From Bacteroidota bacterium (lineage in GTDB: Bacteria; Bacteroidota; Bacteroidia; Bacteroidales; PUMT01), in the NCBI GenBank assembly GCA_003551495.1, contig PUMT01000231.1, forward strand, positions 90,685-125,382: DNA of 34,698 nt. Direction: 5' to 3'. Below the pieces are notes generated by a model. It saw only the letters and a list, made by a program, of their open reading frames with translations. It was not told the origin of the DNA and did no database searches. Position numbers and translations under genes: made by a program. Shown in pieces: positions 1-34,698 of this stretch (the first letter of the stretch is position 1; the number at the start of each line of letters is the position of its first letter).

Positions 1-118
1 CGGGCATTGAGACCTCAAAGTCTCCTGAGAACAGCCATTGATTTACAACGATCTCTTCTGTAGCGGCAAACCTGCCAGCGCAAACAAAAATCAGAGATAA
101 AACAATTATTCGTTTCAT
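1..118 (-). CDS. N-terminal part of a secreted protein, cut by the window edge
   Basis: Reading the reverse strand from an ATG at 118 gives about 39 codons without a stop before the window ends. The protein begins with MKR, then a hydrophobic stretch (IIVLSLIFVCAG) and a small-residue region, which is a typical Sec signal peptide. The mature part starts around ATEEIVVNQW and continues with LFSGDFEVS. The fragment is too short to name a family; Trp followed by a short SG-containing turn is common near the start of exported Bacteroidota enzymes, but that is weak. A 45-base repeat begins 12 bases upstream of the start codon and recurs at almost the same distance upstream of plsX. An unusual feature is that its leader is the only other place in the window with this repeat. 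Confidence 0.6.
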   Translation of the reverse strand, partial: MKRIIVLSLIFVCAGRFAATEEIVVNQWLFSGDFEVSMP

Positions 119-130
119 ACACGTATTATT

Positions 131-175
131 TTTATTAAGTAATTGGCCTTATGCATCTTACCATGACAATATTTT
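131..175 (-). repeat. Intergenic 45-base repeat, copy 1
   Basis: Positions 131-175 match positions 26974-27018 at 43 of 45 bases by eye; the core on the + strand contains TTGGCCTTATG and CTTACCATGACAATATTTT. This copy begins 12 bases upstream of the reverse-strand start codon at 118, and the other begins 11 bases upstream of the plsX start, so the repeat lies in the 5' leader or promoter of both genes in the same orientation. Beyond 175 the two copies diverge, and this copy lacks the inverted right arm seen at the other site. Its function is unknown: a leader regulatory motif or a small dispersed repeat are both possible. Confidence 0.75.
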
Positions 176-417
176 GACTTTCGGTCGATTTTACATGTAA
201 ATTATATGCGCTTCATGCATTACACGTATGATTAAAAATTGCCGGATTTATAATTTATCCTGCAATAGCCTTCAAGTTACAATTTTTTTATTGATTCGAA
301 ACTGTTTGGTATTGCTATCAATGACGCTTTTATGCAATGCAATCATTATAACCCTTGATATGCAGGTTGGAAACTAATTTCAATTACATTAATTTCGAAA
401 GTCAAATAGTAATTGCA

Positions 418-870
418 ATGAGAGCTGTAATACAACGAGTAAAAGAAGCTACTGTAACAACAGGAGGCAAAAGGAAAGCCACTGTAAATTATGGGATGGT
501 CGTATTGCTTGGGATAGAGCATGAAGATACTGTGGAGGATGCTGAATGGCTGAGCAAAAAAATTTCACTTTTGCGTATTTTTGACGACGATAAGGGGGTT
601 ATGAATCTTGATATAAAAGAAGCAGGCGGACAGGCAATGGTTGTGAGCCAATTCACCCTGCATGCCAAAACCAGAAAAGGCAACCGCCCGTCATATATCA
701 GGGCAGCACCACCTGAAAAAGCAATTCCGTTGTACGAAAAATTTGTTGATTTCCTCGAAGATAATACCGGGGAAAAAGTCGAAACAGGAGAGTTTGGGGC
801 TGTTATGGATATAGAGTTGATAAACAGCGGGCCTGTTACAATCATCATAGATACCAAACAAAAAGAGTAA
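418..870 (+). CDS. dtd: D-aminoacyl-tRNA deacylase
   Basis: The enzyme hydrolyses D-amino acids from mischarged tRNA, protecting translation; it works in the cytoplasm as a homodimer. The start MRAVIQRVKEA is characteristic of the family. The active-site SQFTL motif is present (VVSQFTLHA), and so is the C-terminal GPVT motif (NSGPVTI), which inserts across the dimer to exclude L-amino acids. The length of 150 residues is standard. A longer reading frame opens at a TTG at 355, but the ATG at 418 matches the conserved family N-terminus, so the extra 21 codons are rejected. The MFS gene starts 24 bases downstream on the same strand, so the two are probably co-transcribed. Confidence 0.95.
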   Translation: MRAVIQRVKEATVTTGGKRKATVNYGMVVLLGIEHEDTVEDAEWLSKKISLLRIFDDDKGVMNLDIKEAGGQAMVVSQFTLHAKTRKGNRPSYIRAAPPEKAIPLYEKFVDFLEDNTGEKVETGEFGAVMDIELINSGPVTIIIDTKQKE

Positions 871-894
871 CTTTTCTGAGAATAAACCTTCTAT

Positions 895-2286
895 ATGAGT
901 TCCGGCAAAATTACCGGTAAGGCGGAAAAAAGGATGGTATTACTGGTGGCTGCAATAGCTTCTTTCCTGACCCCTTATACCGGATCTGCCGTCAATCTTG
1001 CATTGCCTGCTATAGGCCGGGAAATGCAGGTTGATGCCGTTCTGCTTGGATGGGTCGCAACAGTTTATCTTCTTTCCTCGGCGGTTTTTCTGGTTCCTTT
1101 TGGAAGGTTAGGCGACATTTACGGACGCAGGAGAATATTTTTGTGCGGCATGATTTTGTTTTCCTTTGCTTCGGTATTGTGTGCTTTCGCCGGGAACATA
1201 TCTGCCCTTTTGGCCTTCAGGGCAATTCAGGGCGCCGGAAGTGCAATGATATTTGCAACGGGATTTGCAATTTTAACCTCAGTTTTTCCTCAAAAAGAGA
1301 GGGGTAAGGCCATGGGGGTGGCAATTGCATCAGTGTATGCAGGACTGTCGCTCGGACCCGTAACGGGGGGTGTACTTACAGAATATTTCGGGTGGAGGAG
1401 CATTTTTATATTTACTGTAATACCTGGTGTAACAGCAATAACTTTTGTAATTGCAAAAATCAAGAGTGAATGGGCTGAAGCAGGGGGAGAACCTTTTGAT
1501 ATTAAAGGTGCCCTTATTTACGGATCTTCCCTTTTCCTTATAATATACGGATTGTCAGCCCTTCCTTCATTTTATGGGTTTATTGTTGTTTTATCAGGAT
1601 TTGCTGCTTTTTTACTCTTTGTTTTTGTTGAAAACAGAACCGAATACCCTGTATTCAACATGCAGTTGTTCAGGAAGAATCGCTTATTCGCATATTCAAA
1701 TCTGGCTGCATTTATTAATTACAGTTCCACCTTTGCAGTAGCATTCCTGCTGAGTTTTTATCTTCAATCCGTTATAGGGTTAAGTGCCAGGGATGCGGGA
1801 TTGATAATGGTTTCACAACCGGTTGTGATGGTTCTGGTTGCACCTTTTTCAGGAAGGCTATCAGACCGTATAGAACCCAGATACATTTCATCTGCCGGAA
1901 TGGCCCTTACAGCAATTAGTTTGGCAGTGTTTATATTTCTCGAGTATATGAGCCTTTTTATGATCATGGCAAACCTTGTATTTCTGGGAGCAGGACTTGG
2001 CCTTTTTGTTTCTCCCAATACAAATGCAATAATGAGCTCCGTAAAGAAAAAAGATATTGGAATTGCTTCCGGATCTATGGGGACAATGAGGCTTCTGGGT
2101 CAAATGTTTTCGATGGGGATGGTTATGCTGATTTTTTCAATCTATATTGGGAGGGAAGAAATAACCCCTGGAAATACGAGTGAGTTTATTAATTCATTAC
2201 CTGTTTCATTTACTATTTTATCAGTTTTATGTTTTGCCGGAATATATGCCTCATATTCAAGAGGCAACATCAGGGCACGGAATTAA
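895..2286 (+). CDS. MFS exporter, DHA2 (EmrB/QacA-like) type
   Basis: This is an inner-membrane proton-driven exporter of 463 residues. After a short cytoplasmic N-terminus comes the DHA2-style first helix, with VNLALPAIG and then LGWVATVYLLS. The motif-A loop between helices 2 and 3 is clear (GRLGDIYGRRR), and a helix-5 motif-C region is visible (GLSLGPVTGGVL). The remainder is almost all hydrophobic segments, which fits about 14 transmembrane helices. The substrate cannot be read from sequence; multidrug or metabolite export are possible. It lies directly after dtd, with no obvious functional link, and is followed by an 81-base gap containing a promoter-like element for the next gene. Confidence 0.88.
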   Translation: MSSGKITGKAEKRMVLLVAAIASFLTPYTGSAVNLALPAIGREMQVDAVLLGWVATVYLLSSAVFLVPFGRLGDIYGRRRIFLCGMILFSFASVLCAFAGNISALLAFRAIQGAGSAMIFATGFAILTSVFPQKERGKAMGVAIASVYAGLSLGPVTGGVLTEYFGWRSIFIFTVIPGVTAITFVIAKIKSEWAEAGGEPFDIKGALIYGSSLFLIIYGLSALPSFYGFIVVLSGFAAFLLFVFVENRTEYPVFNMQLFRKNRLFAYSNLAAFINYSSTFAVAFLLSFYLQSVIGLSARDAGLIMVSQPVVMVLVAPFSGRLSDRIEPRYISSAGMALTAISLAVFIFLEYMSLFMIMANLVFLGAGLGLFVSPNTNAIMSSVKKKDIGIASGSMGTMRLLGQMFSMGMVMLIFSIYIGREEITPGNTSEFINSLPVSFTILSVLCFAGIYASYSRGNIRARN

Positions 2287-2328
2287 GCTGCAAAGCTTTA
2301 TGATGGTGGAAAAAACAAATGAATTTGT

Positions 2329-2336
2329 TAAATTTG
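2329..2336 (+). promoter_or_regulatory. Bacteroidota -7 promoter element (TAnnTTTG) before the DUF4271 gene
   Basis: TAAATTTG matches the Bacteroidota housekeeping -7 consensus TAnnTTTG and lies 31 bases before the ATG at 2368. No convincing TTTG -33 box lies at the expected spacing, so the call rests on the -7 element and its position. Confidence 0.4.
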
Positions 2337-2367
2337 CAGTTAATTTTTCAACGCTTTTCTTTTTTGC

Positions 2368-3312
2368 ATGCTAAAGGCAGGACCCGACAGGCAATCTGAT
2401 ATCCACGAAGTAATGAGATATGACACTTCCGGGAAAGGTTTTCTTTTTCCGGATGATTATTATCTAACCCCTGACCCAAATCCTCCGTTCGTTAACAAAA
2501 ATATTTTCATAACTCCTTCACCCTTAAAGGATCAAATGTATTACACTCCTGAAGAATTCTTTAGCGGGGGGAATATCCCTGCTTATACAATTTCGCCGGG
2601 ATCTTATATTTCCTATCTGTCAGGGAAAGAAGAACCCTCAGGAACATTCTCTCATGAGAATACCGATGCAATGCTGGGAATTATTTTGTTCTCTTTAATG
2701 CTTTTAACTGTTGTAAAGCTTTTTTATTCAAGGTACCTTACTTCAGTGCTTGCATCAGTTTTCAGGTATAAATTCTCATACGAACTGTATCACGACAAAA
2801 ATACAAACACCCAGAATACCCTGATTATGTTGCAATTTATATTTGCAATCAATACAGGGTTGTTTTCAATATTTGTTTTGAGGTACTTCGGGCTTGACCC
2901 GTTTCCCGGAGAGTGGGGTATCTTAATTCAATTTCTTATATGTTCGGTTGCTGCAGGGGCAATCTGTTTTTTGAAAGTCTTTATTTTAAAACTTACCGGA
3001 TATCTGTTTGCTAAAAGAGAGATATTTTCCGAATATGCCCACAATATTTCTCTGCTTGCAAAAAGCTTCGGATTATTTCTTTTCCCTGTCATTGCAGGGG
3101 CATTATTTGCACCTGACAACTGGTTGCCCTTTTTTATTTATTCAGGTCTGGCAGCTGCTATTTTATATTATATTGCAAAGATACCCAGAGGTTTCAAATT
3201 GCTGCAAAACAAAGAATTTTCTCTTTTTTATCTCTTTTTGTATCTTTGCACTGTTGAAATAATACCATTGATAATTGCGTTCAGGTTTTTTCAAACGCAT
3301 TTGGTAAACTGA
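2368..3312 (+). CDS. DUF4271 family membrane protein
   Basis: This is a 314-residue protein of the Bacteroidota-specific DUF4271 family, whose function is unknown. The first 100 or so residues are soluble and rich in proline and tyrosine (for example DDYYLTPDPNPPF). From about residue 104 onwards there are six to seven hydrophobic segments, ending in a tail (YLFLYLCTVEIIPLIIAF) that resembles the family signature. In many Bacteroidota this gene sits next to hemD, as it does here, with hemD starting 18 bases after its stop codon. The pairing suggests a role connected with tetrapyrrole synthesis or the membrane, but that is inference from position only. A TAnnTTTG element just upstream suggests this gene heads its own transcript. 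Confidence 0.85.
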   Translation: MLKAGPDRQSDIHEVMRYDTSGKGFLFPDDYYLTPDPNPPFVNKNIFITPSPLKDQMYYTPEEFFSGGNIPAYTISPGSYISYLSGKEEPSGTFSHENTDAMLGIILFSLMLLTVVKLFYSRYLTSVLASVFRYKFSYELYHDKNTNTQNTLIMLQFIFAINTGLFSIFVLRYFGLDPFPGEWGILIQFLICSVAAGAICFLKVFILKLTGYLFAKREIFSEYAHNISLLAKSFGLFLFPVIAGALFAPDNWLPFFIYSGLAAAILYYIAKIPRGFKLLQNKEFSLFYLFLYLCTVEIIPLIIAFRFFQTHLVN

Positions 3313-3330
3313 TTTTGCGCGAGATATTAT

Positions 3331-4113
3331 TTGAACAAAAAAACTACAGCCTTGAAAATCAAGACAATCTTGGTTTCGCAACCGAAACCCGAAAATGACA
3401 AATCTCCTTATTACGAACTTGCAGAAAAAAATAACCTGAAGGTTGAGTTCAGGCCGTTTATTAAAGTTGAAGGAGTTGAAGCGAAGGAGTTCAGGCAGGA
3501 AAGGATCAACATTCTTGATCACACTGCAGTAATATTTACCAGTCGTACTGCTATCGATCATTTCTTTAGAATTTGCGAGGAACTCAGGGTAAATGTGCCG
3601 GACACAATGAAATATTTTTGCATTTCAGAATCGGTAGCTCTTTATCTCCAGAAATATATAGTTTACAGAAAACGGAAAATCTTTTTCGGGAACAACAGCT
3701 TTAAAGGACTTGTAGAGCAAGACATTACAAAACATTCATCCGAAAAATTCCTGCTTCCGTTGTCGGATATCCATAAACCGGAAATACCCAGAATACTTGA
3801 CAACAACAAGATAAACTATACCAAGGCCATAATGTATAAGACAGTGAGCAATGATTTGTCAGATCTTTCGGATGTCAATTATGACGTGCTTGTTTTCTAC
3901 AGTCCCACTGGAATAAAATCCCTGTTCCAGAATTTTCCCGATTTTGTGCAAAACAATACCAAAATAGCATGTTTCGGACCTGCAACTGCAAGAGCTGTTA
4001 AAAAGGCAGGATTGAGGCTGGATGTTCATGCTCCCACCTCAGAAACACCTTCCATGACAATGGCCCTGGATAAATACATCCGGGAACACAATAAGAATAA
4101 CAACAAAAAATGA
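3331..4113 (+). CDS. hemD: Uroporphyrinogen-III synthase
   Basis: The enzyme cyclises hydroxymethylbilane to uroporphyrinogen III with inversion of ring D, in the haem, sirohaem and cobalamin pathway. Sequence conservation in the family is low. Supporting features here are the ILVSQPKP start, an IFTSRTAIDHFF segment, the DVLVFYSPTGIKSL segment and the CFGPATARAVKKAG segment, all in the family's expected order; the length of 260 residues fits. The start is a TTG codon; the frame is open back to the preceding gene's stop and has no ATG near the N-terminus, so TTG is the best choice. It appears to be translated from the same message as the DUF4271 gene. Confidence 0.88.
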   Translation: MNKKTTALKIKTILVSQPKPENDKSPYYELAEKNNLKVEFRPFIKVEGVEAKEFRQERINILDHTAVIFTSRTAIDHFFRICEELRVNVPDTMKYFCISESVALYLQKYIVYRKRKIFFGNNSFKGLVEQDITKHSSEKFLLPLSDIHKPEIPRILDNNKINYTKAIMYKTVSNDLSDLSDVNYDVLVFYSPTGIKSLFQNFPDFVQNNTKIACFGPATARAVKKAGLRLDVHAPTSETPSMTMALDKYIREHNKNNNKK

Positions 4114-4230
4114 GAGCTGCCTGGAGCCGCTTTTTTATGTAGTTTATGAGGCCGGCAACTGTAATCAAGGCAGGCAAATTGTTTGAATGATGTGAATACC
4201 GGGATAAACCGGTATATATTATTTATCAAT

Positions 4231-4632
4231 ATGTACAGGTTCAGGAAACGGGAGCGGCTAACCGGAAAAAAAACCATCGAAGAGTTGTTTTCGAAAGGAA
4301 ACGCTTTTTTTTCCTACCCTTTCAGGGTTTTCTGGAGGATAACAGAAACAGAGTCAGTATCGCTTTCCAGGATGGCTGTAAGCGTACCTTCCAGAAAAAT
4401 CAAAAAAGCTGTAAAGAGAAATCTGATCAAACGGCGCACCAGGGAAGCATACCGTTTGAAAAGACATGTTTTACTATCCGTTTTGACAGAATTTGAGAAG
4501 GGGGCGGCAATTCTTTTCTTATACACCCCTTCGGATATATTGGAATACAGCAAGATTGAAAAAGGGGTTGAAAAGGCATTTGAAAAAATTGAAGCTGAAT
4601 TGAGAACTAAATTATCTGGCAGGGGTAAATGA
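4231..4632 (+). CDS. rnpA: Ribonuclease P protein component
   Basis: This is the small basic protein subunit of RNase P, which helps the catalytic RNA bind the 5' leader of precursor tRNA. It contains the conserved [17 protein letters not shown] start, the [10 protein letters not shown] segment, and the RNR-type RNA-binding region ([16 protein letters not shown]). The product has 134 residues from the ATG at 4231. The frame could also begin at a TTG at 4183, but the family N-terminus starts near MYRFRKRER, so the ATG is preferred. Its stop overlaps the yidD start as ATGA, and the rnpA-yidD pairing is one of the commonest in bacteria. Confidence 0.93.
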
Positions 4633-4910
4633 AGCATCACAAAAAAGGTTCCGCTCAACCAGGAGATGAATTTATTGCATTTCGGTTGATTAGAATTGGG
4701 TTAAGCGCACTTTTTACCGGACTTATAAGGGTTTATCAGTATGTTATATCGCCGGTTATCCCGGCATCATGCCGTTTCTTTCCCACATGTTCTGCTTACG
4801 GGATTCAGGCAATAAGGAAACACGGACCTTTCAGGGGCGGATGGCTTACACTTAAACGTATTGCCAAATGCCATCCCTGGGGGCCGCATGGCAATGATCC
4901 TGTGCCTTGA
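4629..4910 (+). CDS. yidD: Membrane protein insertion efficiency factor YidD
   Basis: YidD is a small membrane-associated protein that assists YidC-dependent insertion of inner-membrane proteins. The family core is complete: [20 protein letters not shown], then [18 protein letters not shown] and the ending [13 protein letters not shown]. The length of 93 residues includes a somewhat long polar N-terminus of about 20 residues ahead of the amphipathic membrane-binding helix. Its start overlaps the rnpA stop by four bases, implying translational coupling. The yidC gene itself is not nearby. The next gene converges from the opposite strand, and there are 88 bases between the two with no clear terminator hairpin. 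Confidence 0.95.
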
Positions 4911-4998
4911 TCAGGCTGAAATTCCGGAGATTATATGTAAAACTCCCGAATCTCAAAAAGCAGTCAGCCAGCTTTTCCATCCCGTGCGTTCAGGAAAA

Positions 4999-6120
4999 TC
5001 AATTCCTGATCCTGTTATATTTTTTCATGATTTCAATTACTTCCTTCAGAGGCAAGGCTTCAACCCGGTTACCGTCCCTTCCTGTCATTGTTTCTGCCAC
5101 AAAGAGCGAATTCAGAATAGCTTCTTCTGTTGCTTCTATAGCAGCAAGAAAAAGAGGAGTTACTGCACCGCCATCAAGCACCCTGCTTTCATAATACCTT
5201 GATCCGGTAATAATGTTTTCCTCTGCATTTGACATTGCTATTACATAATCGCCGCTACCGTGAGAGATTATACCGCCTGTTTTACCAAGTCCCAGAACAG
5301 CCCTTTTGGCAAGCCTTTTAAGATTTCTGGAACAAAGGGGCGCATCAGTTACTATAACTATCATGCACGAACCGTCGGCACTTTCAAGGTACTGCCTGTA
5401 GGGATATGTGCCAAGCTCTTTTCCAATCGGAACTCCGTTTACCTCTAAAACCCCACCGTAATTGGTCTGTACAAGCACCCCAACTGTATATCCTCCCAGC
5501 TCTTCGGGCAAAACCCTTGAAGATGTACCGATACCTCCCTTGAATCCGAAACTGCTTGTGCCTGTCCCGGCACCGACATTGCCCTCTTCAACCTTTCCGC
5601 CTGCAGCATTTTCAATTGCCGATAAAACATGGGCTTCTTTAACATGCCTCCCTCTTATATCATTTAGTCTTCCATCATTGGTTTCACCGACAACCGGATT
5701 TACCGATCTTACATTTTCATTTCCTTCAAGTGCAAGTGTGTATGTAAGCAGGGCATCGGCAGCAGCAGGAACACTCAATGTATTTGTCAGAATAACCGGA
5801 GTTTCGATATTTCCAAGTTCTTCAACCTGACTTATTCCGGTAAGTTTTCCGAAGCCGTTTGCAATATACATGGCAGCCGGCACCTTTTCCCGGAAAATGT
5901 TGCCCCCATGAGGTAAAATTGCAGTAACACCGGTTCTCACATTTTCTCCTTCAATTAATGTGACCTGTCCGACTTTTACACCTTCAACATCCGTGATGGC
6001 GTTTAGTTTACCCGGATTCAGAACGCCAACCTCTATTCCGAAATCGCGAACTCTTCCTGTTTGGGAAAAAAGAGTGGAAAACATAAAAAATCCAATGATT
6101 ATTAATGATATAGCTTTCAT
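4999..6120 (-). CDS. Secreted P1/S58 family peptidase (DmpA-type aminopeptidase)
   Basis: This 373-residue protein belongs to the DmpA/L-aminopeptidase-D-esterase family, whose members are Ntn-type hydrolases that cut themselves to expose a catalytic serine. A signal peptide (MKAISLIIIGFFMFSTLFSQ) directs it out of the cytoplasm. Conserved blocks include TGVTAILPHGG, NDGRLNDIRG, GNVGAGTGTSSFGFKGG and a C-terminal HGSGDYVIAMSN. The probable autocleavage site is Gly250-Ser251 within DGSCMIVIVTDAPL, which matches the Gly-Ser site before the family's TDAPL motif. It is transcribed alone, convergent with yidD and divergent from queD. Many homologues are cytoplasmic, so the signal peptide is a notable detail. 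The natural substrate is unknown. Confidence 0.92.
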   Translation of the reverse strand: MKAISLIIIGFFMFSTLFSQTGRVRDFGIEVGVLNPGKLNAITDVEGVKVGQVTLIEGENVRTGVTAILPHGGNIFREKVPAAMYIANGFGKLTGISQVEELGNIETPVILTNTLSVPAAADALLTYTLALEGNENVRSVNPVVGETNDGRLNDIRGRHVKEAHVLSAIENAAGGKVEEGNVGAGTGTSSFGFKGGIGTSSRVLPEELGGYTVGVLVQTNYGGVLEVNGVPIGKELGTYPYRQYLESADGSCMIVIVTDAPLCSRNLKRLAKRAVLGLGKTGGIISHGSGDYVIAMSNAEENIITGSRYYESRVLDGGAVTPLFLAAIEATEEAILNSLFVAETMTGRDGNRVEALPLKEVIEIMKKYNRIRN

Positions 6121-6317
6121 TTTTCAGGGATAATTAATTAACATTTAGTTGATTGAACGCAATATATATAAAAATGTCGTTCTTTCAAATTATTATGCAT
6201 GTGTAAAAACAAGGTTATATTAAATCTATATTCAAAAAGTTTTTTCTGCTATGTCAATTAAGTATATTACATTTTGCCGCATAGAAGAACCTCCATGTTT
6301 GTTAGCATTTTTTCTCT

Positions 6318-6342
6318 GCCGAAGGCTGATGGGGGTTTCATT
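6318..6342 (+). repeat. 25-base imperfect intergenic repeat, copy A
   Basis: The segment beginning GCCGAAGGCTGATGG and ending TTTCATT matches 9766-9790 at 22 of 25 bases by eye. Weaker similarity extends upstream to about 6295, where both copies carry ATGTTT. Both copies lie in short intergenic regions upstream of forward genes (queD here). The purpose is unknown. Confidence 0.5.
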
Positions 6343-6422
6343 GCCGTTTTTTTAACAGACTGGCAATTGTTTGAACTTTCTGACATTTCTTTTTGTTATT
6401 TTCACAAATTACCTAAATGGCT

Positions 6423-6430
6423 TACTTTTG
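6423..6430 (+). promoter_or_regulatory. Bacteroidota -7 promoter element before queD
   Basis: TACTTTTG matches TAnnTTTG and ends 18 bases before the queD ATG. A T-rich stretch around 6399-6402 could act as a weak -33 box at about 20 bases spacing. This would give a very short leader. Confidence 0.45.
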
Positions 6431-6448
6431 TAAAAAAACGGATGCTAT

Positions 6449-6898
6449 ATGAAAGTAATCAGGGTCACCAGGGAGTTTACACTGGAAATGGCGCATGCTT
6501 TATGGAATTATGATGGAGACTGCAAAAGCATTCACGGTCATTCCTACAGGCTTTTTGTTACTGTTAGCGGATGCCCTGAAACTAACGATGAAAGCCCAAA
6601 GTTCGGAATGGTAATGGATTTCAATGAGCTTAAAAAAATAGTAAATGAATATGTAATCAGTATTTTCGATCATACTGTTTTGCTCTACTCGGGAGTTGAT
6701 CCTTCTATGTACAGGTCTATGGGACAAATGCTTGAGAGAAAATTAATTACTCCTTATCAGCCCACATGTGAAAATCTGGTTGCCGATTTTGCAGCACGTA
6801 TAAAGGACAAGCTCCCGGAAGGCGTTACGCTGCATTCGCTGAAACTCTACGAAACATCAACTTCGTATGCTGAATGGCATTCATCCGATAACGAATAA
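6449..6898 (+). CDS. queD: 6-carboxytetrahydropterin synthase (QueD/PTPS family)
   Basis: The enzyme converts 7,8-dihydroneopterin triphosphate to 6-carboxytetrahydropterin in the queuosine/7-deazaguanine pathway. The zinc ligands are visible as His16 (in FTLEMAHALW), His29 and His31, and the QueD-type CxxxHGH motif is intact (Cys25-KSI-His29-Gly-His31). The catalytic Asp-His pair lies in IFDHTVLLY (Asp74-His75), and the conserved PTCENLVADF segment binds the pterin. The C-terminus has the usual LYETSTSYAEW. The length of 149 residues is normal or slightly long. The CxxxHxH motif favours QueD over a mammalian-type PTPS. polA starts 10 bases downstream, so the two probably share a transcript; no other queuosine gene is in the window. 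Confidence 0.93.
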   Translation: MKVIRVTREFTLEMAHALWNYDGDCKSIHGHSYRLFVTVSGCPETNDESPKFGMVMDFNELKKIVNEYVISIFDHTVLLYSGVDPSMYRSMGQMLERKLITPYQPTCENLVADFAARIKDKLPEGVTLHSLKLYETSTSYAEWHSSDNE

Positions 6899-6908
6899 AT
6901 ACCAGTAA

Positions 6909-9698
6909 ATGGAATCACAAAAAAACCTTTTCCTCCTCGATGCAAGTGCATTGATATACCGTTCCTACTATGCATTTATCAGAAATCCGCGTTATAATTC
7001 CAGTGGCCTGAATACTTCCGCCATTTTCGGCTTTCTAAACACACTTGAAGATGTGCTGAAAAGCCGTAATCCTTCACATATTGCAGTTGTGTTCGACCCT
7101 CCAGGTAAAACTTTCAGGAATGAGATATTCAAAGAATACAAGGCAAACCGTGAAAAGGCGCCTGAAGATATTATAAAATCCCTGCCCTATATAAAAAAAA
7201 TGGTAGAAGCTTTCAATATTCCGATAATAGAAGTTGAGGGGTATGAGGCCGATGATGTAATAGGTACTTTGGCCATGAAAGCTTCAGATAAAGGTTACAG
7301 TACTTATATGATGACACCTGACAAGGATTTTTGCCAGCTTGTGTCGGACAATGTTTTTATTTACAAGCCAAAAAGGGGTGGCAACGAAGCAGAAATTTGG
7401 GGAACCAAAGAGGTGAAAGAGAGATTTAAAGTTGATGATCCCGGACAGGTGGTTGATGTGCTGGCACTTATGGGAGACAGCTCCGATAATGTGCCGGGTG
7501 TTCCCGGGATTGGCGAAGTGACTGCAAAAAAAATCATTTCGCGCTACAAAACCGTGGAAAATGTTATAAGCAATATAGGTTCTTTCAAGGGCAAACAGAA
7601 AGAGAACCTGGAAAACTCAAAAGATAAGATCTTTCTTTCAAAAGAACTTGTTACTATTTGCAAAGATGTTCCTGTAGAATTTGATGAAGAAAAGTTCAAA
7701 CGCGCTAATCCCGATATTGAAATGCTCAGGGAGCTTTTTGGAGAGCTGGAGTTCAGAACTACCGCTGAAAGGGTATTCCGCAACATATCAGAAGGTAGTC
7801 GATCTGCCGCTGATTCTGAGTTTAAGCAGGGTAATTTATTTGAGAGTGATGAACCGAAATCAGATGAAATATCTGAAGAAGGATTTGATACCATAAATAC
7901 AACATCACATGAATATATACTTGCCGATAGTTCTGAAAAAATATCTTCGCTTGTGCAGAAGCTTGGCGAACTAAAATCTTTTTGCATTGATCTGGAAACC
8001 ACATCAATCAATCCGCATAACTCTGAAATTGTGGGAATGGCCTTTTCATTCAGGGAACGTGAAGCGTGGTATGTACCTTTCCCACATGAATATGCAAAGG
8101 CTTCAGAAATGCTTTCTTTGTTCAGGCCGGTCCTCGAAGATAGATCAATTGAAAAAACAGGGCAAAATATCAAGTTTGATATCATAGTACTTAAATACTA
8201 TGATGTTCATTTAGAAGGAGAGGTTTTTGACACCATGCTTGCCCATTACCTCCTTCATCCGGAACAAAGACATAATATGGATTATCTTGCTGAAGTGTAC
8301 CTTAAATACAAACCTGTAAAAATTGAGGAGCTGATAGGTGAAAAGGGAAAGAATCAGCGCAGTATGCGTACTGTTGAACCTGAAAAAATCAAGGAGTATG
8401 CAGGGGAAGATGCCGATATAACATGGCAGCTGAAAGGAAAGCTTGAAAATGAACTAAAAAAGAATGACCTTAACCGTCTGGCAAGAGAGATAGAAATGCC
8501 CCTTGCCCCTGTTCTGGCATGTATGGAGTTTGCCGGCGTGAAAGTTGATGTTGAAAATCTTGGAGATATTGCCGGGGGATTGCGTTACGATCTCGAAAAA
8601 ATTGAAAAGGAAGTATTCAGGATGGCGGGAACGGAGTTCAATCTCTCTTCACCTAAACAGTTGGGGGAGGTTCTGTTCGAAAAAATGAAAATAACAGACA
8701 AAGCCAAAAAAACCCGCACAAAACAGTATTCAACCAGCGAAGAGGTGCTTGAAAAACTTCAGGACAAACATGAAATAATTCCCAAGATCCTTGAATTCAG
8801 GGGCCTGAAAAAACTTCTTTCAACATATATTGAAGCATTGCCCAAACTCATAAATTCAAAAACCGGGAAAATACATACTTCCTTCAATCAGGCTGTAACC
8901 GCAACCGGCCGTCTCAGCTCAACAAACCCAAATCTTCAGAATATACCTGTTCGTGAAGAGAGGGGCCGTCTTATCAGAAAAGCTTTTGTGCCCGAAACTG
9001 ATAAAAATGTATTGTTATCTGCTGACTATTCACAGATAGAATTGCGGCTAATGGCTCACATGAGCGGTGATGAAGATATGATTAAAGCGTTTAAAAACAA
9101 TGAAGATATTCACTCGTCGATAGCTTCAAAAATATACAATGTAAGTAAAGAAAATGTGACAAGAGAGATGAGGGCAAAGGCAAAAACGGCAAATTTTGGA
9201 ATAATTTATGGTATTTCTGCTTTCGGCCTTTCACAGAGACTGAATATTCCAAGGGAGGAGGCTTCAGCACTTATAAAAGGCTATTTCAGATCTTATCCGG
9301 GAGTTAAGGATTATATGGACAGTTGTATTGAAAATGCACGTGATAAAGGATACGTTGAAACAATAATGGGGAGGAAGAGATACCTTCCGGATATCCATTC
9401 CCGCAACAGTGTGGTAAGGGGAATGGCAGAAAGAAATGCAATAAATACACCCCTGCAGGGATCTGCCGCAGATATTATCAAGCTTGCCATGATCAGGATA
9501 CATCGCAAACTGACTGAAAAAGAAATGGCAAGTAAAATGATACTGCAGGTACATGATGAGTTGATTTTTGATGTTGCTGAATATGAACTTGAACAGGTAA
9601 AAGAAATTGTTGTACGGGAAATGCAGGGTGCAGCAGATCTCAGGGTACCATTGACTGTTGATATCGGTACCGGCAGTAACTGGCTGGAGGCGCATTGA
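6909..9698 (+). CDS. polA: DNA polymerase I
   Basis: This is a full three-domain DNA polymerase I of 929 residues, acting in Okazaki fragment maturation and repair. Residues 1-290 form the 5'-3' flap exonuclease (FLLDASALIYRSYYAF; DKDFCQLV). Residues about 335-520 form a 3'-5' proofreading domain with its metal ligands intact: Asp361 and Glu363 (DLET), Asp424 (NIKFD) and Asp501 (YAGED). Residues about 550-929 form the polymerase, with motif A at Asp706 (SADYSQIELR), the O helix at Arg755 to Tyr767 (RAKAKTANFGIIYG) and motif C at His882-Asp883-Glu884 (QVHDELIFD). It follows queD closely and precedes a SUI1-like gene by 106 bases. Confidence 0.98.
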   Translation: MESQKNLFLLDASALIYRSYYAFIRNPRYNSSGLNTSAIFGFLNTLEDVLKSRNPSHIAVVFDPPGKTFRNEIFKEYKANREKAPEDIIKSLPYIKKMVEAFNIPIIEVEGYEADDVIGTLAMKASDKGYSTYMMTPDKDFCQLVSDNVFIYKPKRGGNEAEIWGTKEVKERFKVDDPGQVVDVLALMGDSSDNVPGVPGIGEVTAKKIISRYKTVENVISNIGSFKGKQKENLENSKDKIFLSKELVTICKDVPVEFDEEKFKRANPDIEMLRELFGELEFRTTAERVFRNISEGSRSAADSEFKQGNLFESDEPKSDEISEEGFDTINTTSHEYILADSSEKISSLVQKLGELKSFCIDLETTSINPHNSEIVGMAFSFREREAWYVPFPHEYAKASEMLSLFRPVLEDRSIEKTGQNIKFDIIVLKYYDVHLEGEVFDTMLAHYLLHPEQRHNMDYLAEVYLKYKPVKIEELIGEKGKNQRSMRTVEPEKIKEYAGEDADITWQLKGKLENELKKNDLNRLAREIEMPLAPVLACMEFAGVKVDVENLGDIAGGLRYDLEKIEKEVFRMAGTEFNLSSPKQLGEVLFEKMKITDKAKKTRTKQYSTSEEVLEKLQDKHEIIPKILEFRGLKKLLSTYIEALPKLINSKTGKIHTSFNQAVTATGRLSSTNPNLQNIPVREERGRLIRKAFVPETDKNVLLSADYSQIELRLMAHMSGDEDMIKAFKNNEDIHSSIASKIYNVSKENVTREMRAKAKTANFGIIYGISAFGLSQRLNIPREEASALIKGYFRSYPGVKDYMDSCIENARDKGYVETIMGRKRYLPDIHSRNSVVRGMAERNAINTPLQGSAADIIKLAMIRIHRKLTEKEMASKMILQVHDELIFDVAEYELEQVKEIVVREMQGAADLRVPLTVDIGTGSNWLEAH

Positions 9699-9765
9699 AA
9701 AATTATATACTGAGGACAAATCAAATGAATATTGCAAAGCAATGTTTCGTCATCTCTTCTTATTT

Positions 9766-9790
9766 GCCAAAGGCTGATGGCGCTTTCATT
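9766..9790 (+). repeat. 25-base imperfect intergenic repeat, copy B
   Basis: This is the partner of 6318-6342: GCCAAAGGCTGATGG then CGCTTTCATT, differing at three of 25 positions by eye. It ends 14 bases before the ATG of the SUI1-like gene, in the 106-base gap after polA. The sequence can fold weakly (GCC-AAA-GGC, and AAAG pairing with CTTT), so an RNA role in the leader is conceivable. Confidence 0.5.
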
Positions 9791-9804
9791 AAAAATTCTA
9801 GGAT

Positions 9805-10152
9805 ATGTCAGAAAAAAAATGGAAAAAACGAAAAGGAATAGTTTACTCAACAAATCCGGATTTTCAATTTACAGAAAAGCAAAAGGAAGAACCGGATACT
9901 CTTCCCCCGGATCAGCAGGATCTGAGGGTTATGATTGACAGGAAACAGAGAAAAGGGAAAACTGTGACTATTGTAACAGGTTTTGCCGGAAAGGAAAACG
10001 ATTTGAAAGAGCTGGGAAAACTTCTCAAATCGGGATGTGGAGTAGGAGGAACTGTCAAGGATAACCAGATACTTATCCAGGGCGATATGCATCAAAAGGT
10101 TATGGAAATCCTAAAAAGTAAGGGATACCATGTCAAAAAATCGGGAGGTTGA
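9805..10152 (+). CDS. SUI1/eIF1-like translation factor (YciH family)
   Basis: This is a 115-residue bacterial relative of eukaryotic initiation factor 1, a small cytoplasmic protein thought to influence start-codon or initiator-tRNA selection. The SUI1 domain fills residues about 48-115: RKGKTVTIVTGF, LKELGKLLKSGCGVGGTVKD, then QILIQGDMHQKVMEILKSKG. The first 45 residues are polar and probably flexible (SEKKWKKRKGIVYSTNP), as is usual for YciH proteins. It is preceded by the repeat at 9766-9790 and followed 42 bases later by the large exported protein. Its physiological role in Bacteroidota is not established. Confidence 0.93.
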   Translation: MSEKKWKKRKGIVYSTNPDFQFTEKQKEEPDTLPPDQQDLRVMIDRKQRKGKTVTIVTGFAGKENDLKELGKLLKSGCGVGGTVKDNQILIQGDMHQKVMEILKSKGYHVKKSGG

Positions 10153-10194
10153 AAAAATTGTCATCTGCAATTCACATGTAAATTGAGATATAAA

Positions 10195-13083
10195 ATGAGA
10201 TTTTTCCGGTATTCTGTTTTATTAGTTGCTATTCTATGCCTGTCAACACATAAAGGGCTTTTTGCACAATTCTATTCAACAGGTGAGCCACCTGCATCTG
10301 TTAAATGGATGCAAATAAACACAGACCGTCACCAGATCATTTTCCCTTCCGGATTTGAAATGGAGGCACAACGTATGGCCGGATATCTGGATAACGTTTA
10401 TTCTTATGTATCATGGTCGCTTGACCACGAGCCACGGAAAATACCTGTTACAATCCATAATTTCAATGCCCGTTCTAACGGAATGGTTATCTGGGCACCC
10501 AGACGGATGGAGATTTATCCGGTGCCTCCCCAACGTTTTGCAAGCAATGACTGGCTTTATACCCTGGCAGTTCATGAACAGCGTCATGTTGTACAGGTTG
10601 ATAAAATGAACCGGGGCGGAACCAGATTTCTTTCTTACCTTATGGGAGAACAGGCGCATGGTTTGTCAATCGGCCGTATTCCTTTCTGGTTTCTTGAAGG
10701 TGATGCCGTTTCAGCTGAAACCGCTCTTTCACAGTGGGGGAGGGGAAGACAATCTGCCTTTGAAATGCCCCTGAGAACAATCCTGACAAATACTGACGGG
10801 ATCTTTTCATATGACAAGTCAATGTTCGGATCGTACAGGGATTTTGTGCCGGATCACTATATATACGGTTACCATATGGTTGCTGCTTTGCGAAGTGAGT
10901 ACGGGATTGAACTCTGGCAAAACGCTCTGGACTACGTAGCTGATAACCCCTGGAGTCCGGCACCCTTCGCACAAAGCCTGAGACAACAGACAGGGAAGAG
11001 TCTTACCGGACTTCATGCAGAAGTATCTGAAAATTTGCAAATTGAATGGATAGGGAATAAAAGCTATAACTCCGATACTCAGCCATCTCCGCTGAATCAA
11101 AGGTCTTCCGATCTTTTTACCAGTTACAGGTCAGTACGCTTTCATGACGATACAACATTATTTGCACTCAAATCCGGAATTGCACAAATTGATGAGTTTG
11201 TAAGTATTTCCCAGGATGGTGAAGAGGAAACAATATACAGACCGGGGTTTTTATCTTCACATAGATTTGCATTATCCGGGAAAAGGATTGCATGGTCAGA
11301 ATTTCAGCCCGATCCGAGATGGGGACTGCGAAATTACTCTGTTATAAAAGTATATGATATTTCAACACGAACCGAAAGGGCTGTAACACATCGTACACGG
11401 TTTTTTTCACCGGTATTTGCACCTGACGGACTGTTTTTGGCGGTCATTGAAACCACCCTCAAAAACAACCATTATATTGTAATTCTGGATTCTGTTACCG
11501 GAGAAGAAGTGCGCCGCTATCCATCAGGGGAAGGTGTTCTTTCACTTACAGATCCCCGCTATACTTCCGGAGGAAACGGAATAGTTGCTGTTGCTGCCTG
11601 CAGTAAGGGGAAAAGCATTGTAAGACTCGACCTGGAAACCGGCAATTGGGATACGCTTTTGCCTCCTGCATTCAGAGATCTTACCAGACCGGTGGCAAAA
11701 GATGGAAAAGTGTATTTCCATTCCGATATATCGGGTGTTGACCAGATTTACTCGGTTCATAAGGAAACCGGAGAGTTGTACCGGATTACAGATGTAACTT
11801 TCGGGGCATTCGACCCTGAGATTTCTGCATGCGGTAAAGATATTTATTTCAGTAATTATACAGAAAAAGGCTATGATATTGTAAAAACTTCCATAAACGG
11901 GGAAGCTTTCTCCTACGGTGATCATTTTCAGGAAAGGCAAATCCGCTTTTACAAGGAGCTTAAAGACCAGGAACCCGGTGTGCCCGATCCTTCTGCTTTC
12001 CCCGACTCCACATACAATACCGAACCATATAAGAGATGGAAAAACCTGTTTAATTTCCACAGCTGGTCACCTTTCTATTTTGATTACGATGACCTTGATT
12101 TTTCGAAAGCACCTTTTTCGCCTGGTATTACCCTGTTATCACAAAATATTCTGAATACTGCAAACACCGCAGTTGGATATGCATACAAAAATGGCAACCA
12201 TGTTTTTCACGGGAATTTTGTGTACAGGGGATGGTATCCGGTTATTGAGGTGGGGTTTGATTACGGAGAAGATCCGCAGGTCTTTCAGGGGAGGGATACT
12301 GTGGGCCCCGGGCCAATACCGGGCGGAGATCTTTTAAATCTGAGATCGGTGATTTCGGTTCCCCTCAATTTTACCCACAACCGTTACAGAAGCGGGTTCA
12401 TCCCTTCAATCAGGATGAACTACAATAACTCATATTACCATTACACAAGGGAAGACGAATACAGGAGGGGAATGTTCACCGGAGAAATCAGGCTTTTTGC
12501 CTACAGATACCTCAGGCAAAGCCTCAGGGATATTAACCCGCGATGGGGTCAGTCATTCAGATTAAGGCACCTTGGAAGTCCTTTTGAAGATGAAAACCTG
12601 GGCAGTATTACATCACTTCAGGCTGCTCTGTTTTTTCCGGGTCTTTTTCCACATCACAGTATTATAATAAGGGGGGCTTTACAGAATCAGGAGCCGGAAA
12701 AATATTTAATGAGAAGTCTGGTGGAATTCCCAAGAGGCTACAACACTGAAAGGACTGAAAGGCTACAGTTGCTTCAGGCAGATTATCATTTTCCCGTTGC
12801 ATATCCCGATTTTTCAATTCCTTCAATCGTTTACCTGAAAAGGGTCAGATCGCATTTTTTTGCCGATTACGGGGCCAACCATAATCGCAGGTATGTTGAA
12901 GAACAAAACAGGATTGTCTGGGAAAGAGAGGAACTTTTCTCTTTTGGATTAGGGATAAACACCGATCTACACATTTTCCGGCTGCCGTTACCATTTGATA
13001 TAGGCGGCAGAATAGCTCATGTGCCATCAAGGGGTAAAACATCATTCACTTTCTTTTTCGGGATGGATATGAGTGGACTGTGA
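10195..13083 (+). CDS. Exported protein with HExxH peptidase-like, beta-propeller and probable outer-membrane barrel regions
   Basis: This 962-residue protein starts with a signal peptide (MRFFRYSVLLVAILCLSTHKGLFA). A gluzincin-like zinc peptidase region follows: HEQRH gives His127, Glu128 and His131, and FWFLEGDAVSAE about 45 residues later supplies the likely third ligand, the Glu before Gly. Residues about 290-600 contain TolB/WD40-like blades (GKRIAWSEFQPDPRWG; SPVFAPDGLFLAVIE; GKDIYFSNYTEKGYDIV). The last 320 residues have alternating aromatic strands (FHGNFVYRGWYPVIEVGFDY) like a surface-antigen or BamA-type barrel. ATG 10195 is preferred over a TTG four codons upstream. I do not recognise a named family. 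It may be an outer-membrane-anchored peptidase, but activity is inferred from motifs only. Confidence 0.85.
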   Translation: MRFFRYSVLLVAILCLSTHKGLFAQFYSTGEPPASVKWMQINTDRHQIIFPSGFEMEAQRMAGYLDNVYSYVSWSLDHEPRKIPVTIHNFNARSNGMVIWAPRRMEIYPVPPQRFASNDWLYTLAVHEQRHVVQVDKMNRGGTRFLSYLMGEQAHGLSIGRIPFWFLEGDAVSAETALSQWGRGRQSAFEMPLRTILTNTDGIFSYDKSMFGSYRDFVPDHYIYGYHMVAALRSEYGIELWQNALDYVADNPWSPAPFAQSLRQQTGKSLTGLHAEVSENLQIEWIGNKSYNSDTQPSPLNQRSSDLFTSYRSVRFHDDTTLFALKSGIAQIDEFVSISQDGEEETIYRPGFLSSHRFALSGKRIAWSEFQPDPRWGLRNYSVIKVYDISTRTERAVTHRTRFFSPVFAPDGLFLAVIETTLKNNHYIVILDSVTGEEVRRYPSGEGVLSLTDPRYTSGGNGIVAVAACSKGKSIVRLDLETGNWDTLLPPAFRDLTRPVAKDGKVYFHSDISGVDQIYSVHKETGELYRITDVTFGAFDPEISACGKDIYFSNYTEKGYDIVKTSINGEAFSYGDHFQERQIRFYKELKDQEPGVPDPSAFPDSTYNTEPYKRWKNLFNFHSWSPFYFDYDDLDFSKAPFSPGITLLSQNILNTANTAVGYAYKNGNHVFHGNFVYRGWYPVIEVGFDYGEDPQVFQGRDTVGPGPIPGGDLLNLRSVISVPLNFTHNRYRSGFIPSIRMNYNNSYYHYTREDEYRRGMFTGEIRLFAYRYLRQSLRDINPRWGQSFRLRHLGSPFEDENLGSITSLQAALFFPGLFPHHSIIIRGALQNQEPEKYLMRSLVEFPRGYNTERTERLQLLQADYHFPVAYPDFSIPSIVYLKRVRSHFFADYGANHNRRYVEEQNRIVWEREELFSFGLGINTDLHIFRLPLPFDIGGRIAHVPSRGKTSFTFFFGMDMSGL

Positions 13084-13084
13084 T

Positions 13085-14080
13085 TTACTTCATGCTTATG
13101 CTGAAAAGTTCCCTGGCGTAGCCGGCTATTTCCGATTCATCATGTTCGGTCATGCATTTGAAATGCTTCCTTGGGCACTTCCTGAATCCCAGCTTTGAAC
13201 ATGGCCGGCATTTTAAATTGGGTACTTCAAAAATACGTGAATAATTTCCAGGGCAATATGGATACATACCGAATCGGGGGTCAGTGCTACCCCAGATTGA
13301 AATTATATTTTTTTTGAACGCCCCAGCAATATGCATCAAACCGGTATCGTGCGTCAGAACAAGTTTCGATTGCCTTATCAGTGAAGCTGACTGATTAATA
13401 TTATATTTACCACATGCATTGAAAACAAAATCACCACTAAGTTTCCTGATCTCTTCAGCGGTTTCGCGGTCTTCTTCACCTCCGGCAAGCATAACAGGCA
13501 GGTTCATCAAATTGCAAATATTTGCAATTTTTTCCGCCGGCATTTTTTTTGTATTGTGCTTCCCCCCTATTGAAAAAACAACATAACCTTTAAGAAATGG
13601 ATCAGGAAAACCTGAAATATCAACTTCATCCTCAACAGGGATAAAATAGTCGAGTCCTTTTTCATCATTTTCTATTTCGAAAAGATTCAAGGTTTCCATA
13701 TAGCGATCGACTAAATGCACGTCAGGCAACCTGTCAATTCCGAAGCTTGTCAGTAACCATTTCTTAATATTCAACTTGTTTAATGAAAAATCGATGTGCC
13801 GGAGCCTGTTTTTTATAATAAAAGTGCGGATATTGTTATGCAGGTCGATTATGTAATCAAAATGCTCCACCCTGAGGGTTTTAATGGTTTGAAAAAGATC
13901 GCCGTTAAAAGTGTGGATCTTATCGATATAAGGATTTTTTATAAGAAGAGGTTCAAATTCTTTCTTTGTGAGATAATGTATTTCGGGGTTATCGCCCTGT
14001 TTTTTCAGGCACCTGACAACAGGAGTTGTTAGTACTATGTCACCTATTGAACTTAAGCGAATTATGAGATACCTGACCAC
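13085..14080 (-). CDS. Glycosyltransferase family 9 protein (heptosyltransferase-like)
   Basis: This 331-residue enzyme resembles ADP-heptose:LPS heptosyltransferases, which build the lipopolysaccharide inner core at the cytoplasmic face of the inner membrane. It has the GT9 N-terminal phosphate-binding segment (LIIRLSSIGDIVLTTPVVR), the acceptor-side KKMPAEKIANIC region, the sugar-nucleotide region (LVLTHDTGLMHIAGAF, then SIWGSTDPRFGMYP), and the Cys-rich CRPCSKLGFRKCPR segment common in Bacteroidota members. Translation appears to start at GTG; the frame has no nearby ATG upstream. The gene converges with the large exported protein, with only one base between the two stop codons. The exact sugar transferred cannot be assigned. 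Confidence 0.92.
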   Translation of the reverse strand: MVRYLIIRLSSIGDIVLTTPVVRCLKKQGDNPEIHYLTKKEFEPLLIKNPYIDKIHTFNGDLFQTIKTLRVEHFDYIIDLHNNIRTFIIKNRLRHIDFSLNKLNIKKWLLTSFGIDRLPDVHLVDRYMETLNLFEIENDEKGLDYFIPVEDEVDISGFPDPFLKGYVVFSIGGKHNTKKMPAEKIANICNLMNLPVMLAGGEEDRETAEEIRKLSGDFVFNACGKYNINQSASLIRQSKLVLTHDTGLMHIAGAFKKNIISIWGSTDPRFGMYPYCPGNYSRIFEVPNLKCRPCSKLGFRKCPRKHFKCMTEHDESEIAGYARELFSISMK

Positions 14081-14135
14081 AGCAAGACATTTTAGGAATT
14101 ATCCGGGAATGTAAAAATAAAAAATCCTTAAGCGC

Positions 14136-14438
14136 TTACAAAAGGGTCTTTGAGTAATTAATCTGATCTTCTTCCAGTATTTTTTCACCCAATATCATAA
14201 TGTTGTTATTGATAACCTCGATTATCCCTTTTTCAATTGAAAAATAGAGATCATTCCCTTTTGATGTTACTGTTCTGATAAAACCCTTTTCAAGCGTCGA
14301 TATAATCGGGGCATGATTTCTAAGGACAGTAAACGGGGCTGTTGATCCCGGAACGCTCACAAGCTTCACTGCCCCTGAATAGATGGTCTTTTCCGGGGTC
14401 AGAATTTCCAGGTTCATATGGATATAAGGTGTTTTCAT
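14136..14438 (-). CDS. atpC: ATP synthase F1 epsilon subunit (short form)
   Basis: The epsilon subunit connects the central stalk of F1 to the c-ring. The N-terminal beta-sandwich is recognisable (LEILTPEKTIYSG; VSVPGSTAPFTVLRNHAPII; STLEKGFI). At 100 residues the protein stops after this domain and lacks the C-terminal two-helix hairpin that regulates ATP hydrolysis in many bacteria, as is usual for Bacteroidota. A second in-frame ATG at 14417 (MNLEILTPEK) matches the family start better and may be the true one. It lies 15 bases after atpD on the same strand, so the two form an atpDC operon. Confidence 0.93.
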   Translation of the reverse strand: MKTPYIHMNLEILTPEKTIYSGAVKLVSVPGSTAPFTVLRNHAPIISTLEKGFIRTVTSKGNDLYFSIEKGIIEVINNNIMILGEKILEEDQINYSKTLL

Positions 14439-14453
14439 AAAGAATCAGAGTAT

Positions 14454-16007
<1,554 letters not shown>

Positions 16008-16067
16008 TTACTGTAAAAAAACGCTTTCATAAACCAATTTACGGATAACGGGGTGTTTATGTTTCAA

Positions 16068-17042
16068 TTATGTTTGCCTGCGTATCAGATTTTGTGTAAA
16101 ATTCAGCAGGGGTGTTTTCCTTTCATCTGATACCCTTATATTGTCCATGTTTTTCATTGCAGATGAAAAGTATTCGTTTATTTTCCTCTCGGTTATTGTA
16201 TTGATATTATAATTGTCAAAAATCTTTCTTACCCCGTTAATTTTTGCGGATGGGTTTTTTTCTTCATAAAGAAGGCTTTTCAATATTCCAAGATCTTTTT
16301 TACCGGCCATTTCCATTGTTTTGACAAGGAGGTAAGTCTTCTTGTTCATAAGTATGTCTCCACCGATCTGTTTTCCGAATAATTCACTGTTCCCGTATGT
16401 GTCCAGAAAATCATCCTGCAACTGGAAAGCAAGTCCGAGATTAATCCCGAAACGGTACAATTCAGCAGCATCCTCGTTGGATGCATCTCCGAGGAGTGCT
16501 CCAACATTTAAAGCAGCTGCAATCAGAACCGATGTCTTGAGTCTGATCATTTCGAGATACTCATTTTCTGTTGTCACTGCAGATGTTTCAAAGTTCATGT
16601 CATATTGCTGCCCTTCGCAAACCTCAAGGGCGGTTCTGTTAAAAACCTCAAGTACATTCTTTAGTTTATCATCTGGTATATCTGATAATAAATCGTATGC
16701 AATAACCAGCATTGCATCACCTGAGAGTATGGCAATATTTGTATTCCACTTTGAATGTACAGTAGGCTGGTTACGCCTTATGGGAGCATTGTCCATTATG
16801 TCATCGTGCAAAAGGGTGAAATTATGGAATATCTCAAATGCAACAGAAGGTTTAAGGGCAATGGCAACATCTTCACTGAAAAGATTGCATCCCATAAGCG
16901 TAAGAACCGGCCGCAGTCGCTTACCTCCGTTTTGCAGTGCATAATCGATCGGCTTATAAAGTTCGGAAGGGGTGCGTTTCAGGTGAGTGAGACCCGCAAT
17001 TTCACTGTTTACTTTTTCCTGAAGTTCTTTAGGGGAGTACAT
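16068..17042 (-). CDS. Trans-polyprenyl diphosphate synthase (FPP/GGPP-type)
   Basis: The enzyme condenses isopentenyl diphosphate with allylic diphosphates to make isoprenoid precursors for undecaprenol, quinone tails or similar. The first Asp-rich motif is DDIMD at residues 80-84 and the second is DDFLD at 210-214; substrate-binding GGKRLRP is at 39-45. The FARM has the DDxxD form without the two-residue insertion of typical bacterial FPP synthases, and Phe75 lies five residues before it, which in related enzymes limits product length. A C15 or C20 product is therefore likely, but this is inference. At 324 residues the length fits. It sits between the Na/Pi gene and atpD on the atp strand. 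Confidence 0.9.
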   Translation of the reverse strand: MYSPKELQEKVNSEIAGLTHLKRTPSELYKPIDYALQNGGKRLRPVLTLMGCNLFSEDVAIALKPSVAFEIFHNFTLLHDDIMDNAPIRRNQPTVHSKWNTNIAILSGDAMLVIAYDLLSDIPDDKLKNVLEVFNRTALEVCEGQQYDMNFETSAVTTENEYLEMIRLKTSVLIAAALNVGALLGDASNEDAAELYRFGINLGLAFQLQDDFLDTYGNSELFGKQIGGDILMNKKTYLLVKTMEMAGKKDLGILKSLLYEEKNPSAKINGVRKIFDNYNINTITERKINEYFSSAMKNMDNIRVSDERKTPLLNFTQNLIRRQT

Positions 17043-17210
17043 AGTATAATTTTATTTAAGACCACACCGAAATTACTGTTTTTGTTTTCCATATGCAAGA
17101 ATTCAGGTTTTATTGTTGTCAGTTGCAGGGTTATCGAGAGTTGTAAAATAAATATTAAAAAAATGTTACAATAATTGATATCAGTTTTTTTTATTTGAAC
17201 CGGGTTGTAG

Positions 17211-17218
17211 TACATTTG
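17211..17218 (+). promoter_or_regulatory. Bacteroidota -7 promoter element before the Na/Pi cotransporter gene
   Basis: TACATTTG matches TAnnTTTG and lies 28 bases before the start codon. A run of T residues at 17185-17192 sits near the expected -33 position; a clean TTTG at 17194-17197 is closer than the usual spacing. Confidence 0.5.
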
Positions 17219-17246
17219 CGGGCGAAATTGTTTCATTCTACCGGAA

Positions 17247-18938
17247 ATGGAATATACATTTATCGACTTTTTAACACTTGCAGGCTCCCTTGGGTTTTTC
17301 CTGTACGGCATGAAATCCATGAGTGAGGCGCTTCAGAAAGTAGCCGGACACAAGCTCAGGGCTATTTTGTCAGCAATGACCTCAAACAGGATCAAGGGTG
17401 TCTTCACAGGTTTCCTCATAACTACCCTAATCCAGTCTTCGACCGCTACAACGGTAATGCTTGTAAGTTTTGTAAATGCAGGACTTATAAACCTTATCCA
17501 GTCCATCGGGGTTATTATGGGAGCAAATATCGGGACAACAGTAACCGCATGGCTTATTTCAATATTAGGCTTTAAAGTTAACATAAGTGTTATTTCCCTT
17601 CCTTTGATCGGGCTTAGTTTCCCTTTCATGTTTTCAAATTCCAGAAAAAGAAAGTCCCTTGCCGAACTGGCAATTGGTTTCGCAATGGTGTTCCTTGGAC
17701 TGGAATTTCTTAAGAATTCTGTGCCGGATATATCCGAATATCCAGAGATGCTTGAATATCTCGCAGGTTTTACGGGTGGTGGTTTTGGTTCGGTACTTCT
17801 TTTTATAATGATAGGAACGTTGATAACATTCGTAGTCCAGTCATCCAGCGCAACAATGGCCCTTACACTGGTTATGTGCAATAACGGGTGGATTTCCTTT
17901 GATCTTGCTGCTGCAATGGTGTTGGGCGAAAACATTGGTACTACAATTACGGCTAATATGGCTGCAATAGGCGCCAATATTTCAGCCAGGCGGACAGCAC
18001 TTGCTCATTTAATATTCAATTTGGCGGGTGTGTTTTGGATGTTGCTCCTTTTCAGGCTATTCATTGACCAGATAGACCTGTTCATGATCAAAACATCAGG
18101 GGTATCTCCTTTTGTATCGTTTGCCGCTATTCCAATAGCCCTTTCGGTTTTTCACACATCTTTCAATCTTATCAATACGGGACTGCTAATTGGTCTGGCA
18201 CCCCAGATATCCGGGCTTGTTACCAGACTGGTTCCTCAGAAAGAGGAAGAAGATGAGGAATTCAGGCTGGTTTATATAAATACCGGGATCCTTTCTACTT
18301 CTGAGCTGTCACTTTTCCAGGCTAAAAAAGAGATTGCAGTATACGGCAGACGTACCAAAAAAATGTTCAGATATACCCGTGAACTTTTTAATTCACCAAA
18401 AAGCGGGGATATTGAGTTTTATTACAAAAAAGTTGAAAAATACGAGGATATAAGTGACAGGATGGAGGTGGAGATTGCTACATATCTAACAAAGATAGCC
18501 TCCGGACAGTTAAGCAAACACGGAGCGTCAAGGGTCCAGACTATGCTTAAGTTGATTGACAATATTGAGAGTGTCGGGGATTCCTGCTGGAATGTTGCAA
18601 GGGCTGTTTATCGTAAAAAGGATAATAAGGTGCTCTTTACCGACAAGCAGAGGAAAAATATAAATGAAATGTTTGATCTTGTCGAAAAAGCACTTGATAT
18701 AATGCTCGACAATCTGAATGGCGAATATTCACAGGTTGATGTTGAACCTGCGGTTCAGATGGAGATCAGTATTAATCGCTTCAGAGACCTGCTCAGGGAA
18801 CAGCACCTCCAGGATGTAAAGAACAAGGAATACAAATACGAATCGGGGGTTATTTACAATGATATCATCTCACACTGTGAAAGGATGGGAGACTATATTA
18901 TAAACGTTTCAGAAAGTATTGTTGAAAAATTTGAATAA
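17247..18938 (+). CDS. Na/Pi cotransporter family protein with PhoU-like tail
   Basis: This 563-residue inner-membrane protein resembles the NptA/YjbB family of sodium-phosphate symporters. Two inverted repeats each carry the signature QSS motif: Gln63-Ser64-Ser65 (LIQSSTATTVM) and Gln198-Ser199-Ser200 (VQSSSATMALTL). The paired GANIGTT and GENIGTT segments that follow them are also present. After roughly residue 340 the chain becomes soluble and helical, with a PhoU-like region (YKKVEKYEDISDRMEVEI; IDNIESVGDSCWNVAR; CERMGDYIINVSES). It is transcribed opposite to the ATP synthase genes and converges with atpG with only eight bases between stops. The link to phosphate supply for ATP synthesis is suggestive but unproven. 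Confidence 0.94.
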   Translation: MEYTFIDFLTLAGSLGFFLYGMKSMSEALQKVAGHKLRAILSAMTSNRIKGVFTGFLITTLIQSSTATTVMLVSFVNAGLINLIQSIGVIMGANIGTTVTAWLISILGFKVNISVISLPLIGLSFPFMFSNSRKRKSLAELAIGFAMVFLGLEFLKNSVPDISEYPEMLEYLAGFTGGGFGSVLLFIMIGTLITFVVQSSSATMALTLVMCNNGWISFDLAAAMVLGENIGTTITANMAAIGANISARRTALAHLIFNLAGVFWMLLLFRLFIDQIDLFMIKTSGVSPFVSFAAIPIALSVFHTSFNLINTGLLIGLAPQISGLVTRLVPQKEEEDEEFRLVYINTGILSTSELSLFQAKKEIAVYGRRTKKMFRYTRELFNSPKSGDIEFYYKKVEKYEDISDRMEVEIATYLTKIASGQLSKHGASRVQTMLKLIDNIESVGDSCWNVARAVYRKKDNKVLFTDKQRKNINEMFDLVEKALDIMLDNLNGEYSQVDVEPAVQMEISINRFRDLLREQHLQDVKNKEYKYESGVIYNDIISHCERMGDYIINVSESIVEKFE

Positions 18939-18946
18939 CCGGATAT

Positions 18947-19831
18947 CTATTTTCTCAAAGCGTCAGCTCCGCTCACGATTTCAATAAGTTCATTGGTGAT
19001 AAGAGACTGTCGTGCTTTATTGTAGTTCAGTTTAAGCTCCCTGATCAGCTTTTCAGCATTATCAGAAGCTTTATGCATTGCAGTCATTCTGGCACCATGT
19101 TCTGATGCTGAAGATTCCAACAGTGCAGAATAAAATAAAATTTTTATGATAAGCGGTATCAGATTCCGGATCAGATGGTCTTTGTCAGGTTCAAAAATAT
19201 ACTCAATTGCATTGGTCACTTCCTCATCTTTATCAGTAGGCTCAATATATAGCGGCAAAAATGTTTCCGATACAAGTCTTTGAACAGCAGCATTTTTGAA
19301 TTTATTGAAAACAAGTTCCACATGGTCAATATCACAACTTTCGAACTTATTCATAGTTGATTCAATAAAAGAAAAGACTTTATCCGGATCCGGTTTTTCA
19401 AGCAATTCGTGATTGACTGAACTTACCTTATAACCCTTTATTTTAAGGTAATCAGCGCCTTTTTTCCCTACACAGATAATTTCTGTATTCCCGTTTTTGA
19501 ATTGTTTGCTGAATTCATTATTGAGAAGTTCAATCACCTTTTTTGAGGAATTGAGGTTAAATGAACCGCAAAGCCCCCTGTTGGAAGTTACAAGAATAAT
19601 CAGCACTTTGTTTACAGGACGTTTTTCCGTGAAAGGGTTTTTAGTATCTGCAACATATCCCCTTATCCTGTCAAGTATTTCCATGAGTTCATCACTGTAG
19701 GGCTTAAGAGTAATTATAGAGTCCTGAGCCCTTCGCAGCTTTGCAGCAGATACCATTTTCATGGCAGATGTTATCTGCCTTGTTGATACAACAGTATTAA
19801 TTCTGGTTCGTATTTCCTTCAGGTTGGCCAT
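18947..19831 (-). CDS. atpG: ATP synthase F1 gamma subunit
   Basis: The gamma subunit is the rotating central shaft of F1. The N-terminal helix motif is typical (EIRTRINTVVSTRQITSAMK, then MVSAAKLRRAQ), and the C-terminal helix carries the conserved ASEHGARMTAMHKASDNA and NKARQSLITNELIEIVSGA segments. At 294 residues the length is normal. It is the last gene of the atpB-E-F-H-A-G unit and starts 32 bases after the atpA stop. It ends eight bases from the stop of the oppositely transcribed Na/Pi gene, so the two transcripts must overlap or terminate very precisely. Confidence 0.97.
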   Translation of the reverse strand: MANLKEIRTRINTVVSTRQITSAMKMVSAAKLRRAQDSIITLKPYSDELMEILDRIRGYVADTKNPFTEKRPVNKVLIILVTSNRGLCGSFNLNSSKKVIELLNNEFSKQFKNGNTEIICVGKKGADYLKIKGYKVSSVNHELLEKPDPDKVFSFIESTMNKFESCDIDHVELVFNKFKNAAVQRLVSETFLPLYIEPTDKDEEVTNAIEYIFEPDKDHLIRNLIPLIIKILFYSALLESSASEHGARMTAMHKASDNAEKLIRELKLNYNKARQSLITNELIEIVSGADALRK

Positions 19832-19863
19832 TCAAAACTGTGTTACCATTATTAGTCTGCTTT

Positions 19864-21447
19864 TCACTCGGGAACATATTTTCCGGAAACCTCTCCGGCC
19901 GTTTCTTCAAGAATATATGTTATTTTTTCATTGAAGATACCTTTAGCAAGCTGTTCAAATACTTCAGGATGCTTTTCGTCAAGTTCCGAGAGAAACAGTT
20001 TTTCAAATTCCTTTACCTTTGCTACGGGGACATCCTTTAGTAATCCCTTAGTGCCGCAATAAATAAGTGCTATTTGTTTTTCTACGGGTAATGGACTGTA
20101 TTGCTGCTGTTTAAGCAACTCAACATTTTTTGCTCCTTTATCCAGCACGTTCATTGTGGCAGGGTCAAGTTCGGCACCGAATTTGGAAAATGCCTCCAGC
20201 TCCCTGTATTGTGCCTGATCAATTTTCAGCGTTCCTGCAACCTTTTTCATAGAGTTGATCTGTGCCTTGCCGCCAACCCTCGATACTGATATACCAACAT
20301 TTATAGCAGGACGGATACCTGCATTGAAAAGGTCGGTATCAAGAAATATCTGCCCGTCAGTAATAGATATAACGTTTGTAGGAATATAAGCCGATACGTC
20401 ACCGGCCTGCGTTTCAACAATGGGAAGTGCGGTAAGTGACCCGTTCCCTTTTACAAGGTGTCTTATAGATTCGGGCAGATCATTCATTTGTGCAGCAATT
20501 TTATCGGAAGCAATTATTTTTGCAGCCCTTTCAAGCAGTCTTGAATGGAGGTAAAAAATATCCCCGGGGTATGCCTCTCTTCCGGGTGGACGCCTCAGAA
20601 GCAGGGAAACTTCACGGTATGCAACAGCTTGTTTTAAAAGGTCGTCATAAATTATCAAGGCCGGCCTGCCGGTATCCCTGAAATATTCTCCAATGGCTGT
20701 TCCGGCAAAAGGTGCATAAAACTGAAGGGCTGCAGGATCTGAAGCCGGAGCTGACACTATAACAGTGTATTTCATTGCACCTTTTTCTTCAAGTACTTTT
20801 GCTATTCTTGCAATGGTTGAATTTTTCTGCCCTATTGCCACGTAAATGCAGTATACCGGCTCTCCTTTTTCGTAAAATTCACGTTGATTAATAATTGTAT
20901 CAATAGCTATTGCAGTCTTTCCGGTCTGGCGGTCGCCAATAATAAGCTCCCTTTGCCCTCTTCCTACAGGAATCATTGAGTCGATAGGCTTAAGTCCTGT
21001 ATACAAAGGCTCCACAACCGGCTGCCGGTATATGACACCCGGTGCCTTCCTTTCGAAAGGCATGTCATATAGTTTTCCTGTAACAGCGCCCCTCCCGTCA
21101 ATAGGGACTCCGAGTGAGTTAATAACCCTTCCGACAAGGCCTTCTCCTGCTCCAAGTGAGGCTATCTGGCCGGTTCGCTTTACCATGTCTCCTTCATTGA
21201 TATTTTCGGAGCTCCCGAGCAACACAGCACCAATATTGTCTTCCTCAAGATTGAGAACTATTCCCCTTGTTCCGGATTCGAATACTATCAGTTCATTTGA
21301 CCGGACATTATTAAGGCCGAAGATTCGTGCAATACCATCTCCAACCTGTAACACGGTTCCAACCTCTTCATATTCTGCTTTCCATTTATAGTTCTGGAGC
21401 TGTTTTTTTAAAATATCTGAGACTTCTCCCGGAGTCAAGTAGTTCAT
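19864..21447 (-). CDS. atpA: ATP synthase F1 alpha subunit
   Basis: This is the non-catalytic nucleotide-binding subunit that alternates with beta in the F1 hexamer. The P-loop GDRQTGKT is at residues 171-178. Other family segments are [14 protein letters not shown] near the N-terminus, [20 protein letters not shown] before the P-loop, and the arginine-finger region [10 protein letters not shown]. The length of 527 residues is typical for Bacteroidota. It lies 21 bases after atpH and 32 bases before atpG, all on the reverse strand. Confidence 0.98.
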
Positions 21448-21468
21448 TATTCCAAGTTTTATTAATGA

Positions 21469-22011
21469 TCAGATTCTTTGAATCAATTTCTCCTTCAATT
21501 TTCCAAGTTGTGTCTTTATGCTTGCATCATACAGCAGGTCATCAACTTTCAGTGTAAATCCACCTATAAGGGAATCATCAACAACATTTGTTATTTCAAT
21601 TTCTGATTTGAGTTTTTTCCCTATCATCTCAGAAAAAAATGCAAACATTTCCTTATCCGGCTTGAATGGAGTTTTCAGTGTAACCTCCCTGATCCCCTTA
21701 TCTTTTTTATAAAGATATTTGAAAACACTTATTATTTGAGGAAGGTGTGATTCCCTTCTTTTTATTATAACAAGGTTAAGCAAATTGTCGGTTTCGACAG
21801 TAATATTTTTCCCCATCAGATCATTGAGGATCTTTTTTTTGCTTTCACCTTTCAAAGCCGGGTCCTTCAGCAAATAAACCAGTTCAGGATTGTTGCCGAG
21901 TAATTCAGCGAGTGATACCATTTCATTATGGACAATATCCAGCCTTCCACCCTCCTTTGCTGCGAGCAGCAAAGCTTTGGCATAGCGTACAGGTATTTTG
22001 TCAATATGCAT
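21469..22011 (-). CDS. atpH: ATP synthase F1 delta subunit
   Basis: The delta subunit caps the F1 head and ties it to the peripheral stalk (OSCP-like). The IPVRYAKALLLAAKEGG start is the family's helix 1, and the C-terminal IGGFTLKVDDLLYDASIKTQ motif is well conserved and diagnostic. At 180 residues the length is normal. It starts 11 bases after the atpF stop and is followed by atpA, the usual order. Confidence 0.95.
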   Translation of the reverse strand: MHIDKIPVRYAKALLLAAKEGGRLDIVHNEMVSLAELLGNNPELVYLLKDPALKGESKKKILNDLMGKNITVETDNLLNLVIIKRRESHLPQIISVFKYLYKKDKGIREVTLKTPFKPDKEMFAFFSEMIGKKLKSEIEITNVVDDSLIGGFTLKVDDLLYDASIKTQLGKLKEKLIQRI

Positions 22012-22022
22012 CCTAAAAAAAA

Positions 22023-22517
22023 TTAGTTAACCTTGAATTCTTTGAGATATTGCTCCATAAGTTTTTTTTGCTTCTTATCATCTGCCAGTTCTTCCCTCAG
22101 AACCTTTTCAGCTATTTCTAATGAGACCGATGATATCTGCTCCTTCATTTGCTGAATTGCCGCCTCTTTCTCTTCTTCTATCCGTTTTTTTGCCATTTCA
22201 AGCATCTCCTGAGAATTGAGCTTTGCCTGTTCTTTTGCTTCTTCGATTAACTGCTCCCTTGATTGGCGGCCCTTTCTTAGTATAGCCTCCTTTTCAATTC
22301 TGGCTTCCGAAATGATCTTCTCGGATTTTTCTTCAACTTTGGTCATATCTTCCTTTGCTTTTTCAGCCATTATAATCCCCTCCTCAATATTCTTTTCCCT
22401 TTCGCTGATAGCAAGAACAATCGGTTTCCATGCAAACTTGCGAAGAATTATAAAAACAAGTGTGAATGATACGATCATCCAGAAAAACAAGCCAAAATCG
22501 GGTGTAATTAAGTCCAT
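22023..22517 (-). CDS. atpF: ATP synthase Fo b subunit
   Basis: The b subunit forms the peripheral stalk that holds F1 stationary against Fo. One N-terminal membrane helix (PDFGLFFWMIVSFTLVFIIL) is followed by a conserved FAWKPIVLAISERE turn and then a long charged coiled-coil helix rich in Glu, Lys and Ala. From the ATG at 22517 the product has 164 residues and begins MDLITPDFG, matching the Bacteroidota family. A longer frame opens at a TTG at 22550 but its 11 extra residues are not conserved and are rejected. It lies between atpE and atpH. Confidence 0.95.
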   Translation of the reverse strand: MDLITPDFGLFFWMIVSFTLVFIILRKFAWKPIVLAISEREKNIEEGIIMAEKAKEDMTKVEEKSEKIISEARIEKEAILRKGRQSREQLIEEAKEQAKLNSQEMLEMAKKRIEEEKEAAIQQMKEQISSVSLEIAEKVLREELADDKKQKKLMEQYLKEFKVN

Positions 22518-22581
22518 ATCACTTACTTTTTTATTATACTGGTGTAACAATTATGGACGCAAGGTTAAGTGCCAAGTCCTT

Positions 22582-22839
22582 TTAAAGGAAAAGCACCAGC
22601 AGGCATACAACTATCGCAAAAAATGCAACACCCTCAATAAGTGCTGAAGAAACAATCATGTTTGACCTTACATCCCCGGCAGCTTCAGGCTGACGCGCTA
22701 TAGTTCCGAGTGCCTCTACACCAATTTTGCTAATGCCAAAGCTGGCTCCTATAAGACAAATACTTGCTGCAAAGGCAGCACCGATTTTGGTAATTGCCAG
22801 ACTCCAGCCTGCTTCAAGAATAATTGTAATGATTGACAT
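22582..22839 (-). CDS. atpE: ATP synthase Fo c subunit
   Basis: This 85-residue hydrophobic hairpin forms the rotating c-ring. Two membrane helices flank the conserved polar loop (EALGTIARQPEAAGDVRSNM). The ion-carrying carboxylate is the Glu in SALIEGVAFFAIV of helix 2. The residue after it is Gly rather than the Ser/Thr seen in sodium-dependent rings, and helix 1 lacks the Gln of the sodium site, so proton coupling is the likelier reading; this is inference from motif. It sits between atpB and atpF as usual. Confidence 0.96.
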   Translation of the reverse strand: MSIITIILEAGWSLAITKIGAAFAASICLIGASFGISKIGVEALGTIARQPEAAGDVRSNMIVSSALIEGVAFFAIVVCLLVLFL

Positions 22840-22890
22840 AATTTTTTAAATTTTGGTTAATAAAATTCTTGTTCTATCATTTGGGTTTAC

Positions 22891-24000
22891 TTAGTGTTCG
22901 TCAGATACGGCAGCTCCTATAAAAAGTGAAGTCAGAAGGGTAAAAACATACGCCTGAATAAGGGCTACCAGGAATTCGAGAAAAGTTATAAAGATCCCGA
23001 ACAGGACGGAAACCCCTGTAATTCCGTATCCAAAAAAAGGTGATCTTTCACCGAAGATGAATATCAGCGAAAAGAACCCCATTGTTATAATGTGTCCTGC
23101 CGTTATGTTTGCAAATAAACGGATCATAAGTACAAAAGGCTTTGTAAATACCCCTACAATCTCTATGATCTGCATCAACGGAAGTGGGAATTTCAAAAAA
23201 GCCGGAATACCCGGCGGATTGAGTATATGCCCCCAGTATTTTTTGTTTCCGCTGAAATTGATTGCTATAAATGATGTCAGGGCAAGTCCCATTGTCACAG
23301 AAATATTCCCTGTCACATTAGCTCCCATGGGGAATATTGGTATTAGGCCCAACATATTGTTTATCCAGATAAAAAAGAAAAGCGTGAGTATGTAGGGCAG
23401 AAAAGGTTTGTATTTTTTCTCCCCAATTGCCGGTTTTGCAATATCATCTATAACAAACATTATCAGGGGTTCAAAAAAGCTTTGTATTCCCTTTGGCACA
23501 CCCGATGGTTCTTCCCGGTATCTTTTACCTATCGTTAAAAATATGAGAAGTGTGACCATGACACTGAAAAACATGGCCAACACATTTTTGGTGATTGAAA
23601 AATCTAAAGGTTTTCCTGATTCATCACAAGTTTCACCGTTGCTGTTCACTCTTACAATGCTGCCCTTGTCCGGACCTTCGTTCTCAATTTTAAAACTGTT
23701 GTATGATGAGTAGCCATGATCGAATTTATTTGACATGAAAATATTGAGACCCGATTCCCTGCAGAACAGGATAACCGGCAACGGTATGGAATAATGAGTG
23801 CCCCGGAAAGAAAAGACATGCCATTCGTAAGAGTCTGCAATATGATCGAATATGAACGAGCCCGGCTCAAAACCTTTTCCAGGATCATCATTTTCGCGGG
23901 GACCAGCGTTTAAATCAGATAAACCAGATATCCCCGCAACTGCAATCACTATGACAATTTTTGCTGTTAAGTTCACTCTGTCAGTGATGTAGATTTTCAA
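22891..24000 (-). CDS. atpB: ATP synthase Fo a subunit with extended exported N-terminus
   Basis: The a subunit provides the half-channels that load and unload the c-ring. The essential Arg is in VLMIRLFANITAGH, and the LIPIFPMGANVTGN and NNMLGLIP segments are typical. At 369 residues the protein is well over 100 residues longer than many bacterial homologues. The extra part is N-terminal: a hydrophobic signal-like segment (IVIVIAVAGISGLSDL) and then about 110 soluble residues before the first core helix (NVLAMFFSVMVTLLIFLTI). Long N-termini of this kind are common in Bacteroidota AtpB. The segment is probably periplasmic; its role is unknown. It is 55 bases downstream of the small membrane protein gene. 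Confidence 0.95.
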   Translation of the reverse strand: MKIYITDRVNLTAKIVIVIAVAGISGLSDLNAGPRENDDPGKGFEPGSFIFDHIADSYEWHVFSFRGTHYSIPLPVILFCRESGLNIFMSNKFDHGYSSYNSFKIENEGPDKGSIVRVNSNGETCDESGKPLDFSITKNVLAMFFSVMVTLLIFLTIGKRYREEPSGVPKGIQSFFEPLIMFVIDDIAKPAIGEKKYKPFLPYILTLFFFIWINNMLGLIPIFPMGANVTGNISVTMGLALTSFIAINFSGNKKYWGHILNPPGIPAFLKFPLPLMQIIEIVGVFTKPFVLMIRLFANITAGHIITMGFFSLIFIFGERSPFFGYGITGVSVLFGIFITFLEFLVALIQAYVFTLLTSLFIGAAVSDEH

Positions 24001-24055
24001 AAAAAACCTTATTATGCAAACTGGTTTATATTCAAACTAGTTCTACGGAAGAATT

Positions 24056-24454
24056 TTAAAATTGTTTGGATTTTTTGATGAAACGTTGGAGGGTGTAGGC
24101 ATCAAACAAAGTGAATACTAAATACGCGGAGAGGAAAGTGATAACAAAGGGAAGTATGTTTTCGTCGTGAGTAACAAGGTATATCACAATGAATGTAAGA
24201 TGAAGCAAAAATTTAAGCAGTGTTGAAATGAAGTAGCGCCGGTTAAAGCTGTCTTTGCCTTCCGGTGAGGCAAAAAAAACAAAAATTCTGGATACCAGAA
24301 CAATTGTAATGAAATAGATAAAAACAATCCAGTATACAGGAAGGTAATGCTCCTTAAGGAGGGTTGTAAACAATATTAATGACACGGCCAGGATAACAAG
24401 GGAGAATACGGCCAGGTTTACTGCAAAGGATAATATTTTGTGTCCCGTTCCCAT
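24056..24454 (-). CDS. Small four-helix membrane protein upstream of atpB (AtpI-like by position)
   Basis: This is a 132-residue protein with four predicted membrane helices (around SLVILAVSLILFTTLL, WIVFIYFITIVLVSRIFVFF, FLLHLTFIVIYLVT and FVITFLSAYLVFTLF) and a basic C-terminus ending KKSKQF. Its place directly ahead of atpB is where atpI or atpZ genes sit in other bacteria, and Bacteroidota commonly carry an unnamed membrane protein here. I see no conserved motif that proves AtpI membership. A role in c-ring assembly or ion handling is therefore inferred from neighbourhood only. A small hairpin at 24471-24489 lies just upstream. Confidence 0.8.
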   Translation of the reverse strand: MGTGHKILSFAVNLAVFSLVILAVSLILFTTLLKEHYLPVYWIVFIYFITIVLVSRIFVFFASPEGKDSFNRRYFISTLLKFLLHLTFIVIYLVTHDENILPFVITFLSAYLVFTLFDAYTLQRFIKKSKQF

Positions 24455-24470
24455 ACAGGAAAATATATTG

Positions 24471-24489
24471 TCGCTTTATGTAAAAGCGA
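24471..24489 (-). other. Small inverted repeat in the leader upstream of the atp operon
   Basis: TCGCTTT and AAAGCGA pair around a five-base loop, a 7-bp stem 16 bases before the start of the small membrane protein gene. There is no clean T-run on the reverse strand after it, so it is not a convincing terminator. It may be chance or a leader structure. Confidence 0.3.
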
Positions 24490-24544
24490 GGCGAATGTTT
24501 ATGCTACGTATAAAGTCCGGCTAAATAATACTTTCCGGGAATAG

Positions 24545-24584
24545 CAGGTTTTAACTTTTCTTTATAAAAGAGTTATTTAACCTG
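24545..24584 (-). other. Imperfect hairpin spanning the bactofilin stop codon
   Basis: CAGGTT (24545-24550) pairs with AACCTG (24579-24584), and an inner AACT/AGTT plus TTTT/AAAA stem continues the fold. It covers the last codons and stop of the bactofilin gene. No clear T-run follows on the reverse strand, so it might be a weak or Rho-assisted end, or an mRNA-stabilising fold. Confidence 0.35.
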
Positions 24585-24971
24585 TTTGGTTTCCTGTGGC
24601 TTCCTGAAATCAGTGCTTTTTTCAGCTTCATTGCCGGACATATTGCAGTTACCGGTAAAACGCGAACCGGGTTCAATCGACAGCCTGTTTGTCACGATAT
24701 CTCCCTCAATCAGCGATGATGGCTTGAGGGAGAGCAGTTCAGCAACGGTTATTTTCCCTTCAATTTTCCCGGAGATATCAGCGTTTTTACACTTTATATC
24801 ACCCTTAACTTTTCCTGTTTCACCTATTACAAGCTTCCCTTTTGTTACAAGGTTTCCATTCAGTGATCCGTCTACACGAACATCGCTGTTTGAGTTCAGG
24901 TCACCTGTAATCTCCGTACCGGGACCTATCAGGTTGATCGCATTTGAGTCGGGGTTGTTTGATTTTGCCAT
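24573..24971 (-). CDS. Bactofilin (polymer-forming cytoskeletal protein)
   Basis: Bactofilins form stable filaments that organise envelope or division machinery. This 132-residue protein has the family's right-handed beta-helix repeats of about 17 residues: INLIGPGTEITGDLNSNSDV, VRVDGSLNGNLVTKGKLVIG, KVKGDIKCKNADISGKIEGK, then SLIEGDIVTNRLSIEPGSRF. Short polar tails flank the core (AKSNNPDSN and DFRKPQETKQVK), as is usual. The gene is 39 bases downstream of fabH and upstream of the atp operon, in the place it often occupies in Bacteroidota. Nothing in the sequence explains that conserved neighbourhood. Confidence 0.93.
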   Translation of the reverse strand: MAKSNNPDSNAINLIGPGTEITGDLNSNSDVRVDGSLNGNLVTKGKLVIGETGKVKGDIKCKNADISGKIEGKITVAELLSLKPSSLIEGDIVTNRLSIEPGSRFTGNCNMSGNEAEKSTDFRKPQETKQVK

Positions 24972-25010
24972 AGGTATTTATTTTTGTTTAATCGGTATTA
25001 TACTGTTCGA

Positions 25011-26021
25011 TTATTTTTTATTTACTCCGTTGTATGACCACTTAAGGTACATTGCTCCCCATGTAAATCCTGCACCGAATGTTGCAAGTATTATATTATC
25101 ACCCTTTTTCAGTCTTGGCTCCCATTCCCAGAGGCATAACGGCAGGGTGGCTGCAGTAGTGTTCCCGTATTTCTGAATGTTTATCATAACCTGATCCTTA
25201 CTAATACCCATTCTTTTCGCCACAGCCTCAATTATACGCATATTTGCCTGATGTGGTACAAGCCAGGCGAGCTCTTCGGATTTGATGTTGTGCTTCTTCA
25301 TCATCTCCACAGAAGTGTCGGCCATTTTTGAAACGGCAAATTTAAAAACAGATTGTCCTTCCTGGTAAATGAAATGTTCCCGGGCATCTATTGTTTCATG
25401 GGAAGCAGGTTTTGCTGAACCTCCGGCTTTCATGTGCAGGTGCTTTTTTCCTGAACCGTCGGATTCGAGAATATGGTCAATAATGCCTGTATCTCCATCT
25501 TTGGAAGGTTCAACCAAAACAGCTCCGGCTGCATCACCAAAAAGCGGACATGTTGCACGGTCTGTATAATCAGTAATGGAAGACATTTTTTCTGCACCTA
25601 CAACGACTATTTTTTTGCATGTTTCTGATTCAATAAGCTTGCTTGCCACAGTAAGCGCATAAAGAAATCCTGAACAGGCGGCATTCAGATCGTAGCTGAA
25701 AGCATTTTTTATTCCGGCCTTATCGCATATAATGTTTGCGGTAGCCGGGAACTGCATGTCAGGGGTTACGGTAGCACAAATCAGCATGTCAACTTCTTCA
25801 GGCGATGTGCCTGTTTTATTTAGCAGCTTTTCCACAGCAATAGCACCAAGATGGGATGACCCTTTCCCGTTCTCCTTTAGTATTCTTCTTTCTTTTATGC
25901 CTACCCTGGTCATAATCCACTCATCGCTGGTGTCAACCATTTGGCTTAATTCTTCATTTGTTAGTATATATTCGGGATAATATGCATCAATCCCGGTTAT
26001 TGCTGCTTTTTTCTTAGTCAT
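25011..26021 (-). CDS. fabH: 3-oxoacyl-ACP synthase III
   Basis: FabH starts fatty-acid synthesis by condensing an acyl-CoA with malonyl-ACP. The Cys-His-Asn triad is visible: Cys116 in [13 protein letters not shown], His257 in [11 protein letters not shown], and Asn287 in [11 protein letters not shown]. Other family blocks are [16 protein letters not shown] and [13 protein letters not shown]. The length of 336 residues is normal. Its start overlaps the plsX stop by one base (TAATG), indicating translational coupling. Bacteroidota often have several FabH copies; this one is the copy in the conserved plsX context. Confidence 0.96.
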
Positions 26022-26962
26022 TATTCAAAAACTTCTTTAAATTTCTCGGTTAGTTTAGCATCAGTAAAAACTTTTGTATTTATTATCATATTTTTTATTG
26101 CTATGGCATTGGATACACCATGACCAATAATTACCGGCTTGTTTATCCCGAGAATGGGTGTTCCGCCGTAATTAACAAAGTTGAAACGTTCAAAAAACTC
26201 GTCTTCAACCTTTCTGGATTTCAATAGATTGTAAAATGCTTCAGCTTCCTTTAAAATAACATTTCCTACAAATCCGTCACAAACAATAACATCTGCCTTT
26301 TCATTGCTGAAGAGGTCATTTCCCTCAACGTTACCGGTAAAACTAAAGTCTTTTGTCCCCTTCATGAGATCATGGGTGCTTTTGGTAAGCAGATTCCCCT
26401 TTTCCTCTTCAGATCCTATGTTTAGTAGCCCCACCCTGGGGTTGTCAATTTTAAATATATATTTAGAGTACAGAGATCCGATAATTCCGTATTGGTATAG
26501 TACATCCGGACGGCAGTCTGGATTTATTCCAACATCAAGTAAAAGGGTTGAAGTGCCTGTAAGTGAGGGTATTTCTGCTGAAATTGTGGGGCGAATGATA
26601 CCGGGGATAGACTTAATGACAAACATTGACCCGGCCATCATGGCACCTGTATTCCCTGCGCTTGCAAATGCATCAATATGTCCTGCTTTCAGTAATCCGA
26701 AACCTTTTACAATACTTGAATCAGGTTTATTGGAAAAGGCTTTGGCCGGATTTTCACCCATCTCAATAACTTCGGTAGTATGTACAATCTCAAATGAAGA
26801 TGGATCAAAGCCCTCTTCACCGGTGAGCTCAACTATCTTTTCCCTGTCACCTATTAAAACTATACCTGTATCATCAGGCAGTTCTTTTCTGGCCATTATT
26901 GCACCTGCTACAGTTGTTTTAGGGGCAAAATCGCCGCCCATTACATCCAATGCTATTTTCAT
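26021..26962 (-). CDS. plsX: Phosphate acyltransferase PlsX
   Basis: PlsX makes acyl-phosphate from acyl-ACP, feeding PlsY for phospholipid synthesis; it is a peripheral membrane enzyme. The sequence begins [20 protein letters not shown], the family signature, and continues with [31 protein letters not shown] and [15 protein letters not shown]. The length of 313 residues is normal. A 45-base repeat begins 11 bases upstream of its start codon and leads into a long hairpin (26991-27068) in the 265-base gap after rpmF. This gap means plsX-fabH may be controlled separately from yceD-rpmF. Confidence 0.97.
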
Positions 26963-26973
26963 AAGAAAATATA

Positions 26974-27018
26974 TTTATTAAGTTATTGGCCTTATGTATC
27001 TTACCATGACAATATTTT
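26974..27018 (-). repeat. Intergenic 45-base repeat, copy 2
   Basis: It matches 131-175 with two differences in 45 bases. It begins 11 bases upstream of the plsX start codon, in the same orientation relative to the gene as copy 1. Unlike copy 1 it continues into an inverted repeat whose right arm ends near 27068. Confidence 0.75.
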
Positions 27019-27068
27019 CATTGAATTTTGTGAAGATATTGAAAATATCGTCATGGACGATTCATGAG
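26991..27068. repeat. Long imperfect hairpin in the plsX leader
   Basis: The inner arms CCATGACAATATTTTCA (27004-27020) and TGAAAATATCGTCATGG (27040-27056) pair at 16 of 17 positions around a 19-base loop. Outside them, pairing continues imperfectly (CTTATGTATCTTA against TCGATTCATGAG-like sequence), giving arms of about 30 bases with a few mismatches and one gap. The structure overlaps the 45-base repeat. It has the look of a small palindromic dispersed element or a strong leader fold rather than a simple terminator, since neither strand has a T-run at the stem base. Confidence 0.65.
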
Positions 27069-27227
27069 AATTGTTCAGTTTTTATACAATAATTTCAACC
27101 GGCTGCCTGAAGCAGCATTATTTTTTCAAAAAATAGAGTTACCCGAAAGCGATACACTGCTTTATAAAATTAAGCGTTGTCAGGAATGCAATAGTTATAA
27201 ACTGATATACAAGTTAATGCGAAATAT

Positions 27228-27413
27228 CTATCCCTCAGCCTCCTTCTCGATTGCCAGCTTGCCACGGTAATGCCCGCATTCTCCGCAAACCCTGTGGAAT
27301 CTAACTGATGCACCACAATTCTGACAAGTCATTAATGTAGGAGGTTCTGCCTTGTAATGGGTTCTTCTTTTATCTCTCCTCTGTTTTGAGGTCTTACGTT
27401 TTGGATGTGCCAT
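27228..27413 (-). CDS. rpmF: Large-subunit ribosomal protein bL32
   Basis: This 61-residue ribosomal protein starts MAHPKRKTSKQRRDKRRTHY, the diagnostic bL32 N-terminus. Two CxxC pairs (Cys30/Cys33 in LMTCQNCGA and Cys43/Cys46 in RVCGECGHY) form a zinc site, so this is the zinc-containing form. It lies 15 bases after yceD in the common yceD-rpmF order. Confidence 0.98.
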   Translation of the reverse strand: MAHPKRKTSKQRRDKRRTHYKAEPPTLMTCQNCGASVRFHRVCGECGHYRGKLAIEKEAEG

Positions 27414-27428
27414 TTTAAAGTTATATAA

Positions 27429-27968
27429 TTAGTTCTTGTTTTTAATTAAATTCTTCAGTTTATTCCACCTCATGTCCGTTTCCCTGTTATGTTCATGGGG
27501 TGAGTATTTTTCAAGTTTTTTCAGCATATCCCTGTTGCAGGTGCTGACACCATTTTCATCATCGGAATGAACTTTTTTGAATGGCGCGCTCAGGCATATG
27601 CTTTCATAAAGAAACCGGGCAAGGTTAAACTCAGTTTCCTTGTTATGAAGGTAAATAACATCAACATCTGCCTCTACTGCTTCTTCATTGCCGAACTTGA
27701 TATACAAAAAACCCTCATATTTCAGTGGGAGCTCAAACCGGTCAAGGCATCTGTCGCAAATTGTGTTGACTGTGCCGGTTATCCTGCAGTCGCACACTAT
27801 CAGGTCACTCTTTTTGTCCATATATATATCAGCCTCAAAATCTCCGGAAAGAAATTCCGGGTTTTGAAAATGGTTAAAAAAATCATCAGCCATTCTAAAA
27901 ACAAAATGGTTGCTCCCCTGACGGATTTCATTAATTTTCACCGTGTATTGACTGATATTTGCCGGCAT
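27429..27968 (-). CDS. YceD/DUF177 family protein
   Basis: This 179-residue protein belongs to the YceD (DUF177) family, which is linked to 23S rRNA accumulation and usually precedes rpmF. The conserved core is visible: DCRITGTVNTICDRCLDRF, with the CDRC pair in the middle, then PLKYEGFLYIKFG and a later acidic VDVIYLHNKETEFNLARFLY stretch. The C-terminus is basic and ends in WNKLKNLIKNKN, which is typical. A TAnnTTTG promoter lies 23 bases upstream, so this gene probably heads the yceD-rpmF transcript. Confidence 0.9.
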   Translation of the reverse strand: MPANISQYTVKINEIRQGSNHFVFRMADDFFNHFQNPEFLSGDFEADIYMDKKSDLIVCDCRITGTVNTICDRCLDRFELPLKYEGFLYIKFGNEEAVEADVDVIYLHNKETEFNLARFLYESICLSAPFKKVHSDDENGVSTCNRDMLKKLEKYSPHEHNRETDMRWNKLKNLIKNKN

Positions 27969-27990
27969 AACGAGCTTTGAAATTATCCGG

Positions 27991-27998
27991 CAAAAGTA
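27991..27998 (-). promoter_or_regulatory. Bacteroidota -7 promoter element before yceD
   Basis: On the reverse strand the sequence reads TACTTTTG, matching TAnnTTTG, and lies 22 bases upstream of the yceD ATG. The region 20 bases further upstream is T-rich and may serve as a weak -33 box. Confidence 0.5.
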
Positions 27999-28164
27999 AG
28001 AATTTATATTAAAAATAAAAAAGAAAATTTATTCCAGGTATTTGTTGCAGTCTGAAAGACAAACCGAAATGAAGATACCGGCACGATAAAGCCGCAGCCT
28101 TTTTATCATTAAGGGTTTTGCATAGAGAACATTAAGCTGGTCATGGCAGGCCGGATACCTGTTT

Positions 28165-28551
28165 TTATGACAAAATATCTTTTATATTGTTTTCAAGGGC
28201 ATCAACAAAGTAATCGTCTTTTTTCAGAATTTTAAGTGCACCGTTTTTCAGCAGTTCGCGGGCAGATTTGTCGTTAGTTTGGCCTGAAAGTACAATAACA
28301 GGAATTTTTTTGTCAATGTGTTTAAGCTTTTTCAGTGTTGCCAGTCCATCAAGAACATCGTTGCTTTTCTCGCTCAGTATATAATCAAGTATAACAAGAT
28401 CGGGTTTAAGATGCATATTTTTAATACAATCCTCGCCGGAAAAGAAAGATAAGATCCTGTATCCGTTTTTGCTTTGAAAAACATACTCCAGGAAATTCAG
28501 TATCAACTTGTCGTCGTCAACAACGAATATAAGCTTGCCGGAAGATTCCAT
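28165..28551 (-). CDS. Single-domain response regulator (CheY-like)
   Basis: This 128-residue protein is a receiver domain without an output domain. The acidic pocket is Asp12/Asp13 (FVVDDDKL), the phospho-acceptor is Asp56 (LVILDYIL), the switch residue is Ser89 (IVLSGQT) and the conserved Lys is Lys110 (LKILKKDD). No histidine kinase is next to it, so its partner must be elsewhere. It is transcribed alone from what looks like its own promoter. It probably signals through protein-protein contact, as single-domain regulators do. Confidence 0.92.
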   Translation of the reverse strand: MESSGKLIFVVDDDKLILNFLEYVFQSKNGYRILSFFSGEDCIKNMHLKPDLVILDYILSEKSNDVLDGLATLKKLKHIDKKIPVIVLSGQTNDKSARELLKNGALKILKKDDYFVDALENNIKDILS

Positions 28552-28888
28552 TATTCAACTATTTGGAAACAATTCCAAAAGTACAGATTAAAAAATTAAA
28601 TATATGGCAAGTTAAGAAAAACCATTTTAATGTCACACGTAATGCTGGAGTTTTTTCCGTTTTAAAAAAGGTTTAATGCGTTTAATAAGTTCTAAATTGC
28701 AATTATTTTTTAAGAAATAATAATTTAATTATGTTGTGATTCAATTGGAAAAAAATTATTAAATTTATAGGGGAAGACATTCTTTTTTTAATATTGTAAT
28801 GTATAATTAATTCTTTTGTCATAAGTGTGTATGGCTTCACAGTGTATACTAAAAAATTTAAATTATTTGACAATTTAAACCAGCACAA
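28552..28888. other. AT-rich divergent intergenic region
   Basis: These 337 bases separate the response regulator from the first FISUMP lipoprotein. Apart from a TAnnTTTG element for the response regulator (28576-28583), I see no gene and no clear repeat. A reverse open frame at 28703-28888 is low-complexity AT-rich sequence and is not called. No TAnnTTTG element is evident immediately before the lipoprotein gene; TTATTTGACA close to the start is only a partial match. Confidence 0.5.
28576..28583 (-). promoter_or_regulatory. Bacteroidota -7 promoter element before the response regulator
   Basis: The reverse strand reads TACTTTTG, a TAnnTTTG match, 24 bases upstream of the ATG. A CTTG at 28606-28609 (reverse) is a possible -33 box at about 22 bases spacing. 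Confidence 0.45.
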
Positions 28889-30190
28889 ATGAAAAAAGAT
28901 AGCAGTTATTACCTGATAGCATCCCTTGCATTTATATTGTTTTTCTTCGCGGGATGCAAAAAGGACCCTTCCCTGCCTGCATTAAGCACTCATGCTGCAA
29001 CAGAAATAACTTCCAGTACCGCAAAGAGTGGAGGAAACATAACAGATGATGGAGGTGATGTTATTTCAACAAGAGGGGTAGTCTGGAACACTAATATCAA
29101 TCCATCACTTGAAAATAATACCGGTTCAGTATCTTCGGGCGAAGGTTCAGGAAACTTTACAAGTAACCTTTCGGGATTGACACCCAATACTGTTTACTAT
29201 GTCCGCGCATATGCAACAAACAGTGCCGGCACTGCATACGGCAACCAGGTGCAGTTTGCCACAAATGCCGATATTGCTACGGTAACCACTGCAGATGTAT
29301 TCAATATTAGAGATAATTCTGTGTCCGGTGGGGGGAACGTAATAGATGATGGTGGCGGAAATATTATTTCACGTGGTGTCGTTTGGAGTGAGTCAGAAAA
29401 TCCCACGGTTGAGAATAATTATGGAATGACCGGTGATGGATCGGGGATTGGTGAGTTTGCAAGTGTGATAACCGGACTTGCAGAGGGCACATTGTATTAC
29501 ATGCGTGCCTATGCCATAAACAGTGCCGGAACGGCATATGGTAACCAGGTTGAATTCAGAACCCTTAATGCTTTCTGCGGGATAGTCACTTTTATATACC
29601 GCGGTGAAGAGGTGACCTTAGGAACAGTTGAGGGGCAGAATGGCACCTGCTGGCTCGACCGTAACCTTGGTGCTTCAAGAGTTGCCACGGCATATAATGA
29701 CGATGAGGCCTATGGTGATCTTTTCCAGTGGGGCAGGATGAATGACGGCCATCAGTTCAGAACCAGCGGTACCACATCTACCCTTAGTAACAGTGATAAT
29801 CCCGGCCATTCGAACTTTATAGTTACAACCGAACCTCCATACGACTGGCGTGACCCGAAGAATGATAATTTATGGCAGGGAAATGGAGGAATTAACGTAT
29901 GTCCTGTCGGTTGGCGCGCACCAACTAGTGTTGAGCTAGAAAATGAGCTGCTTAGCTGGATCAGCGAGGATTACACAGGAGCTTTTGAAAGTCCTTTAAA
30001 GATTACTGCCGGAGGTAATCGAGGTTATTATGATGGTACTTTTTATACTGTTGGGATGCGGGGCTTTTACTGGACTACTACGGTCGCCGGCACCCATGCA
30101 CGCTATCTGCGTATAGAAAGCTGGAAAGCCGAAATGGCCCAAATGGCCAGGGCAAATGGGGCCAGTGTGCGCTGCATTAAGGATGAATAA
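28889..30190 (+). CDS. Lipoprotein with two Fn3-like repeats and a C-terminal FISUMP domain
   Basis: This 433-residue surface or periplasmic lipoprotein has a signal peptide ending in FFFAGC, with lipidated Cys23. Two repeats of about 95 residues follow (about 38-126 and 128-225). Each has an ITDDGG-type turn, RGVVW, a Gly/Ser-rich GSGxF segment, and an ending like YYVRAYATNSAGTAYGNQVQF. Residues about 229-433 form a FISUMP (Fibrobacter succinogenes major paralogous) domain: TCWLDRNLGASRVATAYND, YGDLFQWGR, VCPVGWRAPT and a C-terminal GASVRCIKDE. It is very similar in plan to the protein at 33239-34540. The function is unknown; FISUMP proteins are often large paralogous sets in this phylum. 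Confidence 0.9.
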   Translation: MKKDSSYYLIASLAFILFFFAGCKKDPSLPALSTHAATEITSSTAKSGGNITDDGGDVISTRGVVWNTNINPSLENNTGSVSSGEGSGNFTSNLSGLTPNTVYYVRAYATNSAGTAYGNQVQFATNADIATVTTADVFNIRDNSVSGGGNVIDDGGGNIISRGVVWSESENPTVENNYGMTGDGSGIGEFASVITGLAEGTLYYMRAYAINSAGTAYGNQVEFRTLNAFCGIVTFIYRGEEVTLGTVEGQNGTCWLDRNLGASRVATAYNDDEAYGDLFQWGRMNDGHQFRTSGTTSTLSNSDNPGHSNFIVTTEPPYDWRDPKNDNLWQGNGGINVCPVGWRAPTSVELENELLSWISEDYTGAFESPLKITAGGNRGYYDGTFYTVGMRGFYWTTTVAGTHARYLRIESWKAEMAQMARANGASVRCIKDE

Positions 30191-30295
30191 GTGAAATTTG
30201 GGATATTAATTTAAAATTGTATTGAATATTCTATAACAAGAACCTTTACTGACGGATTAACTCTAATACACAATTAAGTCAAATTTTGCATAAAA

Positions 30296-30511
30296 ATGAA
30301 AGCACAAAAGAAGTCGAGGGTCATGTTCGACGAAAATGAAAATGATTTAAAAAGAGGAAAGAAAAAAAGGTTAAAGCCAGTTAAGAAGAAGAAATCACAA
30401 AAAACCCAATTCCTCGATAGTATAGATGACTTTGATGAAGATATTGATGATCTCAGAAAAGGAGAAACCCTCGACGATTACATTGAAGATGACGAAGAAG
30501 AATATCGCTGA
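30296..30511 (+). CDS. Small highly charged protein of unknown function
   Basis: This 71-residue protein has two halves: residues 1-38 are strongly basic (LKRGKKKRLKPVKKKKSQ) and residues 40-71 strongly acidic (DSIDDFDEDIDDL; DDYIEDDEEEYR). It has no membrane helix or Cys. The charge-split composition suggests a disordered protein that binds nucleic acid or a protein partner, but no family is recognised. It starts with an ATG preceded by an A-rich stretch typical of Bacteroidota start sites. It follows the FISUMP gene by 105 bases and precedes the antiporter by 286 bases. The frame is short, but its biased, non-random composition argues for a real gene. Confidence 0.6.
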   Translation: MKAQKKSRVMFDENENDLKRGKKKRLKPVKKKKSQKTQFLDSIDDFDEDIDDLRKGETLDDYIEDDEEEYR

Positions 30512-30772
30512 AGTAAAATATTAATTATTTCAGGATATCTTGTGCGAAAAAAGCTTTAATCTGCTGCAAAGGTCTGTTTTTTTGGAGCAGAGTTTATAAA
30601 GAATGTTGCCGGTTTATAGTTAATATAGAGTCCCGGCTCAAACATTTTACGCCCGCCCGGTTTCCAGGGAATGAATTTCATAATCAGTTATCTGACCATT
30701 TTTTTGGTTATATCTTTTTATTATGGAGAAAATACATTGCAGAAAGTAATTTTTTTGTATGCGATGATTTCA

Positions 30773-30780
30773 TAATTTTG
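30773..30780 (+). promoter_or_regulatory. Bacteroidota -7 promoter element before the AspT/YidE-like antiporter gene
   Basis: TAATTTTG matches TAnnTTTG and ends 17 bases before the ATG. A TTTTTTG run at 30751-30757 lies 15-20 bases upstream and may provide the -33 box. The leader would be about 10 bases. Confidence 0.5.
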
Positions 30781-30797
30781 CCTGAAATATAAACATC

Positions 30798-32387
30798 ATG
30801 GCCGATTTTTTTGATTTAAGTTATTTTGCTCTTTTCTTTATCATTGCGCTGGGAATAATCATTGGCAAGATTAAAATAAGGAATATCTCCTTTGATATCT
30901 CAGCAGTAATATTTGTATCACTTTTCCTGGGGCATCATGGAGTTCTCATACCTGCAGATTTTCAGTATATCGGATTGATCCTCTTTATATTCACTGTGGG
31001 GATTCAGGCCGGACCCGGGTTTTTCGGGGCGTTTAAATCAAAGGGGATGAAGCTGGTTACGGTTGCCGCTTTACTTGTGATGGTTGCAGCGCTTACTACT
31101 TTTCTGCTGGCATATTTATTCAATATAGACAAAGAGGTTGCAGTAGGACTCCTTACCGGTGCACTTACCAGCACACCGGGCCTTGCTGCAGCAATTGACA
31201 AAGCTGATCCCTCTCTTACCACGATAGGATATGGTATAGCCTATCCGTTTGGAATAATCGGTGTTATTCTGGTTGCACGTTTTATGCCTTACCTGTTGAG
31301 GGCAGATATTAAGAAAGCAGAAGAGGAGCTGAAAAAGGAAGAGAAAAATGTTTATCCCGATATTGTTAATCGTCATTTCATTGTTGAGAATGAAAATATT
31401 TTCGGAAAGACAATCAGTGAGTTAAGAATACGGAGCATGACCGGTGCGAGTATTTCGCGTGTTATGCAGAATGGAAAAACCATTACACCCACACCCCGGA
31501 CAGTGCTGAACAAAGGCGACCTTGTGAAGGCGGTTTGTACCGATGAGGCACTTGAAAAGGTAAAACTTTTGATTGGCCATGAAACTGACAGGCAAATTCC
31601 CAGAGATGACAATCTTGAGATACAGTCAGTTTTGGTTACAAATAAAGATGTGGTTAACAAAACTATCGGTGAGCTTAACCTGTTATCCAATCACAATGCC
31701 ACCATAACCAGGATAAGGCGAAGCGGCATAGATATTACCCCGAGTGCATCATCGCAGATAAGGTTTGGTGATAAGCTTATGATTGTCACAAACAGGGAAA
31801 ATATGAATGATGTGACAAATCTTTTCGGTGACGAGGACAAGAAGCTTTCTGACACCAATTTTTTCCCTGTTGCGGCCGGTGTTGTGCTTGGAATTCTGTT
31901 CGGCAGGATAAACATCCAGTTTGGCGAAAGCTTTTCATTCAGTCCTGGACTTTCCGGCGGAGTATTGTTCGTAGCACTTGTACTTGGATATATCGGCAAA
32001 ACAGGACCGGTTGTTTGGTCTATGTCAGGTTCAGCCAATCAATTACTTCGACAGCTTGGCCTTTTGCTGTTTCTGGCAACGGTTGGGACTCACGCAGGCA
32101 GCCATATAGTCGCCACAATAACAGAGTACGGATTGAAAATGTTTTATGCCGGAATTTTAATAACTGTGGTGCCTATGGTGGTGAGTGCTTTTTTTGCCCA
32201 CAAAATCCTGAAAATAAATGTGCTTTCAATATTCGGGACTCTGGCCGGGGGAATGACAAGTACTCCCGCACTTGTTGCAGTAGAACCCATTACTGAAAGC
32301 AATGAGCCCCAGGTGGCATATGCTACGGTATATCCGATAGCTATGGTGCTTATTATAGTATGTGTTCAGATCATGGTTATGATATAG
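30798..32387 (+). CDS. AspT/YidE/YbjL family antiporter with two TrkA-C domains
   Basis: This 529-residue inner-membrane protein is related to the aspartate:alanine exchanger AspT and the YidE/YbjL putative transporters. An N-terminal membrane half (about 1-170) and a C-terminal half (about 355-529) each carry the family's TSTP motif: LTGALTSTPGLAAA near residue 124 and GGMTSTPALVAV near 487. Between them are two soluble TrkA-C (RCK-C) domains, about 185-270 and 275-350 (IFGKTISELRIRSMTGASIS; NKTIGELNLLSNHNATITRI). These domains often bind a regulatory ligand. The transported substrate is not evident. The gene converges with the CvpA gene, with four bases between stops. Confidence 0.93.
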   Translation: MADFFDLSYFALFFIIALGIIIGKIKIRNISFDISAVIFVSLFLGHHGVLIPADFQYIGLILFIFTVGIQAGPGFFGAFKSKGMKLVTVAALLVMVAALTTFLLAYLFNIDKEVAVGLLTGALTSTPGLAAAIDKADPSLTTIGYGIAYPFGIIGVILVARFMPYLLRADIKKAEEELKKEEKNVYPDIVNRHFIVENENIFGKTISELRIRSMTGASISRVMQNGKTITPTPRTVLNKGDLVKAVCTDEALEKVKLLIGHETDRQIPRDDNLEIQSVLVTNKDVVNKTIGELNLLSNHNATITRIRRSGIDITPSASSQIRFGDKLMIVTNRENMNDVTNLFGDEDKKLSDTNFFPVAAGVVLGILFGRINIQFGESFSFSPGLSGGVLFVALVLGYIGKTGPVVWSMSGSANQLLRQLGLLLFLATVGTHAGSHIVATITEYGLKMFYAGILITVVPMVVSAFFAHKILKINVLSIFGTLAGGMTSTPALVAVEPITESNEPQVAYATVYPIAMVLIIVCVQIMVMI

Positions 32388-32391
32388 CCAG

Positions 32392-32913
32392 TTACCTTTT
32401 GTAAAACCTGTCTTCAATTTCCTTTGCGATCTCCCTGAATTGGAGTGAAGGAAAGATTTGCGGTGCGACATCGGCAACTTTGCTGTAATAGCGGGAGTTA
32501 TCAATATCATTATTGGGCATGAAGTTATGCTTTGAATCAAAAGCATTTAAAACTACAAACAGTACGCTCAGTATCAGGACCATCTTGGCACCCCCAAAAA
32601 GCATACCCGCTATACGGTTAAGAAAGCCAAGTGCGATTATTTCGAGCAACTTGCTCACAATGTATGCAATAATCGTGATTGTTATAACAATAACAAGGAA
32701 GGTGATTGTAAAAGAGACAAGTTGCAGGTATGGAGTGGAGACTTCGAGTATATTGGTTAGCACTCCTGCAGTCAGATGTGAAAATTTAATTGCCCCCCAG
32801 ACACCTGCAACCAGTGCTGCAAGAGCAGCAGCCATCATTACAAGGCCTTTTTTGAAACCCCTGTATCCGCCCCAGATCACAAGCACAATAATTATGATGT
32901 CTATATAGTTCAT
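32392..32913 (-). CDS. CvpA family membrane protein
   Basis: This 173-residue protein has four predicted membrane helices. It starts with the family pattern of a short polar N-terminus, a first helix and a glycine-rich turn (IIIIVLVIWGGYRGFKKGLV), and the later GFLNRIAGMLFGGAKMVLIL segment is typical of CvpA. CvpA proteins are linked to colicin V production in E. coli and to envelope stress tolerance elsewhere, but their biochemical role is unsettled. The soluble C-terminus (YSKVADVAPQIFPSLQF) matches the usual short tail. It is divergent from the downstream tRNA gene. Confidence 0.9.
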   Translation of the reverse strand: MNYIDIIIIVLVIWGGYRGFKKGLVMMAAALAALVAGVWGAIKFSHLTAGVLTNILEVSTPYLQLVSFTITFLVIVITITIIAYIVSKLLEIIALGFLNRIAGMLFGGAKMVLILSVLFVVLNAFDSKHNFMPNNDIDNSRYYSKVADVAPQIFPSLQFREIAKEIEDRFYKR

Positions 32914-32945
32914 AAAAAAGCAGTTACCCTTTTTTCAAATATTGG

Positions 32946-32977
32946 TTTGCCTGCAATATATAAAATAATTATTTTTG
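32946..32977 (+). promoter_or_regulatory. tRNA-Arg promoter (TTTG -33 and TATTTTTG -7)
   Basis: TTTG at 32946-32949 and TATTTTTG at 32970-32977 are separated by 20 bases, closely matching the Bacteroidota promoter TTTG-N19-21-TAnnTTTG. Transcription would start near 32984, about seven bases before the tRNA. This is the most complete promoter in the window. Confidence 0.7.
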
Positions 32978-32990
32978 CAGGTGAAATGTC

Positions 32991-33062
32991 AGCCTCATAG
33001 TTCAAGGGATAGAACAAAAGTTTCCTAAACTTTAGATCCAGGTTCGAGTCCTGGTGAGGCTA
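32991..33062 (+). tRNA. tRNA-Arg with anticodon CCT
   Basis: A complete cloverleaf can be drawn. The acceptor stem is AGCCTCA paired with TGAGGCT, the D stem is GTTC/GAAC, and the anticodon stem AAAGT/ACTTT encloses loop TTCCTAA with anticodon CCT at 33024-33026, reading AGG arginine codons. The T stem CCAGG/CCTGG encloses loop TTCGAGT. The discriminator is A; the genome does not encode the CCA end. It has its own promoter and terminator, so it is a single-gene transcript. Confidence 0.95.
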
Positions 33063-33065
33063 CAG

Positions 33066-33103
33066 AAAAGACCCCTTATGATAAATTACATGAGGGGTCT
33101 TTT
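33066..33103 (+). terminator. Rho-independent terminator after tRNA-Arg
   Basis: AAAAGACCCCT (33066-33076) and AGGGGTCTTTT (33093-33103) form a perfect 11-bp stem around a 16-base loop, ending in a T-rich tail (TTTTGGTTTTA). It begins four bases after the tRNA. It is nearly symmetrical and could also act on the reverse strand. Confidence 0.85.
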
Positions 33104-33152
33104 GGTTTTATGCGCTCCATGGTTACACCGCAACCCCGTTATGAAAAAACCC

Positions 33153-33239
33153 GGGGAAAAAGTACTATTTGCTGGTGCTTCATTTTTCACCGCATATTCT
33201 CCACTTATGCGGGGAAAGCATGGGGAATAAGTACTACTT
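33153..33239. repeat. Short direct repeats flanking a hairpin downstream of the second FISUMP gene
   Basis: GGGGAAAAAGTACTATTT (33153-33170) recurs as GGGGAATAAGTACTACTT (33222-33239), matching at 16 of 18 positions. Between them CCGCATA (33190-33196) and TATGCGG (33206-33212) can form a 7-bp stem. On the reverse strand this stem follows the lipoprotein stop and may act as a weak terminator, although only a short T-poor tail follows. The direct repeat may be a small tandem duplication. Confidence 0.45.
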
Positions 33240-34540
33240 TATTCTTTGATGCAACGAACAGACATTCCATATTCACCTACAGGCTGTTGTCTTAAAACAT
33301 TGGTCCCATTGTGACTCATTGTAAAGGACGAGGTACTGGCCCCATCTGGTGTGGAACCCCACCAGTTCCCAATAATGCCTTTAACTCCAAATGATCCGTC
33401 TATAAAATCGCGCCTGCCGCCCGGAAGTGCCCTGAATCCGTATTCATCGGTTGCACCTTCATTGGGGTCATCCCAGTGCTCTGTACCGGTCTCTTTCAGC
33501 TTGCCTCCGGCAACCTCCAGACCACCTGCATAATTGGTAAGTTCTGTCCAGTCATCATCGGAAGCGACTCGCCAGTCTTCGGGACAAAGTTTCCCTGTTT
33601 CCACAGCAAACCAGTTATACAAAGCGCCGTATATCTCCCCGTTGCTCTCTTCATTATCATACCAGGAATATGCACCTGAAGTTGCATTTCGCCATTGACT
33701 GTCTTCTGTTATATTTAGAATATCTGTATCATCATTGTATTTTGTGGTTCTCAGGTTTTCCACCATCCACACCTGGTCACCTATTTTAATTGCCATATAA
33801 AGATTACCATCATCATCTGTAACAGTCCCATACAGTGTTATAAATTGAACCTGTTCACCATAGGTAGTTCCCCAACTGTTAGTGGCATAAGCACGGACAT
33901 AATATGTGGTTTCATTGTCCAGTCCGCTTATCTCACTTGTAAATTCTCCTGTTCCGCTACCATCTGTAGTGTAGCCATCATTATCATCAAGGGTAGGATC
34001 TTCGGTTGTGCTCCATACCACTCCCCGCGCAGTTACAGGTGATCCACCGTCGTCTGTTACATTTCCCCCTCCTTTGGCCGAATCATCAGTTATATCTTCA
34101 ATAGAACCAGTAGTTACTTCAGCAGGCAAATAGGCTGAAGTACTGAACTGAACCTGGTTTCCGTAGGCGGTACCTTCACTGTTTGTGGCATATGCACGTA
34201 CATAGTAGGAAGTTTCATCATCCAGACCCGTTATGCTGCTTGTAAATGTGCCGGCTCCAGTACCATCCGTAGTCTGGCCGGTGTTGTCCTGCAAGGTCGG
34301 GTTTGCACTGGTACTCCATACAACTCCACGTGCTGTAATCTGTGAGCCACCGTCGTCGGTTATATTTCCCCCGCTATTTGCACTTGTGAAAGAGATATCA
34401 CTTACACTTGCAGTTGTTAATGTTGCAATTTCAATTACCGGATCACTCTCTGAATCTTTATCGCATCCGTGACTAAAAAAGACAAATATTCCTGCAAATG
34501 CCAGGAAAGGAATAAAGCGAAAAATATTTTTTTTATTCAT
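33239..34540 (-). CDS. Lipoprotein with two Fn3-like repeats and a C-terminal FISUMP domain
   Basis: This 433-residue lipoprotein has the same length and architecture as that at 28889-30190. The ATG at 34540 gives MNKKNIFRFIPFLAFAG and a lipobox ending SHGC (Cys26); an upstream TTG at 34588 is rejected because it would put 16 residues before the signal peptide. Two repeats cover about residues 39-134 and 137-232, with ITDDGG, ARGVVWSTSANPTL and YYVRAYATNSEGTAYGNQV. The FISUMP domain (about 235-433) has IGDQVWMVENLRTTKYND, YGALYNWFAVETG, LCPEDWRVASDDDWTEL, GFRALPGGRR and SVRCIKE, closer to the canonical family than the other copy. A weak promoter-like TATAGTTTG lies about 46 bases upstream. 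Confidence 0.92.
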   Translation of the reverse strand: MNKKNIFRFIPFLAFAGIFVFFSHGCDKDSESDPVIEIATLTTASVSDISFTSANSGGNITDDGGSQITARGVVWSTSANPTLQDNTGQTTDGTGAGTFTSSITGLDDETSYYVRAYATNSEGTAYGNQVQFSTSAYLPAEVTTGSIEDITDDSAKGGGNVTDDGGSPVTARGVVWSTTEDPTLDDNDGYTTDGSGTGEFTSEISGLDNETTYYVRAYATNSWGTTYGEQVQFITLYGTVTDDDGNLYMAIKIGDQVWMVENLRTTKYNDDTDILNITEDSQWRNATSGAYSWYDNEESNGEIYGALYNWFAVETGKLCPEDWRVASDDDWTELTNYAGGLEVAGGKLKETGTEHWDDPNEGATDEYGFRALPGGRRDFIDGSFGVKGIIGNWWGSTPDGASTSSFTMSHNGTNVLRQQPVGEYGMSVRCIKE

Positions 34541-34643
34541 ATCGGTTTTATTAAGGTTAATATTAAAATTAAAGCCTTCAATAAGCAAACTATATACCCC
34601 TTTCCGGCATTATTAAAAAAAGCAGGTTATATTCAGTGTTCTT

Positions 34644-34698
34644 ATGGAACCTGATATACAGGGAGTTTATGAAATTTTAAAACAAATTATGAAAAAAA
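34644..34698 (+). CDS. Possible start of a gene cut by the right window edge
   Basis: An ATG at 34644 opens a frame that reads MEPDIQGVYEILKQIMKK to the window end; an in-frame ATG at 34689 followed by AAA AAA could equally be the real start, as MKK is a common beginning of exported proteins. The fragment is only 18 codons, so the call is a guess from divergent layout and start-codon context. Confidence 0.2.
   Translation, partial: MEPDIQGVYEILKQIMKK

Follow-up and report, generated by a model that had tools for sequence, protein, structure and literature searches.

A predicted outer-membrane-anchored zinc peptidase with a TolB-like propeller and a putative Omp85-type barrel in the Bacteroidota

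The gene and its surroundings

The window analyzed here (the whole stretch of DNA under study, 34,698 nucleotides from a contig of a Bacteroidota bacterium) carries on its forward strand an intact open reading frame that runs from an ATG at 10195 to a stop codon ending at 13083, is free of internal stop codons, and encodes 962 aa, an alternative TTG start at 10183 giving 966 aa. The gene is the only copy of its type in its own genome, and its product found no match in Pfam, even at an E-value of 1. The features on which the following analysis relies are these:

10195..13083, forward strand: whole gene, 962 aa, encoding a signal peptide, a gluzincin domain, a TolB-like propeller, and an Omp85-type barrel, as predicted
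10195..10266, forward strand: predicted Sec signal peptide, residues 1-24, without a lipobox Cys (from the sequence, cleavage site judged by eye)
10306..11064, forward strand: predicted gluzincin-fold peptidase domain, residues 38-290 (AlphaFold2, Foldseek, HHalign)
10573..10587, forward strand: HEQRH, predicted zinc-binding and catalytic motif, residues 127-131, on helix 120-137 (conservation)
10681..10719, forward strand: PFWFLEGDAVSAE, residues 163-175, with the candidate third zinc ligand E168 and Ala171 below the zinc, helix 164-177 (invariance, ColG alignment)
10858..10860, forward strand: Tyr222, candidate transition-state tyrosine (invariant, aligned with ColG Tyr607)
11119..11904, forward strand: six-bladed TolB-like beta-propeller, residues 309-570 (TIGR02800, PDB TolB profile, Foldseek, AlphaFold2 strands)
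12055..13065, forward strand: predicted 16-stranded outer-membrane barrel of Omp85 type, residues 621-957 (AlphaFold2, and HHalign via long paralogues)
12730..12741, forward strand: PRGY, residues 846-849, between strands 11 and 12, putative equivalent of the Omp85 loop-6 VRGF/Y (conservation, collinearity with long paralogues)
12859..12873, forward strand: FADYG, residues 889-893, in strand 13, putative equivalent of the Omp85 FxDxG (conservation)
9805..10152, forward strand: upstream SUI1-domain gene, outside the system (Pfam PF01253, E 6.3e-20)

The N-terminus, MRFFRYSVLLVAILCLSTHKGLFA followed by QF, resembles a Sec signal peptide devoid of a lipobox Cys, and Q25, the first residue past the presumed cleavage site, is kept in 101 of 104 homologues. 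Upstream of the target lie genes for PTPS, PolA, and the SUI1-domain protein, the latter 42 bases from the target start, and a glycosyltransferase-9 gene and the gene for ATP synthase beta follow downstream on the opposite strand, PolA and ATP synthase beta being names that we presume from reading the sequence. The SUI1 gene (YciH-like) is possibly cotranscribed with the target and adjoins it in its own group and a few others only. Among relatives, no conserved gene partner was found, the neighbors varying by lineage and looking like housekeeping genes, and the gene context yields no clue to a substrate.

A linkage to T9SS was also considered and rejected for want of co-occurrence among relatives. 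The target has no match to the T9SS tail (TIGR04183), and such tails are found in 58 of the 60 relatives, with or without a target-type gene: two of them (G023 and G030) hold 0-1 tails yet carry the gene, and four T9SS-rich ones (G045, G046, G048, and G054) are without it.

Homologues and the predicted active site

A target-type protein is encoded by 39 of the 60 relative genomes and, when only good genomes are counted, by 33 of 49, so that 16 of 49 are without one. Named genomes encode relatives in at least 580 candidate stretches, and nearly all of those among the 80 kept belong to Bacteroidota. One relative without T9SS tails (G023:C2:125598-131436) appears to hold tandem target-type copies, two others (G037 and G056) hold two copies each, and a target-type gene (L049:790-3606) lies on a 4.3-kb contig labeled Wenzhouxiangella, a gammaproteobacterium, which may reflect misbinning or transfer. 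A wider search of the phylum brought in two further divergent groups, a “mid” group of 934-1019 aa, in which HExxH mostly reads HELVH, and a “long” group of 1026-1180 aa, in which it mostly reads HEFTH and is accompanied by W-x-A-E-G-T/V-A-Q.

From HEQRH and the following WFLEGDAVSAE, the first-pass annotation had read a gluzincin zinc site, and it had named the conservation of HExxH as a check. Since shuffling the target protein still yields the motif in 4.8% of the copies, it is a weak sign on its own and conservation decides. In this regard, tblastn and HMM searches, in which the motif played no part, retrieved 75 full-length homologues, and HExxH is kept in 75 out of 75; judged from sequence, its conservation is beyond chance. 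Conserved throughout the 104 full-length homologues are H127, E128, H131, Q134, P163, W165, E168, G169, D170, A171, and E175, with the reservation that the named-genome loci were selected by the pattern PxW[FL]xEGDAV, so that residues 163-172 are biased for those loci and HExxH is unbiased. Across 86 N-domains drawn from the three groups and sharing 16-59% identity with the target protein, the invariant residues narrow down to N95, H127, E128, H131, P163, E168, G169, A171, Y222, and G225, a set that comprises every predicted catalytic residue. Within the target group, R130, D170, E175, and an RGR motif at 183-185 (window positions 10582-10749 span these sites) are likewise invariant or nearly so. 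Most of the long group instead carries T at position 130 and either T or V at 170, with no E aligned to position 175. Such a group-specific signature of the active site may bear on the choice of substrate.

Structure prediction, another check put forward, modeled both the propeller and the barrel with confidence. In the AlphaFold2 model of the whole protein (25 sequences, mean pLDDT 87.3, pTM 0.87), residues 38-290 form an α/β domain in which helix 120-137 carries HEQRH and helix 164-177 carries EGDAVSAE. Foldseek searches with the whole model being swamped by propeller matches, the N-domain was folded (86 sequences, pLDDT 93.7) and searched separately against the PDB. Gluzincin peptidases made up 49 of the best 50 matches, collagenases T, G, and H leading (E 1.5e-5, probability 1.0) ahead of M61, M1, and M4 enzymes, and a chain of the TFIID complex was the sole non-gluzincin among them. 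As modeled, the N-domain is a gluzincin, which supports the proposed zinc site with both His and the downstream Glu invariant. In the results on fold, barrel, and conservation, none of the outcomes that the first-pass annotation had listed as refuting its reading was encountered. What computation shows is a layout in three domains, a gluzincin fold, and a catalytic set that is invariant throughout.

A profile search of the N-domain, also suggested at the outset for comparison with gluzincin families, led to the same neighborhood: against PDB sequences, it returned collagenase G at a marginal E of 0.031, with the HExxH, the third ligand, and the tyrosine aligned. In this same marginal alignment, E168 pairs with ColG E555, A171 with ColG A558, and Y222, as counted by hand, with ColG Tyr607, a residue that touches the zinc-binding group of an inhibitor (PMC9574867). 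Collagenases moreover have a Gln one turn past HExxH that keeps a zinc-bound His in place and, three residues past the third ligand, an Ala that forms the floor of the zinc site (PMC3711286). The target equivalents are Q134 (104/104) and A171, both invariant in the family. The collagenase Glu located one helical turn past the third ligand becomes Val172 in the target (V in 102/104), and the invariant Glu of the target family, E175, sits at +7 from E168.

As for Peptidase_MA_2 (PF13485), the target does not reach the curated cut-off and counts as no match, and 1 of 25 members of its family is hit at E 0.036. By contrast, the cut-off is exceeded in three of the five long-group proteins scanned (L141, L143, and L147), the other two (L142 and L148) scoring slightly below. 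In HHalign, a 256-column alignment (99.5%, E 2.8e-23) joins the target N-domain with the long group, pairing HEFTHIVQ with HEQRHVVQ and PAWLAEGTA with PFWFLEGDA, and the mid group aligns with that N-domain at 99.9%. At the level of profile comparison, homology with Peptidase_MA is established through this long-group chain, the target itself being without a direct match.

Propeller and barrel

Both remaining domains had been anticipated from the sequence, and both hold up. Residues 309-570 are modeled with high confidence as 23 strands arranged in six blades, and this propeller is related to TolB by NCBIfam TIGR02800 (46.9 bits, E 1.9e-12, cut-off 343), by a profile match to PDB TolB (E 3.9e-13), and by the Foldseek matches of the whole model. 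Membership of TolB itself was rejected, as 46.9 bits fall short of the 343 required and the target possesses a barrel. The target's own genome yields 28 TolB-like propeller matches; none exceeds the TolB equivalog cut-off, so canonical TolB is not recognized in this genome.

Residues 621-957 are modeled, again with high confidence, as 16 strands, which is the strand number of Omp85 barrels. Two conserved motifs, PRGY (R847 in 94/104, G848 in 102/104) and FADYG (F889 in 100/104, D891 in 99/104), fall where Omp85 proteins such as BamA and FhaC carry the VRGF/Y of loop 6 and the FxDxG of strand 13, and PRGY is collinear with the MRGY of the long paralogues. Direct comparison of the target barrel with BamA barrels by HHalign was not significant (0.5%), neither barrel profile matched a PDB chain, and PF01103 did not match the target; assignment to Omp85 therefore relies on the number of strands, on the motifs, and on a chain that passes by way of the long paralogues. 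In this chain, target and long-group barrels share a 315-column alignment (94.8%, E 5e-8), which reached 88.6% when a different subset was used, and the long-group barrel is in turn linked to BamA at 97.3% (E 2.3e-11) against 0.2% for a FadL control. On this modeled and profile-based footing, the barrel is probably of Omp85 type, its sequence link to BamA being indirect, via longer paralogues. No POTRA domain was found in the target; according to a 2014 survey, non-POTRA Omp85 subfamilies, WD40-Omp85 included, are also without one (PMC4104836).

The same genome encodes a second protein of this architecture, of 1033 aa (L196; G000:C136:34000-39500, ORF 920-4018, reverse strand), which displays HELVH...WLVEGMAEY and passes the Pfam cut-offs for PD40 and Omp85, Peptidase_MA_2 remaining below its own. 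Two of its domains being visible to Pfam and the third nearly so, the architecture is present in this genome in a more recognizable form as well.

Proposed function and relation to known systems

We propose, with a probability of about 0.6, that the target is a zinc peptidase which, anchored in the outer membrane and facing the periplasm, processes envelope proteins or clears them away, its propeller docking or gating substrates. For this protein, we infer the binding of zinc, the activity, the periplasmic orientation, the role of the propeller, and the class of substrate. The exported peptidase would be tethered to the outer membrane by a 16-stranded Omp85-type barrel of its own, its gluzincin domain and six-bladed propeller facing the periplasm; the zinc would be bound by H127, H131, and E168, E128 would activate the attacking water, Y222 would stabilize the transition state, and the propeller would probably dock or gate over the active site. 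The likely task, carried out at the outer membrane's inner face, would be to process, trim, or clear proteins or peptides of the envelope. With regard to orientation, a signal peptide together with an even-stranded barrel, both ends of which would be periplasmic, would place the peptidase and the propeller in the periplasm. In PlpD, another fusion of an enzyme with an Omp85 barrel, the enzyme was experimentally shown to be periplasmic, which overturned an earlier secretion model (PMC11116518). Barrel topology and this precedent favor a periplasm-facing peptidase.

It is also conceivable, if rather unlikely, that the target works as a machine of Omp85 type for assembly or translocation, with gluzincin domain and propeller taking the place of POTRA as modules that handle substrates, and with a peptidase that removes failed substrates or whose activity is secondary. 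The modeled 16-stranded barrel and its conserved RGY and FxD motifs would suit such a role, as would the general activity of Omp85 proteins in assembling or translocating proteins, which the 2014 survey also proposes for WD40-Omp85 (PMC4104836), and a precedent exists in BepA of Escherichia coli, a zinc peptidase reported to help an outer-membrane protein as well as to degrade it (PMC8423444). However, the target is without POTRA, PlpD illustrates that fusing an enzyme to an Omp85 barrel does not by itself imply a role in assembly (PMC11116518), and the absence of target-type proteins from 16 of 49 good relatives implies that any assembly role is not universal. Equally doubtful is the bolder form of this idea, an assembly-and-destroy machine of the Bacteroidota in which an Omp85 barrel would handle clients at its gate, and a built-in collagenase-like peptidase with its propeller would trim or destroy them, without POTRA.

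The resemblance of the N-domain to secreted collagenases, its nearest Foldseek fold, could alternatively hint at a digestive peptidase displayed with its propeller outside the cell, the barrel acting as transporter or anchor, and Bacteroidota often display surface machinery, their BAM complex being largely extracellular (PMC12578637). We regard this as improbable, for neither a T9SS tail (TIGR04183) nor a lipobox is recognized in the target, the gene does not follow T9SS across relatives (G023 and G030 versus G045, G046, G048, and G054), and a like claim for PlpD was overturned in favor of the periplasm (PMC11116518). Dead peptidase folds usually lose some catalytic residues, whereas all predicted catalytic and zinc-binding residues are here invariant across groups less than 20% identical to the target, which makes a catalytically dead, structural protein that only binds very unlikely, even if the collagenase Glu one turn past the third ligand is absent.

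Returning to the periplasm-facing peptidase, its significance lies in that fusions of a propeller with an Omp85 barrel have figured in listings since 2014 with no function attached. An intact and invariant predicted peptidase site in a widespread, phylum-wide group makes what was an “unknown outer-membrane protein” open to testing as an enzyme; the residues to mutate can be named (H127, E128, H131, E168, and Y222), and cultured hosts exist. It points to a predicted proteolytic activity anchored in the outer membrane of Bacteroidota, of a kind that escapes general annotation, as the target is without a Pfam match.

Among peptidases, the M9 collagenases (ColG, ColH, and ColT) are the nearest solved fold to the N-domain, with which they have in common the HExxH, the Glu of W-x-x-E-G-x-A, the Gln, the Ala under the zinc, and the equivalent of Tyr607. 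The target differs from them in that no activator or collagen-recruitment domain is seen, the gap to the third ligand is longer, Val rather than Glu stands at +4, and the sequence match reaches only E 0.03. Peptidase_MA_2 (PF13485) is matched over its cut-off by long paralogues, the target itself falling below. TolB has the six-bladed propeller in common with the target, with clear sequence similarity, but is soluble, has no barrel, and bears a Rossmann-like N-domain.

PF00149, which we take to be the calcineurin-like phosphoesterase domain, offers no precedent for a zinc peptidase of this kind, nor does an Omp85 subfamily that bears it. Such is the “Metallo” subfamily, called metalloprotease with that domain cited in the accessible part of the 2014 survey (PMC4104836). 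The same part of that work, by Heinz and Lithgow, defined WD40-Omp85 as a propeller-barrel subfamily and likened it to a BamA-BamB fusion; as in the target, a TolB-like propeller lies directly N-terminal to an Omp85-type barrel without POTRA, but the subfamily is described there with only the propeller before the barrel and with no mention of the zinc peptidase domain that the target has (PMC4104836). OMP-TolB-like and FhaC-TolB-like proteins, proposed in 2025 as TolB ancestors, similarly combine a barrel, a periplasmic six-bladed propeller, and an adjacent N-terminal domain; this domain is given as a “Rossmann-fold” when it is a predicted gluzincin peptidase in the target, and the words “zinc,” “metallo,” and “Omp85” are absent from the main text of that paper (PMC12204202). 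The first-pass annotation could not match the combination to a characterized protein, and this still holds: the architecture appears in these sequence and structure surveys, and no experimentally characterized member was found. Among open-licence papers, we found no report that combines gluzincin (Peptidase_MA), Omp85, and propeller (PD40). The propeller-Omp85 architecture is thus already known, and an invariant zinc-peptidase site within it is apparently unreported. The authors of the PlpD study indeed noted in 2024 that WD40-like and metalloprotease Omp85 proteins were still not well characterized (PMC11116518). PlpD, the patatin-Omp85 fusion of Pseudomonas aeruginosa, resembles the target in carrying an enzyme domain, periplasmic in its case, before an Omp85 barrel, and differs from it in pairing a lipase-type domain with one POTRA where the target pairs a predicted zinc peptidase with a propeller.
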